Below, piece after piece: positions 1-64,000 of a DNA stretch of 64,000 nt (its first letter is position 1; each line of letters begins with the position of its first letter). The translations under genes and the position numbers were made by a program. The notes below the pieces were generated by a model. That model was not told the origin of the DNA and ran no database searches. It was given only the letters and a program-made list of their open reading frames with translations. Source of the stretch: Haladaptatus cibarius D43 (GTDB taxonomy: Archaea; Halobacteriota; Halobacteria; Halobacteriales; Haladaptataceae); assembly GCF_000710615.1 (NCBI RefSeq), contig NZ_JDTH01000001.1, positions 434,001-498,000 on the forward strand, in the 5' to 3' direction.

Positions 1-91
1 TAGCAGGTCGCCGGACAAGAATCGGTCGGTTGCGACGCGTGAATCCGCTCCCTGATTCGCCGAAAAAAGGATGTTTGGAATGCCTGCGTTC

Positions 92-119
92 ACGAGACTC
101 GCTTACGCGCTCGTCTCGT
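92..119 (-). terminator. Inverted repeat spanning the stop codon of the surface-protein gene
   Basis: A perfect 7-bp inverted repeat (acgagac at 92-98, gtctcgt at 113-119) encloses the TAA stop codon of the gene read leftwards. It may be a terminator or an mRNA-end structure. The 91 bases to its left contain a short A-run but no gene that I can recognise. Confidence 0.4.
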
Positions 120-2235
120 TTGCAATAGTCGTCGCGGCACCTGCTTCTGTCGTCGTGTCCGAAACGACCGTCGTTTCACCCGCGACGGTGGTTTCGTCCG
201 CAACAGTCGTCTGGTTCACAGCAGTCGTTTGATTCGCAACCGTCGTTTCCGCGGCGGCAGTCGTCGTCGCCTCGGAAACGGTGGTTTCCGGCTCGGCAGT
301 TATCGTCTCGTTGGCCACTGTGGTCGTCTCTTCTGCTGCTGTCGTCGTTTCTTCAACGGTGGTCGTTTCCGCTGCTGGCGTCGTGGTTTCCGCCGGAGTC
401 GTCGTCTCGGCAGGCGTCGTGGTTTCTTCGGCACCCGCTATCGCAATGGTCGCTATTTCGCCGAAGTTAGCCGTGTAGACGCCGTGGGTGTACGTACCGG
501 GTTCGACTCCGCTGGTGTCGATTTGGTACGCCACGTCCACGCTTCCACCCGGTGGGAGTGCTACGTCTTTGCGCTCGACAACATCACCGTCCAATCGGAA
601 GTCCACAAACTGCGAGAGTTCTTGGTCGGTTGGGTTGGTGATGGTCGCGTTCACCGTGACGGTGTCGCCGACCGTCGCGTTCTGCGGCGCTTCTAAGTTC
701 TGCACGTCCAGCGACGGGCCGAGGTCGGAGACGTTGCTGACGTCACCGTCGTCTTCGGCGGTGGTCGTCTCTTCCGGAGTTGTTGTCTCTTCAGTAGGAG
801 TTGTTGTTTCCTCCGCTGGCGTCGTGGTTTCCTCCGGAGTTGTTGTCTCCTCTGCCGGAGTAGTTGTCTCCTCTTCCGGAGTGGTTGTTTCTTCAGCCGG
901 AGTCGTCGTCTCTTCAGGAGTTGTTGTCTCCTCTGTCGGCGTCGTCGTCTCCGCACTGTCCTCGACGGTCACGTTCGCCGGGTCAACCACGACTTCGTTG
1001 TCCACGACGTAGGGGAGGTCTTCTTCTCCCCCGGACGTGGCGAAGTCGTACATCTGATTCCCGTTCGTGTCGAGGTGCGGCATGGCGATGAGCGTCTGAC
1101 TCTCGGTGAGTGACTCATCGAGCGTCACGGTGACGTTCTCGTGCGTCCCGGGTTCGAGGTATTCCGACGACCCGAGAATGCTGCCGATGACGTTCCCTTC
1201 GAGAAGGCTCTCGTCGTGCATCGTCACGAAGCCACCTTCCGACATGGTAACCGAATCGACGGTTACCGTCTCACCGCTCGTGGTTTGGTCTTCGAAGGTG
1301 ACGCTGGCGTTGAGTTCCTCCGGTTGCTCGGGCACGCCCGGCTGCTCGGGCATCATCGTGGCGTTCAGGTTCGGTGGCAGTTCCACCACGAACGTCACGT
1401 TCTGCACGCTGATGTCGCGGAGGACGACGCGGACGGTTTCTAAGTCACTCGGAACCGAGACGTTGCTCGATTCCATCGTTTTCTCTACGTCCTCCTGCGA
1501 AACGTCCTGTCCGCGCTGGACGACTTCCTGCGCGGATTCGTTCTGAAGGAGCGCCGTCGTGTTCAGACGAACCGTCTCGTCCTGCAAGTCCACGCCGCTC
1601 ACGGTTTCGGTGCGGTCGGGTTCGGTGCTATCACCCACGATGAACGACCATTCGTCGATGTTCATCGATTCGACTTGGAAGACGAGTTGGTCGGGCAGTT
1701 GCCCGTCCGTCACGTTGTCTTCCGGTTGTTCTTCGGGTTCATCGACCGAAATCTCTGCACCTTCGGTGACTGGCGCACCTCGCTCGGTATACGGGCCGTC
1801 AACGGTTCCGTTGCCGATGACGAAGTCGTACACCTGATTGTCGTTCGTGTCGAGGTGCGGCATGGCGATGAGCGTCTGTGTCTCGTTGATGGATCGTGCG
1901 AGCGTCACGGTGACGTTCTCGTGCGTCCCGGGTTCGAGATACACCGAATTGCCGAGGACGCTTCCGACGACGTTCCCCTCAAGCAGGCTTTCGTCGTGAA
2001 TTGCGACGAATCCGCCCTCCGACATGGTCACTGACTCGATAACGACGGTTTCGCCGTCACTTTGCTGTTCGTTGATAGTTACGTTCGATTGTGCTTCCTC
2101 CTGTAGGTTTGTAACCCGCGTTTCTGCTGCTGTGTCCGTCTGTCCCGTGGCACCGAGCGATACCGCAACACCGCCGGCGAGTACCACGAGAACGGCCACG
2201 AATGTGGCACTAACTGTTCTCGGGATTCGTGTCAT
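103..2235 (-). CDS. Thr-rich secreted surface protein with two DUF7282-like repeats
   Basis: Predicted 710-residue exported protein. The start at 2235 is chosen because it opens a signal-peptide-like stretch (MTRIPR, then a hydrophobic run to about residue 30). Two closely similar domains at about 50-160 and 308-420 share the motifs VTMSEGGF, DESLLEGN and EPGTHENVTVTL, typical of the haloarchaeal DUF7282 family. A Thr/Glu/Pro stalk with ETTTP-type units covers about 430-495. A CARDB-like beta domain (about 505-603) follows, and then a second Thr-rich tail to the end. Many N-x-S/T sites suggest N-glycosylation, and the stalks could be O-glycosylated. No PGF-CTERM or transmembrane anchor is present at the C-terminus, so attachment to the cell is unexplained. 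It is divergent from the RNase Z gene. The exact role is unknown. Confidence 0.8.
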   Translation of the reverse strand: MTRIPRTVSATFVAVLVVLAGGVAVSLGATGQTDTAAETRVTNLQEEAQSNVTINEQQSDGETVVIESVTMSEGGFVAIHDESLLEGNVVGSVLGNSVYLEPGTHENVTVTLARSINETQTLIAMPHLDTNDNQVYDFVIGNGTVDGPYTERGAPVTEGAEISVDEPEEQPEDNVTDGQLPDQLVFQVESMNIDEWSFIVGDSTEPDRTETVSGVDLQDETVRLNTTALLQNESAQEVVQRGQDVSQEDVEKTMESSNVSVPSDLETVRVVLRDISVQNVTFVVELPPNLNATMMPEQPGVPEQPEELNASVTFEDQTTSGETVTVDSVTMSEGGFVTMHDESLLEGNVIGSILGSSEYLEPGTHENVTVTLDESLTESQTLIAMPHLDTNGNQMYDFATSGGEEDLPYVVDNEVVVDPANVTVEDSAETTTPTEETTTPEETTTPAEETTTPEEETTTPAEETTTPEETTTPAEETTTPTEETTTPEETTTAEDDGDVSNVSDLGPSLDVQNLEAPQNATVGDTVTVNATITNPTDQELSQFVDFRLDGDVVERKDVALPPGGSVDVAYQIDTSGVEPGTYTHGVYTANFGEIATIAIAGAEETTTPAETTTPAETTTPAAETTTVEETTTAAEETTTVANETITAEPETTVSEATTTAAAETTVANQTTAVNQTTVADETTVAGETTVVSDTTTEAGAATTIANETSA

Positions 2236-2412
2236 ATCTCCCTCCTCATCTGCGAACGAGGTGACGGCGACACACCCGATAAACGGCTTCGACCGTTCAC
2301 GGGATAAGACGCCGATTCGGTGGGTTAGGACGTTCCTGCCGTCCGTACCCTCGAACATCGTGACCCATAGGCCAGTATTTCCCGCCGAATCGAACGACCG
2401 TTTCGAAGGCGG

Positions 2413-2420
2413 TTTAGTTA
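2413..2420 (+). promoter_or_regulatory. TATA-like box of rnz
   Basis: tttagtta ends 22 nt before the ATG at 2443, the spacing expected for a leaderless haloarchaeal transcript. It supports 2443 over the in-frame ATG at 2449. Confidence 0.5.
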
Positions 2421-2442
2421 TCCGTCCACGAACTGCCAGTAG

Positions 2443-3369
2443 ATGTCGATGCGAGTCACCTTCCTCGGAACCAGTGGGGCAGTGCCGACGACGGAGCGAA
2501 ACCCGAGTGCCATCCTCGTCAACCGGGAAGGCGACCGTTTGCTGTTCGACGCAGCAGAGGGAACCCAACGCCAGATGATGCGCTTTGGAACCGGATTTAC
2601 GGTTTCTGACCTATTCATCTCGCATCTCCACGGCGACCACGTCCTCGGGATTCCCGGCCTTGTCCAGACGTGGAATTTCAACGACCGTGACGACCCGCTG
2701 ATGATTTACACGCCGCGCGGAACCGGCGACGACATCGACACGCTGGTTCACGCGGTTGGCAGTCAGCCGTCGTTTCCGATTCACATAACGGAAGTCGCGC
2801 CCGGCGAGGTGGCCGTCCGGCGCGACGACTACGAAGTCCGCGCGTTTCGAACCAAGCACGAAACTAATTCCTTGGGCTACGCGCTGGTCGAAGACGACCG
2901 AAAAGGTCGCTTCGACCGCGAACATGCCGAAGAACTCGGCGTTCCGGTCGGGCCGAAGTTCCAGCAACTCCACGCCGGAAATCCGGTCGAACTCGAAGAC
3001 GGAACCGTGGTCAAGCCCGAACAGGTCGTCGGCGACCCGCGACCCGGCCGCAAATTCGTCTACACCGCGGACACGCGCCCGTCGGAACAGGTGGTTTCGG
3101 TGGCTGAAGACGCCGACCTGCTTGTTCACGATGCGACCTTCGCAAACGACAGAGCCGACCGTGCGAAAAAGACCGCTCACTCGACTGCGGCAGAGGCCGG
3201 AAACATCGCCCAACGAGCGGAGGCGGTTCGACTCGCATTGATGCACGTTTCCTCGCGCTACGCGGGCAACGTTTCTGCACATCTTCGGGAAGCCCGCGAG
3301 GAGTTCGACGGCGAGGTGTTCGCCCCCGACGATGGCGAAATCATCGACGTCCCGTATCGAGAAGAATAG
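2443..3369 (+). CDS. rnz: Ribonuclease Z
   Basis: A 308-residue cytoplasmic metallo-beta-lactamase-fold endonuclease that removes 3' trailers from tRNA precursors. The beginning MRVTFLGTSGAVPT and the zinc motif HLHGDH at 61-66 are characteristic of the short RNase Z form. Further metal-ligand regions are the VYTADTRP segment near residue 210 and the late HVSSRY segment near 270. Length fits the roughly 300-residue archaeal/bacterial short type. The start at 2443 is set by the TATA box 22 nt upstream. It stands alone, divergent from the surface-protein gene, which fits a constitutive housekeeping role. No oddities are seen. Confidence 0.95.
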   Translation: MSMRVTFLGTSGAVPTTERNPSAILVNREGDRLLFDAAEGTQRQMMRFGTGFTVSDLFISHLHGDHVLGIPGLVQTWNFNDRDDPLMIYTPRGTGDDIDTLVHAVGSQPSFPIHITEVAPGEVAVRRDDYEVRAFRTKHETNSLGYALVEDDRKGRFDREHAEELGVPVGPKFQQLHAGNPVELEDGTVVKPEQVVGDPRPGRKFVYTADTRPSEQVVSVAEDADLLVHDATFANDRADRAKKTAHSTAAEAGNIAQRAEAVRLALMHVSSRYAGNVSAHLREAREEFDGEVFAPDDGEIIDVPYREE

Positions 3370-3530
3370 TGCGAACGAGTAGCGCGAACGAGTAACGAGT
3401 TATCCCCGAATGCGGAACGAGCAGAGATTCTGAATGGTCGAATCGACGCAGACGATGGTCTCCCGTTTCCTCGATGTCCCGTTATTTCACGACCGCAAAT
3501 TCATCTTTGAACATATTTACTAACGGTAAA

Positions 3531-3540
3531 AAATATTATA
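3531..3540 (+). promoter_or_regulatory. TATA box of the amidase gene
   Basis: aaatattata lies 27 nt upstream of the ATG at 3568 in a strikingly AT-rich leader, so the mRNA is probably leaderless. Confidence 0.5.
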
Positions 3541-3567
3541 ATGGGTAGGTATATTAAATAAACTGCG

Positions 3568-4434
3568 ATGAAACAGAATAGAAGAAACCTACTGAAACAG
3601 CTCGGAGCGGTTGGTGCAGTTGGATTCGGAAGCGTTGGACTGTCCGGAACGGCGAGTGCACACGTCCAAGACCCCTACGCGGACAGATGGGTCGCGGCGG
3701 ATTCGAGCAACTATTCGAACACGAACAGGAGTGCGAGTTCGATTAATTGGGTCGTCATCCACGTAACGCAGGGAAGCTATTCCGGGGCCGTCAGTTGGCT
3801 CCAGAATCCCGACTCCAACGTCAGCGCCCAGTACGTGATGCGGAACTCCGACGGCCACACCACGCAGATGGTTCACAACGAAGATACCGCGTGGCACGCT
3901 GGCGGCACGAACTACAACGCCCACTCCGTCGGTATCGAACACGAAGGCTGGGTCGGCGAGACGAACTTCACCGACGCACTGTACCAGAAATCCGCCAACA
4001 TCGTCAGTTGGCTCTGTGACACCTACGGCATCTCGAAGACCCATCCAACCGGAGTTGCGCCGTGCGACGCCCGAGACGGAAGCGGCATCATCGGTCACCA
4101 TCAAGTGCCAGAATCCGATTGCGGCTACAACGACCACACCGACCCCGGTTCGACGTGGGACTGGGACTACTTCATGAGCCTCGTCAACGGTGACAGCGGC
4201 GGTGGTGGCGGAAACAGGTTCGCTGACGGCGACCGAATTACGCCGACTGCCAACCTGAATACGCGCGAACAACCCGGAACCGACCAACCAATCGTCGCCA
4301 CGATTTCGCCCGGCGAAGTCGGCGAAATCATGAACGGCCCAGTCGATAAAGACGGCTACCGCTGGTGGGGCGTCCACTGGCTCGACCGCAACGTGTGGGG
4401 CTGGTCGGTCGAACAGTACCTCGCCGACGCATAG
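3568..4434 (+). CDS. Tat-exported N-acetylmuramoyl-L-alanine amidase-fold (PGRP/amidase_2) protein with C-terminal SH3-like domain
   Basis: A 288-residue protein. Residues 1-31 form a Tat signal (RRNLLK at 5-10, hydrophobic run, cleavage near AHV). Residues 58-205 match the amidase_2/PGRP fold: VIHVTQ with zinc-ligand candidate H65, a central GIEHEG with E124, GHHQVP with H177/H178, and HTDPG at 190-194, where Asp stands at the third metal position as in several active amidases. After a GGGG linker at about 211-215, residues 217-288 look like a bacterial-type SH3 domain (NTREQPG, GYRWWGVHW). In bacteria this architecture cleaves the stem peptide from murein. Haloarchaea have no murein, so the substrate may be bacterial wall fragments or another amide. 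The ligands look intact, so it may be active. No operon partner is seen. Confidence 0.85.
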   Translation: MKQNRRNLLKQLGAVGAVGFGSVGLSGTASAHVQDPYADRWVAADSSNYSNTNRSASSINWVVIHVTQGSYSGAVSWLQNPDSNVSAQYVMRNSDGHTTQMVHNEDTAWHAGGTNYNAHSVGIEHEGWVGETNFTDALYQKSANIVSWLCDTYGISKTHPTGVAPCDARDGSGIIGHHQVPESDCGYNDHTDPGSTWDWDYFMSLVNGDSGGGGGNRFADGDRITPTANLNTREQPGTDQPIVATISPGEVGEIMNGPVDKDGYRWWGVHWLDRNVWGWSVEQYLADA

Positions 4435-4518
4435 GCTCGTCACGACCGACCGGTTCTCTCTTCCCCGTCGGGTGTTTTCCGCGCCGGATTTATATTTCGA
4501 GGGCACCTACCGCGAAGC

Positions 4519-6558
4519 GTGAGCGAGCGAACGAGTGCCCTCGACGTTCTCGTCTACGGCGTTGACATCCAAAGCGGGGACGTGCGGGGTAATTCTCCCT
4601 CTTACGCGCTCGTCGTCTACGATGGCGAGCAGGTAGACCGCGATGTCGTTTCCTATCGGAAACTCCGCCGCCTCGTAGAGCGCGACGAACCCGCGCTGTT
4701 GGCGACGGACAACATGTACGAACTCGCCGAGAACAAGGACGCCCTCGTCCACTTCCTTCGGGGGCTTCCGGACGTGACGCGACTCGTTCAAGTAACCGGT
4801 GCGGAACGACCGGAACCGCTCTCCCGAGTCGCATCCAGACACGGGGTACCTTACGGCAAGAAGCCGATGCGCGAAGCGGAGGCGGCGGCCAGACTCGCCG
4901 CGATGAACGTCGGCCACGAAGTAACGGCGTTCACCGACACCACTCGGGTCAAGGTTTCTCGCGGCCGTTCGACCGGAAAAGGTGGGTGGAGCGAAGACCG
5001 CTTTACTCGCAGAATCCACGGTTCCGTGAAAGAAACCACCCGAAAAGTCGAATCCGAACTTCGGAGCGCCGGATTGGAGTACGAACGCGAAGTCACCGAA
5101 AAGTACGGCGGCTACTCCAACGCGGTGTTCGAGGTGTCCGCACGCCCGGGCGACATTCCGGTTTCCTCCCGTAGAGCGGGCGACGTTCGCGTCGAAATCG
5201 AGCGCCTCCGTCGGGATGGCATCGAGTTCGAACCCCTCGTCAAGCGCCGCGACCACGTCATCGTCGGTATCGACCCCGGAACGACCACGGCAGTCGCGCT
5301 GACCGGTTTGGACGGGTCGCTCCTCGACGTGTGGAGTACGCGAACCGCGGACACCGCGGACGTCATCGAATGGATAATCGAACGCGGACGCCCGATTATC
5401 GTCGCCGCGGACGTGACGCCGATGCCGGAAACCGTCGAGAAGATTCGCCGGAGTTTCGACGCGGCCCCGTGGACGCCCGAAACCGACCTTCCGATTGACG
5501 AAAAACAGCATCGAACTCGGGAGGAAAACTACGACAACGACCATCAGCGCGACGCCATGGCCGCCGCGTTTTTCGCCTTCGACGGCCACGAAGACCAGTT
5601 CGAGCGCATCGCTCGGAAAGTCCCGGGAGGGATGAATCCGAGCGAAGTCACCGCCCGCGTGGTTGCGGGAGACGAGAGCGTCGAGGCCGCCGTTGAAGCC
5701 CTCTCGGACGACCCGGAACCGGAAGAAGAGAAGTCTGAACACACGGTTCGGGAACTCTCCGCCGAGGAAAAGCGAATCAAGCAACTCGAATCGCAGGTCG
5801 AACGGTTGCAGTCGCACACTGACGACCTGCGGGAAACCGTGGAAGAGAAAGACGACCGAATCGAGGGACTCGAAGGCGACCTCTCGGACGCCAGACGCGA
5901 AGAGCGCGAAAACGTTCGCGCCAGACGCGAAATCTCTCGACTTCAGCGCGAGAACAACCGACTGGAGGACGAACTGGATGACCGTGACGACCGAATCGAG
6001 GAGTTGGACGGCAAACTGGAACGACTCAAAGAACTGTGGAAACTCGACCACTCGAACTTCAGCGACGTAGCCGAACAGAAGGCCGGACTCGTCGCCGTCA
6101 AACCGATTTCGAAGTTCACCAACGACGCAATCGATGCTGCTCACGAAAGTTACGGACTCGCCGAGAACGACGTGATTTACCTCCGGGACGCGAGTGGAGC
6201 AGGTCGCTCGACTGCAAAACGACTCGCGGACATCAGTCCGCGAGTCGTGCTCAAGGCGGGCGGAATTTCGGAGGTGGCCGACGAACTGCTGTTCGACAAC
6301 GACATTCCGGTCGGGCCTGCGAGCGACGTGACGATTCAGGAAATCGACGAACTCGCAGTCGCGCGTGAAGCGGAAGTAGAGACGGTCATCGAGGAGTGGC
6401 GTGACCGGGCGGAAGACCGCCGGAAAGAAGAAAAAACGGAACAACTCGACCAACTCATCAGCGAACACCGCGCCGAGCGCAGGGCCGACGAACGTCGGTC
6501 GTCGTCCTCTTCATCTACTTCGTCTTCATCTTCCTCGTCCTCTTCGTTCGGCAATTAG
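4519..6558 (+). CDS. DUF460 (COG2433) RNase H-fold protein with coiled coil and Ser-rich tail
   Basis: A 679-residue protein starting at GTG. It belongs to the archaeal DUF460 family, predicted RNase H-like nucleases of unknown substrate. The N-terminal half has two beta-rich acidic motif regions: VYGVDIQSGDVRG near residue 12 and the RNase H-like IVGIDPGTTTAVALTG near 250, followed by a conserved DEKQHRTREENYDNDHQRDA region near 325-345. Residues about 400-520 form a long charged coiled coil. A globular C-terminal part (about 525-625) follows. The last 20 residues are nearly all serine, a low-complexity tail. It is probably cytoplasmic, acting on nucleic acid, but no reaction can be stated. 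No operon partner is close. Confidence 0.85.
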   Translation: MSERTSALDVLVYGVDIQSGDVRGNSPSYALVVYDGEQVDRDVVSYRKLRRLVERDEPALLATDNMYELAENKDALVHFLRGLPDVTRLVQVTGAERPEPLSRVASRHGVPYGKKPMREAEAAARLAAMNVGHEVTAFTDTTRVKVSRGRSTGKGGWSEDRFTRRIHGSVKETTRKVESELRSAGLEYEREVTEKYGGYSNAVFEVSARPGDIPVSSRRAGDVRVEIERLRRDGIEFEPLVKRRDHVIVGIDPGTTTAVALTGLDGSLLDVWSTRTADTADVIEWIIERGRPIIVAADVTPMPETVEKIRRSFDAAPWTPETDLPIDEKQHRTREENYDNDHQRDAMAAAFFAFDGHEDQFERIARKVPGGMNPSEVTARVVAGDESVEAAVEALSDDPEPEEEKSEHTVRELSAEEKRIKQLESQVERLQSHTDDLRETVEEKDDRIEGLEGDLSDARREERENVRARREISRLQRENNRLEDELDDRDDRIEELDGKLERLKELWKLDHSNFSDVAEQKAGLVAVKPISKFTNDAIDAAHESYGLAENDVIYLRDASGAGRSTAKRLADISPRVVLKAGGISEVADELLFDNDIPVGPASDVTIQEIDELAVAREAEVETVIEEWRDRAEDRRKEEKTEQLDQLISEHRAERRADERRSSSSSSTSSSSSSSSSFGN

Positions 6559-6857
6559 TTCCGAGATTTATTTTTCGAAGCTTGTTCATTCGACAGTTCA
6601 CCGGAATTCCAGAGAAACGCGCCGGAAATCGCAAGAGCGAATCCGACGAATCCGAGTAGATACGTGGTTTCGACGTAGCACGTCCGCTCCAGGAAGGTAT
6701 AGTGTATCTCCGAGGCAGAGATATGGCTGATGTGCGCGCTATGATCTCGCCCAACTGCTGGAATGCAACCGCCCGTTGGCCTTGTTGCGACCATTCCGCC
6801 GAACAGGAGTGTTCCGATGATTGTTACCCAAAACCCGATTCGTGTCGCTCGTTTCAT
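6555..6857 (-). CDS. Small two-TM membrane protein, unknown function
   Basis: A 100-residue protein with two hydrophobic segments (about 7-24 and 63-84) separated by a His/Cys-containing loop, ending in a basic tail. The start at 6857 is preferred because it begins MKRATRIGFW directly before the first membrane segment; longer upstream readings are not hydrophobic or haloarchaea-like. It sits 47 nt downstream of another tiny membrane protein with the same arrangement (Arg-rich N-terminus, IGxW then a membrane helix), so the two may be a co-transcribed and perhaps anciently duplicated pair. Function not recognised. Confidence 0.55.
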   Translation of the reverse strand: MKRATRIGFWVTIIGTLLFGGMVATRPTGGCIPAVGRDHSAHISHISASEIHYTFLERTCYVETTYLLGFVGFALAISGAFLWNSGELSNEQASKNKSRN

Positions 6858-6904
6858 AGTATTCCCTTCCCTATTGGGAAGAATCTGATGTATCATTCTT
6901 TCCC

Positions 6905-7114
6905 TTACGTCGTCCATTCCACCGAAAACGTCCGCAGGATGTGGAGCAACCAGAGTGCAATTCCGAATCCAACCGCCAGTATCGCCGCGTACAACAACAC
7001 GTACTCGCTCGTCGTCGTGCCGACTCCCATTCCGAAATATATCGCCGGAAAGAGAGCGAGGCCACCGAGGACGACCAACCAGAGTCCGATTCTCGCCGCG
7101 TTCATACCTCGCAT
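6905..7114 (-). CDS. Small two-TM membrane protein, unknown function
   Basis: A 69-residue protein with two membrane segments (about 10-30 and 37-61). ATG at 7114 or 7105 could be used. The N-terminal pattern ARIGLWLVVLG resembles RIGFWVTIIG of the next gene, suggesting a paralogous pair in one transcript. No domain is recognised. Confidence 0.5.
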   Translation of the reverse strand: MRGMNAARIGLWLVVLGGLALFPAIYFGMGVGTTTSEYVLLYAAILAVGFGIALWLLHILRTFSVEWTT

Positions 7115-7204
7115 TTCTCGCCATCCGACTTGGCTGTTGGGACATTCTCTTCGCTCCGACGAGATGACGTAACCCTAAAGCCGATGAGCCATCTTTTTGC
7201 GTGC

Positions 7205-8182
7205 ATGGACGCTTACGACTTAATCTCCCGGAACGCCGACGAGTTAGTGACCGAAGAGGAGGTGCGCGACCTCGCCGCCGACCCCGAAGGCAAGCGCGCC
7301 TACGTCGGCTACGAACCCTCCGGTGTCCTCCACATCGGGCACATGCTCACCGCGAACAAACTCATCGACTTGCAGGAGGCCGGTTTCGAAGTCGTCATCC
7401 TCCTCGCCGACGTCCACGCCTACCTGAACGACAAGGGCACCTTCGAGGAAATTCGAGAGACTGCGGAGCGCATGAAAGAGCAGTTCATCGCCTACGGACT
7501 GGACGAGGAAAACACCGAGTTCCGATTCGGTTCCGAGTTCCAGATGGACGACGACTACGTCCTCGACCTCCACAGCCTCGAACTGGAGACGACGCTCAAC
7601 CGCGCGAGAAGGGCGATGTCGGAAATCCAGAGCGGCGAATCCACGAAAGTCTCCCAAGCAGTCTACCCCCTGATGCAGGCGCTCGACATTGAATACCTCG
7701 ACTTAGACCTCGCAATCGGCGGCATGGAACAGCGAAAAGTCCACATGCTCGCCCGCGACACCCTCCCGAGCATCGGCTACGACGCACCGACCTGCATCCA
7801 CACGCCACTCATCGCCGACCTCGGTTCTGGCGAAGGAAAGATGTCCTCCAGCAAGGGCATCACTATTTCGATGGAGGATTCGACCGAAGACATCGAGGAG
7901 AAGGTAAACTCGGCGTTCTGCCCGCCGACCCGCGACCCCGAGGGCGACCTCGAAAATCCGGTGCTTCAAATCTTCGAATACCACGTCTTCCCGCGATTCC
8001 AGCAGGTCGTTGTCGAACGTCCCGACAAGTACGGCGGCAATCTCGAATACGACGACTACCACTCGCTCGAAGACGATTTGGAGAGCGGCGAGTTGCATCC
8101 GGCAGACGCAAAGAGCGCGCTTTCGTCCTACTTGGACAACCTCATCGCGCCCGGACGAGAAAAGATTCAGCAGGCAGAGTAA
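7205..8182 (+). CDS. tyrS: Tyrosyl-tRNA synthetase
   Basis: A 325-residue class I aminoacyl-tRNA synthetase that charges tRNA-Tyr in the cytoplasm. HIGH is at residues 43-46 within GYEPSGVLHIGHM and KMSSS is at 212-216. The length and the motif ADVHAYLNDKG fit archaeal TyrRS rather than TrpRS. The start at 7205 (MDAYDLISRN) is chosen because the upstream in-frame extension is Arg/Ser-rich and unrelated to the family. It is monocistronic, divergent from the small membrane-protein genes. Confidence 0.93.
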   Translation: MDAYDLISRNADELVTEEEVRDLAADPEGKRAYVGYEPSGVLHIGHMLTANKLIDLQEAGFEVVILLADVHAYLNDKGTFEEIRETAERMKEQFIAYGLDEENTEFRFGSEFQMDDDYVLDLHSLELETTLNRARRAMSEIQSGESTKVSQAVYPLMQALDIEYLDLDLAIGGMEQRKVHMLARDTLPSIGYDAPTCIHTPLIADLGSGEGKMSSSKGITISMEDSTEDIEEKVNSAFCPPTRDPEGDLENPVLQIFEYHVFPRFQQVVVERPDKYGGNLEYDDYHSLEDDLESGELHPADAKSALSSYLDNLIAPGREKIQQAE

Positions 8183-8260
8183 CGAACTGTTCGTTTTGAG
8201 CGCACACCGTTGGAACGCATCTACCATCGCACGTTCGCTACGATGTCCCGCAAGTCGCTA

Positions 8261-9187
8261 TCAATCGCTGGAACTGTGCTCACTCGATACCTTTATAAAT
8301 TCGTCCCGAAGCTGTCTGCGTTTTACAATACTAAATCCCGCGAAAATGAGGACAAATCCGAGTACAGTCTTTACCGTCACTGTTTCTCCGAGAACGAGCC
8401 ATCCCGAGGCGGCTGCGAAAATGGGTGCCGCATAAGAGACCATGTTGATTTCAATCGGGCCGAGCTTTTCCAGCAAGTCGAAATAGATGAAGTAGCCGAT
8501 AGCGCTCGACCCAACGACGAGGTACGCGAGTGCAGTAATCGATTCGATGTTCCACGTAACGTTAGTAACGTTTTCACCGAGACCAAAGCTTGTTAAATGT
8601 ATGACAATTGCACCGACGACACACGCCCATGCTGTGGTGCCTTCCGTCGAAATGTCATCGTCGATTAGCTGAACGGCAACGCTCCCGAACGCGAAACTCG
8701 CCGCTGCACCCACGATTAACAGTTGGCCAACGATATTGTTCGTACCTAGTTCCGAAAGCTCCAATCCACTGACCAAGCCGACGCCAACGAATCCGATGAA
8801 CAGTCCGCCAATTCCTGCCTTTGTCAGTCGCTCGCTGGGCAGTATTCCCCGTGAAAAGACCGTCGAGAGAATCGGATTCAAACTCACGAGAATCGCTGCA
8901 ACTGCGCTCGTAACTATTTGTTCACCTAAGAAAACGAGAACGTTGTACACTCCGACTAATAGCACTCCATCGATGACGACTGCAAACACATCACTCCGTG
9001 TTTTCGGAATCCAACGTTCGGAAACGAGCCATGCGTAGCCCAACATAATGATTGCAGCGAGGTCATATCGTATCGCCGCAAAAAGAACCGGCGGGAAGTA
9101 GTCCAATCCTGCTTTGATAGCCATGAAAGCGATTCCCCAGAGTGCTGCCAGAGCGACAAAAAGAATGAAATTTTTGTAATTTGCCAT
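8261..9187 (-). CDS. EamA/DMT-family transporter
   Basis: A 308-residue integral membrane protein with about ten transmembrane helices in two repeated EamA domains (about 7-140 and 155-290). Typical landmarks are ALWGIAFMAIKAGL at the N-terminus and GSSAIGYFIYFDLLEKLG in the second half. Family members export metabolites or amino acids; the substrate cannot be inferred here. Sampled lines of the gene are about 47-50% G+C against about 67% in a sampled line of the neighbouring tyrS, and the upstream region is very AT-rich, which suggests transfer or relaxed composition. It is followed in the same direction by no close partner, so it is probably monocistronic. Confidence 0.88.
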   Translation of the reverse strand: MANYKNFILFVALAALWGIAFMAIKAGLDYFPPVLFAAIRYDLAAIIMLGYAWLVSERWIPKTRSDVFAVVIDGVLLVGVYNVLVFLGEQIVTSAVAAILVSLNPILSTVFSRGILPSERLTKAGIGGLFIGFVGVGLVSGLELSELGTNNIVGQLLIVGAAASFAFGSVAVQLIDDDISTEGTTAWACVVGAIVIHLTSFGLGENVTNVTWNIESITALAYLVVGSSAIGYFIYFDLLEKLGPIEINMVSYAAPIFAAASGWLVLGETVTVKTVLGFVLIFAGFSIVKRRQLRDEFIKVSSEHSSSD

Positions 9188-9303
9188 GAAACGCTCTTGC
9201 GTAGTGATTCTACCGACAATCTCTTTAATGATTCTTATAATATTTTATATTATTTTAAGCTATAGCAGCGAACGAAAAAGTTTGGCCGTCGCTCTTTCCA
9301 GCT

Positions 9304-9780
9304 TTATCGAAGCATGTTCTCTTGATTCAGCCGCTGGCCCATATCAAGTTTTCCACAGTCGATGACGTGCCCGTCATCTTGATAAATGTAGGTGCTTCCA
9401 TCTTCCAGATGGAACATCGGTGTTCCCGAGAAGTGTTTGTGCTGGATTGCGGTTTCTTCGGCGACGTAGTTGCCGTGCTTTTCACCAGCAGGTATGACCT
9501 CGAATCGTCCGGGGTTCGTTACTTCGCCGTCCGGATGGCGGAGTTTACCTTCAGTGAGGTACAGCGTTTGGAGGGTCGGGTGATAGTGTGTGGGGAACTC
9601 GGCACCCTCCTCTATTTTGACCAGTTCGTACACTTCACCTGTTGCACGACTCGTGTAGAGCACTTTGTTGTACACTCCCTCAAAACGATCTCCAGGGAGT
9701 GGCACCCAGTCGTACTCCTCGTGGTCGCCTAGTTGTGTGAATGCTGCTTCGATTTCGGACTTTGATCTATCAACGCTCAT
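9304..9780 (-). CDS. Cupin-domain protein
   Basis: A 158-residue protein with one beta-barrel cupin domain (about 35-130). The metal-binding motif 1 region is EFPTHYHPTLQTLYLTEGKL, with two histidines spaced as in H-x-H and a following Glu. Motif 2 is PAGEKHGNYV. It resembles ChrR-type or 2,4'-dihydroxyacetophenone-dioxygenase-like cupins, which bind Fe or Zn. A precise reaction cannot be given. It lies 116 nt from the EamA gene, on the same strand and upstream of it, and in the same AT-richer patch, so the two may have arrived together. The region from 9781 to about 10001 upstream is AT-rich and holds only its promoter. Confidence 0.75.
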   Translation of the reverse strand: MSVDRSKSEIEAAFTQLGDHEEYDWVPLPGDRFEGVYNKVLYTSRATGEVYELVKIEEGAEFPTHYHPTLQTLYLTEGKLRHPDGEVTNPGRFEVIPAGEKHGNYVAEETAIQHKHFSGTPMFHLEDGSTYIYQDDGHVIDCGKLDMGQRLNQENMLR

Positions 9781-10001
9781 ATGACATTAATATTCATTAC
9801 ACATACTAAATTATATGTTGCTTAATATTTCTTAACTTGTGTAGTTGAAAAAATCTAATATTAATCTACTAAAATAATATTTAGGTCTAGAGAATAAAAT
9901 ACGTTCAAAAAATGTAGCATGAACTCCCCAAAACGAACGGTAAAAATCTCTATTTCAGCGCTTAGAACAGTCGAACCGGCGATCGTCCGATTGGTGCTCG
10001 A

Positions 10002-10205
10002 TTACTCGAATCCGCCGCCCATCATCGCACCCATTCCGAAACTCTCCAGCACGCCCGAAACGAGTCCCCACGCGGTCAGGACGAAGCCGAGGACGACGAG
10101 GGCCATCCCTGCCGCGATGATGTAACTTTCGAGTGCGATAACCGCGATTCCGGCGACCAGTGCGAGCAGACCGACGATGCCTTTGGCACCGAGTTTTCCA
10201 AGCAT
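10002..10205 (-). CDS. Small two-TM membrane protein (DUF7470-like)
   Basis: A 67-residue protein with two hydrophobic helices (about 7-27 and 30-54) and a Gly/Met-rich tail ending GMGAMMGGGFE. Similar small proteins beginning MLGKLG are common in haloarchaea and are annotated only as a domain of unknown function. It is divergent from the aIF1A gene across 140 nt. Confidence 0.65.
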   Translation of the reverse strand: MLGKLGAKGIVGLLALVAGIAVIALESYIIAAGMALVVLGFVLTAWGLVSGVLESFGMGAMMGGGFE

Positions 10206-10315
10206 AGCCCGGACTCTGTCCGGAAGCGTCTTAAAAGTGGCAGTTGCGCGGATTGATTCGTCTCGTTCGGAAATTTCTAAGGGGCGTGTCGGCGTATCTG
10301 GCGCGGGACAGCGGA

Positions 10316-10322
10316 TTTAAAA
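10316..10322 (+). promoter_or_regulatory. TATA box of the aIF1A gene
   Basis: tttaaaa ends 23 nt before ATG 10346, indicating a leaderless message and fixing the start. Confidence 0.6.
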
Positions 10323-10345
10323 CCAATGACCTCCAACTGTGGGGT

Positions 10346-10630
10346 ATGAGTGACAACAGCGGACGCAATAACCTCCGCATGCCTGACGATGATGAGGTAT
10401 TCGCTACCGTCACCAACATGCTCGGTGCGAATCGCGTCAAAGTTCGGTGCGCAGACGGAACGGAACGAACCGCTCGAATCCCCGGGAAGATGCAAAAGCG
10501 CGTGTGGATTCGGGAGGACGACATCGTCCTCGTAGAACCGTGGGACTGGCAGGACGAGAAAGCCGACATCAAATGGCGCTACGACAAACAGCAGGCCGAC
10601 CAACTGCGTGAAGAAGGGCATATCGGCTAA
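10346..10630 (+). CDS. eif1A: Translation initiation factor aIF-1A
   Basis: A 94-residue S1/OB-fold factor that binds the ribosomal A site and promotes initiator-tRNA and mRNA positioning. [22 protein letters not shown] and the [19 protein letters not shown] segment are family hallmarks, and the length is normal. A longer in-frame reading exists upstream, but the TATA box at 10316 places transcription start at this ATG. In many archaea this gene neighbours rio1 and the Dim2-like KH gene, as it does here with insertions between them. Confidence 0.95.
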
Positions 10631-10651
10631 CACCTTTTACGACGGTCGAAA

Positions 10652-10686
10652 GCCAGCGTCCGCGTCGATTTGACGCGGACGCTGGC
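10652..10686. terminator. 15-bp perfect hairpin downstream of aIF1A
   Basis: gccagcgtccgcgtc pairs perfectly with the arm at 10672-10686 around a 5-nt loop (gattt). It lies 22 nt after the aIF1A stop codon and is followed by the pyrimidine-rich agtcttcttc. It may act as a terminator or mRNA 3'-end stabiliser. Confidence 0.55.
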
Positions 10687-10718
10687 AGTCTTCTTCACGG
10701 GCGATGTCCGTGACGGAA

Positions 10719-10739
10719 CGAGATAGCTCTGCTATCTCG
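10719..10739. repeat. 9-bp perfect hairpin
   Basis: cgagatagc and gctatctcg are separated by 3 nt. Confidence 0.5.
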
Positions 10740-10838
10740 CATTCCCGTAAAAGCTGTACCAAAAGCACCGAAAGACGTTCCAGCTCCATTCAGTCGTCGG
10801 CCCGCTCGCTCGTCGTTTTACTCCTCGCTCGCGGTGTC

Positions 10839-10861
10839 TCAAAATTGGCGTTCAATTTTGA
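10839..10861. repeat. 9-bp perfect hairpin
   Basis: tcaaaattg and caattttga are separated by gcgtt. Confidence 0.5.
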
Positions 10862-10866
10862 TGGCT

Positions 10867-10887
10867 CGGAAGACCGCAGGTCTTCCG
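10867..10887. repeat. 9-bp perfect hairpin
   Basis: cggaagacc and ggtcttccg are separated by gca, only 5 nt after the previous hairpin. Confidence 0.5.
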
Positions 10888-11076
10888 GTGAACTGCTGGC
10901 CACTGGCGGTTGTGTAGACTGCTGATTTCTGGGAATGTGTAAATCGCTGCTTTTCTGCGGTTATTCCTTCGGCCTACCACTCACAGTGGGAACTCGATTT
11001 GCTCTTCCCCTGTTCGTTATTTTCATAGCTACGGTACCACATCGCAATCGGAAATCTCGACCGTTTCCGCATTCGG

Positions 11077-11084
11077 GTTAAATA
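11077..11084 (+). promoter_or_regulatory. TATA box of the nitroreductase gene
   Basis: gttaaata ends 23 nt before ATG 11108, consistent with a leaderless mRNA. Confidence 0.5.
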
Positions 11085-11107
11085 CTGAGTGCATAATTCG
11101 GAGCACG

Positions 11108-11773
11108 ATGTCACAGAATCTGTCTCCCGAGGAGTTGGATGTAGACCACGACGCCGAATTTCCGAACGTCATCGAAGCACTCCACACCCGGCGGTCGGGG
11201 CACAACTTCGACCCCGATGAGGAGTTGGACGAAGAAACGCTGGAAGAACTGATTCGAGACGCGGCAATCGCCCCGTCTTCGTACAACCTCCAGCCGTGGG
11301 AGTTCGTCTCGATTCAAGACGACGAACGATTGGACGAAATCGTAGAAATCGCCTACGGCCAAGAACACATCCGCGATGCTGGAACCGCAATTTTGGTCGT
11401 GGGTCACACCGACGCGAAGACGGCAGACCGCGTTTTTGACGAGTGGGTCGAAGCGGGCCGACTGGACGAGGAAACTGCGGCGGAGACGAAAGCCCAGACG
11501 GTCGGCATGTACGACGACGAGCAGATGGGCCGCGACTACGCGATTCGGAACGCCAGCCTCGCCGCCGAGAATCTAATGGTCTCCGCACACGCGAGAGGAC
11601 TGACCGCCACGCCGATGATTGGGTTCGACCAAGAGCGTATCACGGAGTTCCTCGACCTGCCCGACGACGAGATTCCAGTGATGCTTCTCGCAGTCGGCCC
11701 AAGCGGCGGCGAGGAATCCGACCGTCTTCCTCGGCGCTCTGTCGAAGAAATCCTGCACAAGGAATCGTACTGA
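11108..11773 (+). CDS. Nitroreductase-family flavoprotein
   Basis: A 221-residue FMN-dependent NAD(P)H oxidoreductase of the nitroreductase fold. The N-terminal FMN-phosphate motif TRRSGHNF is at about 27-34, followed by APSSYNLQPWEF near 60, which is the usual substrate/FMN loop, and the C-terminal GGEESDRLPRRSVEEIL. Family members reduce quinones or nitroaromatics or dehalogenate; the substrate is unknown. It is inserted between aIF1A and rio1, genes often adjacent in archaea, with its own promoter. Confidence 0.85.
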   Translation: MSQNLSPEELDVDHDAEFPNVIEALHTRRSGHNFDPDEELDEETLEELIRDAAIAPSSYNLQPWEFVSIQDDERLDEIVEIAYGQEHIRDAGTAILVVGHTDAKTADRVFDEWVEAGRLDEETAAETKAQTVGMYDDEQMGRDYAIRNASLAAENLMVSAHARGLTATPMIGFDQERITEFLDLPDDEIPVMLLAVGPSGGEESDRLPRRSVEEILHKESY

Positions 11774-11857
11774 CCGAAAAAATCACAGTATTCAGGACGA
11801 ATCGTCGTCTTCGAAACAGGCCACCCTTTTACCGCTCCTCCCCATAGACGGGGATAG

Positions 11858-12721
11858 ATGAGTGAGGAGTACGGACTGCTTGACCCAGAGAACACCGAGG
11901 CACCCGGCGACGAGTGGGAGGAAATCGACGTTTCCGACACTGAAGCCGACCGCATCGCGCGAAAGCGCGACCGAGAGTTCAGCCAATTCAGAGAGCGGGT
12001 CAAAGACTCAGACCAGTTCAAAGTCGAGCAGTCCGTCTTTGACGACGCCACGCTCGCTGCGCTGTACAAACTCGTGCAGGACGGCTACGTGCAGGCGTTC
12101 GGCGGGCCGATTTCGTCCGGCAAGGAAGCGACCGTCTACAGCGCGCTTGGGGACGAGGAGAACGGCGAAGTCGCAGTCAAAATCTACCGAATCAATGCGA
12201 GCAACTTCCGCGACATGCGTGAATATCTCGTCGGTGACCCGCGATTCGAGGAACTCGGCGGAGACAAAAAACGGGTCGTCCTCGCATGGGTTCGCAAGGA
12301 ATTTGCCAACTTGAAGCGCGCGATAAAAGCGGGCGTTCGGGTGCCGGAACCTCTTGCAGTCCAGCGAAACGTGCTGGTGATGGAGTTCATGGGTAACGAC
12401 GGTAGACGAGCGCCGACGCTCGCGGACGCCCGACTCGAAAACCCCAAAACGGCCTACGAAGTCGTCAGGGAGTACATGCGCCGATTGTTCGATTCAGGCC
12501 TCGTCCACGGCGACCTTTCGGAGTATAACATCCTCGTCAGCAACGGCGAACTCTGCATTATCGACGTAGGACAGGCCGTAACCTACCACCACCCCAACAG
12601 CGGGGAGTTTCTGACTCGGGACTGTGCGAACATCGCGTCGTTCTTCCAGCGGGAAGGAATGGAGGTTCACGGTGACGAACTGGAAACGTGGATTCGGGAG
12701 AACGCAGACCCGGATAAATAA
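11858..12721 (+). CDS. rio1: RIO1-type serine/threonine kinase
   Basis: A 287-residue atypical kinase/ATPase needed for small ribosomal subunit maturation. It shows the RIO-specific ATP loop SSGKEA (86-91), catalytic-lysine region AVKIY with K108, HGDLSEYN (217-224, catalytic D219) and the metal-binding DVGQ (D236). The N-terminal 60 residues are acidic and charged, as in other archaeal Rio1. The short gap after the nitroreductase gene has a ttttac box about 27 nt upstream of the ATG, so it may be transcribed separately. It works with the aIF1A and KH-domain genes nearby in ribosome biogenesis and initiation. Confidence 0.93.
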   Translation: MSEEYGLLDPENTEAPGDEWEEIDVSDTEADRIARKRDREFSQFRERVKDSDQFKVEQSVFDDATLAALYKLVQDGYVQAFGGPISSGKEATVYSALGDEENGEVAVKIYRINASNFRDMREYLVGDPRFEELGGDKKRVVLAWVRKEFANLKRAIKAGVRVPEPLAVQRNVLVMEFMGNDGRRAPTLADARLENPKTAYEVVREYMRRLFDSGLVHGDLSEYNILVSNGELCIIDVGQAVTYHHPNSGEFLTRDCANIASFFQREGMEVHGDELETWIRENADPDK

Positions 12722-12733
12722 AAACGACCGCGC

Positions 12734-13354
12734 TTACGCAACTCGCTGGACGATTTTTCGGCTGACGTACCCCGAGGAAATCGACGCGCCGATGTACCAA
12801 ACCAGCCACACCTGTAGCGGCCCGACGATTGTCGCCGTCCACGCGATTTGGCCGATAACCGGGAAGAAGAACGCCACTGGCGTGATTGCGGCGGCAGGCG
12901 ACGTGAGTACCCATCGGAGCCAAATGAACGCCGGAGCGGTAACTAGAAGGCTCCATACCATCGGTCGAACACTGCTTTTCATCATCTTTAGCTGGCTCTG
13001 CATCAGCTCTTGTTGTTCCTCACGCAGATCGTCCAGTTCGTCCTCGTCTCCCTCTTTTCGGGCAGTTTTCACGTTCTCCTGAAGCGTTTTCATCTTCTCC
13101 TGAAGCCGCTCCATTCGCTCCGTGTCGCGGAGCTTCGTCTGCAAAATCGCGGTGTACAGCCCCGTCGTTCCCGCGAGGGTGAACATGAACAGCGAGAACG
13201 GAAGCCACACCGCGAGCGGCGAGAGAAGCGGCGAAACGACGGTGACAATAGCCGCCTCTATCGGCTGAACAAAGTAGCCGGTAAACAGGCCGACTGCCAA
13301 CAGCCCCGCCAGCTTATCGTATTTCGACCACGAACCGCCGTTCTTCGATTCCAT
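12734..13354 (-). CDS. DUF106 membrane protein (Oxa1/EMC3-superfamily insertase-like)
   Basis: A 206-residue membrane protein. A helix at about 14-32 and one at 50-70 are followed by a charged coiled-coil segment (about 75-125) and further helices at about 132-150 and 160-190. This layout (membrane helices flanking a cytosolic coiled coil, with the conserved SSVRPMVW and PLQVWLVWYI) is that of archaeal DUF106, related to Oxa1/YidC, EMC3 and TMCO1 membrane insertases. It is predicted to help insert membrane proteins. It is convergent with rio1, with only 12 nt between stop codons. Confidence 0.85.
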   Translation of the reverse strand: MESKNGGSWSKYDKLAGLLAVGLFTGYFVQPIEAAIVTVVSPLLSPLAVWLPFSLFMFTLAGTTGLYTAILQTKLRDTERMERLQEKMKTLQENVKTARKEGDEDELDDLREEQQELMQSQLKMMKSSVRPMVWSLLVTAPAFIWLRWVLTSPAAAITPVAFFFPVIGQIAWTATIVGPLQVWLVWYIGASISSGYVSRKIVQRVA

Positions 13355-13632
13355 ATCTGTGTGTTATTTTCAATCCCTTATCAACATTTCCCACGGCTGT
13401 ATTTCTGAGCCGTGTCTCGAATTTCCTCAGCTTACGACTTCTCATCTGTGGCAGAGAAGACAGCACCCGTTTCGGAAGACGACGCGACCACCGAAAACGG
13501 CAGACGACACAACCGGGAAGTTGCCAGTAAACTCACCGCGAACGAGGAGCGATAGCGACGAGTGAGCGGGCCGACGAACCCCCGAAGGGGGTGAGGAGTG
13601 CTTTTAGTCTATATTTTGTCAGGAAGGGGAAT

Positions 13633-13663
13633 CAAAAGCATGCGTGATTCGCGCATGCTTTTG
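13633..13663. repeat. 12-bp perfect hairpin upstream of the KH-domain gene
   Basis: caaaagcatgcg (13633-13644) pairs with cgcatgcttttg (13652-13663) around 7 nt. It lies just upstream of the TATA box at 13699, so it is outside the predicted message. Confidence 0.55.
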
Positions 13664-13698
13664 GCTCCCGACCGCAGCAAAAGGTGGGAGGGGAAGGG

Positions 13699-13705
13699 CT
13701 TAAAT
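13699..13705 (+). promoter_or_regulatory. TATA box of the KH-domain gene
   Basis: cttaaat ends 23 nt before ATG 13729, which fixes that start over the longer in-frame reading upstream. Confidence 0.6.
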
Positions 13706-13728
13706 CGCGTCAGGTGGTAAGAGCGGTT

Positions 13729-14277
13729 ATGAAGCACGTGACGATACCGCAGGACCGAATTGGCGTTCTCATCGGCGAAGGCGGTGAGACAATGCGAGAG
13801 ATTGAGAATCGTGCGGACGTGCGCCTCGACATCGACTCCGACGACGGTTCGGTACGGGTCGAAAAGAACGGCGACCCCGTACGCGGACTGAAAGCGCCGG
13901 AAATCGTCAGAGCGATCGGTCGCGGATTTGCTCCGGACGAAGCGCTTGCGCTGCTCGAAGACGACCTGATGCTGTTCGACCTCGTGGACATCGACGCGGC
14001 GGCCCGCAACAAAAACGACCTCCAGCGACAGAAAGGCCGACTCATCGGCGAGAACGGTAGAACTCGGCAGCTGATGGAGGAACTGACGGGTGCCGACGTG
14101 GTTATCTACGGAACGACGCTCGGTATCATCGGGCAGCCACAGCAGGTGGAGACGGTTCGAAGCGCCGCCGAAATGATTCTCGACGGTGCGCCACACGGCG
14201 CGGTGTATTCGTTCCTGGAACGCAAGCGAAACGAAATGAAACAGCAGGGAATGGAATACCACCAGTTCAGCGGCTGA
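13729..14277 (+). CDS. Dim2/Pno1-like KH-domain RNA-binding protein
   Basis: A 182-residue protein with two KH domains, the signatures IGEGG at 15-19 and GENG at 107-110. Dim2/Pno1 homologues bind the 3' end of small-subunit rRNA during maturation and interact with Rio-type kinases and Nob1. The TATA box sets the start at MKHVTIPQDR. Neighbouring rio1 and aIF1A support a shared role in small-subunit assembly. Length and motifs are normal. Confidence 0.92.
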   Translation: MKHVTIPQDRIGVLIGEGGETMREIENRADVRLDIDSDDGSVRVEKNGDPVRGLKAPEIVRAIGRGFAPDEALALLEDDLMLFDLVDIDAAARNKNDLQRQKGRLIGENGRTRQLMEELTGADVVIYGTTLGIIGQPQQVETVRSAAEMILDGAPHGAVYSFLERKRNEMKQQGMEYHQFSG

Positions 14278-14392
14278 GGCTGTTTTCGATTCGGTATTCG
14301 TTTCCATTTCCTGTATAAATACTACTCTGTTACTGTGTAGCATCCCCCTCGGATCGGCGTTTGTGGCACGTTCGCACGCAGCCAAGAAAAGA

Positions 14393-14400
14393 TTTATATA
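14393..14400 (+). promoter_or_regulatory. Strong TATA box of the thermosome gene
   Basis: tttatata lies 22-28 nt before the cluster of start codons (ATG 14422, ATG 14428). A start at 14428 or 14422 is favoured over the GTG at 14419. Confidence 0.7.
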
Positions 14401-14427
14401 GAATCGCAATCAACCCATGTGATGACT

Positions 14428-16113
14428 ATGTCACAGCCAATGGGCAATCAGCCACTTATCGTTCTTTCAGAGGACAGCCAGCGAACCTCCGGACGCGACG
14501 CGCAGTCCATGAACATCACCGCCGGAAAGGCGGTAGCAGAGGCAGTACGTACCACTCTCGGCCCGAAAGGGATGGACAAAATGCTCGTCGATTCGATGGG
14601 CGACGTCGTCGTCACGAACGACGGTGTCACCATCCTGAAAGAGATGGAAATCGAGCACCCGGCGGCCAACATGGTCGTCGAAGTGGCCGAAACGCAGGAA
14701 GACGAAGTCGGCGACGGAACGACCAGCGCGGTCGTCGTTGCCGGTGAACTTCTCCAGAAGGCAGAAGACCTCCTCGAACAGGACATCCACGCGACCACGC
14801 TCGCACAGGGATACCGACAGGCCGCAGAGAAGGCCAAGGAAGTCCTCGAAGACGCCGCAATCGAAGTCGATGCGGACGACACCGAATACCTCGAAAAGAT
14901 CGCCGCCACGGCGATGACCGGCAAGGGCGCGGAGAACGCCAAAGACCACCTCGCAGAACTCGTCGTCAACGCCGTCCAGAGCGTCGCTGATGACGACGAA
15001 ATCGACACGGACAACATCAAAGTCGAGAAGGTCGTCGGCGGCACCATCGACAACTCCGAACTCGTCGAAGGCGTCATCATCGACAAAGAGCGCGTCCACG
15101 ACAACATGCCGTACTTCGCAGAGGACGCAGACGTTGCCCTCCTCGACGGCGCACTCGAAATCAAGGAGACGGAAATCGACGCCGAAGTCAACGTCACCGA
15201 CCCAGACCAACTCCAGCAGTTCCTCGACCAAGAGGAAAAACAGCTCCGTGAGATGGTCGATTCGCTGGTCGATGTCGGCGCTGACGTCGTCTTCGTGGAC
15301 GGTGGCATCGACGACATGGCACAGCACTTCCTCGCGCAGGAAGGCATCCTCGCCGTCCGACGCGCGAAATCCAGCGACATAGACAAACTGGCCCGCGCGA
15401 CGGGCGCAACGCTCGTGAACAGCGTTGACGACATCACGGAAGATGACCTCGGATTCGCCGGTAGCGTCGCCCAGAAGGACGTTGGTGGCGACCAACGTAT
15501 CTTCGTGGAAGACGTCGAAGAGGCAAAATCGGTCAGCCTCATCCTCCGCGGCGGCACGGAACACGTCGTTGACGAAGTCGAACGCGCAATCGACGACAGC
15601 CTCGGTGTCGTTCGCGTCACGCTCGAAGACGGCAAAGTTCTCCCCGGCGGCGGCGCTCCGGAGACGGAACTCGCCCTCGCCCTGCGCGACTACGCCGACA
15701 GCGTCGGAGGCCGCGAGCAGTTGGCCGTCGAAGCGTTCGCCGACACGCTCGAAGTCATTCCACGCACGCTCGCCGAGAACGCCGGACTCGACCCCATCGA
15801 CTCGCTCGTTGACCTCCGTAGCAAACACGACGGTGGCGCGGAAGCGTCGGGCTTGGACGCCTACACGGGCGACATCGTGGACATGGAAGAAGACGGCGTC
15901 GTCGAACCCCTCCGAGTCAAAACGCAGGCAGTGGAGAGCGCGACGGAAGCCGCTGTCATGCTCCTGCGCATCGACGACGTTATCGCCGCAGGCGAACTGA
16001 AGGGCGGTCAGGTTGGCGACGACGACGACGACGCAGGCGGCCCACCAGCAGGCGGCATGGGTGGCGGCATGGGCGGCATGGGCGGTATGGGTGGCATGGG
16101 CGGCGCGATGTAA
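14428..16113 (+). CDS. ths: Thermosome subunit (group II chaperonin)
   Basis: A 561-residue ATP-dependent chaperonin subunit forming the double-ring thermosome that folds cytosolic proteins. Hallmarks are [11 protein letters not shown] and the ATP-binding GDGTTSAVV in the N-terminal equatorial domain, GGGAPE in the C-terminal part, and a Gly-Met repeat tail (GGMGGMGGM) that projects into the cavity. The start could also be ATG 14422, adding two residues. A strong consensus TATA box fits high, heat-inducible expression. Haloarchaea usually have two or three paralogues; which one this is cannot be told from the window. Confidence 0.95.
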
Positions 16114-16224
16114 GACCGGCCACAGCCTAACCACACAACCGCATTTCAAACCGCGTTTCGCAACCGCATCGCTACCGACTACCTCGAATTTTTGTTCGAA
16201 CGGCGCTATCCGACTTTTTTAGAA

Positions 16225-16545
16225 TTATTCGTCCGACGAGTCGTATCGCTCCGCCAGAATCAGATACGGTTCGATAGTCTCCCGATGGCAAGCAAGCGTG
16301 ATGATGCCGTCCTCGACGCTGACGAATCCGGAATCTTCGAGTTTCGGGAGATGGCTGTGATGCAGTTGAGCGTAGATTCGTCGCGGTTCGCTATCCGACT
16401 TCTCGGATGCGATTTTCTGTGCAAGACTCGTTACGGACTGCTCCCCGTCGAGTAGTTCCCGAAGCACGAGTCGTCGTCGTTGACTGGCGAGTGTCGAGAA
16501 AACAACTGACGGTGCGGGCGTGTCAATGTCGTCTGGAATGGGCAT
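16225..16545 (-). CDS. Winged-helix DNA-binding protein (DUF7344-type)
   Basis: A 106-residue protein. The segment VVFSTLASQRRRLVLREL opens an ArsR-like winged helix typical of haloarchaeal DUF7344 regulators, followed by the SVTSLAQKI helix-turn-helix and a YAQLHHSHLPKLEDSGFV wing. The start at 16545 (MPIPDDIDTPAPS) is chosen because family members start with such a short acidic leader; a TATA-like tatataaatc lies upstream near 16593-16602. It is probably a transcription regulator; the target is unknown. It is convergent with the thermosome gene and downstream of another regulator on the same strand. Confidence 0.75.
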   Translation of the reverse strand: MPIPDDIDTPAPSVVFSTLASQRRRLVLRELLDGEQSVTSLAQKIASEKSDSEPRRIYAQLHHSHLPKLEDSGFVSVEDGIITLACHRETIEPYLILAERYDSSDE

Positions 16546-16649
16546 CTTGGATGGAGGGCGCAGTTCGGTTGGAAATCTGTACTCTCGCTGTATTGATTTA
16601 TATACGCCAGCCAATCTCAACGTTGGCCTTACAATTCAGGCTTTTTATG

Positions 16650-17294
16650 CTACTTCCCGAGGATGGCGTTCGAGACGAGGCGAGACTGCGCGCGTCGGAG
16701 TCGTTCCGAGACGGACTGCTTGCTGATTCCTAACTTCGAACTCAACTCTTCGAGTGTCGCATCGCGTGGAACGTTGAAATAGCCGACCTCGTATGCGGCG
16801 ACGAGCGCCTCAAGTTGCGGTTCGGTCAACTGAAACGTTGTGTCATCGTCGCCCGGGGTGTACAACCGTTTGAGCGAGAAGTCGATGGTTTTCTCGGTGC
16901 AGAACTGTTGAAAATCGCCTAATGCGTCGCGGTCGGGAAATCGAATGCGCCGCCGCCAAACGCCCGCCTTTCCGTGTCCTGCCATCGGAATAGCACCGAC
17001 GTTTTGGTACGCGGGATACACTTCCTGCAGGTCGCTTCGAGACAGTTCCAACCGATACAGCTTCCGGGTGTCGAGGTCTTCGATAATCGCGTGTGAGGCA
17101 ATCGTCGTGTCCGTTTCGAGAGCGGTGTCGAACGCGGTAAAATCGCCGCCGCTCGCCCAGACGATGACGAGCGGTGTGTACCCCTGTGCGACCATCTGTT
17201 GGTCGAGTTCGACGGTCATTTCGGGAACCGCTTCGAGCGTCGGTGTTAACGCGAGGGTCGGAGCGTGAATCGTAAACTCCGCGATAACGCTCAT
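16650..17294 (-). CDS. Bat-type HTH_10 transcription regulator
   Basis: A 214-residue protein. A beta-rich N-terminal sensory region (about 1-150, haloarchaeal HTH-associated type) is followed by a C-terminal HTH_10 domain: LTEPQLEALVAAYEVGYFNVPRD-like core near 155-178 and the recognition helix LGISKQSVSERLRRAQ near 188-203. Such proteins are bacterio-opsin-activator-like regulators. No target can be inferred. It is the first of two regulator genes on this strand. Confidence 0.85.
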   Translation of the reverse strand: MSVIAEFTIHAPTLALTPTLEAVPEMTVELDQQMVAQGYTPLVIVWASGGDFTAFDTALETDTTIASHAIIEDLDTRKLYRLELSRSDLQEVYPAYQNVGAIPMAGHGKAGVWRRRIRFPDRDALGDFQQFCTEKTIDFSLKRLYTPGDDDTTFQLTEPQLEALVAAYEVGYFNVPRDATLEELSSKLGISKQSVSERLRRAQSRLVSNAILGK

Positions 17295-17349
17295 TACCGG
17301 GGTGACTCGTCCGGGGGTCTAAGTGTTTACTGAAAACGGAGACGAGCGG

Positions 17350-17808
17350 CTATTCCTCGATGTCGAGTTTGAACTGCTCGTGTTCGCTCGCGGCGTTCAA
17401 CACGACGCTGGTGTTGCTCTCTTTGATGTCCGGGTCGATGAGCAGTTTTTTGATTTGTTCGTTCATGCCGTCCGTATCTGTGAACTTTCCGATGGCGATG
17501 ATGTCGTAATCTCCCGTCACTTCGTACACGCTTATCATCTGGTCGTGGTCTTGCAGTCGGTCGGTCACTTCCGGGAGCGCGTTCCCCTCGACCTTCAACT
17601 GGACGACTGCGGTCACGTCGTAGCCGAGTGCGTCGTAATCCACGCGCGGACTATATCCTTGGATGACACCTCGTTCCTCCAAATCCGCCAGATGGTTCGA
17701 GATAGTTGTCACCGAAACATCAAGTTTCTCCGCGAGACTCCGAAGACTTGCTCGACCGTCACCAAGTAGTTCGTTTACTAACTTCGCATCCAGATTTTCA
17801 TACGTCAT
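17350..17808 (-). CDS. lrp: Lrp/AsnC-family regulator divergent from glnA
   Basis: A 152-residue protein with an N-terminal winged helix ([33 protein letters not shown]) and a C-terminal RAM/ligand domain (about 68-150, with [16 protein letters not shown]). Archaeal Lrp proteins bind amino acids and tune nitrogen and amino-acid genes. The divergent position next to glnA is conserved in haloarchaea, where Lrp regulates glutamine synthetase. The start at 17808 ([10 protein letters not shown]) is preferred; an ATG four codons upstream (17820) is also possible. Confidence 0.9.
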
Positions 17809-17866
17809 TACACCAACCATCCCACTCCAAGCATTAGAATTTAACGAATATCCAATTCTGGGCAAA

Positions 17867-17878
17867 AATTGCACAATT
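17867..17878. promoter_or_regulatory. Candidate Lrp operator in the lrp-glnA intergenic region
   Basis: aattg-ca-caatt is an inverted repeat 15 nt upstream of the glnA TATA-like box (ttttaat, 17894-17900) and 18 nt from the lrp TATA-like sequence (17838-17849). Position between two divergent promoters fits autoregulation plus control of glnA. The assignment to Lrp is inference. Confidence 0.4.
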
Positions 17879-17932
17879 GACCAACCGTTACAGTTTTAAT
17901 GATGGATGTATTTACGTAGGCTGTCGATAAAG

Positions 17933-19303
17933 ATGACAGACGGAAATATTGCCGCGAAAGAAGAGAAAGGGTTGGGGAAAGAAGAACAGGACGTTTTAGA
18001 AGCAATCGAATGCGAAAACGTAGATTTCGTCCGCCTCCAGTTCACCGACATCACGGGGACAGTCAAAAACGTCAGCATCCCAGCTCACCAAGTCGAGAAG
18101 GCCTTCGACGAAGGTATCTGGTTCGACGGTTCTTCTATCGAAGGCTTCGCTCGCCTACAGGAGAGCGACATGCGTCTCGAACCCGACCCGTCCACGTTCG
18201 CGGTTCTCCCGTGGCGCTCTAACGGCGAAACCGCGAGCGCGCGCCTCATCTGTGACGTGGTGAACACCGACGGAACGCCGTTCTCCGGCGGCCCACGACA
18301 GGTTCTCAAACGCGTTCTCGACAGAGCCGACCAGATGGGGTACTCCGTGAGTATCGGCCCGGAACCCGAGTTCTTCCTGTTCGAAAAGGACGAGGGTGGC
18401 AAAGCAACCACTATCCCGCACGACTCCGGCGGCTACTTCGACCTCGCGCCGAAGGACATGGCGAGCGACGTGCGCCGTGAAGTCATCTTCACGCTGGAAC
18501 AGATGGGCTTCGAAATCGAAGCCAGCCACCACGAAGTCGCGGACGGCCAGCACGAAATCAACTTCAAATACGACGATGCGCTCTCCGCCGCGGACAATAT
18601 CGCAACCTTCCGCGCCGTGGTTCGCGCCGTCGCAGAACAAAACGACATCCACGCCACGTTCATGCCGAAACCCATCTCGGCGATTAACGGGTCGGGCATG
18701 CACTGCCACATGAGCCTCTTCGACGAGGACGGTAACGCCTTCGCCGACGGCGACGACGAGTTCAACCTCTCCGAGACGGCGTACAACTTCATGGGCGGCA
18801 TTCTCAACCACGCGGAAGCGTTCACGGCAATCACGAATCCGACTGTCAACTCCTACAAACGTCTCGTTCCCGGTTACGAGGCTCCGGTCTACGTCGCGTG
18901 GAGCGGTGTGAACCGATCGGCGCTCCTCCGTGTTCCGGACGCGGCAGGCACGAGTTCGCGCTTCGAAATCCGCAGTCCAGACCCGTCGTGCAATCCATAC
19001 CTCGCACTCGCCGCCGTCATCAGTGCTGGATTGGAAGGTATCGAAAATGACGCCGACCCCGGCGAACCTGTACGTGAGGACATCTACGAGTTCGACGACG
19101 AGAAGCTTGATGACTACGGCATCACCATGCTCCCCGGTAACCTCTCGGAAGCAGTTGACGCGCTTCAGACGGATGAAGTCATCACGGAGGCGCTCGGCGA
19201 CCACGTCGTCGAGAAGTTCACCACGGTCAAAACCACCGAGTACGACGACTACAAAACCTACGTCAGCGGCTGGGAAAAAGAGCGCTACTTGGAGAAGTTC
19301 TAA
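17933..19303 (+). CDS. glnA: Glutamine synthetase (type I)
   Basis: A 456-residue enzyme making glutamine from glutamate, ammonia and ATP in the cytoplasm. Landmarks are [10 protein letters not shown] near residue 66-75, GPEPEFFLF, the ATP/glutamate region [10 protein letters not shown], and [15 protein letters not shown]. The C-terminal adenylylation-site tyrosine motif of enteric enzymes is absent, as in GSI-alpha forms. The start at 17933 is favoured because the TATA-like box at 17894-17900 would start transcription near 17923; the ATG at 17906 is too close to it. Divergent lrp probably regulates it. Confidence 0.95.
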
Positions 19304-19340
19304 CGCGGCCGATTCAGTCGTTTTTATCGCTTGTTTTTCG

Positions 19341-20156
19341 TTACTGTCCCGCGATTCGCGGATAGGCGACGACGCCTGCCTGAACCACTGCATTGACGAC
19401 GAACACCGCGACGAGCGGAATCGATAGTTCGAGTCCGACGTAAGAGAGGACGCCGAGCGCGACAAGTCCGGCGGCGCCTGCAATCGGGGTTACTGACCCA
19501 TCTGGGGGGCCGACTCCCCACCACAACAGCAAGGCACCCACCGTACCACCGAGCGCGGCGACAGCGTCGAGCATGCCGTGGTCGGTCGTTGGTGGTTGCA
19601 GTGCCAACAGCACCGCGACCAGCGCGATGACGACCGCGAGTCCGAACGCGGGAGTCGGTCGCCAGCGGAGTCCCTTGACGACGAACGCGAGATACGCGAG
19701 GCCAACCGCAACGCCGACGATGACGTCGATTGCGAAGTGAACGCCGATGATGATTCGAGACAGGATGACCAGCGTGACGATAACCGCGGCTCCGGCGATT
19801 CGTATCCCGCGATTCCATCGGTCTACCGCCAACGCGAGAACACCCCAGAAGACGGTGGAGCCGATGGCGTGGCCGCTCGGGAAGCCGTAGCCACTCGAAT
19901 CGACGATTCGGAGTGTTTCGTTCGGCCGGGCAAGTGCGAAAAACTCCTTCAGCGCGAGCGTCAACGCGAGCGCGCCCAGCGTAACGGCGAGGACGAACGC
20001 GAATCGCTCTCGGTCGTCGTTGAACCAGTAACAGAGCGCGCCGACGACGAAGAGAAGCCACACGTCCCCGAGTTGCGTGACGTAGGTGAACAGTTCGGGT
20101 GCCCATCCCGGTAACACCTCACGAAACGCTTCGATGATGCCCCAGCCCCGACTCAT
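19341..20156 (-). CDS. PAP2-family membrane phosphatase
   Basis: A 271-residue membrane protein. The phosphatase signature is complete: K70-x6-R77P78, PSGH at 93-96, and SR (133-134) with H140 and D144. It probably dephosphorylates a lipid phosphate or a polyprenyl diphosphate at the outer face; the substrate is not shown. About eight helices are present, with an extra hydrophobic C-terminal half after residue 165. It lies 2 nt after the stop of the YihY-like gene, so the two are one operon. Confidence 0.9.
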   Translation of the reverse strand: MSRGWGIIEAFREVLPGWAPELFTYVTQLGDVWLLFVVGALCYWFNDDRERFAFVLAVTLGALALTLALKEFFALARPNETLRIVDSSGYGFPSGHAIGSTVFWGVLALAVDRWNRGIRIAGAAVIVTLVILSRIIIGVHFAIDVIVGVAVGLAYLAFVVKGLRWRPTPAFGLAVVIALVAVLLALQPPTTDHGMLDAVAALGGTVGALLLWWGVGPPDGSVTPIAGAAGLVALGVLSYVGLELSIPLVAVFVVNAVVQAGVVAYPRIAGQ

Positions 20157-20158
20157 GG

Positions 20159-21385
20159 TTAGGAACGCCAGTCCCGGATTCGCCCGCCGACGCGACCGGG
20201 GACGCCGACCGCACTAACGCCGAATCCAACGAGAACCATCAGCGTGTACAGTCCGAGGGTCGAGAGCCAGATAACGAGCATGGCGGCGATGGCCCATCCG
20301 CTTTCGAGCCATCGGAACGCGCCGAGCGTCATCACTGTCCCGTAGAGGAGAACGAGATACGGCCCCCATCCGCGGGCGTGGCCGCGCCGCATCCGTCTGC
20401 GGACGTATCGCTTTAGCTCCGACTTCAGTTCGGGTTTCTGAACCGTGCGCTCATCAACGTCTTGCTCGAACTCCTCGAACTCCGATTGGAGACGCTCTAC
20501 GTCGCCGTGCAGTTCGAGGATGTCCGGGGCGGACTGCTCTGTATCGTCGGTCATGTACTCTCCTGAGTCTACCTGCTGTTTGCTGTTGGTTGCCCCCGCA
20601 TCTTTAGTTTTCCTGAAAGACCCTCCGGCGAGAACTGCGTTCACCACCGCCCCTAACAGGAGGACGATTGCACCCAGATAGAGCCACGAAACCAGCAACA
20701 GCGCGCCGCCGAGGACGCCGTAGGCGGCGAACTGCGCCGCGGATTCAACGTATACTTGAAACAGTGCTTGGAGGGCAACCCAGCTAACCGTCGCCAGTAT
20801 CGTCCCCGGAAGCGCCTCTCGAACCGTCACGTCCGCATCCGGAAAGAAGTAATAGAGGGGGAGAAACACCGGTGCGAGTGCAAGGAGGACGACGACCGAG
20901 GAGAGCGGTTTCACGAACGGAACCCACGCAAACGCGGAGAAGACGACGCTTCCGAGCGCGACGCCGACGAGTGCCAACCCGATGACGACCACGACGGTGG
21001 ACGCATCGACAAGCGTTTCGAAAAACGACTCCTCGTGGTTCGAATCGTACACCCGCGAAAACGCCTTGTCGAGGCCGCGAAACACGCGGAGCGTACTCCA
21101 CAGGAGGACGAAAAAACCGATAACCGTCGCACCTCCACGACCCGACCGGGTGGTAAACGCCTCGTAAATCACTGCTTCCGCGGCGGGTGAGAGAAACTGC
21201 TGGCCAGTTCGAACGATTTCGGTGGCGATGCCCTCGCCGCCGACGACCGAGACGAGCGCGAGTCCGAGGAGAAGCGCAGGGAGTATCGAGACGAACGCGT
21301 AAAATGCGATTCCGGCGGCGAGAAACGTGATTTCCTGTTCACGCACCTCGGCGGCGATTTCGCGTGTAGTTACTCGAAAATTCAC
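20159..21385 (-). CDS. YihY/BrkB-family membrane protein
   Basis: A 408-residue protein (GTG start at 21385, giving VNFRVTTREIAAEV; a longer reading from 21412 is possible). Six helices of the YihY/UPF0761 type occupy about 20-270, with AAGIAFYAFVSILPALLL, LLWSTLRVFRGLDKAF and the LPLYYFFPDADV region. A hydrophilic acidic linker (about 270-340) and two further C-terminal helices follow. The family is not RNase BN despite old annotations; its function is unclear. It is co-transcribed with the PAP2 phosphatase. Confidence 0.85.
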   Translation of the reverse strand: MNFRVTTREIAAEVREQEITFLAAGIAFYAFVSILPALLLGLALVSVVGGEGIATEIVRTGQQFLSPAAEAVIYEAFTTRSGRGGATVIGFFVLLWSTLRVFRGLDKAFSRVYDSNHEESFFETLVDASTVVVVIGLALVGVALGSVVFSAFAWVPFVKPLSSVVVLLALAPVFLPLYYFFPDADVTVREALPGTILATVSWVALQALFQVYVESAAQFAAYGVLGGALLLVSWLYLGAIVLLLGAVVNAVLAGGSFRKTKDAGATNSKQQVDSGEYMTDDTEQSAPDILELHGDVERLQSEFEEFEQDVDERTVQKPELKSELKRYVRRRMRRGHARGWGPYLVLLYGTVMTLGAFRWLESGWAIAAMLVIWLSTLGLYTLMVLVGFGVSAVGVPGRVGGRIRDWRS

Positions 21386-21421
21386 ACTTGCTACTTCCAC
21401 GAAATCGCACAAATAATTTCG

Positions 21422-22528
21422 CTACGTCTCGGTCGCGCTTCGGATTTCCTCGACGCTTGCGGGCGTCTTGAACGTCGTTCCGCCGTAGTGCGCGCGCGAT
21501 GCTTCGTGACCCGCGTCACGAAGACGCTCCAAAAACGCGTCCATACCGGAGGCAGAGCGCGTCCATTGCTTGCAGAGGCGGTGTTGGTCGTAGTGGGTCG
21601 GTTCGTGCAACTCGCCGGAGAGCGCGTCGAGGAGTTTGTTCGCCTTCTTCGCGCTTCCCATATCTTCGGTCACGTTTTCGCGCACTTCCGCCACGAAGTC
21701 CGCGTCGTGAGTCACGCCGAGCCACACCGGGCCAGCGGTGAGAACGCGGTTGCCGTCGCAGGCCGGGCAGGTTTCGGGCTGGTTCGCAATCAGGCCGTAT
21801 TCGTACTCTCGATGCAGGCAGTCCTCGCAGTGGTAGATGTGGCCGAGTTCGTCTACGGCGTTGTTCGCATCCGTCGCGCGATGGTCGAGTTCGAGATAGG
21901 TTCTGACGTAGTGGCTCGTCGCGTGGGTCAGAATCGGCCTGACGCCAGTGTCGTACCGCGCGGCAGTTCGAGCGAGTGCGGAGAGGAGAATGCGAACCCC
22001 GACTTCGGCGTGATAGTCGGTGTTCCGCGGAATCGCGCTGTACTTTCTGACGCCGCTGTGGAAGTGCGCGCCGCAGAGGGGTGCCGTATCCGTCGCCGTC
22101 ACGCAGACGAGGTCGCGGGTGTTGGCGAACGCGGCGTCCGCGAAGGGCATCGGCGTTCCGAACGGGTCGATGTCAACGATGTCGAACACCGACTCGTGCA
22201 TCAGCGCGTTGGCGTTTCGGTGGACGACTTCGCCCGGCAGGTCGTTCCGCTCGAAGTTCTCGCGGCAGAGTTCCACTGCGTCGGGGTCGATGTCGGCGCA
22301 GGTCACGTTCCAGTCGTTTTCGGCGGCGCGAACCCCGCGGATTCCCGAGGCCGCCATCGCGTCGAGATAGCTCTCGGCCCGCGGTTCTCGGTCGCGGTAG
22401 GTTCGCAGGACGGCGACGGTCAGGTCGCGGTTCAACTCCTGTACCGGGTTGAAAAACACGTCGTCGGTGATGCTGTCCCCGTCCTGTTCCGGGACGACCA
22501 CCTCGACTCCTCCTTCGCGGACGTTCAT
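21422..22528 (-). CDS. trm1: tRNA (guanine26-N2)-dimethyltransferase
   Basis: A 368-residue SAM-dependent enzyme that methylates G26 of tRNAs. The Rossmann part has [16 protein letters not shown] (SAM loop, about 54-69), [11 protein letters not shown] (about 78-88) and catalytic DPFG at 121-124. A zinc-binding insert has C234-x2-C237 and C254-x2-C257. The start at 22528 ([15 protein letters not shown]) matches the family; upstream in-frame codons are not conserved-looking. The 3' end is 9 nt from the possible long start of the YihY gene, so both may be transcribed together. Confidence 0.93.
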
Positions 22529-22856
22529 AACGTGAATTCTGCGTTCCGTGCCGAAAAGCCCAGCGAGTTCCATCAGGACGGTTTCGAACGGACGCCTCTG
22601 CGGAACCTGGTGGCAACGGGCGAGCGACCAACGGAACGAGTGGCGAAGCCACGAGTGACTGCCTGAGCGAGGGCGGGTTTGGAGACGTGATTTACAAACG
22701 ACACTGTACCACCTGTCGCACTCACAGTAATTACGCAAAAAATCAGTCCCGCTACCCGCTATCGGAATGGGTTTATTCGGCCCGTCCGAACCGCCCATCC
22801 GTGCGTCCGGTGTCCCATTCGTCCCGTCGTCCGAAATTGTTCACGGAGGGGGAGCT
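22529..22856. other. 328-nt intergenic region between trm1 and the SWIM-type gene
   Basis: No gene is supported. It carries two divergent promoters. A small hairpin gtggc-gaa-gccac is near 22642-22654, and the sequence gatttacaaacgacac (22689-22704) nearly repeats gatttgcaaacgacac at 33558-33573. Confidence 0.5.
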
Positions 22857-23201
22857 ATGAACCCCGTCCAACAGTGGCAAGCCGACCTCGACGACGTGGA
22901 GTCGCTGACGCCGAAAATAGTGAATCGAATCCTCAAAGTTCACGACGACCGAGGGATGCAGGCAATCGAAGCGGTGTCCGAAAAGCGGGTGAAACAGTAC
23001 CGCGATTTCGTGGTCGTCGTCGGATTCGAGGACGAGTACATCGTGGAGGGCGGCTGTACCTGCCGGGATAGCGAATACAATTTAGACCCCGACGACCCGA
23101 CCGACCTTTGCTGGCACGTCCTCGCCGCGAAAATCGCCCGGCGAATCGACGCGATGGACGACCACGACATGTGGTATTCGGACGTTCGGGAATTTCTGTA
23201 A
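22857..23201 (+). CDS. Small SWIM-type zinc-finger protein
   Basis: A 114-residue soluble acidic protein. The arrangement C67-x-C69 ... C85-x-H87 fits a SWIM zinc motif, which in other proteins binds DNA or protein partners. Nothing else is recognised. The start at 22857 is preceded by the Shine-Dalgarno-like ggaggggga (22845-22853), unusual among the mostly leaderless genes here and favouring it over the GTG/ATG starts upstream. Its 3' end converges with hisH (24 nt apart). Confidence 0.7.
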   Translation: MNPVQQWQADLDDVESLTPKIVNRILKVHDDRGMQAIEAVSEKRVKQYRDFVVVVGFEDEYIVEGGCTCRDSEYNLDPDDPTDLCWHVLAAKIARRIDAMDDHDMWYSDVREFL

Positions 23202-23225
23202 ACTCGGCTTTCCCGGCTTTCTCGG

Positions 23226-23885
23226 CTACGCTTCGGCGCAAATATCCACGAAGTTTCGGAGAATGCGAAGCCCCGTCTCGCCGCTCTTTTCGGGGTGGAA
23301 CTGCGTTCCGAAGACGGTTCCCGATTCGTTAGCGACGATGCTGGGGAATCGAGTGCCGTAGTCGGTTTCCGCCACAACCGCGTTCTCGTTCTCGGGAACG
23401 GCGTAGTAGGAGTGGACGAAGTAGGCGTACTCTCCATCGACGCCCGCTGCGATTGGGTGGTCGCGCTCCACCGACAGTTCGTTCCAGCCCATGTGCGGAA
23501 CTTTCTGTCCCTCGCCGAATCGGACGTTCGTTCCCGGGACGAAGTCCAGTCCGGTGACTTCTCCTTCCCCGGCGCGTTCTGCTTCTTCGCTCGTCGTCAA
23601 CAACATCTGCATGCCGAGACAGATGCCGAACACGGGCGTCCCGCTTTCTGCGGCCTCAACGAGTGCGTCACGGTACGGCCCGGCGTTTTCGACGCCCTCT
23701 CGGAACGCGCCGACGCCCGGCAGGACGATTCCGTCCGCTTCTTCAAAGGTGGCAGGGTCGTCGGAGATTTCGACGTCCGCTCCGGCGCGTTCGAGGCCGC
23801 TGACGGCGCTCCGGAGGTTGCCGAGTCCGTAATCTACGACCACGACGGAGACGGTTTGTTCTCGCATGCGTTCTCTTTGTTCCAT
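23226..23885 (-). CDS. hisH: Imidazole glycerol phosphate synthase, glutaminase subunit
   Basis: The class I glutamine amidotransferase that supplies ammonia to HisF in histidine biosynthesis. Counted from the internal Met at 23867 the protein is 213 residues, with nucleophile C83 in GICLGMQ and the H191/E193 dyad in FHPEKSG. VVVDYGLGNLRS is the typical N-terminus. Starts at 23885 and 23867 are both possible; the second fits family length better. Other his genes are not in the window, as is common in haloarchaea with scattered his genes. Confidence 0.93.
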   Translation of the reverse strand: MEQRERMREQTVSVVVVDYGLGNLRSAVSGLERAGADVEISDDPATFEEADGIVLPGVGAFREGVENAGPYRDALVEAAESGTPVFGICLGMQMLLTTSEEAERAGEGEVTGLDFVPGTNVRFGEGQKVPHMGWNELSVERDHPIAAGVDGEYAYFVHSYYAVPENENAVVAETDYGTRFPSIVANESGTVFGTQFHPEKSGETGLRILRNFVDICAEA

Positions 23886-24003
23886 ATCTTTCGGTAGTGA
23901 CTCGGTGCACAAACTGTTTTGCGTTCACCCCGATTCTCCCGATACATCTGCTCATATATGTGTTTATAGCTGACATAGTATATACACAAGGAAAGAATAG
24001 GAA

Positions 24004-24011
24004 GATTTAAC
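24004..24011 (+). promoter_or_regulatory. TATA-like box of the phnDCE operon
   Basis: gatttaac lies about 27 nt (centre to start) upstream of an ATG at 24034 that opens a five-codon frame overlapping the phnD start at 24045. Confidence 0.45.
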
Positions 24012-24033
24012 AAATAACTGCCGAACCGATAAC

Positions 24034-24051
24034 ATGATTTCAGCATGGTGA
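24034..24051 (+). CDS. Five-codon upstream frame overlapping phnD
   Basis: ATG-ATT-TCA-GCA-TGG-TGA would encode MISAW and ends 6 nt inside phnD, in another frame. Its ATG sits where transcription should start according to the TATA box. It may be a translated leader that couples to phnD, or chance. No protein function is implied. Confidence 0.25.
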   Translation: MISAW

Positions 24052-25064
24052 AACGACGCACCTTCATCCGAACCGCGAGTGCCGCAGGAATACTCGGTCT
24101 TGCTGGTTGCACGGGCGACAACGACGATTCCGGCAACGACGGCGACGGAAGCACGACGCCCGGAACGGGTACGGGAACCTCAACGAAGAGCGGTGACGGT
24201 GAGACGGTCAACTTCATCCTCACGCCCGCCGAGGCGTCCGTGAACGTCAAACAGCAGTACAAGGGACTGTTCGACTACATCGAAAGCGAAACCGGTGTCA
24301 CGGTCGAATCGACCAAAGCGGCAAGCTACCCCGCCGTGTTTCAGGCGCTCAAAGGCGGACGCGGTGACCTCGCTGATGCATCGCCCACGCTGGCAGTCGT
24401 CGGCGACGAGGAGAACGTCACCGATGTCGTCGGTATCCGCGTCGCATACGGTTCGGCAAAATACTTCTCGCTCATCTCCACCACCCCGGACAGTGGTGCC
24501 AACAACCTCTCCGACCTCGAAGGCGAGTCCGTCACGTTCGGTTCCAAAATCTCGACCAGTGGGTCGCTCTTCCCGCTCTACATGCTCCAAGAGGCGGGAC
24601 TCGACATCGGCAACGCCCCCGAAGGAACTCCGAATGGTTTCGACGGTCAGTGGGCCGGTGACCACGACACTGCACTGAATCAGATGATGAACCGACCCGA
24701 CGTAATGGCGGCAGGGACGGGTGCGTTCGTCGCCGCACCGCACATTCCGAAAGACCAGTTCCCATCACGGTTCAAAGAGATGTCCTCCGAGTTCGACAAC
24801 GCCGGAAGCGAAGACGAGGAACTGAAACTGCTGAAGGCGTCGCAACCGATTCCGCGCGCTCCGATTCTCTCCCGCTCCAACTGGGATTCGCCGAAGCGTG
24901 AGGAAGTCGAGCAGGCGCTTATCGACGCAACCGAAGAAGACCTCAAAGGCGACGCAAGCGGCGACAACGAACTCTGGTTCACGGGCGTCCAAGAAGGCGA
25001 CGTGAACGACTACGACCCTGTCAAGAACGTCAAAAACTCGCTCGGTCTCGAATTCGGCAACTAA
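24045..25064 (+). CDS. phnD: Phosphonate/phosphate ABC transporter substrate-binding lipoprotein
   Basis: A 339-residue extracytoplasmic binding protein. A Tat-type signal (RRTFIR at 4-9) leads to the lipobox LAGC with C22, so it is lipid-anchored. A Gly/Thr/Asp-rich linker is followed by the PhnD fold (about 45-335): FILTPAEASVNVKQQYKGLF, LKGGRGDLADA, GSKISTSGS. The family binds phosphonates, phosphite or phosphate. It heads an operon with phnC and phnE. No C-P lyase genes occur in the window, so the true ligand is open. Confidence 0.92.
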   Translation: MVKRRTFIRTASAAGILGLAGCTGDNDDSGNDGDGSTTPGTGTGTSTKSGDGETVNFILTPAEASVNVKQQYKGLFDYIESETGVTVESTKAASYPAVFQALKGGRGDLADASPTLAVVGDEENVTDVVGIRVAYGSAKYFSLISTTPDSGANNLSDLEGESVTFGSKISTSGSLFPLYMLQEAGLDIGNAPEGTPNGFDGQWAGDHDTALNQMMNRPDVMAAGTGAFVAAPHIPKDQFPSRFKEMSSEFDNAGSEDEELKLLKASQPIPRAPILSRSNWDSPKREEVEQALIDATEEDLKGDASGDNELWFTGVQEGDVNDYDPVKNVKNSLGLEFGN

Positions 25065-25164
25065 CCGTTCGAATCGTTTCGCACCTCTTTAATATCGAAC
25101 TGCTTTCTACCTTCATACGAAGCGGTCAACGATTGGCCTATGGCGGGTAAACACGGATACAAGA

Positions 25165-25926
25165 ATGAGCACCATCAAAGTAGAGAACCTTAGTAAATCG
25201 TACGGTGATGTGCAAGCACTCAAGGACGTGTCGTTCGAGATACCCGACGGCGAGTTCGTCGTCCTTCTCGGCGAGTCCGGTGCAGGGAAATCGACGCTTC
25301 TTCGCTGTCTGAACGGACTGACGAAGCCTACTTCGGGAAGCGTCACCATCGGCGGCGAACCGATTACCGGGCCACGGGACGACGTGGCGATGATTTTCCA
25401 GCAACACTACATCATCGGTCAGTTGAGCGCGTACGCGAACGCACTCACTGGGTCACTCAACCGAACGTCGTTTTTCCGGAGTCTGTTCCAGTGGAACGAC
25501 AGGGCGGACAAAATGGAGGCCCTTCGTGCGCTCGACACTGTCGGACTGCTCGACGAAGCAGGCCAGCAAGCGAGTCGCATGAGCGGGGGACAGCAACAAC
25601 GAGTCGGTATCGCTCGCGCGTTGGTTCAGACGCCGAACCTGCTGCTCGCGGACGAACCCGTCGCGAGTCTCGACCCAGCGAGCGCGGAAAGTGTGATGGG
25701 ATACATTCGGAATGCGGCGGGCGAACGGGATTTGACGACGATTGCCAGTCTCCATCAAGTCAACTTGGCGCGGGAGTTCGGTGACCGATTCCTCGGTATG
25801 AAAGGTGGGGAAGTCGTCTTCGACGGCTATCGTGAGGACTTCTCCATCGACGTGGTGGACGAAATATACGGCAACATTCAGACGGAAGCGATTCGCGGCA
25901 ACGAAGAAACTGAGGCAAACGCATGA
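25165..25926 (+). CDS. phnC: Phosphonate ABC transporter ATP-binding protein
   Basis: A 253-residue ATPase of the PhnC type. Walker A GESGAGKST is at 36-44, the signature MSGGQQQR at 139-146 and Walker B LLLADEP at 159-165. It powers uptake through PhnE. It lies 100 nt after phnD and its TGA overlaps the phnE ATG (ATGA), so translation of the two is coupled. Confidence 0.93.
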   Translation: MSTIKVENLSKSYGDVQALKDVSFEIPDGEFVVLLGESGAGKSTLLRCLNGLTKPTSGSVTIGGEPITGPRDDVAMIFQQHYIIGQLSAYANALTGSLNRTSFFRSLFQWNDRADKMEALRALDTVGLLDEAGQQASRMSGGQQQRVGIARALVQTPNLLLADEPVASLDPASAESVMGYIRNAAGERDLTTIASLHQVNLAREFGDRFLGMKGGEVVFDGYREDFSIDVVDEIYGNIQTEAIRGNEETEANA

Positions 25927-26939
25927 GTGGGAAACCGGGAGAACGGATACGAGCGTACTTTGGTATCGGCTACAGCGGTGAAAACAACGTCGAACGACGC
26001 TTGATGGATTTAAAACGGGCCAAGACGGTAAAACGGCTCGGATGGCTCGTCGGGTTTGCTGGATTCGCGTATCTCTTTTTGTTCTCGCTTTCGCAGGTCA
26101 ACTTCTCGATTTCGGAACTCATCGAATACTGGCCCGTCTTCCGCGATGCACTCGGGGAGTTCTTCCCGATAACGACCTACTTCGGCGTGATTCCATTCAT
26201 CGACTTCGGTCAGTACTGGCAGTTCATCACGGTCGAACAACCGGTTCAGAACGGAACGTCGTTCACGGAAGCCGCGTTGACGACGCTCGCAATCGGGTTC
26301 GCGGGAACCGCTCTCGGTGTTCCCGGTGCACTTCTCTTCGGCGTTCTCGGCAGTGAGCGAGTGACGCCCTTCCCGTTCAACTTCATCTTCCGCGGCGTGA
26401 TGAGCACTATTCGCTCGATTCCCGCGCTGGTGTGGGCAATCATCTACATTCCGCTCGGTGGACTGTCGCCGTTCACGGCGACCCTCGCAATCGGGACGGA
26501 CACCATCGGAAATCTCGGACGACTGTTCACCGATGCACTGGAAGAGGTCGAAGATGGTCCGATTGAGGCCATCGAAAGTACGGGTGCGAACCGACCGCAG
26601 ACCATCGTCTTTGGGATGCTCAGTCAGGTGTTCACGCCGTTTATCGCGTGGACGATGTACATCCTCGAAATCAACGTCCGAATCGCGGTGACCATGGGGC
26701 TTATCGGCGCAGGCGGTATCGGTGGTATCCTCAACACCCAACAGGGCCTGTTCGCCTACACGAACATGATGGCGACCATCATCGTCATCTTCGTTCTCGT
26801 CGTCTCCGTCGAGATGATAAGTCAGCGAACTCGGTCGTATCTCCGCGGCGACGGCGAAGACCACGGCGGATTCTTCCAGCACCTCATCGACCTGATTCGG
26901 GGCTTCCCACAGCGGATGAGCGAATCCGCGTGGCGATAA
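25923..26939 (+). CDS. phnE: Phosphonate ABC transporter permease
   Basis: A 338-residue membrane protein with about six helices and the ABC permease EAA loop region (ALEEVEDGPIEAIESTGANRPQ near 200-222). FRGVMSTIRSIPALVWAIIY is typical of PhnE. An N-terminal cytoplasmic extension of about 40 residues precedes the first helix. A single permease gene implies a homodimer. It completes the phnDCE operon. Confidence 0.92.
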   Translation: MSGKPGERIRAYFGIGYSGENNVERRLMDLKRAKTVKRLGWLVGFAGFAYLFLFSLSQVNFSISELIEYWPVFRDALGEFFPITTYFGVIPFIDFGQYWQFITVEQPVQNGTSFTEAALTTLAIGFAGTALGVPGALLFGVLGSERVTPFPFNFIFRGVMSTIRSIPALVWAIIYIPLGGLSPFTATLAIGTDTIGNLGRLFTDALEEVEDGPIEAIESTGANRPQTIVFGMLSQVFTPFIAWTMYILEINVRIAVTMGLIGAGGIGGILNTQQGLFAYTNMMATIIVIFVLVVSVEMISQRTRSYLRGDGEDHGGFFQHLIDLIRGFPQRMSESAWR

Positions 26940-27003
26940 CGACCGGTTTGGTTCCAAAATAGCGACTCTTCTTCGACGTTCCATTTTCCCCACACATTCA
27001 ACT

Positions 27004-27010
27004 ATAAATA
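27004..27010 (+). promoter_or_regulatory. TATA box of the propeller-kinase gene
   Basis: ataaata-type sequence ends 22 nt before ATG 27033, so the gene is transcribed separately from phnDCE and probably leaderless. Confidence 0.55.
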
Positions 27011-27032
27011 ACTCGACTCGTTAGCTATCGAT

Positions 27033-29219
27033 ATGAATCCCTCGCCCTCCTCGCTCTCCAGACGCGGGTTTCTCACGGCGTACGGAACAGTCGGCATGGC
27101 CACCGCAGTCGGGAACGCACAGACAACTACCACTACATCGGAGGAAAGCCAGCGGGAACCTGATTGGACGTTTTCGAAGGCCGACATTGATGCGTACTAT
27201 CCGTTCGAAACGGCGGACGGCGTTGCATACGTTCTCGGTTCTTCCGAGTCGGATAGGACGAATCAGTACGAAATCACTCTCTATGCAATCGACCAAGCGG
27301 ACAGAACGACGCTGTGGACGGAAACGCTTCCGTCACTCGCCAATATGGTCATCGAGGATGGCACCGTCTTTGTTACCACCACGACTGGCGATGGTGAGAC
27401 GCAGCAAAACTACGAACTGCGCGCGTTCGATTCGAAAAATGGCGACGAACAGTGGAGACACCCTGTCCATGAGTATCCGCGGCAACTGACGGCCGAGGGT
27501 GACAGTATTTACGTCGCAGGAAATCGCGGAATCGAAGCAATCGACATCGACTCCGGGTCGGAAGTCTGGCAGTCGGACGCCGAAATCGGAGCAGTTCATA
27601 TGCTTTCTCACGTCGGCAGTACGATTTATACCACTACGAACGCTGGAGTGTACGCACTCTCGGACGAGGACGGGAAAGAACAATGGCATCGAGATGGGCA
27701 AAATGTTGGCGGGTCGGATGTCATCGACGCCGATAGAAACCCACTCCGGTTGCAGTTGGCCACCGCAAAGGGCATCCTTTGCCGAAGCGGTTCCACGGTA
27801 GTCTCTTTTGACCCTGAAAACGGCGATACGCAGTGGACGGCCTCCCTCGACAACTCAAGCTATTCGGAACCGGTGCTTCACGAAGACACGGTGTATTTCT
27901 GGGGCGACTCTCTGTTCGCGGTTTCCGTCGGCGACGGAACGATACGCTGGGAGTACGACGAAGCGAACAGACGGGAACGAGGTCGCTCCGTCCTCGTGGC
28001 CGATGGAGCGGTGTTCTCGATAGTCGATCAGACAATCGTCGCGGTGAACTTCGACGGTTCCGAGCGATGGACGTTCGAGTTGCCCGAAGAGGACGACTAT
28101 CGCTTGTCGTGGGGAGACATCGTCGATGGCACTTTTTACGTCGTTCACGGGAGCAAACTGCGCGCGCTTTCCACCGAGGACGGCACTGTCGAATGGTCGT
28201 TTCAACCTGACGAGGAGATGACGACGATATCCGTCTCGGAGGAAGCCGTCCTCCTCGGAACGATGGAATCGCTGTACTGTTTCGACTTGCCCCAGTCGAT
28301 TCCCGATATGCTCGTGGAGGAGACGACCGGCTTTCTCACCTCTGGAGTCGGTATCGCCCTGTCCAGCGTCCTCCTCGGAAGCGGCGTGTTCGTCGCGTAT
28401 CGCCGGATGAACGCGGAACCGGAATCGTCGGACGGAACGCCGAAACCGGAATTGGATTCCGAATCCCAACCTGACTCGAAACCGGAACCCGAACCGGAAC
28501 CGGAGTACGGCCGTCTGGAACGCATCGCCAGCGACGAGTTCACCGAAACCTTCCGGGTTAGAGAACGAAGCGAGGACGGCCCGCGCGTCGTCGTGAAAAA
28601 GCATCTGACCGACTCGAACCTAATTGAGGAGTTCGAATCGGCAGTCGAACGCTGGGCCGACCTGAGCGACCGAAAGGGCGTCGTTCCCGTCCTCGATTTC
28701 GGGGACGACTGGGCCGAACTCCCCGACTACGAGGGCGGGTCGCTCGCCGACAGCGAGCGACCAACGGGAGAGCGAATCAAGGCCCTTTCGGACGCGAACA
28801 TGACCGTTCACAGGGCGCACGGTGACGGACTGATTCACGGCGGACTGAGGCCCGAAACGATTCTGCTCGATGGTGACGGTCGGGGTGGCGTGAGCGACTG
28901 GGAACTCGCCACCGCGTTCACAGACCATCGTGATTCCTCGCCCTACGACGCGCCGGAACAGGTCGCGGGCGAGGCGGCGGACGAACGAACCGACGTGTAC
29001 CGACTCGGCGCGATTGCTTATTTCGTCCTCACTGGCGATGCGCCCGCGGGCGCATCGCCGCCGACAGCGGACGATTCTCCCTCTCTGCAGGACTACTCTT
29101 CCCTCTCCCCGGAACTGACCGACGTGCTTTCGACGGCGATGGCATCCAACCCGGACGACCGGTATCAATCGGTCGTGAAGTTCGACGACATGTTGCGCTG
29201 GGCGACGTTCCGCGCTTGA
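27033..29219 (+). CDS. Tat-exported PQQ-propeller / transmembrane / pseudokinase-like protein
   Basis: A 728-residue predicted type I membrane protein. Order: Tat signal (R10R11, AxA-like GNA at 27-29); PQQ-like WD-type beta-propeller repeats at about 50-415 with recurrent W-x-F/W-T and D-x-x-T/S-G-x-x-x-W units (outside the cell); one transmembrane helix at about 433-455; a Pro/Glu-rich linker at 461-492; and a kinase-fold domain at 493-725 (inside). The kinase part keeps a VAIK-like lysine (K522/K523), a DFG-like D622 in SDWE, APEQ (640-643) and D654. The catalytic HRD is IHGG (601-604), so the Asp is lost, and no glycine-rich loop is seen. This suggests a pseudokinase or a divergent enzyme. 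It sits between phnDCE and a PiT transporter, so a sensing role in phosphorus supply is possible but unproven. Confidence 0.85.
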   Translation: MNPSPSSLSRRGFLTAYGTVGMATAVGNAQTTTTTSEESQREPDWTFSKADIDAYYPFETADGVAYVLGSSESDRTNQYEITLYAIDQADRTTLWTETLPSLANMVIEDGTVFVTTTTGDGETQQNYELRAFDSKNGDEQWRHPVHEYPRQLTAEGDSIYVAGNRGIEAIDIDSGSEVWQSDAEIGAVHMLSHVGSTIYTTTNAGVYALSDEDGKEQWHRDGQNVGGSDVIDADRNPLRLQLATAKGILCRSGSTVVSFDPENGDTQWTASLDNSSYSEPVLHEDTVYFWGDSLFAVSVGDGTIRWEYDEANRRERGRSVLVADGAVFSIVDQTIVAVNFDGSERWTFELPEEDDYRLSWGDIVDGTFYVVHGSKLRALSTEDGTVEWSFQPDEEMTTISVSEEAVLLGTMESLYCFDLPQSIPDMLVEETTGFLTSGVGIALSSVLLGSGVFVAYRRMNAEPESSDGTPKPELDSESQPDSKPEPEPEPEYGRLERIASDEFTETFRVRERSEDGPRVVVKKHLTDSNLIEEFESAVERWADLSDRKGVVPVLDFGDDWAELPDYEGGSLADSERPTGERIKALSDANMTVHRAHGDGLIHGGLRPETILLDGDGRGGVSDWELATAFTDHRDSSPYDAPEQVAGEAADERTDVYRLGAIAYFVLTGDAPAGASPPTADDSPSLQDYSSLSPELTDVLSTAMASNPDDRYQSVVKFDDMLRWATFRA

Positions 29220-29276
29220 GTCAGACGAGAAAGAACGAAATACCTCCACGCCGTCGTACTGTCGGGGGAACTCTGT

Positions 29277-30551
29277 GTGGTTACTGCGCTACTGGTAGTT
29301 GGACTGTTAGTTGCCGTCTTCGTCGGCTACAACATCGGCGGGTCATCGACGGGCGTCGCGTTCGGCCCTGCGGTCGGAAGCCGAATCATCGGAAAGGTCG
29401 GCGCGGGGGTGTTGTTCACCGCCTTCGCGCTCTGGGGCGGCTGGACGGTCGGCAGAAACGTCATCGAAACCATGAGCGACGGCATCGTTCCGGCGAGCCA
29501 ATTTACGCTCGAAACGAGCGTCGTCGTGCTGTTTTTCGCCGGATTCGCGCTCCTCATCTCGAATCTGTACGGCGTGCCAGCATCGACATCCATGACCGCA
29601 GTCGGGGCAATCGTTGGACTCGGACTTGCGACGGATTCGTTGAACGAGTCGCTCATGTTCACCATCGTCTCAGCGTGGATTGTCGCCCCGTTGGCGGCGT
29701 TCTGGGTCGGGTTTTTCATCGGTCGTTACATCTACCCGTATTTGGACGCCCGATTTTCCTTCTCCAGAATCGAGGGAGGGCTGTTTCGACTCGACCGCTC
29801 GGGGTCGGTTCCGCGACCGACGCTCAACCCCAGGGTCGGAAAACGCGACGTGACTGGGGCGATTTTGGTGCTCGTTATCGCCTGCTACATGGGATTCAGC
29901 GCGGGTGCGTCGAACGCGGCCAACGCCGTCGCCCCGCTCGTCGGCGACGGCTCGATTACCATCGAACAGGGGATTTTGCTCGCTATCGGTTCCATCGGTC
30001 TTGGAGGGTTGACCATCGCCCGCCGAACGCTCGACACGATTGGCGAGGGAATCACCGACCTGCCGATTCTGGCGGCGCTCATCGTTTCGATAATCGGGGC
30101 GACCATCATCACGGTTCTCTCCCGACTCGGGATTCCAGCCAGTCTCGCGGTCAGCACGACCTCGTGCATCATCGGACTCGGATGGGGCCGTGCCAGCCGC
30201 GCCGTGGCACTCACTGACGTGGCGGAATCCGCGATACAGCCGGAACCGGCACCCGACGTTGACCTTTCTGCGGGCGCGCTCATCGCCGAAACGAGCGATG
30301 CCGAGGTGCCGCCCGGCCCGACGATTGGCGACGTTGCGGAGGGTGAAGTGCCGACCCCGCCAAAATCGCGCGACGGTGGCGAGACGCCGGAGGTTCCGCC
30401 AATCGGCGAAGAGAGTATCGAAGAACTGGCGGCCGAGAGCCTGTTCGACCCGGCGGCGACGAGCCGAATCGTCGTTCTCTGGGTTCTTTCGCCCACGATT
30501 TCGGCGGTTGGGTCGTACATTCTGTTCGAGTTCGTGTTAGGAACCGGGTGA
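29277..30551 (+). CDS. pit: PiT-family inorganic phosphate transporter
   Basis: A 424-residue membrane transporter (GTG start) with about ten helices. The two inverted PiT signatures appear as GYNIGGSSTGVAFGP near residue 17 and GASNAANAVAPL near 210, and LYGVPASTSMTAVGAIVG and LGIPASLAVSTTSCIIG are the repeated re-entrant segments. A hydrophilic acidic/Pro-rich loop (about 320-395) precedes the last helix. It imports phosphate with H+ or Na+. The gene begins 57 nt after the propeller-kinase gene, so the two may be co-transcribed. Confidence 0.9.
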   Translation: MVTALLVVGLLVAVFVGYNIGGSSTGVAFGPAVGSRIIGKVGAGVLFTAFALWGGWTVGRNVIETMSDGIVPASQFTLETSVVVLFFAGFALLISNLYGVPASTSMTAVGAIVGLGLATDSLNESLMFTIVSAWIVAPLAAFWVGFFIGRYIYPYLDARFSFSRIEGGLFRLDRSGSVPRPTLNPRVGKRDVTGAILVLVIACYMGFSAGASNAANAVAPLVGDGSITIEQGILLAIGSIGLGGLTIARRTLDTIGEGITDLPILAALIVSIIGATIITVLSRLGIPASLAVSTTSCIIGLGWGRASRAVALTDVAESAIQPEPAPDVDLSAGALIAETSDAEVPPGPTIGDVAEGEVPTPPKSRDGGETPEVPPIGEESIEELAAESLFDPAATSRIVVLWVLSPTISAVGSYILFEFVLGTG

Positions 30552-30653
30552 ACCGACGAGCCGAACCATTGCGAATCGCGGTTCATCGTTCACTCCGATT
30601 CGTGTCGCAACCAGAGAAAATCGCTTTACTCCGTCACAGTCGTGTCCTCGTAC

Positions 30654-31097
30654 ATGGGGGAGCACGTTCTCGTTCCGATAGATGGCTCACCGGCATCGAA
30701 GGCGGCGCTTGACTACGCATTGACCATGCCCGAGGTCAAAATCACGGTTCTCACTGTCGTCAATCCGTTCGACATCGACCCGCTGTCGCCGGGGTACAAA
30801 TCGCCGCTGGGGAAGGCCGGAATGCCTGCGTATTCGCAGGAATGGTATCAAAAAGAGTGGGACAGCGCGAAGGAACTGCACGAAGAACTGCGCGAGAAAG
30901 CGGACGACGTGCCGTTCGAAAGCGTCGTCACGTTGGGGCAACCCGCGCGACAGATAGTCAAACACGCCACCGAACAAGGCGTAGACCACATCGTGATGGG
31001 AACGCACGGAAAAGAAGACCTCTCGAACGTCTTCCTCGGTTCTGTCGCCGAGAAAGTGGCCCATCGCGCGCCGATAACGGTGACGATAGTGAAATAG
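30654..31097 (+). CDS. Universal stress protein (UspA family)
   Basis: A 147-residue Rossmann-like protein. MGEHVLVPIDGSPASKAALDYAL is the usual N-terminus and the ATP-binding motif appears as GTHGKEDLSNVFLGSVAEKV, near 112-131. The start at 30654 is preferred to the GTG at 30642 because a TATA-like tttact lies 24-29 nt upstream. Its function is a stress-related or nucleotide-binding regulator; a link to the upstream phosphate transporter is positional only. It is convergent with the UDG gene, one base between the stop codons. Confidence 0.88.
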   Translation: MGEHVLVPIDGSPASKAALDYALTMPEVKITVLTVVNPFDIDPLSPGYKSPLGKAGMPAYSQEWYQKEWDSAKELHEELREKADDVPFESVVTLGQPARQIVKHATEQGVDHIVMGTHGKEDLSNVFLGSVAEKVAHRAPITVTIVK

Positions 31098-31098
31098 C

Positions 31099-31686
31099 TT
31101 AAAACTCGCCGAGACTCGACTGTCCGCCGCTCGACCCCGCCATGGTGGCGGCTTTTTCGATTGCGCTTTCGAACGTCGATTCCTGACTGCGGTCGTACAA
31201 CGTCGCCGCAGGATGGACACAAATCAGCACGTCTCGGAGTTCTCCCCCGAGCTCGGCGTTGACGATGCTTCCTGCTTCGCTCGTCACCGCCACGTTTCTA
31301 TCGAGGAGGTGCTGACTCGGAACCTTGCCGAGCGTGACGATAACGTCGGGATTCACCAGTTCGATTTCGCGCTCCAGATACGCTCGGCAGTTACCCAGTT
31401 CCTCTTTCGTCGGGTCGCGGTTTTCGGGCGGCCGACAGCGCACGCAGTTCGTGATTCGAACGTCTGCGCGCGAAAGCCCCGCGTCGCGGAGTCTGTCGTC
31501 CAGCACGGAACCGCTCCGTCCGACGAACGGTTCGCCCTGTTCGTCCTCGTTCGCGCCCGGGCCTTCCCCGACAAACAGGAGGTCTGCGTCCTCCGGCCCG
31601 GTTCCGTTGACGATTTGGCTTCGACAGTCTACGAGCGCGGGACACTGCTCGCAGTCGGTGACTTCCAGTCCCTCCATCGTACCCAT
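31099..31686 (-). CDS. udg: Family-4 uracil-DNA glycosylase
   Basis: A 195-residue [4Fe-4S] DNA-repair glycosylase removing uracil from DNA. Cluster ligands are predicted as C12, C15, C84 and C100. The active-site motif is GEGPGANEDEQGEPFVGRSG (40-59), and the second motif is the HPAA segment near 158. A TATA-like sequence on the minus strand near 31708-31715 supports the start at 31686 over the internal Met. Haloarchaea with high-salt cytosol use this family in base excision repair. Ends against the UspA gene. Confidence 0.9.
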   Translation of the reverse strand: MGTMEGLEVTDCEQCPALVDCRSQIVNGTGPEDADLLFVGEGPGANEDEQGEPFVGRSGSVLDDRLRDAGLSRADVRITNCVRCRPPENRDPTKEELGNCRAYLEREIELVNPDVIVTLGKVPSQHLLDRNVAVTSEAGSIVNAELGGELRDVLICVHPAATLYDRSQESTFESAIEKAATMAGSSGGQSSLGEF

Positions 31687-31747
31687 GTGCGGAAAAACGA
31701 GCGGGGCGTATTAAGTCCCCGCGGCATGCAATTTTGCTGTTTTACCT

Positions 31748-32344
31748 TCAGTATCGTTCCATCCTTTGCCACTCGTCCCCCGCGCGGGCCGCCAGTCGCG
31801 CGACCCGGAGCGGTTCCGGGCGACCCCCTTCCGGCGTGAACGCCCGAACCACGTCGCGGGCTTCGTCCTCGTCGATTCCGACGCTTCGGACGAAGACGGT
31901 CTGGTCGTTGACTGTGAGTTCGTGCCGGGGCGGCTGTCTGCGGTAGATTTCTCGCCGCCGTTCGAGTGCCTCGCCGGAGAATTCGGTTTCGAGAGCGGCG
32001 CTCAATCCGTCGCTTTTCTCGAAGGTGACCGAAACAATCGGTCGGTCGAGGGCGTCGGCGATGTGATGCATATCCACGATATTGTACCACGAGAGCGCGA
32101 TTCCGGCCACGAAAACGTAGCGCACGTCCTCGCGGTCGAGACGTTTTCCGAGGTCGACAATCGCGTCGCTCACGTCCGTTCCGCCGACCGTACAGGTTCC
32201 AAAAACGAAGCCGTCTGCGACTCTGTTCGCGCGGGTTACCACGCCTGCGAGCGTGCTGGTCGTCTCGCCGTCTCCACCGCCTTCATCGCTCGCGTTTGCG
32301 TGGTACGACTCCGCGACGCCAAGCGCTCTGACGCCGGGTTTCAC
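31748..32344 (-). CDS. DUF99 (UPF0215) family protein
   Basis: A 198-residue cytosolic protein of the archaeal DUF99 family. Family features are KPGVRALGVAESY at the start, DGFVFGTCTVGGTDVSDAIVDL, VFVAGIALSWYNIVDM and the RPIVSVTFEKSDGL segment. The fold is thought to be nuclease-like (related to endonuclease V), but no reaction is established. It follows the DUF5786 gene by 1 nt, so both form one operon. Confidence 0.85.
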   Translation of the reverse strand: MKPGVRALGVAESYHANASDEGGGDGETTSTLAGVVTRANRVADGFVFGTCTVGGTDVSDAIVDLGKRLDREDVRYVFVAGIALSWYNIVDMHHIADALDRPIVSVTFEKSDGLSAALETEFSGEALERRREIYRRQPPRHELTVNDQTVFVRSVGIDEDEARDVVRAFTPEGGRPEPLRVARLAARAGDEWQRMERY

Positions 32345-32345
32345 G

Positions 32346-32528
32346 CTACTCGTCGCCGTCTTTGATGTCCGAGAGACGATTCAGTAGTTCGTCGTTCGAT
32401 GCGCCGATTTCGAAGCTGACGCTCCCCTCGTGGTCGTGTTCGGACGTGTTGACGCCGCTGTCGTCGTCCAAATCGGCACTGTACTCTCGGTTTTCTTGTT
32501 CGGATTCGTCGTAGCTCCCAAAGCCCAT
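32346..32528 (-). CDS. Small acidic DUF5786 protein
   Basis: A 60-residue very acidic protein (MGFGSYDESEQENREYS at the start, EIGASNDELLNRLSDIKD near the end), a pattern widespread in haloarchaea as DUF5786. The function is unknown; it lies directly upstream of the DUF99 gene in one transcript. The start at 32528 gives the family's typical N-terminus. Confidence 0.8.
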   Translation of the reverse strand: MGFGSYDESEQENREYSADLDDDSGVNTSEHDHEGSVSFEIGASNDELLNRLSDIKDGDE

Positions 32529-32609
32529 GCATTCATAATTATGTTCTTCTCTCACTAAAGTGGCTCGCCGCCCGTCAGAATTTTGGTAGATGGCGGGAAA
32601 CACCTCAAT

Positions 32610-33218
32610 ATGCAAGTCGTAACCGTCACCGCCGACGCCGAGACGTTCACCTGCAACGCCTATCTCGTCCTCGGTGACCGCCCCGTCCTCGTCGATGCTG
32701 GCGCGATGGACGGCGTGGTAGACGTGGTTCGTGAACACACGGATTCGCTCGATGCAGTCGTTCTGACCCATCAACACGGTGACCACGTCGAACAACTCGA
32801 TTCTGTGCTGGATTCGTTCGATACCGAACTCGCCGCCTACGACGACCACCCACGCAGGGACTCCGCCATCGCAGACGGCGACACAGTCACAATCGGCGAC
32901 GAGGAGTTCGAGGCCATCCACACGCCCGGCCACGCGGACGACCATCTCGCCTTCGTCAGCGATTCGACCATCTTCAGCGGCGACGTCGTCGTTCACGACG
33001 ACGGAGCCTTCGACGACGGCAGTTTCGGACGCACCGACATGCCCGGACAATCCCGCGAGGAACTCATCGAGAGCCTCCGCGAAATCCTCGACAGAATGCC
33101 CGATTCGGTCGAACACATGTACGCTGGACACGGCGGCGAGTTCCACGGCGACGTGCGCGACGTCATCGAAACCGCGCTGGAGCGGGCCGAGAAGCGAGAA
33201 CCGAAATATCCCGAATAG
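32610..33218 (+). CDS. Metallo-beta-lactamase-fold hydrolase (glyoxalase II-like)
   Basis: A 202-residue hydrolase. The zinc motif HQHGDH is at 54-59, followed by HTPGHADDHL, FSGDVVVHDDGAF with the bridging Asp, and the late AGHGGE motif. It resembles short glyoxalase II-like hydrolases that act on thioesters, but the substrate is unknown. The start at 32610 (MQVVTVTADAETFTC) is preferred over 32583 because of family resemblance. It is divergent from the DUF5786/DUF99 operon. Confidence 0.85.
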   Translation: MQVVTVTADAETFTCNAYLVLGDRPVLVDAGAMDGVVDVVREHTDSLDAVVLTHQHGDHVEQLDSVLDSFDTELAAYDDHPRRDSAIADGDTVTIGDEEFEAIHTPGHADDHLAFVSDSTIFSGDVVVHDDGAFDDGSFGRTDMPGQSREELIESLREILDRMPDSVEHMYAGHGGEFHGDVRDVIETALERAEKREPKYPE

Positions 33219-33396
33219 CGCCGACGAACTTTCTGATGGTTGGTTGGGTTTGGTGTTCACCTATCTGTTACCACCGTTACCCTCGTTCGAACCGCTGTGA
33301 TTGCTAATGCTAGGCGCAAGCCACACCTGACTCACTCGTTCCTCTCAGCTGCGCTTCGCGCCGCATTCGATACGCTCGTTCCCGGCCCGACTGCGG

Positions 33397-33423
33397 GGCG
33401 GGCAGACCGCTGGCCTGCCCGCC
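33397..33423. repeat. 9-bp perfect inverted repeat
   Basis: ggcgggcag and ctgcccgcc are separated by 9 nt. Confidence 0.5.
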
Positions 33424-33439
33424 CAATCCAAAGTCAACT

Positions 33440-33483
33440 TGCCGTTTTCTGTGGAAACTCGTTCTGCCGTTTTCTGTGGAAAC
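33440..33483. repeat. 19-bp direct repeat, two copies
   Basis: tgccgttttctgtggaaac occurs at 33440-33458 and again at 33465-33483 with a 6-nt spacer (25-nt period). Confidence 0.6.
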
Positions 33484-33497
33484 CCACGCAACCACTC

Positions 33498-33526
33498 GGC
33501 GGGCGAGTGCGCCGCACTCGCCCGCC
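33498..33526. repeat. 14-bp perfect inverted repeat
   Basis: ggcgggcgagtgcg pairs with cgcactcgcccgcc, with one base between them; a very stable G+C-rich hairpin or cruciform. Confidence 0.6.
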
Positions 33527-33614
33527 TGCGGATTTGGCCGGGGAGCGAGCGAGTCGAGATTTGCAAACGACACCTCACGAACGTTTTTCTAGTCAGTCAC
33601 CATGAGTCTCGAAT

Positions 33615-34160
33615 ATGCCCGGCCCAGTTTTTCTCTCCGGCGACCGAATCGACCTCAGAACGATTGAGGAAGAAGACCTCGACTTTCTCCAAGCGACCGT
33701 CAACGACCGTGCGGTTCGCCAGTATCTCGGCCATCGCCTGCCAGTCAACGTCCACCAAGAACAGGAGTGGTTCGAAGAGCGCGCCTCCGACGACGACCAC
33801 ACCCACCTCCTCATCTGCCGGGACGAAGAACCGATGGGAACCGTCGGACTCCACCCGAAGGATTCGACCGGCGTCAACGGCGAAATCGGTATCCTTCTCG
33901 CCGAAGAGTTCTGGGGCGAGGGCTACGGCACCGAAGCCAGTCGGCTCATTACCGACTACGGTTTCCGCGAACGCCGCCACCACCGCATCATGGCCCGCGT
34001 TTTCTCGGGGAACGTTGGGTCGGCGCGAATTTGGGAGAAACTCGGCTTCCGTCACGAAGGCACATACGTCGAAGCGGAGTTTTTGGACGGCGACTACGTC
34101 GATGTCGAGTTCTACGCGATTCTGAAAAAGGAATGGTTCGACCGAGAGGCAGAGACGTAG
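33615..34160 (+). CDS. GNAT-family N-acetyltransferase (RimJ/RimL-like)
   Basis: A 181-residue acetyl-CoA-dependent transferase. LSGDRIDLRTIEEEDLDFL at the start, EIGILLAEEFWGEGYGTEA (acetyl-CoA loop, about 89-107) and the NVGSARIWEKLGFRHEGT segment match the RimJ/RimL type, which modifies protein N-termini or other amines. The substrate is unknown. The start is set by similarity of MPGPVFLSGDRIDLR to the family; no clear TATA is seen. Confidence 0.85.
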   Translation: MPGPVFLSGDRIDLRTIEEEDLDFLQATVNDRAVRQYLGHRLPVNVHQEQEWFEERASDDDHTHLLICRDEEPMGTVGLHPKDSTGVNGEIGILLAEEFWGEGYGTEASRLITDYGFRERRHHRIMARVFSGNVGSARIWEKLGFRHEGTYVEAEFLDGDYVDVEFYAILKKEWFDREAET

Positions 34161-34203
34161 CCATCGCTTCTCAGCTGCTGTCCGCTAAAAAACTGCAATC
34201 GGC

Positions 34204-34353
34204 CTACGCGCTTCGCGACTCTTTGCTTTTCGGGCGGAGGTTGCTGTAGCCGCATTTTCGGCACTGCTGTGCTCGCTTTGGATTGCGGGCGTTACAGCGC
34301 ATGCAGATCATCTTTTCGAGCGTTCGTTTTTCCGCGGCGTCGAAACTGGCCAT
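34204..34353 (-). CDS. rpl40e: Ribosomal protein eL40
   Basis: A 49-residue basic zinc-ribbon protein of the large ribosomal subunit. Two CxxC pairs are seen, CMRC and CRKC, in the order [20 protein letters not shown], then [16 protein letters not shown], then [10 protein letters not shown]. Length and order match archaeal eL40. It lies 70 nt downstream of the Tsr3 gene on the same strand, a common archaeal pairing of ribosome components and rRNA modification. Confidence 0.95.
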
Positions 34354-34423
34354 ACGGAGCGTTTTCTTCCCCGCGCGTTTAAACGTTTTTGAGTTGCCGT
34401 GAGGGTGGATGGTTTTCCGCCCG

Positions 34424-34942
34424 TCACTCGTCGGAACCGTCCGACTCGCCCGCGTCCAGATACTCCTGTTGTACTGTCACTACCTCGCTCGAATCCACAC
34501 AGTCGGCGTACCGACGAAGTGGCTCTTCGTTCAACTCCAGAAACGTCTCGCCCCAGTTGAATTTCGAGAGGATTTCCTCGGCGTGCGCTCGCTCTCCGAG
34601 GATACACAATCCTGCGGCGAACGCTTCTACGGTGTTCAACTGGAACGGTTTCCCGTAGTTGACGGGGTTCGCCGCGACGAGAAACGGGAGTGCGCGGTGC
34701 ACGCCGGGCATCTCGAATAGGGCCTTTCCGGCGCTCTCCCACGAACAGTCGAGTGCGACGAGATTGTGGCTTTCCTCTCTATCCGCTGGCGAAAGCGCCT
34801 GCTCCGCGTGCGGATTGAGCACGATTCCGTAGGGTGTCGCCCGGTTCGAACGGTGCAGTTCCGTGAGGTCGAATCGCGCGAGCTTCCGGGCCGTGCATTT
34901 TTTCGGGTCGTCGTCACCCTCGTACCGGACGTGGAGTTTCAC
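34424..34942 (-). CDS. tsr3: DUF367/Tsr3 rRNA aminocarboxypropyltransferase
   Basis: A 172-residue SAM-dependent enzyme of the Tsr3 family, which transfers the aminocarboxypropyl group to a small-subunit rRNA pseudouridine. Family landmarks are [13 protein letters not shown] near 12-24, [41 protein letters not shown] and [11 protein letters not shown]. In yeast and archaea it acts in the cytoplasm on late ribosomal particles. It is upstream of eL40 in one transcript. Length is shorter than the eukaryotic protein but normal for archaea. Confidence 0.9.
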
Positions 34943-35008
34943 TGTCGGACGGTTGGCGCGGGTTGCTCAAAAGAAGCGCGATAGAAACATTGGGTGACGT
35001 AGAAGATG

Positions 35009-35035
35009 ACCGTCCCGACAGATTGCCGGGACGGT
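35009..35035. repeat. 8-bp perfect inverted repeat
   Basis: accgtccc and gggacggt are separated by 11 nt. A second short hairpin (gccggga-gt-tcccggc, 35068-35083... arms 35068-35074 and 35077-35083) lies close by in the same 292-nt intergenic region, which otherwise shows only promoter-like sequence. Confidence 0.45.
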
Positions 35036-35234
35036 ATGGAAACAGACGTTCCCTCGAGTACTGATCGGCCGGGAGTTCCCGGCAGGCGTCGATTTCGATG
35101 ATGACTGTATAGGCGTTTATATGATAGCTACTGCCCGCGATTGATGGCTCAATACCGCTCTATAGTTCCTTTGTTTCGCTCCGATTCGCTCCGGTGCCGG
35201 GACGCTAAAGAGGCCCGTCCGCGTTCTCCCGCGT

Positions 35235-35561
35235 ATGAACTCCGAGGTGGTCGTTCGCGGCTATTACGACGCCATCGACGCACACGATTACGAGACGTTC
35301 GAGGGACTGCTCACGCCGGACGTGGTTCACGAGCGCCCGGACAGAACCATCGAGGGCCGGGCAACGCTCGTGACGTTCATGCGCGACGACCGCCCGAACA
35401 AGCAGACGACGCACGAGATTGCCGAGATTTCTGCAAACGGCGCGAAAGCGATGGTCGAAGGTCGTCTGCTCGATTCCGACGGCGAGCAACTGTTCGCGTT
35501 CGAAGACGAATTTTCGATTGCGGACGGTCGAATTGCGAAAATCCGAACTCGAACTCGGTGA
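35235..35561 (+). CDS. SnoaL/NTF2-like protein
   Basis: A 108-residue cone-shaped NTF2-like fold protein: VVRGYYDAIDAHDYETFEGLL, then DVVHERPDRTIEGRATLVTFM and a final beta sheet (FAFEDEFSIADGRIAKIR). Such proteins are ketosteroid isomerase-like enzymes or ligand binders; the substrate is unknown. It is probably monocistronic. Confidence 0.75.
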   Translation: MNSEVVVRGYYDAIDAHDYETFEGLLTPDVVHERPDRTIEGRATLVTFMRDDRPNKQTTHEIAEISANGAKAMVEGRLLDSDGEQLFAFEDEFSIADGRIAKIRTRTR

Positions 35562-35627
35562 GGGACGGTTCTTTCGCTGAGAGAAAACGGCAACCGAACT
35601 GCAAAAATCCAAGTTCGACGGCCGCTG

Positions 35628-35643
35628 TTTACATATCAACCCG
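35628..35643 (+). promoter_or_regulatory. 16-bp promoter sequence shared with the SDR gene
   Basis: tttacatatcaacccg, with TATA-like tttacata, lies 52 nt upstream of ATG 35680. The identical 16 bases recur at 39184-39199, 54 nt upstream of the SDR ATG, and the following T-rich stretch is also similar. It may be a TATA box plus operator for a shared regulator. Confidence 0.6.
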
Positions 35644-35679
35644 TTCTTTTTCGCTATTTGCTACCTTGTTCCATACAAG

Positions 35680-36306
35680 ATGGCGTCTTCACGAACACAG
35701 ACACGTGGCGCGCGGAACAGAGTCATGGGCACGATAGCCGTGCTGGCCGTCGCGTTGCTGGTCGCCGCGGCAACCGGATTGTATCGCGCCTTTTCCTACC
35801 TCGCGGCGCTGTTCATCGTCGCAAACTTCGGCGTTGCTTCCATCGAGCGGAACGACGGCGAACTCAATCTCGCACCGTACTCGCCCCTCCTGCTCGGGTT
35901 GGGGGCAGTTTTCACAATCGGATTTACGGTTATCTGGTTGCAGTGGAATCCGAGCGTCACCGAGTACACGTACGTTCTCGGCCTTCCGATTCCAACGCTG
36001 GCGTACTTCGGATTTCTCTGGCTGTTGCCGATTCTCGGCGCGTTTTACTACGCCTTTGCCTTCCCGAAAATCGGAAGCGACGACGTGGTTGATGACATTA
36101 TGACCGACGTGCGGCAGGTACAACGACGAAACCGGTTTCCGCTTTCCGCGGCCCAAGCCGAGGCTGACGGTGCAAGAACGTCCGGCGGAGCAGGAACGTC
36201 GGACACTGCCGGACGTTCGGAGAGTACTGACGACGCAAGCAGTTCCGGAGAGTCCGTGACGACCGGCGACGAGTCGCCGCAAGCAACCGGAGGTGACCAG
36301 CGATGA
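35680..36306 (+). CDS. Membrane protein encoded with a sodium/solute symporter
   Basis: A 208-residue protein with four predicted helices (about 15-36, 38-55, 66-86, 100-124) and a hydrophilic Ser/Thr/Gly-rich C-terminal tail. Its stop overlaps the symporter start (ATGA), so the two are translationally coupled. This is reminiscent of small accessory membrane proteins encoded next to some symporters, such as DUF485-type partners, but no clear homology is visible. Function unknown. Confidence 0.75.
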   Translation: MASSRTQTRGARNRVMGTIAVLAVALLVAAATGLYRAFSYLAALFIVANFGVASIERNDGELNLAPYSPLLLGLGAVFTIGFTVIWLQWNPSVTEYTYVLGLPIPTLAYFGFLWLLPILGAFYYAFAFPKIGSDDVVDDIMTDVRQVQRRNRFPLSAAQAEADGARTSGGAGTSDTAGRSESTDDASSSGESVTTGDESPQATGGDQR

Positions 36307-37874
36307 GTTCGATACCGTTGGTTCCGCTGCAAGAAATTCCGGTTACGGACAGCCCCTACGTCCTGCTTTTCGGCGGACTCTATCTGCTGATGGTGCTCGG
36401 TATCGGTGTCTGGGGCTATCTCCAAACCGAAAGCACCGAAGACTTCCTCATCACGGGAAAGAGCATCGGAACGTGGGTGCTTGCCTTGACGGCGTTTTCG
36501 GTGATTCAGTCCGGATTCGGCTTCGTCGGCGGCCCAGAACTCGTCTACGAATTCGGGACGACTGCGCTGTGGATTTTCTTCACGGCCCCGCTCGGATTCG
36601 TCGTGACGTGGGTTCTGCTGGCGAAACGGATGCGCCTGCTGGCCGACATCCGGGACGTGATGACGCTCGCGGACGGAATGTACGTCAGATACGAGAGCGC
36701 GTGGGTTCGCGGCCTGACCGCAGTCGCGGTCATCATCGGCGTGATGGCGTATCTGGCGACGAACCTTGCGGCGCTTCAGTACGTCATGCGGGCGATTTTC
36801 GGTCTGCCGGTGCTGTGGGGGCTGCTCATTGGCGCGCTCATTTTGCTCCTCTACAGCGTCCTCGGCGGCATGATTGCTGGCGTCTGGACAGACTTCGTGC
36901 AGGCAATCACGATGATTGTTGGCGCAGCTTTCGTCTTCTCCTACGCGCTTTCGTTCGGTGGCGGCATGCAGTCGATTTCGCAAAACCTCGCCTCTGCCGA
37001 CCCGGCGTTCATCTCGCCGTTCGGCGCGATGGGTGCGGCGGGCGCGACCATCTTCACGGCGCTCGGCTGGTGGATTCTCTTCTCGGTCGGCGCAGCAGGA
37101 CAGCCACACCTCATTACGAAGTTCTACATGAGTCGTAACCTCAAAATTCTCCGTTGGGGTGCGCCAATCGCCGCGGTGACCTACGCGATTTCCAGTCTGC
37201 TCGCGTTCTCCACCGGCCTGTCGATGCGCGCGATGGTCGAAGCGGGACAGACCGCCGCGCCGAAAAGTGCGTCCGTCGTCGGCCCGATCTTCGTCCTCGA
37301 ACACACACCGGGTATCGTGGCCGGACTCATTCTCGCGGCACTGCTCGCGGCCATCATGAGCACCAGCGACTCGTTCCTGAACATCGGCGCGGCGGCGGTT
37401 TCCCGCGACATTCCGCGGGCGCTCGGGCGACCAATCAACGACGACAAAACGGAACTTCGAGTCACACAGGCCGCACTCGCCGGTCTCACGGTTGCATCGA
37501 CGCTCATCGTCTATTTCTCGGAGGCGCTGGTCGGCATCCTGGGAACCATCGGCTGGGGATTCTTCGCGGCAGCGTTCTTCGCCATCGCGGGCCTCGGGTT
37601 GAACTGGAAGGGGGCGACGAAAGAAGGTGCAATCGCCGCCCTCGTCGGCGGGTTGGCGGTCAACCTGTTCTACAGCGCGATGCCGTCGATTGCCGACACG
37701 GTTGGACTGTCCGGAGTCGGTACCGCAATCATGAATCTGTACCCCTTCCCCGGTTCGTTCCCGGTCGGAACGGTCGCGCTCTTGGTGACGATTACCCTGT
37801 TCATCGGTGTCTCGATAGCGACGCAGGAACGGACGACGGTTCCGGAAGACATCGCCATTTTGCTCGAACGATAG
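36303..37874 (+). CDS. Sodium:solute symporter (SSS family)
   Basis: A 523-residue transporter with about 13 helices of the LeuT-fold SSS family. Landmarks are YLQTESTEDFLITGKSIGTWVLALTAFS at the N-terminus, the GFVGGPELVYEFGTTALWIFF segment and PGIVAGLILAALLAAIMSTSDSFLNIGAAA. The usual N-terminal Na+ site features are present. Substrates of the family include acetate, pantothenate, proline and other small solutes; none can be assigned. Overlaps the preceding membrane-protein gene by 4 nt. Confidence 0.9.
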   Translation: MSSIPLVPLQEIPVTDSPYVLLFGGLYLLMVLGIGVWGYLQTESTEDFLITGKSIGTWVLALTAFSVIQSGFGFVGGPELVYEFGTTALWIFFTAPLGFVVTWVLLAKRMRLLADIRDVMTLADGMYVRYESAWVRGLTAVAVIIGVMAYLATNLAALQYVMRAIFGLPVLWGLLIGALILLLYSVLGGMIAGVWTDFVQAITMIVGAAFVFSYALSFGGGMQSISQNLASADPAFISPFGAMGAAGATIFTALGWWILFSVGAAGQPHLITKFYMSRNLKILRWGAPIAAVTYAISSLLAFSTGLSMRAMVEAGQTAAPKSASVVGPIFVLEHTPGIVAGLILAALLAAIMSTSDSFLNIGAAAVSRDIPRALGRPINDDKTELRVTQAALAGLTVASTLIVYFSEALVGILGTIGWGFFAAAFFAIAGLGLNWKGATKEGAIAALVGGLAVNLFYSAMPSIADTVGLSGVGTAIMNLYPFPGSFPVGTVALLVTITLFIGVSIATQERTTVPEDIAILLER

Positions 37875-37875
37875 C

Positions 37876-38370
37876 ATGAATGATGTGGACACAGTGAGCA
37901 AAAGCATGAACGAAAACCCCGGTGAAACCCTGCTCGCGCATCTCACGGGCTGGTTCCGCCAGCGCCCTACGTCGATGGAGTACTGGGAACTGCTCGTCAC
38001 CGACGAGCGACTCGTCTGGTGTTTCGTCGGCGAGTCGTTCAAATCCATGCTCTTGCGGGCGGACACGGGCGAACGCGGTCGACAGGAAATCGAGAACATC
38101 ACTCCGAAACGAGCACTCACGCTCAGCGAGCGGAACTTCGCCGTTCCGCTCGCCGCAGTCGAGTCGATTCGGCTTCGAGACGGCTCTCTGTTTCGTCGTG
38201 CGACGTTGACCGTGGAGTGGGACGAAAACGGCGGTGCCGAATCCGACTCGTTCGAGCTTTACGCGACGAAATCGGCGGACTCACAGGTAGACGATGTAGA
38301 AACACTGCAAAACGAATCGGCACTCTCCCACGTTAGTGTCGAGGCCGAGACACAGAGCGGGCTGTTCTGA
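37876..38370 (+). CDS. Unknown cytosolic protein of the symporter operon
   Basis: A 164-residue soluble acidic protein starting 1 nt after the symporter stop codon. A beta-rich central part (WELLVTDERLVWCFVGESFKSMLL, then AVPLAAVESIRLRDGSLFRRATLTVEW) resembles PH-like or GRAM-type folds in pattern only. No family is recognised. The tight spacing suggests a role tied to the transporter. Confidence 0.65.
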   Translation: MNDVDTVSKSMNENPGETLLAHLTGWFRQRPTSMEYWELLVTDERLVWCFVGESFKSMLLRADTGERGRQEIENITPKRALTLSERNFAVPLAAVESIRLRDGSLFRRATLTVEWDENGGAESDSFELYATKSADSQVDDVETLQNESALSHVSVEAETQSGLF

Positions 38371-38400
38371 TTTCGGTTTTCGAATCCTCTTTCCGGGTTG

Positions 38401-39138
38401 CTACTTTCGAGCCAGTATGGTTTCATCCTCTACATCGGGAAACGACGAGACGATTCGTTCGAGCACCTTCTCTTCGGCGCGTCGGAGATTTTTCGAGGCC
38501 GCGGTTTTCGACACGTCGAACTCTTCGGCCAGCGTGCCGAGCGTTGCGTTCCGTGGCGTCTGGAAATAGCCGCCATCGACGGCTTTTTTCAGAGTTTGGC
38601 GTTCCCTCTCGGAGAGGTCACGACACCCGTCGAGGACGTTTTTCGCCGCGCCGAGATGTTGGATGACGTCGAGATAATCCTCGAACGACGTTGCGTTGCG
38701 GCTTTCGACGCGAAAATCGTTGTCGTCTTCCAAATCCGAGAGGGCGTTGTCGGTGTTGTCGGCGGTGTCGAAACCGACACTCCAGAGTTCGCTCCCGTCG
38801 CTGATTTGAAACGGGCCGGTGATGTAGCCGTCGTGTTCTCGGATGGTTCGCATGGCGTTCGTCTGCCCGATGAAGGACTTGATGACCGCCGTGTTTCCCC
38901 GGCGCGAAAGAAGTTCGAACCCCAACATTCCGTCGTGACTTTTGAGCGCGCTGAGGCCATTCGTCAGCGCGCCGCGGTCGTCTCCGGTAACGAGGACTCT
39001 GGTTTCCAACTTCTGTTTGGCCGTGTTGAAATCCCAGTGCATCGTGTGAAACGAGACATCGACCTCGTCAGTCACGTCGATGTATGGACAGTCGTACTGT
39101 ACCATGTCCATTGTTACCGAAATCATAATCCATGTCAT
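38401..39138 (-). CDS. Bat-type HTH_10 transcription regulator between symporter operon and SDR
   Basis: A 245-residue regulator. The N-terminal part has a beta-rich sensory region (about 10-150). The C-terminal HTH_10 domain starts with LSERERQTLKKAVDGGYFQTPRNATLG near 172-198 and has the recognition helix FDVSKTAASKNLRRAEE near 205-221. The start may be 39138 or the later Met at 39111. It is convergent with the symporter operon and divergent from the SDR gene; both those targets share a 16-bp promoter sequence, making this the leading candidate regulator. Confidence 0.85.
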   Translation of the reverse strand: MTWIMISVTMDMVQYDCPYIDVTDEVDVSFHTMHWDFNTAKQKLETRVLVTGDDRGALTNGLSALKSHDGMLGFELLSRRGNTAVIKSFIGQTNAMRTIREHDGYITGPFQISDGSELWSVGFDTADNTDNALSDLEDDNDFRVESRNATSFEDYLDVIQHLGAAKNVLDGCRDLSERERQTLKKAVDGGYFQTPRNATLGTLAEEFDVSKTAASKNLRRAEEKVLERIVSSFPDVEDETILARK

Positions 39139-39183
39139 CGTTCATGCCAAATATAGATGGCGAAAATCGCCACCCGGATTAAA

Positions 39184-39199
39184 TTTACATATCAACCCG
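39184..39199 (+). promoter_or_regulatory. 16-bp promoter sequence shared with the symporter operon
   Basis: Identical to 35628-35643 (tttacatatcaacccg) and at nearly the same distance (54 nt) from the ATG at 39238. The match favours the 39238 start over upstream in-frame codons. Confidence 0.6.
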
Positions 39200-39237
39200 C
39201 TACTTTTCCCTCGCTCGCCGTCTCAGCTATCCCACGA

Positions 39238-40113
39238 ATGACTGGTTCACAGCGCGAGGCTGACGACCGGATTTCCCCGCCGGAGACGACGATGGGCGAC
39301 ATTCTCACCGTCGATGACGACCACTTTACCACCGAGAACGTCTGTATCGTGACGGGCGCAGGGTCGGGAATCGGGCGTTCGACCGCCGTCGCACTGGCGG
39401 CGAACGGCCTGACCGTCGTCGGAACCGACGTAGATGAATCCGGATTGGACGAAACCGCGGACAAAATCGTGGAACTCGAACTTGCTGGCGAGTTTGAGTC
39501 GGTCACCGCCGACCTGACCGAGGACGACGACCTCGACAGAATCGTCGAATCCGCCGCAGAGTACGGAACGATTCGCTACCTCGCCAACATCGCCGGGATG
39601 CAACACATCGACTCTATCGAGGAGTTCCCGATGGAAACCTACGACGCGATTCACGGCATCATGCTCAGAGCGCCCCTCTACCTCTCGAAACGCTGTCTCC
39701 CCCACATTCGCGCGACCGACGACGGCGTGGGCTGTGTCGGCAACATGTGTTCGGTTCACGGGCATTACGTCACCGCCGACAAGGTCGCCTACAACGTCTC
39801 GAAGTTTGGGTTGCGCGGACTCACACAGTCGATTGCCGCGGAAGGAAACGGCTCGATTCGCTCGTTTTCGGTCAGCACGGGCTACGTGAAAACGCCGCTC
39901 GTTACGAACCAAATTCCCGATACGGCAAACCAACGCGGAATCTCAGTCGATGAAGTCGTGGAAGATGTGATGCTCGGCCAAGCGCGAAGCACGGAGATGA
40001 TGGAACCCGTCGATGTGGCCAACCTGTTCGTGTTCGGTTTTTCGGAACACGCGAAACATCTGAACGGCGGCGACTTGCTATTCGACGGCGGGATGACGCT
40101 GACGTACGAGTAG
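39238..40113 (+). CDS. SDR-family oxidoreductase (3-hydroxybutyrate-dehydrogenase-like)
   Basis: A 291-residue NAD(P)-dependent short-chain dehydrogenase. The cofactor loop is GAGSGIG at 40-46, NIAG is near 117-120, and the catalytic S172, Y185 and K189 are present. GYVKTPLVTNQI and the final DGGMTLTYE fit hydroxybutyrate-dehydrogenase-like members. The substrate is unknown. The start is set by the shared promoter spacing. If co-regulated with the symporter, its substrate may be the imported solute or a product of it; this is inference. Confidence 0.85.
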   Translation: MTGSQREADDRISPPETTMGDILTVDDDHFTTENVCIVTGAGSGIGRSTAVALAANGLTVVGTDVDESGLDETADKIVELELAGEFESVTADLTEDDDLDRIVESAAEYGTIRYLANIAGMQHIDSIEEFPMETYDAIHGIMLRAPLYLSKRCLPHIRATDDGVGCVGNMCSVHGHYVTADKVAYNVSKFGLRGLTQSIAAEGNGSIRSFSVSTGYVKTPLVTNQIPDTANQRGISVDEVVEDVMLGQARSTEMMEPVDVANLFVFGFSEHAKHLNGGDLLFDGGMTLTYE

Positions 40114-40161
40114 GCCGACTCTGCGTCCGCCGACCCGGTTGCTCTTTCCGGTGTTCGTCGT

Positions 40162-40872
40162 CTAATACTCGAAATTGCAGACAGGGATGTCCGCAACAGC
40201 CTGTTCGAGGTCGTACCCGTCCTTTCTGACGGTCAGTTTCGGACTGCCATACGACCAGTTTACCTTCCAGCCGAATGTTTCCGTCTTTTTTCCGAATTCC
40301 AGTTCGACGTCGTAGTTGCCGATTTTGTTCGTCGCATGAACCGACTCCCAATCACCGGGTGCGAGGTGTGCCGGTTCCACGATTTGTTCACCTTTTTCGT
40401 TGCGAAGCCGAACGACGACCTCCGTTTCGGTTTCGTTTTTCACCGAAAGGGCACGACCTTCCCGTAGTTTCGGTTCGGGGTCTTCTGGTAGCCTGAGTAC
40501 CCGCTCCTTACCTACCTGCTCGATGCTTGGAGTGTAGTACGCCCGGTCTTTCAGCACGTAGCTGTCCTCTATGCTCATCGTCTCCTAAAGCAAGACTTCC
40601 TCGGCGGCGTACTTTCCGTCAGCGAGCGCGGTGTCAATTTCCTCTTTCACCGGCTCTGGAAACGTGTTGTAGTAGATTATCTGAAGGTCACACCTTCGAT
40701 AGATTCGATTCGCTGGCGTCGTGATTGCCGTCGATGTGGCTGGTGTGGAATCGGTCGTCTCCGGGCTATTCGTCCCGTGGTCGCTCGTTCCCGGTTTCGT
40801 TCCGGCGTTTCCACCGACACAGCCAGCAACGGAGAGGGTCGCACTCTGGGCGAGAAATGTTCGGCGGCGCAT
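40162..40872 (-). pseudogene. Haloarchaeal lipoprotein gene split by an in-frame TAG
   Basis: Read from 40872 the frame gives a Tat lipoprotein signal (RRRTFLAQ, then AGC lipobox at about 16-18), a Thr/Ser-rich linker and about 40 residues of a domain, then a TAG at 40585-40587. The same frame stays open beyond the TAG for 140 codons, ending VCNFEY, with a beta-rich domain (ALSVKNETETEVVVRLRNEKG, LAPGDWESV). The two halves read as one protein of about 236 residues. The second half also has its own ATG (40578) preceded by GGAG, so it could be reinitiated as a separate cytosolic protein, but it lacks an export signal. Most likely this is a nonsense-interrupted gene. Function unknown. Confidence 0.65.
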
Positions 40873-40927
40873 ACCTATCGGTACTCCAACTTTTTTTGAA
40901 TACTTTCTGAAATGTGAAAGGACTCTT

Positions 40928-42283
40928 TTACTCTTTGTCGCCCGATCCGAGGGCGCTCTCGCCGACCGGTTCGTGGCCCTCGATGACTTCCTGTCCGCCC
41001 ATGTACGGGCGCAGGACTTCTGGAATCGTCACGGTGCCGTCGTTGTTCTGGTAGTATTCGAGGATAGCGACCATGACGCGAGGGAGCGCGAGTCCCGAGG
41101 CGTTCAGCGTGTGCAGATACTTTGTCGATTCGTGGCGTTCTGGGCGGTAGCGAAGTCCCGCACGCCGGGCTTGGAAATCTTCGAAGTTCGAGGCGGTCGA
41201 GACTTCGAGCCATCGACCGCCCTCCTCCGGCCCGTCGTCCATGTCGTCGCCGGGTGCCCACACTTCGAGGTCGATCTGTTTCGAGGCCTTGAATCCGAGG
41301 TCACCCGTACAGAGTTCGAGCACGCGGTAGGGCAGTTCCAGCCGTCGCAAGACCTCTTCCGCTTCATCGAGCAGGGTTTCGAGGCGGTCGTAGCTGTTTT
41401 CCGGTTCGACAAAATTCACCATCTCAACTTTGTTGAACTGGTGAACACGAACGATACCGCGGGTTTCGGTGCCGTGTTCTCCTGCTTCCCTGCGGAAGTT
41501 CGGTGTGTAGGCCTGATGTTTCAGCGGCAGATCTTCACGCAAGAGAATATCCCCAGCGTACATGTTCGTCACCGGCACTTCGGCAGTCGGGCAGAGCCAG
41601 AGGTCTTCGCCTTCCAGTTTGTATGCGTCGTCGGCGAATTTCGGCAGTTGACCCGTTCCAGTCATCGAGTCGCTGTTGATGGGAATCGGAGGGAAAATGT
41701 CCACGTACTCCTGTTCGCGGTGGACATCGAGCATGAACTGCATTATCGCGTGTTCGAGTCGCGCGCCGTCGCCTTTGAGGAAGTAAAAGCCACTTCCCGT
41801 GGTCTTTGCCGCGCGCTCCTCGTCGATGATTTCGAGGTCTTCCCCGAGGTCGTAGTGCGGAGTGACTTCCGCGGGTAAGTCGCGCAGGTTGTCGAAGCCT
41901 TCTCTCCGGATTTCCTCGTTGTCCTCCTCGTCCTCGCCGACCGGAACGCTCTCGTCCGGTACGTTCGGAATTTCTAAGATTCGCTCTTCGAGTTCCGAAT
42001 CGAGTTCCTCGGCGCGTTCTTCGACTTCCTCCAGTTCGGCTTTGAGCGCACCCGAGCGTTCGATTGCTTCTTGGGCTTCCTCCTCTTTGCCTTCCTGTTT
42101 CAGGTCGCCGATGCTCCGACTGACCTCGTTTCGTTCGTGGCGCAGGTCGTCGCCCTGCGCTTTCAGTTCTCGCCACTCTTCGTCCATGTCGAGGAACTCG
42201 TCCACGTCCACGTCGGCACCTCGGTTTTCGAGGGCCGCCCGGACTTCGTCGGGATGTTCCCTGATATACTTCCTGTCGAGCAT
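40928..42283 (-). CDS. serS: Seryl-tRNA synthetase
   Basis: A 451-residue class II aminoacyl-tRNA synthetase. The N-terminal coiled-coil arm that holds the long variable loop of tRNA-Ser covers about 30-105. The catalytic part has motif 2 (FRREAGEHGTETRGIVRVHQFNK region) and motif 3 (LNASGLALPRVMVAILEYYQ region). The start at 42283 (MLDRKYIREHPDEVRAAL) is the conserved N-terminus. This is the common bacterial-type SerRS, not the rare methanogen form. Confidence 0.95.
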   Translation of the reverse strand: MLDRKYIREHPDEVRAALENRGADVDVDEFLDMDEEWRELKAQGDDLRHERNEVSRSIGDLKQEGKEEEAQEAIERSGALKAELEEVEERAEELDSELEERILEIPNVPDESVPVGEDEEDNEEIRREGFDNLRDLPAEVTPHYDLGEDLEIIDEERAAKTTGSGFYFLKGDGARLEHAIMQFMLDVHREQEYVDIFPPIPINSDSMTGTGQLPKFADDAYKLEGEDLWLCPTAEVPVTNMYAGDILLREDLPLKHQAYTPNFRREAGEHGTETRGIVRVHQFNKVEMVNFVEPENSYDRLETLLDEAEEVLRRLELPYRVLELCTGDLGFKASKQIDLEVWAPGDDMDDGPEEGGRWLEVSTASNFEDFQARRAGLRYRPERHESTKYLHTLNASGLALPRVMVAILEYYQNNDGTVTIPEVLRPYMGGQEVIEGHEPVGESALGSGDKE

Positions 42284-42427
42284 TCCTGTATCGGATTTCA
42301 GTCCGCCTGCAAAAAACCGTATCGCTCTCACGACTACGGGATGGGAGATGATATCGTAGAGATTTTTACTGAGTCAACGAATCGGTTGTCGGATAGTGGG
42401 TCGTTCAAACGAGTACAGTTTTGCTGT

Positions 42428-42746
42428 TAGCAAATCACGACTCCAATGAAAACCGCCTCCACCCCGCACCCGCTCACACCCTCCCCAACCGATTCGTTCA
42501 CTCGCTGTCGCTCGTTTACTCATCCCTCGCGCGAACTCGGATAGGCCTTCGGGCGAAATGCCCTCAGGCCTACCGACGCACGCGCCACCGTGGTTTGTGT
42601 TGATTCTCGAAACTCGGATTTTCACATGGCGCGCGAAGACGAACCTCCGCCGGAGGTTCGTCCGCGCGAGGGACGACTGAGTGAAGCGAGGGAGGAGGCT
42701 GGGGAAGACGAGGTGCGGTTGCGGTATTTGTTGTCGTGATTTGCTA
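42428..42746. mobile_element. MITE-like non-coding element with 14-bp terminal inverted repeats
   Basis: The ends are perfect inverted copies: tagcaaatcacgac at 42428-42441 and gtcgtgatttgcta at 42733-42746. The inner flanks remain related for about 100 nt when one arm is reverse-complemented (shared blocks such as accgc, ccgcacc, cccca and ccctcgcgcg). The centre contains two more hairpins: taggcct...aggccta (42542-42572) and gacgaacctcc-gcc-ggaggttcgtc (42638-42662). No reading frame of note is present. It looks like a miniature inverted-repeat element or a structured dispersed repeat. No obvious target-site duplication was identified. Confidence 0.6.
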
Positions 42747-42801
42747 TCTGCCTGCCTAAGTAGTTCACTCACTCGCCTTTCGGAGTATTCATACACATTG
42801 G

Positions 42802-42813
42802 ACACAATTGTGT
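42802..42813. promoter_or_regulatory. Palindromic operator candidate of the toxin-antitoxin operon
   Basis: acacaattgtgt is a perfect 12-bp palindrome 4 nt before the ATG at 42818. A further half-site (atacaca, 42791-42797) lies to the left and the right flank gtgtat extends the symmetry. Position at the expected transcription start fits autorepression by the ribbon-helix-helix antitoxin. Confidence 0.5.
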
Positions 42814-42817
42814 ATAC

Positions 42818-43126
42818 ATGAGCCAGCACCACATTACAACCCGAGTTCCCGACGACCTCTACGAGGCTATCGAGATGATTCAGGAGACGGAGCGAACCGA
42901 CCGCTCAACCGCGGTAAAGCGGCTTCTGGAACGCGGTGTCGAAGAATGGCGTCTCGACACTGCTATCCGGCAATACCGTGACGGCGAACTATCGCTCGGC
43001 AAGGCTGCCGAAGTTGCAGGTATCTCTTACTGGCGGTTTCTTGACGTTCTCGAATCTCGGGGAATCGAAATGAATTACGACGAATCCGACCTCGAATCGG
43101 ATTTCGCGGCGGTGCGCGACGAATGA
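42818..43126 (+). CDS. Antitoxin (ribbon-helix-helix plus UPF0175-type domain)
   Basis: A 102-residue DNA-binding protein. The N-terminal part (TTRVPDDLYEAIEMIQETERTDRSTAVKRLLERG, about 7-40) is ribbon-helix-helix-like. The C-terminal part (YRDGELSLGKAAEVAGISYWRFLDVLESRGI) matches the UPF0175 helix-turn-helix type. It is predicted to bind its own operator and neutralise the downstream PIN-domain toxin. ATG overlaps: its TGA shares bases with the toxin ATG (ATGA), the typical coupling of type II modules. Confidence 0.85.
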   Translation: MSQHHITTRVPDDLYEAIEMIQETERTDRSTAVKRLLERGVEEWRLDTAIRQYRDGELSLGKAAEVAGISYWRFLDVLESRGIEMNYDESDLESDFAAVRDE

Positions 43127-43647
43127 GTTCGGTCGTCATCACCGACACGACGGTACTCATCTATCTCGGAAAACTCGGCGAACTCGACCGTCTTGACGCG
43201 CTGTTCGACCACGCTCTCGTGCCGAATGCCGTGTACGAAGAAGTCGTTACTCGTGGACGCGAAGAACGATACATGGATGCGCTTTCGGTCGAACAGGCGG
43301 CAGAATCGTTTCTCACAGTTCGGTCGCTCGAAGGTGACACGGCGAAACGAGCGGAACGAATCGAAAACTCCGCAGAGCTGGGTCGCGGTGAATCAGCAGC
43401 GATTGCGCTCGCACTCGCCGAAAACGCGCGCTGTCTTACCGACGACCACGCAGCGCGAAAAACCGCCGAATCGCTCGGAACGGACGTGGGCGGAACGATT
43501 TACGTCCTTCTCGAATCGCTCGATTCCGGCACAATCGGTTTTGAGGAGTACGTCTCGTTACTCAATGACCTCACCGACAACGGATTCCGGATGAGTGCGA
43601 GCCTCTATCGGCGGGCAGTCCAGATGGGACGAGAACTTCGACACTGA
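43123..43647 (+). CDS. DUF3368/PIN-domain toxin
   Basis: A 174-residue predicted ribonuclease. The N-terminal VVITDTTVLIYLGKLG carries the first PIN acidic residue, VPNAVYEEVVTRG follows, the GRGESAAIALALAENARCLTDDHAARKTAE segment supplies further acidic residues, and the GTIYVLLESLDSG part closes the domain. Family DUF3368 members are toxins paired with UPF0175 antitoxins. Located just right of a MITE-like element, so the whole unit may be a recent arrival. Confidence 0.85.
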   Translation: MSSVVITDTTVLIYLGKLGELDRLDALFDHALVPNAVYEEVVTRGREERYMDALSVEQAAESFLTVRSLEGDTAKRAERIENSAELGRGESAAIALALAENARCLTDDHAARKTAESLGTDVGGTIYVLLESLDSGTIGFEEYVSLLNDLTDNGFRMSASLYRRAVQMGRELRH

Positions 43648-43685
43648 CGCGAATCGTTTTTCCCGTCGGCCCGCACGTATTCTGT

Positions 43686-44600
43686 ATGGCAATTGGCGAC
43701 CTCCGGGAAGTCACGACGGGCGACTGTTCCGACTGCTACTACCTCGATACTGGGATGTACGACACGGAAGGCTACGGCGCAGTGTACATTCTCGATACCG
43801 ACAAACCGGCAATCATCGACTCGGGAATCGGGACGAACCACGAACGAATCCTCTCTGCACTGGACGAACTCGACATCGCGCGGGAAGACTTGCAATCTAT
43901 CGTCCTCACACACGTGCATCTCGACCACGCTGGCGGGGCGGGATTCATCGCGAACGAGTGCCCCAACGCGGATGTATTTATTCACGAAATCGGTGCGCGC
44001 CACCTCGTGAATCCGGAGTATCTCGTCAAAGGAACCAAAAGCGCGGTGGGCGACCAGTGGGAGTTCTACGCCGAACCGAAACCGGTGCCGCAAGACCGCA
44101 TCGTCGAACTGACCGACGGCGACGTAATCGGCTGCGGACACGAGTTGGAAGCAACTCACGCGCCGGGGCACGCACCACACCAACTCATCTTCCACGACCG
44201 AGAAAACGACGCGGTGTTCACGGGCGATGCGGCGGGCATCTGGGTGCCGAAAATCGAGCGCATCCGCGAAACCTCGCCGCCGTCGGATTTCGACCTCGAT
44301 ACGTGTCTAGACGACGTGGAAACCATCCGCGAAATCGCCCCGACGACGCTTCTTTACCCGCACTTTGGCCCGCGTCCGTACTCCGACGAGGTGATGGACG
44401 AGTACGGCGAAGTCCTCTCGCAGTGGGTCGCGGCGGTCGAATCCCGACGCGCCGCCGAAGACGACGACGAGGCGGTTATCGACCATTTCGTGACAGAACA
44501 GGAGATGAACGACGTGTGGGGGAAACGAAAGGCCGAGGCCGAAACCGTGTTGAACACCCGCGGAGTTCTCCATTATCTCGACCAGAAGGACGACGACTGA
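43686..44600 (+). CDS. Metallo-beta-lactamase-fold hydrolase
   Basis: A 304-residue zinc hydrolase. HVHLDH is at 76-81, the following His is in ATHAPGHAPHQL, and FTGDAAGIWVP supplies the bridging Asp. A C-terminal helical region of about 80 residues follows. The family includes thioester, phosphodiester and lactone hydrolases; the substrate is unknown. It sits before an acyl-CoA ligase gene, so a thioesterase-like role in acyl metabolism is possible but unproven. Confidence 0.85.
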   Translation: MAIGDLREVTTGDCSDCYYLDTGMYDTEGYGAVYILDTDKPAIIDSGIGTNHERILSALDELDIAREDLQSIVLTHVHLDHAGGAGFIANECPNADVFIHEIGARHLVNPEYLVKGTKSAVGDQWEFYAEPKPVPQDRIVELTDGDVIGCGHELEATHAPGHAPHQLIFHDRENDAVFTGDAAGIWVPKIERIRETSPPSDFDLDTCLDDVETIREIAPTTLLYPHFGPRPYSDEVMDEYGEVLSQWVAAVESRRAAEDDDEAVIDHFVTEQEMNDVWGKRKAEAETVLNTRGVLHYLDQKDDD

Positions 44601-44624
44601 TTCACCCGAATCGACGAAAACGAC

Positions 44625-44632
44625 AATAAACT
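44625..44632 (+). promoter_or_regulatory. TATA-like box of the acyl-CoA ligase gene
   Basis: aataaact ends 24 nt before ATG 44657 and supports that start over the later in-frame Met at 44684. Confidence 0.45.
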
Positions 44633-44656
44633 CTTGTATCGTTTTACACTACCTTA

Positions 44657-46612
44657 ATGTCACATGGGTTTGAACAGGGCGGTATGGAGTGGCGTGACGC
44701 AGAGCAGGAGTACACAGACCCGGCCATCGGACGGACGACGTTGGCCCGGATGTTCGAAGACAGTGCCGAGCGACACGCGAATCGCCCCGCACAGCAGTAC
44801 AAAGGTGGCGTGTACAGTCGCTCGCTCACCGAAACCGTGCTTCCGGCGGCACCGGACGGCGAGTTTCGCGCGCTTTCGTACGCCAAAATGCGTGACATCG
44901 TCCACAATCTTTCTGCCGGATTCCGCGACCTCGGCGTCTCCGCGGACGACCGAATCGGTATCTTTGCCGATACGCGAATGGAGTGGGCACAATCCGATTT
45001 CGCCCTGCTCTCTGCGGGTGCGGTCGTTACCACTGTCTACCGGAGTTCGTCGGTTTCACAGGTCGAATACCTGCTCAGCGACCCGGAAGCGACCGGCGTC
45101 GTCGTGGAAAACGAGGATTTACTGGAGCGCGTTCTCGCGGTCGAAGACGAACTCGACCTCGAATTTATCGTCGTGATGGACACCCTCTCGCGGGAGTACG
45201 ACCGAAACGACCTCTACACCCTTGCGGAGGTTCACGACAGGGGAGAAGAACTGTTCGACCCGGAGGAGTACGAATCGTGGCTTGACACCCGTGACCCGGA
45301 CGACCTCGCCACCCTTATCTACACCAGCGGAACGACGGGGAGGCCGAAAGGCGTTCGACTCACCCACTGGAACTTCCGTTCGAACGTCAACCAGTCGTAC
45401 CGACGGTTCGGCCCGCGACCGGACAAAACCGTTCCGACCATCGACCAACATTCCAGCACCGTCTCGTTCCTTCCCCTTGCACACGTCTTCGAGCGAATGG
45501 CCGGGCATTTCCTGATGTTCGCTGCCGGAGCGACGGTGGCCTACGCTGAGAGTCCGGATACCCTCCGTGACGACTTTCAGGCGGTTCGCCCAACGACCGG
45601 AACCAGCGTCCCGCGCGTGTACGAACGAATCTACGACGCGATTCGATCGCAGGCCGAAGAGAGCGACACGAAGCGCAAAATCTTCGAATGGGCGACCGAC
45701 GTGGGCGTCGCCTTCTACGAAACCGACTCACCGGGCGTCGGCCTCCGCGCGAAGAAAGCCCTCGCGGACAAACTTGTCTTCAACAAAGTCAAGGACGGTC
45801 TTGGCGGCAACGTGGAGTTTCTTATCAGCGGTGGCGGAAGCCTCTCTGCCGACCTCTGTGCGCTGTATCACGGGATGGGACTGCCGATTCTCGAAGGCTA
45901 CGGGCTGACCGAAACGTCGCCTGTTATCTCCGTCAACCCGCCCGAGGAGCCAAAAATCGGAACCATCGGCCCGCCACTGCTCGGCCAAGAGGTGAAAGTC
46001 GATACGTCGATGGTCGGCGAGCAGTTCGCCGACGGCGAAGTCGGCGAACTGCTCGTGAAGGGGTCGAACGTCACCGACGGTTACTGGAACATGCCGGAGG
46101 CGACCGACGAAGCGTTCACCGACGACGGCTGGTTCAGAACCGGCGACATCGTGGAAATTCGCCCGGACGATTACATCGCCTTCCGCGAACGAGCAAAGGA
46201 ACTGCTCGTGCTTTCGACGGGCAAAAACGTCGCCCCCGGCCCCATCGAGGATGCTTTCGCGGCCATCGACATCGTCGAACAGTGCATGGTGATGGGCGAC
46301 GGGAAAAAGTTCGTCAGCGCGCTCATCGTTCCGAACGAGGCGGAAGTCCGTTCCCGAGCGCAGCGAGAAGGTATTTCGCTTCCCGAAGATGCAAGCGAAC
46401 TCTGTCGGGACGACAGAGTACAGCAGTGGATAGAGTCGGCGGTGGAAGAAGCGAACCAACGGTTCGAGTCCTACGAACAAATTAAGCAGTTCCGCGTCGT
46501 TCCGGTCGAATTTACCGAGGACAACGACCTCCTTACGCCGACGATGAAGAAAAAACGCCGGAACATCCTCGATAGATTTGCCGACGAAATCGAGGCAATA
46601 TACGCCGAATAG
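44657..46612 (+). CDS. Long-chain acyl-CoA ligase (AMP-forming)
   Basis: A 651-residue enzyme activating fatty acids to acyl-CoA with ATP. The AMP-binding motif is LIYTSGTTGRPKGV near 218-231, followed by GYGLTETSPVISVNPP and the hinge motif DGWFRTGDIVEIRPDDYIAFRERAKELLVLSTGKNV near 495-530. It is of the FadD/ACSL15 long-chain type by length and the Gly-Tyr-Gly motif. Probably cytoplasmic or membrane-associated; may feed beta-oxidation with thiolases such as the one at 51.3 kb. Confidence 0.9.
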   Translation: MSHGFEQGGMEWRDAEQEYTDPAIGRTTLARMFEDSAERHANRPAQQYKGGVYSRSLTETVLPAAPDGEFRALSYAKMRDIVHNLSAGFRDLGVSADDRIGIFADTRMEWAQSDFALLSAGAVVTTVYRSSSVSQVEYLLSDPEATGVVVENEDLLERVLAVEDELDLEFIVVMDTLSREYDRNDLYTLAEVHDRGEELFDPEEYESWLDTRDPDDLATLIYTSGTTGRPKGVRLTHWNFRSNVNQSYRRFGPRPDKTVPTIDQHSSTVSFLPLAHVFERMAGHFLMFAAGATVAYAESPDTLRDDFQAVRPTTGTSVPRVYERIYDAIRSQAEESDTKRKIFEWATDVGVAFYETDSPGVGLRAKKALADKLVFNKVKDGLGGNVEFLISGGGSLSADLCALYHGMGLPILEGYGLTETSPVISVNPPEEPKIGTIGPPLLGQEVKVDTSMVGEQFADGEVGELLVKGSNVTDGYWNMPEATDEAFTDDGWFRTGDIVEIRPDDYIAFRERAKELLVLSTGKNVAPGPIEDAFAAIDIVEQCMVMGDGKKFVSALIVPNEAEVRSRAQREGISLPEDASELCRDDRVQQWIESAVEEANQRFESYEQIKQFRVVPVEFTEDNDLLTPTMKKKRRNILDRFADEIEAIYAE

Positions 46613-46715
46613 CTACATCACGGTTTTATTTCTGCGGCACGGAGTGGGGGATTCGCGTCAACCCGAATCAAGCAGTAGCTCCAGTCGATTTTATGCCGTC
46701 GGTTCCAATGAGGGC

Positions 46716-46722
46716 TTTTATA
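46716..46722 (+). promoter_or_regulatory. TATA box of the antiporter gene
   Basis: ttttata lies 26-33 nt upstream of ATG 46749, which opens a five-codon frame overlapping the antiporter GTG. Confidence 0.5.
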
Positions 46723-46748
46723 CCCTCTCACTCACTTATTTTCACATA

Positions 46749-46766
46749 ATGGAGGGTCACCCGTGA
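46749..46766 (+). CDS. Five-codon upstream frame overlapping the antiporter start
   Basis: ATG-GAG-GGT-CAC-CCG-TGA encodes MEGHP and ends by sharing GTGA with the GTG start of the antiporter at 46763. It begins at the expected leaderless transcription start and contains the ggagggtca Shine-Dalgarno of the next gene. It may be a coupling leader or chance. Confidence 0.25.
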   Translation: MEGHP

Positions 46767-48658
46767 GTTCTGGAGCAGGTGCCGAGTTAATTTACATCGT
46801 CGCCGCCATCATCGGCATCGGCGTCGTCTCGCAGGTGTTGGCAGACCGATTCCAAGTGCCGAGCGTTTTGTTCTTGCTCTCGGCGGGAATCATCGTCGGC
46901 CCTGTCGGAATCGGGTTGGTAGACCCCTCATCGTTCGGAACTGCGCTTTCGTCGATTGTCGGCCTGAGCGTCGCCATCATCGTTTTCGAGGGGGCGTTCC
47001 ATCTCAAGCTGAACAAACTCCGAGAGGCCCCGTCCGCCCAGATTCGCCTCGTGACGATTGGTGCGCTCATTTCGCTGGTCGGCACCGCCGTCGTCGTTCA
47101 CTTCGCGCTGGATACGAGTTGGGGGCTTTCGTTCGTCATCGGGTCGCTTCTCGTGGCGACCGGCCCGACGGTTATCACGCCGATTCTGTCCGTCGTCGCC
47201 GTTCGTGACCGTGTCGGCGCGGCGCTGGAAACGGAAGGTATCGTCAACGACGTAACCGCGGCGATTCTCGCGGTCGTCATATTCAACGTTGTCGTCCTCT
47301 CGGGAGGCGAACCGTTCGCCCCCGTCGAGTTCGTGAGCGAGTTCTTCAACAGACTCGGCACCGGACTCATCTTCGGGCTTATCGTCTCCCTCGTCATCTG
47401 GTACGTACTTCGATACGTTGACCTCTCGCGGGAAAACGCGCCGCAAAACGCCCGTCTCATCGTGTTGGCCGGGGCACTTATCGCCTATGGCGCGGCGGAT
47501 TTCTTCGCAAAAGAAGCGGGTGTCGCCGCAGTTGCGACGGCGGGCATCGTCCTCGGAAACGCGGATTTACCCTACGAGGAGCGAATCGAGGAGTTCAAAG
47601 GCGACATTACGCTCGTCGTTCTCTCGTTCGTGTTCATCACGCTCGCGGCACTGCTGGAACCCGCCGACCTCTTTTCGCTGGGAGTCGGCGGTGTGGTGGT
47701 TGCCCTCACTGTGATGCTTCTTCTTCGGCCGCTCCTCGTGTTCATTTCGACTGCCGGAACGCAGTTCACGCGCGGCGAAAAGCTGTTCGTCAGCTTCGTC
47801 GGGCCGCGTGGTATCATCCCGGCGTCCGTCGCAACTCTGTTTGCACTCGAACTACAGCAGACACAACCAATTCCGAATTCGGGGGCAGCGGCGACGACGC
47901 TCATCGGAACCGTCTTCCTCGTCATCGTCGTCACCGTCGTATTCGAAGCCGGTTTTGCCCGACACATCGCAGAAAAATTGAACGTGATTCCAATGCGTGT
48001 ACTCATTATCGGAGGCGGAAAGGTGGGCCGTGCGCTCGCCGCACGCCTCGAAGACCGTGGAGAGAACGTCGTGCTCATCGAGCAGGACGAAACGATGATC
48101 CAGACAGCCCGCGACGAAGGGTTCACCGTCCATCGCGGCGACGGAACCGATACGGAAGTTCTTCGGGCGGCGGGTGCTGACAACGCGAAAATCGTCGTCG
48201 CTGCGACTGGCGACGACGATGCGAACTTGTTGATTGCACAACTCGCAGACTCGAAGTTCGACGTGGAGACCGTCATCGCTCGGGCGAACAATCCGGACAA
48301 CGTGGACGCCTTCGAAGACCTCGGCGTTCGCACCATCTCCTCGTCGCTTTCTACGGCGTGGGCAATCGACAACGTCATCGAACGTCCGGCGCTGTCGAAC
48401 TGGATGACCGAACTCGGCCGAAGCGGCGACGTACAGGAAATAGAAGTTACTGCAAAAGACCTCGTGGGCAAGACGATTGCCGAATTGGACGACACCCTCC
48501 CGAACGGCGTTCTCATTGCGCTCGTCGGTCGAGATGGCGATACGCAGGTGCCGGACGAGGGGTTCACGCTCCAGCGAGGTGACCACATTACGTTCCTCGG
48601 CCGAAAAGAGGCGGTTCGAGACAGTATCGACCTCTGTCATCCACAACAGCGAGCATAA
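46763..48658 (+). CDS. Cation:proton antiporter (CPA family) with TrkA domains
   Basis: A 631-residue protein starting at GTG. About 12 membrane helices (up to about 405) form a CPA1/CPA2-type exchanger, with GVVSQVLADRFQVPSVLFLLSAGIIVGP and the VATGPTVITPILS and AAILAVVIFNVVVLSG helices. A cytosolic TrkA-N Rossmann domain begins near 413 (VLIIGGGKVGRALA) and a TrkA-C domain ends the protein. The nucleotide-binding domain suggests NAD(H)-regulated K+ or Na+ efflux. A strong ggagggtca ribosome-binding sequence just precedes the GTG. Confidence 0.9.
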   Translation: MSSGAGAELIYIVAAIIGIGVVSQVLADRFQVPSVLFLLSAGIIVGPVGIGLVDPSSFGTALSSIVGLSVAIIVFEGAFHLKLNKLREAPSAQIRLVTIGALISLVGTAVVVHFALDTSWGLSFVIGSLLVATGPTVITPILSVVAVRDRVGAALETEGIVNDVTAAILAVVIFNVVVLSGGEPFAPVEFVSEFFNRLGTGLIFGLIVSLVIWYVLRYVDLSRENAPQNARLIVLAGALIAYGAADFFAKEAGVAAVATAGIVLGNADLPYEERIEEFKGDITLVVLSFVFITLAALLEPADLFSLGVGGVVVALTVMLLLRPLLVFISTAGTQFTRGEKLFVSFVGPRGIIPASVATLFALELQQTQPIPNSGAAATTLIGTVFLVIVVTVVFEAGFARHIAEKLNVIPMRVLIIGGGKVGRALAARLEDRGENVVLIEQDETMIQTARDEGFTVHRGDGTDTEVLRAAGADNAKIVVAATGDDDANLLIAQLADSKFDVETVIARANNPDNVDAFEDLGVRTISSSLSTAWAIDNVIERPALSNWMTELGRSGDVQEIEVTAKDLVGKTIAELDDTLPNGVLIALVGRDGDTQVPDEGFTLQRGDHITFLGRKEAVRDSIDLCHPQQRA

Positions 48659-48688
48659 AACGGATCTGCTACTCCGCCCGTTTCTCCT

Positions 48689-49225
48689 CTACTGCCGTCC
48701 GTTTTTATCCCTCCGAATCAGTTCGAGATTGACTGCCGAGAGCAACATGAACGACCCGAGAAGCAGTCCAGCGTACACGAGAACGGGAATTTCTGTGAAC
48801 GGATACATTCCCAATATCCGGCAGAAAACGGCGAATCCGCCGACGAGTGCCAATCCGAGATAGTAGACGCTCCAGTTCGACGTTTCGGATGCCGGATAGA
48901 GATATTCGTCGAGTTCGTTTGCCCGTTCGTCGAGCCGAACGTTTCCGCGCTGTCTGTCGTAGTCGATAATCCCCGCGTCCGCCATCTTCGGCAGATGCGT
49001 CTGATACAAGGAGGTGTACACGGACTTTCGCTCTTTAGAAGAGACGAGTTCGACGGAGGTGTCGTTTTCCCACGCCGCAACCGCTTCCGCAAGTTCGCCG
49101 ATGGAAACCGCACCCGACTGTGACCGAAGGTATGAGAGGGTGTAGCGACGCCGGGCATTCGTGAGGATTTCGAACGCCATGTCGCGTGACAGTATTTGCG
49201 CTCCGGACGATGGCTCGGTGGTCAT
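48689..49225 (-). CDS. Winged-helix DUF7344 protein with C-terminal membrane helices
   Basis: A 178-residue protein. The N-terminal winged helix (MAFEILTNARRRYTLSYL and VSIGELAEAVAAWEND, then VYTSLYQTHLPKMADAGIIDYD) is DUF7344-like. Two hydrophobic segments at about 119-137 and 145-166 suggest membrane anchoring. It may be a membrane-tethered transcription regulator. It is convergent with the antiporter gene, 30 nt apart. Confidence 0.8.
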   Translation of the reverse strand: MTTEPSSGAQILSRDMAFEILTNARRRYTLSYLRSQSGAVSIGELAEAVAAWENDTSVELVSSKERKSVYTSLYQTHLPKMADAGIIDYDRQRGNVRLDERANELDEYLYPASETSNWSVYYLGLALVGGFAVFCRILGMYPFTEIPVLVYAGLLLGSFMLLSAVNLELIRRDKNGRQ

Positions 49226-49365
49226 AGTCGCGTGCTGTAGTCGGCCTACCGGGCGTTACACTGCTTCAACTTCGGGGTAGAACCGCAAAAAGATGTTCGT
49301 CGGTTTAGACCGCTTCACGGCAGAAAAAAGCCATTTCGGGAGTAGACTGCGGAATCGTGAACTGT

Positions 49366-49374
49366 ATTTTTATA
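49366..49374 (+). promoter_or_regulatory. TATA box of the aldehyde oxidoreductase gene
   Basis: A tttttata-type box ends 24 nt before ATG 49399, indicating a leaderless message and the start MLHTAGSLLT. Confidence 0.55.
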
Positions 49375-49398
49375 CCGTCTACTCTCCAACTGTTTCGT

Positions 49399-51075
49399 AT
49401 GCTTCACACAGCAGGGTCACTGCTGACTATCGACGTGGGTGAGCGAGAAACACACACCGAGAACATAGACGACGTGTTGTCATCGTTCGTCGGCGGGCGG
49501 GGTGTGGCGACGAAACTTTCCCACGACCGGATTCCGTTCGATGCCGACCCGTTCGGCCCGGAAAACAGCCTGTTTTTCACGACCGGCCCGTTGCAAGTCT
49601 CGAACATGAGTTTCACGGGGCGGATGAACTGTACCGGCGTCTCACCGCTCACGGACGGCTTGCTCTCCTCGAACGCTGGCGGCTTTCTCTCCCGTCATTT
49701 CGGTGCGACCGGATACGGCGCGGTGGCACTGACCGGCCAGAGTGACGACCTGCTGGCGATTCACGTCACGGACGGAGGAATCGAGTTCGAGGAAGTTCCC
49801 GAACTCGCCGGAGCGACGACCTCCGAAGTCGGCGAATACATGGCAGAAAACCACGACCTCGGCGACGAACAACTCCTCGTTTCCGGCCCGGCGGGCGAAA
49901 ATCGCGTTCGGTTCGCGTCAATCATGACGACGGAACACCGGGCGTTCGGACGGGGCGGACTCGGTGCGGTGATGGGAGCGAAAAACGTCAAATGTGTCTC
50001 CTTCGAAGGAGATTCCGCCCCGGACATCGACATCGATTCGATTCAAATGGACGTGCACCGGGAGGCCGCGACGGCCGACGACCATCCAATGAAATCCGCC
50101 GGAACGACCAGCGTGACGGAGTACGCGAACCACGTCAGTGCGCTTCCTTCCTACTACTTCTCGGAACTGGAGTTCGAGGGCGCAAGCAACATCGGCGGCG
50201 ATGCAGTCTCCGACAAAAAGTACAAGAAGGGAACCTGCTCGCAGTGTGCCTTCGCCTGCAAATTACCGACGAAAGACGAGGAAACCGGAGTGGAAACCGA
50301 GGGCCCGGAGTACGAGACGGTGATGGCCTTCGGAAGCAACGCCGGAGTGGACGACGTGGTTTCCGTGATGAAATCGAACGACCTCTGTGACGAATTGGGG
50401 ATGGACACCATCTCCTGCGGCGACGTGGTTTCGGCCTACCTCGCCGCGAACGACGAGTTCGGCAACTCAGACCTTATCCACGAACTCGTGGAGAAAATCG
50501 CTCACCGCGAGGACGAAGGCGACCTACTCGCGGAGGGTGTCCACCGCGCCGCGGACGAACTCGGCGTCGAAGACTGGACGGTCAAAGGACTCGAATTTGC
50601 GGCCCACGACGGTCGTACCCTGAACGGACAGGGACTCGCCTTCGCCACCTCCAACCGTGGTGCCGACCACATGTACGCCGAGTTTTATTCGAAAGAGTAC
50701 CCCCTCGTCAGCAAGGACGAGGCGGTTGACCCGACCGGTTTGGAGGGGAAACCGCCGCTCATCGTGGCAAAGGAAAATTACAATGCGATTCTCGACAGCG
50801 GCGTCGTTTGCAAGTTCTCGCGGGACTTCATGACCGAAGAACGCCTCGAAACCCTACTCGATACCGACTACGACGAGTTGATGGAAATCGGTGCAAAAGT
50901 GGTCGCACTCGAACGCCACTTCAACAACGAACGCGGATTTGACCGCGAGGACGACACTCTTCCCTACGACCTGCCGGACTTTGAGCGCGCATTGTCCGAG
51001 TATTACGAAATTCGAGGATGGGAGGACGACGGGACGGTTCCCGAAGATTCCGGCGTCGTGAGCGCGGACGACTAA
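49399..51075 (+). CDS. aor: Aldehyde ferredoxin oxidoreductase (tungsten/molybdopterin)
   Basis: A 558-residue enzyme of the AOR family, which oxidises aldehydes to acids with ferredoxin and holds a tungstopterin and a [4Fe-4S] cluster. The cluster motif C280-x2-C283-x3-C287 is present, with a later Cys near residue 480 in VVCKFSRD as the fourth ligand candidate. GRGGLGAVMGAKNVK near 184-198 is the conserved pterin-binding segment. It is shorter than the about 605-residue Pyrococcus enzyme. The start is set by the TATA box. Confidence 0.88.
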   Translation: MLHTAGSLLTIDVGERETHTENIDDVLSSFVGGRGVATKLSHDRIPFDADPFGPENSLFFTTGPLQVSNMSFTGRMNCTGVSPLTDGLLSSNAGGFLSRHFGATGYGAVALTGQSDDLLAIHVTDGGIEFEEVPELAGATTSEVGEYMAENHDLGDEQLLVSGPAGENRVRFASIMTTEHRAFGRGGLGAVMGAKNVKCVSFEGDSAPDIDIDSIQMDVHREAATADDHPMKSAGTTSVTEYANHVSALPSYYFSELEFEGASNIGGDAVSDKKYKKGTCSQCAFACKLPTKDEETGVETEGPEYETVMAFGSNAGVDDVVSVMKSNDLCDELGMDTISCGDVVSAYLAANDEFGNSDLIHELVEKIAHREDEGDLLAEGVHRAADELGVEDWTVKGLEFAAHDGRTLNGQGLAFATSNRGADHMYAEFYSKEYPLVSKDEAVDPTGLEGKPPLIVAKENYNAILDSGVVCKFSRDFMTEERLETLLDTDYDELMEIGAKVVALERHFNNERGFDREDDTLPYDLPDFERALSEYYEIRGWEDDGTVPEDSGVVSADD

Positions 51076-51136
51076 CGGCGTCCGGAATCGCCGTTGTCAT
51101 GTTTCAGCGAGACGTGGTAGAGGCGAAAATCATAGA

Positions 51137-51288
51137 ATAGAACCGCAAGAAATCGAACTCACGACCCAGGACAAAACCCCGATACTGACCCCCGATGCAG
51201 TCTCCCAACTCGCAAGTGGCATAGCGGATGTGAAAGCCGGAAAGACGATTTTACTCAAGAGACGAAAGAAATTCTCGAAAGAAACTGA
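51137..51288 (+). pseudogene. Decayed small antitoxin-like gene
   Basis: A 50-codon stretch reads as a plausible acidic protein (EIELTTQDKTPILTPDAV then SQLASGIADVKAGKTILLK) but lacks a start codon in frame (ATA at 51137 stands where ATG might be). Near 51257 the frame must shift (one base missing or two extra) to continue into KETKEILERN and a TGA at 51286. The pattern resembles small haloarchaeal antitoxins, but I cannot confirm the family. It fills most of the 218-nt gap after the AOR gene. Confidence 0.4.
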
Positions 51289-51293
51289 ACCGC

Positions 51294-52442
51294 CTACCGT
51301 CGTTCGAACGTCATCGCTCCACCCTGCCCGAAGCCGACACAGAGCGTGGCGAGTCCTTTCTTGGCATCGCGCTTTTGCATCTCGTGGACGAGCGTGACCG
51401 GGAGGCGCGCGCCGGAGGCACCGAGTGGGTGGCCGAGGGCGATTGCGCCGCCGTTGACGTTGAACTTCTCGTCATCGACGCCGAGTTCGCGCTGGCTGTA
51501 AAGCGTCTGGCTGGCGAACGCTTCGTTGAGTTCCACGAGGTCGAACTCCTCTATGTCCTCGCCCGTGCGTTCGAGCAGGCCTTTCGTGGCCGGAACCGGG
51601 CCGATTCCCATCATCGTCGGGTCAACACCGGCGACGTTGTTGTCGCCGACGTAGGCGAGGATGTCGAGGCCGTGGTCTTCCGCAAAGGCTTCGCTGGTGA
51701 CGAGGGTGGCCGCCGCGCCGTCGGAAATTTGGGAGGCGTTGCCGGGCGTGACCGTGCCGTCTGCTTTGAACACTGTTGGGAGGCCTTGTAGGGCTTCGAG
51801 GCTGGTATCCGGACGGATGCCTTCGTCTGCTTCGACGACTCCGTCTTCGGTTTCGATTGGGACGATTTCGTCGTCGAATCGGCCTTCCTCGGTCGCCGCT
51901 GCGGCGCGCTGGTGGCTACGGAGGGCGTATTCGTCTTGGTCTTCGCGGGCAATGTCGAACTCTTCTGCGACCTTCTCGGCGGTCATCCCCATCTGGAGTT
52001 CGGGAAGATTGTACTGCTCGGACATCTCCGGGTGGAAGTTTCGGCCCTCGTATGCGCCGGACATCGGGACGCGGGACATGTTTTCGACCCCGCCCGCGAT
52101 GATGGCGTCTCGCTGGCCCGCTCGAATCGCGTCACTTGCGCTGATGAGCGACTGCATGGAGGATGCACACCATCGGTTGATGGTCGTCGCCGGAACGCTC
52201 TCGCCGAGGTCGGAGAGGAGCGCGATGATTCGCGCGACGTTGTTGTCCTGCTGACCGCGCTGTTGGGCGACGCCCCACATCAGGTCGTTGATGTGGTCGC
52301 CGGTCAGACCGGTTTCTGCAAGAATCGTGTTGATGAGCGGAGTCGAGAGGTCTTCGCTTCGAACCGCTTCGTACACGCCGCCGTCCTTTCCTTGCGGCGT
52401 TCTCACTGCTTTGACGATGACTGGTGTGGTGTCTTTACTCAT
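51294..52442 (-). CDS. Thiolase (acetyl-CoA C-acyltransferase)
   Basis: A 382-residue condensing/cleaving enzyme. The nucleophilic cysteine is C92 in [18 protein letters not shown] carries the catalytic His near 340, and [10 protein letters not shown] the second Cys near 370. The sequence order and length are typical of degradative or acetoacetyl-CoA thiolases. It may act in beta-oxidation with the acyl-CoA ligase, or in the mevalonate pathway; the chain length preference is not visible. Confidence 0.92.
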
Positions 52443-52584
52443 GCCAGACCGTTCTCGCTGGATGCCCTTAAGTGGCGGTAGAACTCCGAGTAAATGAGAA
52501 ACAGTTTGTAAGTTTATTGACTAACGACGCGGGTTCAGAAACTATTTGTCCGAACCGAGTCCATATCGTCTGTAACTCCCGACG

Positions 52585-54399
52585 ATGCAAGGTTCCGACA
52601 CTGCTCAGACGACCACTCGCTCCCGTTCCCTCCCGTCGAGCGAGGAGTCCGGCCTGCTGGCGCGCTTTGCCAGTCCGGTTTCGCTCGTCATCCTCCTCAC
52701 GGTTTTCGCGCTCGCGCTCCGGTTCGTTGACCTCGGCGCGCGCGTCGCCCATCAGGACGAGGCCCGCGTCGCCTACTGGATTGCCCGCTACGCCGAAACA
52801 GGGGTTTGGCACTACCGACCTATCGTTCACGGCCCGTTCCTCGTCCACGTGAACTCGATTTTGTTCTCTCTCTTCGGAACGAACGACTTCTCGATGCGAC
52901 TTATCGTCGCCCTGCTCGGCGGATTGCTCCCGCTTTCTGCCCTGCTGTTCCGCGAGCGATTGCGTCCGTCCGAGACAGTCGCGCTCGCGGCCCTGTTCGC
53001 GCTGAATCCCATCCTGCTCTACTACTCGCGGTTCATGCGAAACGACGTTCCGCTGGCCGCGGTGATGGTATTCGCCCTCGGTTTTTTCGTTCGATTTTCC
53101 GATACCAGAAAACTGCGCTATCTCTTCTTGGGCGTCGCCTCGTTCGCACTCGGCTTTACGATGAAGGAAAATGCCCTTCTTTACGTCGCTTGTTGGGTCG
53201 GCGCAGGGGTTCTGCTGTACGACCACCGCCTCTTCCTGCGGCGCGTCGGCAACGAGGGAATCGCTGGCGCGATTCCGCCGAAACTGCGTAACTGGTTTCG
53301 GGAGAACGACAAGCAGTCCGTTGCGCTACAAATCCTCATCGGAATCGCCGTTACGCTGCTCGCGGTCATCGAGTTCTTCGCCATCATCATCTTCTTCTAC
53401 GCGCCGCGGTCACAAGGACAACCCGGCCCGGGCCTCTGGAAAGCGTTCTCCAACCCCGGCATGTTCCCGGACATCATCGGTACTGCAACCATCGGCACGT
53501 GGAACGAGTTTATGAGTTGGACGGGCCACACCGACCACCCGTATCTGCCGTTTTTCACCGACTTCCTGCGGACGATTGAAGTCGGCGCGCTGGCGCTCTG
53601 TCTGCTCGCAGTTGTCGGATTCGTCGTTGACCGTTACTCTGGCGACCGCCCGAACGACATCGTCTCGTTCGGCTTCTACTGGGGCGTCGCAAGCCTCCTC
53701 GGTTATCCCCTCGTGATGGACATCAAAGCCGCGTGGGCGCTGGTGCACGTCGTCGTTCCACTGGCCTTCCCCGCCGCAGTCGCCCTTGCGTTAGTCTTCC
53801 GCTGGGGTCGAGACGGCTACGAACGTCGGGACGACGTGAGTGCCATCGCCGCCGTCGTCCTGTTACTGCTCGTCTCGGCGCAGGTCGGAATGGCGGCTTA
53901 CGACACGACCTACCAGAACGACCAAAACCCGGACAATCAACTCGTCCAGTTCGCTCAGTCGTCGTCCACCGATGCGAAACCACTCCTCTCCGACCTGCAG
54001 CGAATCTCACAGGAGAACGAAGGCACGGACGTGCTGTTCTACGGAACCGAACTGTACTCCGAAGACGAATCCGCCGACGATATCGCACCCGTTGGAAACG
54101 GCGGCGATGGCTGGTTCGCCCGTCTCCCCTTGGCGTGGTACTTCGAGGCCGTCGATGCGGAGGTAAACAGCACCAACGATGCCGACGACCTTCAGGGAGA
54201 GAACCCGCCAATCATCATCACGATGAACAGCGTGACGACGTGTTCCGACCAGTCGGGTACCGCCGAGGACATCGACCAGCATATGGACGGCTACAGTCGG
54301 TACCAGTTCGACCGATACGGCTTCGACAGTGGCTGTACCGTCAGTAGCATGGCGATTTACGTCGAAAACGGGCAGGCGTCCGCGAATCAAACCGCGTAA
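52585..54399 (+). CDS. Agl23-like GT-C membrane protein, first copy
   Basis: A 604-residue membrane protein of the TIGR03663 family, named flippase activity-associated Agl23 and related to PMT/ArnT-type GT-C transferases. It has the luminal acidic motif AHQDEARVAYW near residue 54-64, about ten helices to about residue 450, and a C-terminal soluble domain (about 455-600) that holds cysteines and ends VENGQASANQTA. It probably takes part in dolichol-linked glycan assembly for N-glycosylation at the outer face. It is closely similar to the next gene across its length, so they are a tandem duplication. Confidence 0.88.
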   Translation: MQGSDTAQTTTRSRSLPSSEESGLLARFASPVSLVILLTVFALALRFVDLGARVAHQDEARVAYWIARYAETGVWHYRPIVHGPFLVHVNSILFSLFGTNDFSMRLIVALLGGLLPLSALLFRERLRPSETVALAALFALNPILLYYSRFMRNDVPLAAVMVFALGFFVRFSDTRKLRYLFLGVASFALGFTMKENALLYVACWVGAGVLLYDHRLFLRRVGNEGIAGAIPPKLRNWFRENDKQSVALQILIGIAVTLLAVIEFFAIIIFFYAPRSQGQPGPGLWKAFSNPGMFPDIIGTATIGTWNEFMSWTGHTDHPYLPFFTDFLRTIEVGALALCLLAVVGFVVDRYSGDRPNDIVSFGFYWGVASLLGYPLVMDIKAAWALVHVVVPLAFPAAVALALVFRWGRDGYERRDDVSAIAAVVLLLLVSAQVGMAAYDTTYQNDQNPDNQLVQFAQSSSTDAKPLLSDLQRISQENEGTDVLFYGTELYSEDESADDIAPVGNGGDGWFARLPLAWYFEAVDAEVNSTNDADDLQGENPPIIITMNSVTTCSDQSGTAEDIDQHMDGYSRYQFDRYGFDSGCTVSSMAIYVENGQASANQTA

Positions 54400-54463
54400 T
54401 TCGCAAACCGACTATCTTCGTATCGAGCGCTATCGAACCCGTTTCCTCTCGAATTTTCAGAAA

Positions 54464-54473
54464 ATATTTATTA
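54464..54473 (+). promoter_or_regulatory. TATA box of the second Agl23-like gene
   Basis: atatttatta is about 27 nt (centre) upstream of ATG 54496, which opens a 22-codon upstream frame, and 80 nt upstream of the main ATG 54554. Confidence 0.5.
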
Positions 54474-54495
54474 GATACGGGAACAGTACTTGCTA

Positions 54496-54564
54496 ATGCC
54501 ATCCACCCTCCGAACCGTTCTCGACCAGCAGTTAGCACGAATTTACGACAGAGATGCCGTCTGA
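54496..54564 (+). CDS. 22-residue upstream frame overlapping the second Agl23-like gene
   Basis: A 22-residue frame (begins MPSTLRTVLD, ends YDRDAV) starts where the leaderless transcript should begin and ends 11 nt inside the next gene, whose ATG lies at 54554 in another frame. The overlap suggests coupled translation or a regulatory leader. The first copy at 52585 lacks a corresponding frame. It may be coincidental; no homologue is recognised. Confidence 0.35.
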   Translation: MPSTLRTVLDQQLARIYDRDAV

Positions 54565-56347
54565 AGCACAATCCCGTTCGCCAGTTTCGGTGTCGAGTAT
54601 CCGCGAATCGCTCACGACCACCGCGACCCGCACCCAACTGGCCGTCATCGGCATCACGGTTTTCGCCCTGTTTCTCCGTCTCATCAATCTCGGCGCGCGC
54701 GTCGCCCATCAGGACGAAGCCCGCGTCGCCTACTGGATGGCCCGATATGCCGAAAACGGCGTTTGGTTCTATCGCCGGTTCGTTCACGGTCCGTTTTTCT
54801 TCCACGTCAACTCCTTTATGTTCGAGATTTTCGGCGCGAACGACTTCATCATGCGACTCGTCGTCGCGTTGATGGGCGCTGCGCTTCCGCTCGCTGCCCT
54901 CTTGTTCCGAAAGCGACTGCGCCCGTCCGAGACGGTCGCGCTCGCGGCCCTGTTCGCGCTGAATCCCATCCTCCTCTACTACTCGCGGTTCCTCCGAAAC
55001 GATGTCCCATTAGCCATGGTGATGGTGTTCGCCCTCGGCTTTTTCGTCCGGTTTTTCGACACCAGAAAACTGCGCTATCTGTTCTTGGGCGTCGCCTCGT
55101 TCGCACTCGGCTTTACGATGAAAGAAAACGCCCTGCTGTATCTCGCCTGCTGGGTTGGTGCAGGGGCACTCGTGTACGACCACCGCCTCTTTCTTGGACG
55201 GGTCGGGAACGAAGGTATTGCGGGGGCGATTCCGCCGAAACTGCGCAACTGGTTCCGGGAGAACGACGGACGAACGATAAAGAGAACTGTCCTCAAGGGA
55301 GTCGGTGTCGTCCTGCTTGTGGTTGTCGAGTTCCTCGCTATCATCGTCTTCTTTTACGCGCCGCGGTCACAAACCCGGCCGGGAGTCGGCCTGTGGAAGG
55401 CCTTCTCGAATCCGGGGATGTTTCCCGAACTCATCCACACATCGACGGTCGAAACGTGGCAGCAGTTCATCAGCTGGTCTAACAGTTCCGACCACGCTTA
55501 TCTTCCGTACCTCATCGACTCCCTCCGGTCGCTCGAAGTCGGTGCGCTGGCGCTCTGTCTCCTCGCCGTCGTCGGATTCCTCGTTGACCGTTATTCGGGT
55601 GACCGCCCGAACGCTCTCGTTTCGTTCGGGTTCTACTGGGGCGTTGCCAGTGTTCTCGGCTACTCCCTCGCAATGGACATCAAGGCCGCGTGGGCGATGG
55701 TACACGCCGTCGTTCCACTGGCGTTCCCCGCGGCGGTCGGCCTCGCGCTGATTTTCCGCTGGGGTCGAGAGGGCTACGAACGCGGCGACGACGTGAGCGC
55801 CGTCGCCGCCGCCGTTCTGTTACTGCTCGTTTCGGCACAGGTCGGGATGGCGGCCTACGATACTTCCTACCAGAACCCACAGAGTCCGGACAATCAACTC
55901 GTCCAGTATGCCCAGTCGGCATCCAGCCCTGACGATGTGAAACCGCTCCTTTCCGACCTCCAGCAAATATCACAGGAGAACGACGGTACCGACGTGCTGT
56001 TCTTCGGTGAGGAACTCGACACGCCCGATGAATCCGACAACGACGTACCGCCCCCCGGGCCGGGGTGGCACGCTCGACTTCCCCTCGGATGGTACTTCGA
56101 AACTGCGGACGCCGAGGTCGCCAGTACCAACCGCTCGACCGACCTTGCTGGTGAGAAACCACCTATCGTTGTCACGCTGAACAACGTTTCGACGTGTATC
56201 TCGGAAGATGGCACCGCCGAGGACATCGACTCGTACATGGAGGGGTATGAAGCACACCAGTTCCAGCGGTACGGCTTCAACAGTGGGTGCCACGTGAGCG
56301 ATATGACGATTTACGTCGAAGAAGAGCGGATCATTTCCGAATCCTGA
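54554..56347 (+). CDS. Agl23-like GT-C membrane protein, second copy
   Basis: A 597-residue member of the same TIGR03663 family as the preceding gene, with the same AHQDEARVAYW motif and near-identical helical segments such as ETVALAALFALNPILLYYSR and DTRKLRYLFLGVASFALGF. Divergence is greatest in the N-terminal 40 residues and in the soluble C-terminal domain (PDESDNDVPPPGPGWHARLPLGW-type region), which suggests different acceptors or sugars. It has its own promoter and an overlapping upstream frame. Adjacent polysaccharide-deacetylase genes support a cell-surface glycan region. Confidence 0.88.
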   Translation: MPSEAQSRSPVSVSSIRESLTTTATRTQLAVIGITVFALFLRLINLGARVAHQDEARVAYWMARYAENGVWFYRRFVHGPFFFHVNSFMFEIFGANDFIMRLVVALMGAALPLAALLFRKRLRPSETVALAALFALNPILLYYSRFLRNDVPLAMVMVFALGFFVRFFDTRKLRYLFLGVASFALGFTMKENALLYLACWVGAGALVYDHRLFLGRVGNEGIAGAIPPKLRNWFRENDGRTIKRTVLKGVGVVLLVVVEFLAIIVFFYAPRSQTRPGVGLWKAFSNPGMFPELIHTSTVETWQQFISWSNSSDHAYLPYLIDSLRSLEVGALALCLLAVVGFLVDRYSGDRPNALVSFGFYWGVASVLGYSLAMDIKAAWAMVHAVVPLAFPAAVGLALIFRWGREGYERGDDVSAVAAAVLLLLVSAQVGMAAYDTSYQNPQSPDNQLVQYAQSASSPDDVKPLLSDLQQISQENDGTDVLFFGEELDTPDESDNDVPPPGPGWHARLPLGWYFETADAEVASTNRSTDLAGEKPPIVVTLNNVSTCISEDGTAEDIDSYMEGYEAHQFQRYGFNSGCHVSDMTIYVEEERIISES

Positions 56348-57535
56348 TTATTCGCCGAGTCGTCGTCGGAGCACGGCGGTACCGCCGACACCGGCGACCG
56401 TCGCCAGCCAGCCGAATCCCGGTTGCCCGGTTTCGGCCGTCGTTTCGGAGGATTGAGACGTCGTTCTCTGCTGTCCGGATTCCAATCCGTCATCGGCCGT
56501 TCCTGTTTTATCGGCCTGCGTCCGGGTCGTTTGAGTCGTCCGATTCGTTTCCTTTCCGGTGAGGTCGAAGGACGAAAGCGCATCTCGGAGCGTAACGATG
56601 TCTATCCCTCGTTCTTTCGCCATTCGAATCGCTGTTTTGATACGGCTCGGTGGAAGGCGTTCGTGCCAGCTGTGCCCACCGAGGATTCCGAGCGCGCTTC
56701 TGTCGGCCACCCCGTCGAGGAACTCCGCGAGCTCGGTTTCGGTCATCTTTCCTTTGCGGAACATCGTCCTCGACAAGTGCGGGAGTGTGATGTCTCCACC
56801 CCGGTGTATCTGGCCCCGACCACCGATGGCAAGCCCCCCGTTTGCGACAGCGGTGTAGTACTCACCCGCGAGTTCACGTGTTCGAGGGCCGTACGCACCA
56901 TACGGCATCACCATGTTCGTGACGGTGACTCCGTACTCCTCCAGTTGCGTCCTCGACTCTCTGAGGGAAGTTCGTACCACTTCGTCCACGTATCGTTCGG
57001 TTACACCATCGTCGGCGGCGAACGACGTTCCGACCGCCGAATCGAGCGTCACGAACTCCCCTCGCTCGTCGGAGTCTCTTCCGCGAACCGTGACGGTGGC
57101 GGACTGCGAGCCGTCGTTGACGACCAGTCGATCTCCTTCCATTTTCCCGTGGAGGTTGGACTCGACGTAGAGTTTCCGGTCGTCCGGGGCGATATCCTCG
57201 GTCACCGCCATGGCACCGAGCGCGCGGTGGCGAACGGAGTGGGACATGATTTCCCATCCGTTGTCTTCGAGTTCGCGGAGCTGCGCCGCGCTGAGGTTTC
57301 CGTCGGTGCCAACGCCTGCCGACGGAACGGCCGCGCACCCCGGGACGTCCTCTTCTCGATGCGCTCGCTGATACGCGTGCGTGTAATCCTTGATAGGACC
57401 GTCGTCGTAGGTGAACACCACTTTTCCGTTCGTAGACTGGGCAGCGGACGTTCCGACGACCACTGTCCCCCCGGCGACGGCCATCCCGGTTCGCTTGAGA
57501 ACGTCACGACGCGTCGAAACGCGTTTTCTTGTCAT
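56348..57535 (-). CDS. Secreted polysaccharide-deacetylase-fold protein with PGF-CTERM anchor
   Basis: A 395-residue exported protein. A Tat signal (RR at 9-10, hydrophobic run to about 31) is followed by a NodB-like deacetylase domain with FTYDDG at 41-46 and SHSVRH (metal-binding His pair), and GILGGHSWHERLPP near 290. A Thr/Gln-rich linker precedes PGFG and a final hydrophobic helix with RRRLGE, the PGF-CTERM tail processed by archaeosortase. It may modify N-acetyl sugars on the cell surface. Its stop lies 1 nt from the stop of the second Agl23-like gene, converging. Confidence 0.88.
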   Translation of the reverse strand: MTRKRVSTRRDVLKRTGMAVAGGTVVVGTSAAQSTNGKVVFTYDDGPIKDYTHAYQRAHREEDVPGCAAVPSAGVGTDGNLSAAQLRELEDNGWEIMSHSVRHRALGAMAVTEDIAPDDRKLYVESNLHGKMEGDRLVVNDGSQSATVTVRGRDSDERGEFVTLDSAVGTSFAADDGVTERYVDEVVRTSLRESRTQLEEYGVTVTNMVMPYGAYGPRTRELAGEYYTAVANGGLAIGGRGQIHRGGDITLPHLSRTMFRKGKMTETELAEFLDGVADRSALGILGGHSWHERLPPSRIKTAIRMAKERGIDIVTLRDALSSFDLTGKETNRTTQTTRTQADKTGTADDGLESGQQRTTSQSSETTAETGQPGFGWLATVAGVGGTAVLRRRLGE

Positions 57536-57541
57536 CGTTGG

Positions 57542-58381
57542 CTACTCCCCTGTCATCCGCATGGCAACCGACCGAATCGCTCGTGCGATGCCCGTCCCTT
57601 CGGCGACGCGTCCGCCGGTTTGCTGGACGGCGTGTGCATTCTGCACCGCAATTTTTCCGGCTTCGGCGGCGATGTCCCATCCGGTTCGCTCGACGGTTTG
57701 ATACCGCGTCGTTGCCCACCGGCTCGGATGTGCCAGTAAGTACAGCGTCGGACACGTGCCGGATTCGATGGCGTCTACCACGTCGGCGGTTGACCGCACG
57801 TCGCCGAAGTCGGGAACGGTCGCGTTCCAGTCACGACCGGTGTCCGAGAAGTACAGCAAATCGCTTGCTCCGTCCGAATCGAACTCCAGTCCGCTGTATG
57901 CTTCGCCGACAAGCTCGTACTCTGCGGGAGTTCTCGCATCTTCCCACATTTCTGTGTTCAGGTGCGGCGAAAGTGGACTTCCATGCGCACAGGCAGTTCG
58001 CACATCGACGTGTTCACGGAATGATTCGAGGTTGGTTGCGAACCGTGCATGTGCGGCTTCGACGTTACCGCGTACCTTCGCAAGGTCTTCATAGTGGTAA
58101 CCTACTTCGTGACCCTGCGCTTCCATCTCCTGGGCGGTGTCCGGGTCGAACGTGCTCGTTCTGAAGTAGTACGTCGAATTGATGCCGCGCTCGGCTTCCG
58201 CGGTGGCCAGCGAAACGGCGTTGTCGGCCCATCGGTCGACGTCGTGTCGAAGGACGATGTACGGTTCGTCCACCACGTCCGCTTCGATGTAGTCGGCGAC
58301 GGTGTAAAACTGGTATCCACTATCCTGTGCTGCGTCCAAAATTTGCTCGTAGTCTGTTAAACTGAATCCCGATAACTTCAT
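57542..58381 (-). CDS. Polysaccharide-deacetylase-like cytosolic protein
   Basis: A 279-residue protein with a deacetylase/NodB-like fold: YIVLRHDVDRWADNA carries the acid and metal motif, GHEVGYHYEDL and ACAHGSPLSPHLN have further His ligands, and YLLAHPSRW is the late motif. No export signal is seen, unlike its neighbour. The start at 58381 (MKLSGFSLTDYEQIL) is chosen over upstream codons. It is 6 nt upstream of the secreted deacetylase on the same strand, so they form one operon. It may act on a cytosolic sugar precursor. Confidence 0.8.
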   Translation of the reverse strand: MKLSGFSLTDYEQILDAAQDSGYQFYTVADYIEADVVDEPYIVLRHDVDRWADNAVSLATAEAERGINSTYYFRTSTFDPDTAQEMEAQGHEVGYHYEDLAKVRGNVEAAHARFATNLESFREHVDVRTACAHGSPLSPHLNTEMWEDARTPAEYELVGEAYSGLEFDSDGASDLLYFSDTGRDWNATVPDFGDVRSTADVVDAIESGTCPTLYLLAHPSRWATTRYQTVERTGWDIAAEAGKIAVQNAHAVQQTGGRVAEGTGIARAIRSVAMRMTGE

Positions 58382-58599
58382 GGGTTCGAAATTGAATTCG
58401 ATACACCATTGCTTTGTTACGAGTAATCTACTCAAAATACAGAGGTAGAAGGATATGTCTGAACGTGCGATGATGGTTCGTAAACACCTACTGCGGTAGA
58501 TTGAACTGATAACAAATCTGATTCAAAGGCTGCGATGACGAATCCGTCTCGCTGGGGCTTCGACGCGCTTAAGATTCTCCCGCGATAATTCACGGAAGA

Positions 58600-59931
58600 A
58601 TGAATAGCGGGGCGCTGGACGTAATCGAGTTCTTGCTCACTGCGCGTATCTACAGCGAAAACCAAGACCTCGATGAAAACGACTTACCACCGGCCATCCG
58701 GCAGGTGTTTTGGCACGACGGGACGATAGAGCGACCGCTCCAGACGACCGTCGAAACGACGCGCGAAGCGACCGAACTCGACCAGCCGTGGGGTGCCGTT
58801 TCCGATTTGATGTTCACCGAGCGGGACACGTTCTCGGGGAACATCGAGTTGACCCAACGCGACATGGCCGAGGAGTGGTTCGTGGAGCGCGATGAGGAAC
58901 GAATCGCGCGGAACCCGACGCTGGCGTACGCGCTCGCCGACCGCGACGGCGTCGATGTAGACTACGAGTCTGTGCGCGAGGCAAACCGCCCGGTGCAAGC
59001 CGACCGGGCGTGGATAGACAGCCTGCTCGAACAGCACTTCGACACTGACGAGGAAGACGAGGATGGCGAAAACATGCTCGACCTCGTGGACATCCACGCA
59101 CCGGAGGAGGTCGAACTGACGTTGGATGACCTCGTCCTCACGGAAGACCAAGAGGCCGAGATTCACAAAATCGTCAAAGCCATCGAACACCGCGAATATC
59201 TCGCGGAAATCGGCCTGCGCGAAATCGGGAAAATCCTCTTCGTCGGCCCACCGGGAACCGGAAAAACCTCGACCGCGAGGGCGCTGGGCTACGACTTAGA
59301 CCTCCCCTTCGTCGAAGTGAAACTGTCGATGATAACCAGTCAGTATCTCGGCGAGACGGCGAAGAACGTCGAGAAGGTGTTCGAGGTGGCAAAGCGACTC
59401 TCGCCCTGCATCCTCTTCATGGACGAGTTCGATTTCGTCGCCAAAACCCGACGGAGCGACGAACACGCGGCCATCAAACGCGCCGTCAACACCCTGCTCA
59501 AATCCATCGACAATATCTCGTTGATTCAGGACGACGTGCTTCTCATCGGCGCGACGAACCACCCCGACCAACTCGACGCGGCGGCGTGGCGGCGCTTCGA
59601 CGAAATCCTGAACTTCCCGAAACCGGACGTGCAGATGCGCTCTGACATCCTCCGCGTCATCACGCGTCGGATGCAAATCAACGACTTCGACCCCGACGAA
59701 CTGGCGACGAAGACGCAAGGACTCACCGGGAGCGACCTTCGACTCGTCCTCCGCGAAGCGGTGCTCGAAGCCCTCACCGAAAACCGAACGGAACTCACGC
59801 AGGACGACCTGCTCAACGCCATTCAGGGCTTCGAGGAGCGCGACAACCTGAAGGACATGGACATGATTGACGGCGACCACGACGCGCTGGTCGCTGGCGG
59901 GGATATAAGTGGTCACTCACACGACCACTGA
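58600..59931 (+). CDS. AAA+ ATPase of unknown substrate
   Basis: A 443-residue protein. The N-terminal 170 residues are acidic and show no recognised domain. The AAA+ module has Walker A GPPGTGKT at 216-223, Walker B ILFMDEFD near 268-275, a sensor region LIGATNHPDQLD and the arginine-finger region WRRFDEILNFPKPD. The His-rich tail ends HSHDH. It resembles proteasome- or Cdc48-type ATPases. A TATA-like gcttaag at 58568-58574 supports the start. It may act with the PhnP-like hydrolase 3 nt downstream. Confidence 0.85.
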   Translation: MNSGALDVIEFLLTARIYSENQDLDENDLPPAIRQVFWHDGTIERPLQTTVETTREATELDQPWGAVSDLMFTERDTFSGNIELTQRDMAEEWFVERDEERIARNPTLAYALADRDGVDVDYESVREANRPVQADRAWIDSLLEQHFDTDEEDEDGENMLDLVDIHAPEEVELTLDDLVLTEDQEAEIHKIVKAIEHREYLAEIGLREIGKILFVGPPGTGKTSTARALGYDLDLPFVEVKLSMITSQYLGETAKNVEKVFEVAKRLSPCILFMDEFDFVAKTRRSDEHAAIKRAVNTLLKSIDNISLIQDDVLLIGATNHPDQLDAAAWRRFDEILNFPKPDVQMRSDILRVITRRMQINDFDPDELATKTQGLTGSDLRLVLREAVLEALTENRTELTQDDLLNAIQGFEERDNLKDMDMIDGDHDALVAGGDISGHSHDH

Positions 59932-59934
59932 GTG

Positions 59935-60753
59935 ATGGAAATCACCCTCCTCGGCACTGGCGACACGACGGGGACACCGACGCCCGGTTGCGATTGCGAC
60001 ACCTGTTCTCTGGCTCGTGAGCGCGACGTAGAGCGCTCTCGGTTTTCGGTTCACGTCCGCAACGAGGAGACGGGCGAAAGCCTGCTCGTGGACGCCAGTC
60101 CCGACTTTCGACACCAATTTCTCACCCACGACGTTCCGCTTCCTGACGAACTTCTCATCACGCACGTCCACTTCGACCATCTCGACGGGTTGGGGAACGC
60201 CTACCGACTGTTCGACTCCCTGCCGGTTCACGCCGCGAACGAAATCGACCCGGAGAAAGACGAGAGCGTGGCCGACACGATTCGGGACAAGTTCGACTAT
60301 CTCGACCGGATTTCGGTTCACGACCACGACCCGCTCACCTCGTTTTCGGCCTGCGGGTTCGACGTGACGCTCGTGCCGGTGGAACATCCGCCCCTGCTCT
60401 GCTACGGAGTCGTCATCGTCGGAAACGGGTCGAAACTCGTCCTCTCGGGGGACACGAGTTACGGGATTCCGGATGCCTCACGCGAGCAGATGATGAATCC
60501 CGGACTCTTTCTCGCGGACGCTATCGTTCCGGCATCGCTTTGTGAACACCATCCCGCGGGCGGCAGACATCACACCGAGGACGGTGTCCCGCGCACCTTC
60601 GGCTACAAACACATGACGCGCGAGGGCGCGCTGTCGCTGGCGGACGAACTCGGTGCGGAAGAAACTCGACTTGTCCACGTCTCGCATTTCTATCCCGCAG
60701 AAGAAGCGTTCCGCGAACCGTTGGCGATAGACGGCGAATGGTACCGAATTTGA
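59935..60753 (+). CDS. PhnP-like metallo-beta-lactamase hydrolase
   Basis: A 272-residue hydrolase. The CxC-x2-C zinc motif GCDCDTC (C19, C21, C24) and HVHFDH at 77-82 are the two metal-binding features of PhnP-type phosphodiesterases, and LVPVEHPPLLCYG and GDTSYGIP follow. PhnP acts on cyclic ribose phosphates in the C-P lyase pathway; here it is not near phnDCE, so its role is open. It follows the AAA+ gene by 3 nt, so the two are one operon. Confidence 0.85.
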   Translation: MEITLLGTGDTTGTPTPGCDCDTCSLARERDVERSRFSVHVRNEETGESLLVDASPDFRHQFLTHDVPLPDELLITHVHFDHLDGLGNAYRLFDSLPVHAANEIDPEKDESVADTIRDKFDYLDRISVHDHDPLTSFSACGFDVTLVPVEHPPLLCYGVVIVGNGSKLVLSGDTSYGIPDASREQMMNPGLFLADAIVPASLCEHHPAGGRHHTEDGVPRTFGYKHMTREGALSLADELGAEETRLVHVSHFYPAEEAFREPLAIDGEWYRI

Positions 60754-60776
60754 GCCGATAGTATTTCGTTCTTGTC

Positions 60777-62162
60777 CTACCGTCGCCAGACGAACAGGGC
60801 GACTGCGAGCAGGAGTGCGACTGCGCCGACGACGAAGTCGAATCCGGGGAGCGAGGTCGGGCCGGATGAGGTTTGGGTGTTGTTCGGCCCGCCGAGACTC
60901 CCGTCGTTTCGCTCGTCATTGTCCTGTACGCCGGGGGTGTCGGAGCCAGCGTTCGGCCCGGGTTCCTGCCCATCTGCCCAGCCGTCGATAGATTGGAGGT
61001 AGGAGTGGCACTCCTTCATCGTTTCAGCGTTGTACTTTGCCGTATCTCCCGAAATTTCGTAGCTTCCGGTCACATTCCGGTCAGCCATCGTCGGGCTTTC
61101 GGCACGTTCGTCGGGCAGGCGCGCCACGTCGTACACCAGCCACGGCGCGTAGAACTCCCAGACGACTTCACCGGTCGGCGTCACTTCGATGACGCGCTGG
61201 TTTTTCGAGTCGCCGATGAGGGTGTTGCCGTTTTCGAGGCGGTCTGCGTCACGGGGCCACCTGAGGTCGTCGCCCTGTCCGAGTTCCCACGTCAGGTTCC
61301 AGCCGTCGTCCTGTTTTTCGTACTCCACGATGCGCTCGTTTTCGGAGTCAGCGACGAGGAACGTCGGGTCGCCATCTTCACTTTCCAGATAGTCCGGGTT
61401 GTGCTGTTCGTAGAGGATGTCGTGGTTGTCGTCCTCCCCGAGTTGCAGGTCGATTTCCTTCGTGGTTTTGTTGATGAGGATGGCTTGATCGAAGTTCCGC
61501 GGGGACGCGAGATACTGGTCGTCGCCGACTTTGTCTACGTCGTTCACGTGCGTCCAGTCGTTCGAGTAGTTTTTCGCGGTGTCTTTCGGGTAGTGGTTGC
61601 GGAAGTACCAGCGCCAGACGACTTCGTCTTTCTCCAAGTCGTAGACGAAGATGCTGTCGTCGTTCCGCTCGGCCTCCTCGTCGTAGGCGCGCATGTTGGC
61701 GACGAGCAACTGCGTGCCGTTGTTGATGAGGTCGATGTCATGCGTGTCGTGGATTGGGAGCGATTCTTCCCAGACGTGTTCTTGCGTTCGCGGGTTGAAC
61801 TCGTAGGCGACGGTTTCCCCGTTCGCCGTTCCGGTGACGAAGAGGTTGCCGTTCTCCATCGGGTCAACGTCGTAGCCCCACACCATGCCGTGTTCGGCGG
61901 TGTGGTGTACCCACTTCACCTCGCCGTTCGGCCCGACGCCGACGAGTTTCGCGGGTTCTTTCCCGCCGTTTTCCAGCCACGAGTAGCCTTGTACGGCGAT
62001 AACGGTCGTTCCGTTTGCCGGATTCACGAGCGTTCCGGCACAGGGATTCTGCGCTGTTTCCTGTCCCCCCGACTGAGCGGTGAGTGGCGAAGCCAGCAAC
62101 GGAAAACAGCAAAGGAGTATCACACCGACAGCAAGGGACTGCCGTCGAGAGGGCGTCTGCAT
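60777..62162 (-). CDS. Arylsulfotransferase-like secreted propeller protein with PGF-CTERM
   Basis: A 461-residue exported protein. A hydrophobic signal segment (about 8-29) is followed by a six-bladed propeller of the arylsulfotransferase (ASST) type, with the recurring D-x-N-x-N/D-T and HDxDL/HxxxYL units, e.g. THDIDLINNGTQLL and THVNDVDKVGDDQYL. A Pro/Thr/Asn-rich linker precedes LPGFDF, a hydrophobic helix and WRR, a PGF-CTERM tail. It may transfer sulfate between phenolic or glycan groups, or be a non-enzymatic propeller. The start at 62162 is chosen at the signal peptide. Confidence 0.85.
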   Translation of the reverse strand: MQTPSRRQSLAVGVILLCCFPLLASPLTAQSGGQETAQNPCAGTLVNPANGTTVIAVQGYSWLENGGKEPAKLVGVGPNGEVKWVHHTAEHGMVWGYDVDPMENGNLFVTGTANGETVAYEFNPRTQEHVWEESLPIHDTHDIDLINNGTQLLVANMRAYDEEAERNDDSIFVYDLEKDEVVWRWYFRNHYPKDTAKNYSNDWTHVNDVDKVGDDQYLASPRNFDQAILINKTTKEIDLQLGEDDNHDILYEQHNPDYLESEDGDPTFLVADSENERIVEYEKQDDGWNLTWELGQGDDLRWPRDADRLENGNTLIGDSKNQRVIEVTPTGEVVWEFYAPWLVYDVARLPDERAESPTMADRNVTGSYEISGDTAKYNAETMKECHSYLQSIDGWADGQEPGPNAGSDTPGVQDNDERNDGSLGGPNNTQTSSGPTSLPGFDFVVGAVALLLAVALFVWRR

Positions 62163-62283
62163 ATCGGTCACTATTACCGGCCTGCGTCTTGTATGTTTAC
62201 ACATCCTTTCGCGGACTCATCGCCTGCACGGTACCGTCAGAGGCAGTACAAACAGATGTCATGAATCGCCACAAAAACCGTCC

Positions 62284-62871
62284 TCACTCCGCTCTCGAAC
62301 CCAACCACGCACCGAGCGTCACCCCGTAGATGAGATGACTCACGTGAAAAATGAACCGTTCATCCGACTGAGGGTTCATTCGAAGGACGCGCTTCAGCAC
62401 GACGTGAATGCCGAACACGGAGAGCAAGAATCCGTACACTGCTCCCCACATCGTTCCGGATTTTTCGTCCGTCTGCCCGGATTCGACTACTCGACGCTCG
62501 AACAGGAGCGCGAAGATACCGCCGCCGACCATCCCGTACACCAAATGGAGAACGAGTCCGTGGACGGGATACTCGCTCGCCTCCTTCTCGCCGACGAACT
62601 GCGCCCAAAACGCCGCGGTCGGCGGGAGCGAGCGCGCAATCGGAATCCGGTAGGCGGTCATGACGAGGGTGGCAATCAGTCCTCCGACGAGTCCCCGACT
62701 GAACGAGCGAGCGATGGTAATCGCATCAACTGATTCCCGCGACGAAACGGACTGTACGACCGATTTGCCCTTTCGGACTGATTCTTTGTATTCCATAGAC
62801 TCCTCCGGTTCAGCGATAACTCTGTCAGTACCGGCGTCAATAGACGTTTGGGCGATGAGATAGCGATCCAT
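62284..62871 (-). CDS. DUF6789-like membrane protein
   Basis: A 195-residue protein with four helices after residue 50 (about 56-75, 99-125, 137-160, 170-190). It resembles haloarchaeal membrane proteins of DUF6789 type, with GLVGGLIATLVMTAYRIPIARSLPP and HLVYGMVGGGIFALLF. The start may be 62871 or the internal Met at 62796; the extra leader is hydrophilic. It lies 12 nt downstream of the DUF5787 gene, suggesting an operon. Confidence 0.65.
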   Translation of the reverse strand: MDRYLIAQTSIDAGTDRVIAEPEESMEYKESVRKGKSVVQSVSSRESVDAITIARSFSRGLVGGLIATLVMTAYRIPIARSLPPTAAFWAQFVGEKEASEYPVHGLVLHLVYGMVGGGIFALLFERRVVESGQTDEKSGTMWGAVYGFLLSVFGIHVVLKRVLRMNPQSDERFIFHVSHLIYGVTLGAWLGSRAE

Positions 62872-62883
62872 TCACTGCTCGAT

Positions 62884-63855
62884 TCAGTTCTCCGTCCGAA
62901 ACGCGTCGAGCCCTGTTTGTCGTCGTTTCAGTCCGGCGGGGTCTGCGACCCACGGCGTCCGCGAATCGCGTTCGAAATCGAGGTCAACCTCCGGCGGGTC
63001 GGCAGGGTCGTGACCCGAACAGTCCGGCCCGCAGTGAACTGGATTGACGATTCGCCCTTTCCAGCGACAGTACGGAAGTCCGCCGTCCCGCGATTCGATT
63101 TCGCTACACGCCGGGAAGTCGTAGGTTCGCCAGCCTTTGCCGTAGGCGCGTTCCGCCATTCGCCTTCGCTGGCGGGCCTTCGCCGCCGCGCTGACGACGC
63201 GAACGTCCGCTTTCCCCGCATGCTGTTCTATGAGTTCGGTTCCCGCCGTATCGGTTTCGAGCGCCGTCGGTTCGCGGACGACTTCGATTTCCCGCTCATC
63301 TTCACCTCCCGCAAACCGCCAGACGCCGACCTCCTCTGGAATCCGGTTCAGGTGCGCGCGGGTGACGTAGCTCTCGGTCGCCAAAATAACTTCGTCCACG
63401 AGGCCGAGGCTCACGTCCTTGCGGAGTTGCGTTTCGAGGTCGCCGGGGTCTGCGAGGTCTGGTTTGTTCTCGATGCCGACGAGTTTCCCGAACCAGTCGG
63501 GGTAGCGCGCGACCTGCCGGACGTACTCCCTGCCGCGCCGTCGCTTCCGTTCGAAAAAGCCGATTTCGACCGCCCTGTCCACGACCTTCCGGGCGTACTC
63601 CGGCGACGTGTCGAAAGCGTTTCGCCAGTAGCGCGACTGTCCGACGCCGACCTCGCTCTCGATTGCGGCGTCGGGAATCCGCTCGTTCGTGAGTTTCGCG
63701 CGGGCGTCGAACCCAGAATCGGGTTCGACGCACAGCACGTCGATGATGCGGTTCGACGGTGCGTGAACACCGCCGCCGATTTGTCTGGCGAGAACGTCGT
63801 CCGTCGTCGCTTCGAGATGGGCACACAGCGCCAGTTCGAACGGGAACTCTCGCAC
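62884..63855 (-). CDS. DUF5787 family protein
   Basis: A 323-residue protein (GTG start at 63855 giving VREFPFELALCAHLE). Family DUF5787 is haloarchaea-specific and of unknown role. Conserved parts are ARQIGGGVHAPSNRIIDVLCV and a winged-helix-like region (SRYWRNAFDTSPEYARKVVDRAVEIGFFERKRRRGREYV), and a late Cys-rich cluster (FPACSEIES, CRWKG, HCGPDCSGHDP) could bind zinc. It is likely a nuclease-related or DNA-binding protein. Confidence 0.75.
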   Translation of the reverse strand: MREFPFELALCAHLEATTDDVLARQIGGGVHAPSNRIIDVLCVEPDSGFDARAKLTNERIPDAAIESEVGVGQSRYWRNAFDTSPEYARKVVDRAVEIGFFERKRRRGREYVRQVARYPDWFGKLVGIENKPDLADPGDLETQLRKDVSLGLVDEVILATESYVTRAHLNRIPEEVGVWRFAGGEDEREIEVVREPTALETDTAGTELIEQHAGKADVRVVSAAAKARQRRRMAERAYGKGWRTYDFPACSEIESRDGGLPYCRWKGRIVNPVHCGPDCSGHDPADPPEVDLDFERDSRTPWVADPAGLKRRQTGLDAFRTEN

Positions 63856-63908
63856 GATACGAGGTTGGTGCGCTGAAAACAAAAATGCCGCGTCAGTGGT
63901 GTGCCGTC

Positions 63909-64000
63909 TCAGTCGTCTCCCGTTCCCATTTTCATGATCGGTTCCGGTTCTCGCCGCCCGTCCTCGCCGGGCGTGTCGAACAGGGACGCGAGACTGTATT
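63909..64000 (-). CDS. 3' end of an unidentified gene
   Basis: The last 30 codons of a reading frame that enters from beyond the right edge. The visible C-terminus reads YSLASLFDTPGEDG, then RREPEPIMKMGTGDD, an acidic haloarchaeal-type tail. The product is not recognised. The intergenic gap to the DUF5787 gene is 53 nt, which allows one transcript. Confidence 0.45.
   Translation of the reverse strand, partial: YSLASLFDTPGEDGRREPEPIMKMGTGDD

Follow-up and report, generated by a model that had tools for sequence, protein, structure and literature searches.

What does an intact protein of the murein-amidase fold do in an archaeon that has no murein? This question was raised by the gene at positions 3568..4434 of the window, that is, of the whole 64,000-nucleotide stretch of Haladaptatus cibarius D43 DNA that was analyzed. 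The first-pass annotation, made from the letters alone, offered three options for the product: digestion of bacterial cell walls, recognition of bacteria, or action on some other substrate. The phenomenon as such is already explained, because archaeal peptidoglycan hydrolases that kill bacteria are in print (PMC12352652; PMC4241558).

Gene and domain organization

The open reading frame, like all features of the gene given below, lies on the forward strand. Its limits were exactly 3568..4434, its start codon was ATG, and its product of 288 residues was recognized as an Amidase_2 protein with predicted export; the reality of the gene was supported by the frame, the Pfam match and purifying selection. 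A conserved AT-rich block at 3528..3567, with a TATA-like AAAAATATTATAATG near the ATG, is likely the core promoter. This block was kept at the orthologues of H. litoreus and H. pallidirubidus and less so at two others. Residues 1–31 (3568..3660) constituted a Tat signal peptide with RRNLLK and, at its end, ASA. As the first-pass annotation had claimed, the signal was found by profile search (TIGR01409, 17.6 bits against a cut-off of 16.7); residues 1–30 were modelled by AlphaFold with low confidence. The Amidase_2 catalytic domain, residues 35–209 (3670..4194), was identified by Pfam (PF01510, E 1.9e-28, 99.8 bits against a cut-off of 26), by the model and by fold matches, and the earlier claim of an intact Amidase_2 protein was thus upheld.

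A Gly-rich linker joined this domain to the C-terminal SH3-like domain, residues 216–285 (4213..4422), which is probably a wall-binding module. When the protein was searched against Pfam up to E 1, no second family was returned and the tail was left unmatched. The SH3-like character previously ascribed to the tail was confirmed by comparison with the repeats of a protein of Actinarchaeum halophilum (locus L070): the tail was 64% identical over 69 residues to one of them, and these repeats match SH3_3 at 9.9e-17. Furthermore, the tail was all-beta in the model, and SH3 was among its structure matches. The Actinarchaeum protein itself (L070:2468-5080, the same as the L005 protein; approximately 850 residues) combines a DUF900 alpha/beta hydrolase, four SH3-like repeats and Amidase_2.

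Active site, fold and selection

Conservation of the candidate catalytic residues was counted in an alignment of 140 rows (65 haloarchaeal, 69 bacterial and 6 viral). The predicted zinc ligands H65 (3760..3762) and H177 (4096..4098) were His in 65/65 haloarchaeal and 68/69 bacterial rows. E124 (3937..3939), the predicted general base or proton shuttle, was aligned opposite SIGIELEG of AmpD and was Glu in all 140 rows. At position 192, where D192 (4141..4143) is the third predicted ligand, the 65 haloarchaeal rows were divided between Asp (39) and Cys (26). The ligand list of the first-pass annotation, H65, H177, D192 and E124, was therefore present in full, except that H178 had been left as an alternative to H177. 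Because position 178 was His in just 12/65 haloarchaeal rows, it may be concluded that H177, and not H178, is the ligand. In addition, H190 (4135..4137) had been missed; by motif, this predicted second catalytic residue takes the place of H177 of AmiE and K135 of PlyL (PMC2837410).

In the staphylococcal Atl amidase AmiE, zinc is bound by H60, H165 and D179, E119 is the proton shuttle, and H177, two residues N-terminal of the Asp, stabilizes the transition state, and PlyL has Cys in place of the zinc-ligand Asp and Lys in place of the second His (PMC2837410). The window protein resembled AmiE/AmiA in its H, H and D ligands, its Glu and the His two residues before the Asp; the AmiE spacing was reproduced in H190-T-D192, an equivalence by motif and not from superposition. 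However, the identity to AmiE/AmiA was only 12–16% over the domain. Moreover, Atl acts as an autolysin on the cell that makes it, and a haloarchaeon cannot need such an enzyme.

The AlphaFold model had a mean pLDDT of 83.7, and the catalytic domain was mostly above 90. The top structure match of this predicted model was AmpD (Z 19.3, rmsd 2.2 A, 153 residues), followed by AmpDh2, AmiD and phage amidases; PGRPs scored lower. The profile matches were also murein amidases, namely, AmpD (1.8e-20), AmpDh2, AmiD, AmpDh3 and XlyA. The marks of an AmpD-type enzyme were all found in the window protein: the profile, the His/His/Asp ligands (as sequence positions), a Glu together with a Lys or His near the zinc, and the fold. 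It thus shares its fold, H-H-D ligands and catalytic Glu with the zinc amidases AmpD, AmpDh2, AmpDh3 and AmiD. Unlike AmpD, which is a cytosolic recycling enzyme, it carries a Tat export signal, has His and not Lys before the last ligand, and possesses an SH3-like tail.

Among the named genomes, the nearest copies were those of Haladaptatus litoreus and H. pallidirubidus, with 98% identity in the catalytic domain. For this domain, dN/dS was 0.028–0.030 when the three closest Haladaptatus orthologues were compared; the values for the two nearest were 0.029 and 0.030. Against a more distant orthologue, it was 0.12–0.14 (0.139 for H. halobius). Therefore, the catalytic domain is under strong purifying selection, and the gene is not a product of chance.

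These data bear on the option that the protein, as a PGRP-like binder, detects bacteria but does not cleave their walls. It has the PGRP fold in common (Z about 14), and relatives bear the annotation "peptidoglycan recognition family protein". However, non-catalytic PGRPs have lost zinc ligands, whereas here all three ligands and E124 were kept under purifying selection; in addition, no signalling partner was adjacent, the flanking genes being RNase Z-like and DUF460-type. Recognition alone is thus very unlikely, and of the functions originally listed, digestion of bacterial walls is the best supported.

Distribution and origin

The haloarchaeal survey suggested in the first-pass annotation revealed Amidase_2 in 50 of 391 sampled Halobacteria genomes and in 20 of 86 genera. 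Within the family, 23/28 genomes were positive, and within the genus 9/9, with 1–5 copies each; the copy of one genome of the genus (G392) contained an internal stop. In a draw of 294 genomes from the phylum, matches were obtained in 8, two of which were listed merely as "same phylum". Tails varied among the 65 haloarchaeal proteins: one SH3-like domain was present in 26, two in 10 and four in 1, two PG_binding_1-like domains in 8, and SH3-like domains plus a glucosaminidase in 3, and 17 had no tail. A twin-arginine motif was found in 63/65, a count biased upward since start codons were picked with a preference for that motif; the other two proteins likewise contain RR but differ in the fifth residue.

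Before the first tree was built, 15 loci were removed as duplicates, decayed or partial frames, or remote viral matches. In this tree, a single branch with support 100 separated the 65 haloarchaeal rows from the 69 bacterial and 6 viral rows. The tree was then enlarged with a wider Actinomycetota sample, in which 21/149 genomes gave matches; loci with a short profile match or with a domain identical to an existing row were excluded. Again, one branch with support 100 set the haloarchaeal rows, now 81, apart from the 95 bacterial and 6 viral rows. Thermoactinomycetaceae, Actinomycetota and Myxococcota were among the sources of the bacterial rows nearest to the window protein; for Bacillota and Myxococcota, sampling was limited to rows close to that protein. 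The haloarchaeal branch was also marked by a lineage-specific insertion, between K157 and I174 in the window protein (4039..4089), which comprised 10–18 residues in 81/81 haloarchaeal rows and 4 residues in 91/95 bacterial rows.

In a tree that still included column 192, six Asp/Cys switches were counted at this position in total, of which one fell within the haloarchaeal rows. The Cys-ligand subclade (CPGP / CPYP; 26/65 rows) consisted of loci of the L015, L017, L018, L020-L024, L026-L030 and L042-L055 type. Its ligand set, which is similar to that of T7 lysozyme and PGRPs, arose inside an AmpD-like family. A separate bacterial origin of this subclade was considered and rejected, since the haloarchaeal rows remained one branch after the wider Actinomycetota sampling. 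In the first-pass annotation, an archaeal family with different ligands had been named as an outcome that would speak against its reading. The family is indeed archaeal, but the change from Asp to Cys, a residue that also binds zinc in relatives, was confined to one subclade, and the window protein is unchanged. The expectation was thus borne out only in part.

The GC content of the gene was 0.597 and its GC3 was 0.733, compared with 0.609–0.617 and 0.703–0.704 for its neighbours. Recent transfer was rejected because this composition is not clearly foreign. A single old acquisition from bacteria, with later diversification in haloarchaea, would fit the sequence data better, because the haloarchaeal rows form one branch and have a segment in common. 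The tree is unrooted, and the direction from bacteria to archaea was inferred from the narrow archaeal spread. Accordingly, the proposal of transfer from bacteria can be retained for an old event and not for a recent one.

Genomic site

The gene lay between an upstream gene at 2467..3369 (+), which we take to be RNase Z-like from its sequence, and a downstream gene at 4519..6558 (+), presumably of the DUF460 family. The open reading frames and the comparison of flanks indicated that these two genes mark a conserved site. Among the 20 loci examined, the amidase was found between them in the host genome and in four other Haladaptatus genomes (L169-L173). In two loci of the genus (L174 and L176) and two of the family (L183 and L188), the RNase Z-like and DUF460-type genes were adjacent without the amidase, with gaps of 584, 727, 1384 and 57 bases. 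No amidase remnants were detected in these four gaps, where significant matches (E <0.01) occurred only beside the DUF460 start. In the 11 other loci, neither the DUF460 gene nor the amidase was detected within the 1.5 kb flank. It may be concluded that the amidase was gained or lost within the genus and family and is not part of a prophage.

An endolysin left by a virus or prophage would account for the PHROGs families matched by the protein, which were mostly endolysins. However, the phage matches amounted to 8 records, with bacterial hosts throughout and identity of at most 35.5%. Furthermore, a viral endolysin would be located in a virus or prophage, whereas the same two cellular genes flanked the gene in five Haladaptatus genomes, and the protein has a Tat signal. 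The endolysin explanation is extremely improbable. A viral origin was also rejected after a search of viral contigs, which gave 50 pattern matches and 10 relatives with 27–44% identity, none of them close; with a Cys-type query, no match was obtained in the viral contigs.

Several minor observations were made around this site. The orthologue of genome G325 was 82% identical and lay on another contig (316,765 bases); beside it, a second stretch on the opposite strand (L035:2792-3010, -) specifies an SH3-like domain that shares 78% identity with the tail of the window protein. Upstream in the window, 103-2568 (-) encodes a large Thr/Glu-rich, repeat-bearing protein that is probably secreted. With the listed TTG start, the frame would overlap the RNase Z-like gene; translation therefore probably begins at the internal ATG (MTRIPRTVSATF).

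Murein enzymes of the host genome

A genome search revealed four Amidase_2 places in the host: L001, the window gene, L003 and L004. L001 encodes 206 residues with no tail, L003 encodes 361 residues with two PG_binding_1 domains, and L004 encodes 356 residues with one Pfam-called SH3_3, the remaining tail being SH3-like by eye. These three paralogues are likewise of the Tat type. In addition, the host has an M23 peptidase (L158) and a Glucosaminidase (L157), each with two PG_binding_1 domains; the search gave one Glucosaminidase and six PG_binding_1 stretches in three proteins in all.

In two other Halobacteria (L018 and L032), Amidase_2, SH3-like repeats and a Glucosaminidase were found in one chain, the amidase-repeats-glucosaminidase order described for the Atl autolysin (PMC2837410). 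This fusion suggests that the two activities have murein as their common substrate. The partners, PG_binding_1, Glucosaminidase and M23, are the strongest evidence for murein as the substrate. A decayed locus (L059:1368-2084) showed the first half of an amidase joined directly to an apparent glucosaminidase end, as if an L032-type gene had lost its middle part.

The partners have to be weighed against the view that the enzyme acts on a surface glycoconjugate of the archaeon itself or on another amide. This view accords with the lack of murein in haloarchaea and with two features of the haloarchaeal branch, namely, its private segment and the altered ligand in one subclade. However, the presence of the family is patchy (50/391 Halobacteria), and PG_binding_1 and Glucosaminidase accompany the domain in paralogues and relatives. 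A substrate other than murein is very improbable.

Proposed function and comparison with known systems

From the sequence data and the model, it is highly probable that the product is a zinc N-acetylmuramoyl-L-alanine amidase, which is secreted, breaks down bacterial murein and belongs to a set of six enzymes likely directed against neighbouring bacteria. The protein would be exported by the Tat system in folded form, would be active in salt and would bind zinc on H65, H177 and D192. As in the mechanism put forward for staphylococcal AmiE, E124 would activate water and shuttle protons and H190 would stabilize the transition state. The bond cut would be that between MurNAc and L-Ala of bacterial peptidoglycan, and the SH3-like tail would keep the enzyme on the wall. 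The 17/65 family members without any tail count against this reading, as does the absence of a curated wall-binding Pfam match in the window protein. Together with the three Amidase_2 paralogues, the M23 peptidase and the glucosaminidase, secreted activities against three classes of murein bond may be available. These activities would likely serve to lyse halophilic or salt-tolerant bacteria nearby, either as a weapon or to obtain food.

The same activity could serve nutrient scavenging, in which murein of dead or lysed bacteria is degraded and the peptides and sugars are taken up, a role that overlaps with the preferred one. An enzyme set spanning three bond kinds suits it, as does a Peptidase_S66 gene in the host, though the control Haloferax volcanii also has one. 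However, no MurQ (MurNAc-6-P etherase) match exceeded the cut-off, and three weak matches spanned about 70–80 of 291 positions. Scavenging is thus possible but rather doubtful. A role in a spore or hypha wall was considered and rejected; the Actinarchaeum paper names an S-layer, and "peptidoglycan" and "amidase" are absent from its main text.

A murein-directed amidase would have published counterparts. Woldo (M23) and Danwoldo (glucosaminidase) of Halogranum salarium, both with Tat signals and two PG_binding_1 domains, kill Halalkalibacterium halodurans (Strock 2025, PMC12352652). The host proteins L158 and L157 have the Woldo and Danwoldo architectures, a likeness that concerns their domain make-up. 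The window protein is similarly haloarchaeal, Tat-type, modular and predicted to cut murein, but its domain is Amidase_2 and its tail SH3-like. The criteria of Strock 2025 for modular peptidoglycan hydrolases (PMC12352652) include a Pfam catalytic domain and, as a common but not required feature, a secretion signal, and the window protein has both; at least one Pfam wall-binding domain is also included, which L003, L157 and L158 have and the window protein lacks. A survey demanding such a domain would therefore probably miss it. The GH25 muramidase of Aciduliprofundum boonei is an archaeal enzyme that hydrolyses murein, derives from bacteria and has antibacterial activity (Metcalf 2014, PMC4241558), and the window protein would be like it in being an archaeal murein hydrolase acquired from bacteria. 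A literature search of titles and abstract openings found no paper on a haloarchaeal Amidase_2 enzyme. GH25 differs from Amidase_2 in both family and bond.

That archaea attack bacteria through murein cleavage is a published idea with few tests behind it, and it would thus be extended to the amidase class. New here are this class and its reach in Halobacteria, the grouping of the archaeal members in one branch that has a private segment and includes a ligand switch, and an SH3-like tail that Pfam does not call in the window protein. More tentatively, Haladaptatus might possess a standing multi-enzyme secretome for murein digestion, assembled from old bacterial acquisitions that diversified in haloarchaea (including one Asp-to-Cys switch), in which tails set different targets and the enzymes act together. 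If so, haloarchaea would be active predators on bacteria and not holders of an occasional toxin gene. Whether the tails determine which bacteria are attacked can be tested directly with the six-gene set and its tail-swapped paralogues: among the four host amidases, the tail is absent, SH3-like, double SH3-like or PG_binding_1.

Follow-up and report, generated by a model that had tools for sequence, protein, structure and literature searches.

A putative transmembrane propeller-pseudokinase encoded beside a PiT permease gene in Haladaptatus cibarius D43

Within a 64,000-nucleotide stretch of the Haladaptatus cibarius D43 genome (referred to here as the window), we identified a gene whose 728-residue product combines a twin-arginine (Tat) signal, a PQQ/BamB-type beta-propeller, a single transmembrane helix and a kinase-homologous domain with altered catalytic motifs. 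On balance, we favour the reading that this protein is a type I transmembrane pseudokinase receptor or scaffold, possibly tied to transporters.

Domain layout, topology and propeller

The gene and the regions of its product are as follows.

27033–29219, + strand: open reading frame, 728 aa, ATG start
27033–27122, + strand: Tat signal region, with SRRGFL at residues 9–14 (27057–27074)
27153–28292, + strand: PQQ/BamB-type beta-propeller, residues 41–420, predicted extracellular, with nine Trp-docking motifs
27900–27902, + strand: W290, candidate functional site
28110–28112, + strand: W360 of the W360-G361 (WG) motif
28341–28397, + strand: single Gly/Ser-rich transmembrane helix, residues 437–455, with YRR directly after it
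28413–28508, + strand: acidic, Pro/Glu-rich linker, which differs from species to species
28509–29216, + strand: Hanks-type pseudokinase domain, residues 493–728, recognised by Pfam, phmmer, profile and alignment

Of the sequences in our alignment, which comprised the window protein and 31 relatives, 19 fall into the orthologous clade and 10 into a clade of Halorussus paralogues. The genomes called Halorussus are presumed to belong to that genus from general knowledge of the family. The nearest named relatives of the window protein are from Haladaptatus litoreus (87%), H. pallidirubidus and H. salinisoli, together with Halomicrococcus gelatinilyticus, which carries two copies of the gene. In samples of about 390 order-level and about 390 class-level genomes, full-length high-scoring members were confined to three genera of the window's own family. 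Matches beyond these genera were mostly propeller-only or kinase-only, the exceptions being distant propeller-kinases such as L095 and L096. Relative to the closest relative, dN/dS is about 0.26 for the gene and about 0.05 for the neighbouring PiT gene, indicating purifying selection on a sequence that is constrained yet evolving faster than its neighbour; decay of the window's copy of the gene was ruled out on this basis.

An earlier, sequence-only reading of this locus had proposed the order Tat signal, propeller, one helix, Pro/Glu linker and kinase fold, and this order was borne out by motif, Pfam, hydrophobicity and profile analysis. Twin-arginine motifs of the RR.[FL] type recur among the homologues, and residues 437–455 (KD 1.81) form the sole strong hydrophobic stretch outside the propeller. 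At least 18 of the 19 orthologues share the helix residues S437 and G440 and, directly after the helix, Y456 and R457. Because of the Tat signal and the positive-inside rule, by which YRR would be cytoplasmic, the natural reading of the topology is a propeller outside and a kinase-like domain inside.

The propeller was recognised by Pfam as PQQ_2 (E 2.8e-28), and its blocks in the full-length AF2 model, built from six sequences, have pLDDT values mostly of about 80–90 (residues 41–420). This model matches tetrathionate hydrolase and BamB in Foldseek (E about 1e-17 to 1e-14), and the propeller's PDB matches found by phmmer are designed and natural PQQ propellers. Scores against the equivalog models lie far below the cut-offs, at 71.2 bits for BamB (TIGR03300; curated cut-off 285.2) and 60 bits for AfsK (NF053615; cut-off 1300). 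Trp-docking motifs occur at nine regularly spaced positions (W45, 95, 141, 179, 218, 268, 306, 346 and 388), as they do in L074, L076 and L084, and the model contains eight blades of four strands each and a further three strands that the first strand closes. Together, the motifs and the modelled blade count suggest a propeller with nine blades instead of the usual eight.

Two tryptophans distinguish the orthologous clade. W290 is present in all 19 orthologues and in none of the 13 paralogues and outgroups examined, and the W360-G361 motif occurs in 16 of the 19 orthologues and is missing from the paralogues. None of the propeller's Arg, Lys or His residues is shared by 18 or more of the 19 orthologues, which argues against a conserved phosphate or anion pocket. 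This tryptophan signature, combined with the lack of a basic pocket, suggests that the ligand may be a carbohydrate, an aromatic compound or a protein.

Kinase homology and catalytic residues of the inside domain

The landmarks of the inside domain are the following.

28596, + strand: K522
28836–28844, + strand: HGG at the HRD position
28896–28904, + strand: DWE at the DFG position, including D622
28950–28958, + strand: APE
29181–29201, + strand: FDDMLRW

The search of the inside domain against kinase profiles that the sequence-only reading had recommended supports its description of a kinase-like module. By phmmer the domain matches PknB in the PDB at 9.4e-15, and a ten-sequence profile of Haladaptatus and Halomicrococcus inside domains matches PknB with E 1.7e-21 at positions 18–225 of 237, spanning both lobes. 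Matches of this strength over almost the whole domain indicate that the kinase homology is not due to chance. The Pfam Pkinase match (E 2e-7) scores 31.1 bits, 0.6 bit under the cut-off of 31.7. Modelling of residues 492–728 alone, with six sequences, gave a pLDDT of 39.5, and nothing past residue 420 is reliable in the full-length model; the kinase fold is assigned here from sequence homology.

The pseudokinase character also stands, and the residue numbers given earlier for IHGG (601–604), K522/K523 and D622 are correct for the window protein. None of the 29 family members (19 orthologues and 10 close paralogues) has the HRD aspartate, the motif reading HGG in Haladaptatus and Halomicrococcus and mostly HGR in Halorussus. 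At the position of the beta3 (VAIK) lysine, the orthologues have Glu (16), Arg (1) or Ala (1), and only the window protein has Lys. The metal-binding Asn of the catalytic loop is replaced in 19 of 19 orthologues, and the position aligned with the alphaC Glu is occupied by Ala, Ser or Gly. The DFG position is Asp in 11 of the 19 orthologues and Gly or Glu in the other 8. The earlier remark that K522/K523 and D622 remain thus describes the window protein accurately, but K522 is not conserved among orthologues and D622 is conserved only in part; with Glu dominating the beta3 position, K522/K523 were ruled out as catalytic remnants. Similarly, the Gly-rich loop is degenerate in the window protein, as had been noted, but it is partly retained in Halorussus relatives (LGGGPVTETY).

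Based on these losses, the inside domain is very probably a conserved pseudokinase without phosphotransfer. Haladaptatus and Halomicrococcus retain D622, APE and the alphaF Asp (D654), which could be taken as signs of a non-canonical active kinase-fold enzyme that works through D622 and other residues, like some atypical kinases or AMPylases. We consider this highly improbable: the losses include Lys, alphaC Glu, HRD Asp and loop Asn, 8 of 9 Halorussus orthologues have Gly or Glu in place of the DFG Asp, and the Gly loop is degenerate. The haloarchaeal propeller kinase L095 (from G354), an outgroup in the pseudokinase tree, retains HLDLKPEN and DWG and is probably an active kinase. Active relatives therefore probably exist, and the pseudokinase family has the appearance of a derived branch that became inactive.

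Sequence conservation is concentrated in the inside domain. Compared with the more distant Haladaptatus and Halomicrococcus sequences (the two closest species excluded), the pseudokinase domain is 56–67% identical and the propeller 26–44%, and the FDDxxRWA end and the DxYR.GA segment of the inside domain are near invariant. This pattern counts against a protein in which the propeller acts outside the cell, in a BamB-like way in envelope assembly or adhesion, with the inside domain reduced to a vestigial anchor, since the inside domain is conserved more strongly than the propeller. The model's match to BamB and the deletion or breakage of the gene in some genomes (G002, and a frameshifted copy in G120) speak for such a role, which we nevertheless regard as quite improbable. 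A defence role was dropped after the PADLOC matches proved to be generic kinase-domain matches.

Gene neighbourhoods of orthologues and paralogues

The gene lies between a phnDCE cassette and a PHO4/PiT gene, as the sequence-only reading had located it. The neighbouring features are these.

24045–26939, + strand: phnDCE-type ABC importer cassette
24045–25064, + strand: phnD
25165–25926, + strand: phnC
25923–26939, + strand: phnE
27003–27011, + strand: promoter-like TATAAATAA, which starts 30 nt before the ATG and fits a leaderless haloarchaeal transcript
29277–30551, + strand: PiT/PHO4-family permease (PF01384, E 1.1e-39), 57 nt downstream of the pseudokinase gene
30642–31097, + strand: universal stress protein (Usp; PF00582), following PiT in a conserved PiT-Usp pair

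The most regular association is that with PiT. All 8 Haladaptatus genomes with an intact copy have PiT and then Usp downstream of it, with a gap to PiT of 53–69 nt, including species with a rearranged downstream flank (L067, L068), and co-transcription of the two genes is likely. The promoter box occupies the same position in all eight, with the exact sequence in six and TATATATAA and TTTAAATAA in the other two, from which we conclude that the Haladaptatus gene probably has its own leaderless-type promoter; a box of this type is recognisable in Halomicrococcus as well. In a ninth Haladaptatus species (G002, L073), most of the gene has gone by internal deletion and PiT is kept, indicating that PiT can work without the pseudokinase. 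Two irregular copies were also observed: a plasmid of G006 (L016/L026) carries a C-terminal fragment of the gene with two in-frame TAG codons, and in L071 (G007) PiT is apparently split into two frames past residue 117, by a frameshift or an assembly error.

The phnDCE cassette appears to have been acquired separately. Within Haladaptatus it lies upstream of the gene only in the window strain, G005 and G007, with a phnE remnant in G008, and it is absent from 5 of 8 species that have the pseudokinase gene. Comparison with H. litoreus shows a clean presence/absence segment, with an insertion/deletion boundary, between hisH and the promoter box; co-transcription of phnDCE with the gene in Haladaptatus was judged unlikely in view of this conserved box between them. 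The phnDCE tree is strongly discordant with the pseudokinase tree: the window cassette groups within the type A cassettes of Halorussus (100/99) and the G005 and G007 cassettes fall with type B, the two types being deeply separated and occupying the same hisH site. Moreover, seven Halorussus genomes (L108–L111, L116–L118) have phnDCE at hisH and no pseudokinase gene. From this discordance and these loci, we conclude that cassettes were swapped at the hisH site between Haladaptatus and Halorussus independently of the gene. A second phnDCE, of another type and unlike the hisH-linked cassette, was seen in G008 (L112, contig 27), where it lies with genes that by eye resemble those for C-P lyase and phosphonate metabolism.

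Eight Halorussus genomes have the gene downstream of phnDCE, at gaps of 75–617 nt, and no PiT within the region examined; in a ninth it stands about 11 kb from phnDCE, and the copy in G120 is the frameshifted one. The two Halomicrococcus copies are next to neither PiT nor phnDCE, one of them still lying beside hisH, and the PiT-Usp pair of that genus stands elsewhere, alone. In the pseudokinase tree, Haladaptatus with Halomicrococcus (100/99) is placed beside the Halorussus clade (100/98), and the hisH-(phnDCE)-gene order that these sister clades share most plausibly goes back to a single ancestral locus. Within 60 nt of the start codon in Halorussus L077–L085, we also noted a conserved element like CCCAAACGCTGAAGAGCGCCGAGCGTCC, possibly a promoter or operator.

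Phosphorus-linked sensing, as proposed in the sequence-only reading, is weakly supported by these neighbourhoods. In its strict form, the propeller would bind phosphate, phosphonate or PhnD and the inside domain would control PhnDCE and PiT. A propeller kinase in a phosphate locus has a precedent in Mycobacterium tuberculosis, where pknD shares an operon with pstS2, a gene for phosphate binding (PMC3322341). At 16 of the 19 orthologous loci, phnDCE and/or PiT adjoin the gene on the same strand, and Trp290 is unique to the orthologous clade. However, the 16 loci trace to one ancestral locus in two sister clades, so the counts are not independent, and the independent history of phnDCE, the gene's own promoter, the lack of a conserved basic residue in the propeller and the Halomicrococcus copies all count against a dedicated phosphorus sensor, which we judge unlikely. 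The expectation that relatives would keep phosphate or phosphonate genes next door was right for all eight Haladaptatus loci (PiT) and eight Halorussus loci (phnDCE), but not for Halomicrococcus. What holds of the phosphorus link is the tight, genus-wide pairing with PiT, which is better evidence than phnDCE and is confined to Haladaptatus.

The Halorussus paralogues widen the picture. An NhaC-type antiporter gene (PF03553) adjoins 6 of the 10 members of this sister clade (support 99/97), five upstream and one downstream (L079, L086, L090, L091, L093 and L094, where argS also lies beside), and one further paralogue is followed by a gene that is MscS-like by eye only. With such neighbours, "transporter-associated" is a broader alternative to "phosphorus-linked", although so few loci do not allow a firm claim. 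Each member of the family might then anchor to or regulate its own neighbouring transporter (PiT/PhnDCE in one clade, NhaC or the MscS-like channel in another), with surface cues such as ions or envelope state as the trigger. The occurrence of NhaC in both orders and the much faster divergence of the outside domain agree with this proposal; against it, only two or three neighbourhood events are independent, transporters are common as chance neighbours, and three loci of the clade have no identified transporter next door. We hold it to be conceivable, though doubtful. In L089 (8989–13868), two propeller-pseudokinase genes flank a gene for a 254-aa Cys-rich protein that belongs to no Pfam family, and a relative of this protein is encoded beside the L097 gene.

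Possible mode of action and comparison with known systems

Under the favoured reading of a pseudokinase receptor or scaffold, the N-terminal propeller would reach the cell surface by Tat export, a single Gly-rich helix would anchor the protein in the membrane, and the inside PknB-related fold, having lost phosphotransfer chemistry, would work by binding other proteins, as a switch or a scaffold. When the propeller binds a ligand or a partner at the surface, helix packing or dimerisation may change and with it the conformation of the pseudokinase, allowing the latter to contact a partner in the cytoplasm or the membrane. For Haladaptatus, the best candidate for this partner would be the co-encoded PiT permease or the Usp behind it. 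We consider a signalling or scaffold role reasonably probable, and an action on PiT or phosphorus uptake less likely than not.

Several known proteins share parts of this architecture. PknB, the best sequence match of the inside domain, has intact catalytic residues and carries PASTA repeats outside. PknD resembles the window protein as a kinase with a beta-propeller sensor encoded in a phosphate locus, but its propeller is six-bladed, and it is an active kinase with the opposite domain order. AfsK and RqkA (DR2518) combine a Ser/Thr kinase domain with a PQQ-type propeller, and the AfsK model matches the window propeller; both differ in being active kinases whose domains, in AfsK as in RqkA, follow another order. 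L095 has an RR signal, PQQ propeller, transmembrane segment and kinase in the same order as the window protein, from which it differs by its retained catalytic motifs. Bacterial kinases with PQQ repeats were described in Deinococcus and Streptomyces (PMC1262709), and RqkA is reported to be stimulated by PQQ (PMC11007091).

The actinobacterial pseudokinases ActPs1 also carry a pseudokinase and PQQ_2 on one polypeptide, with all three catalytic motifs changed (PMC12599244). They differ from the window protein in being bacterial and in the reverse domain order, the pseudokinase being N-terminal to PQQ_2, and no Tat signal is mentioned in the passage on them; bacterial pseudokinases have seen little experimental study (PMC12599244). 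In the literature searched, we found nothing on the present propeller-pseudokinase family and no archaeal pseudokinase with an outside propeller. PQQ-pseudokinases (ActPs1) and propeller kinases (AfsK, RqkA and PknD) are a known kind of protein; what the present family adds is the reversed domain order, with a propeller exported by Tat, the archaeal host and the recurrence of transporter genes next door.

For the Haladaptataceae as a whole, the family might consist of dedicated transporter partners, each paralogue having its own transporter (PiT/PhnDCE, NhaC or an MscS-like channel) and surface cues, sensed by the fast-evolving propeller, tuning that transporter through direct, non-catalytic contact by the kinase fold; we regard this generalisation as rather unlikely. 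The 19 orthologues and 10 paralogues nevertheless form a defined set with clear outside and inside halves, in which transporters recur as neighbours and some copies have been lost naturally. Should the pairing with PiT prove functional, it would represent a non-catalytic route controlling phosphate uptake in archaea.
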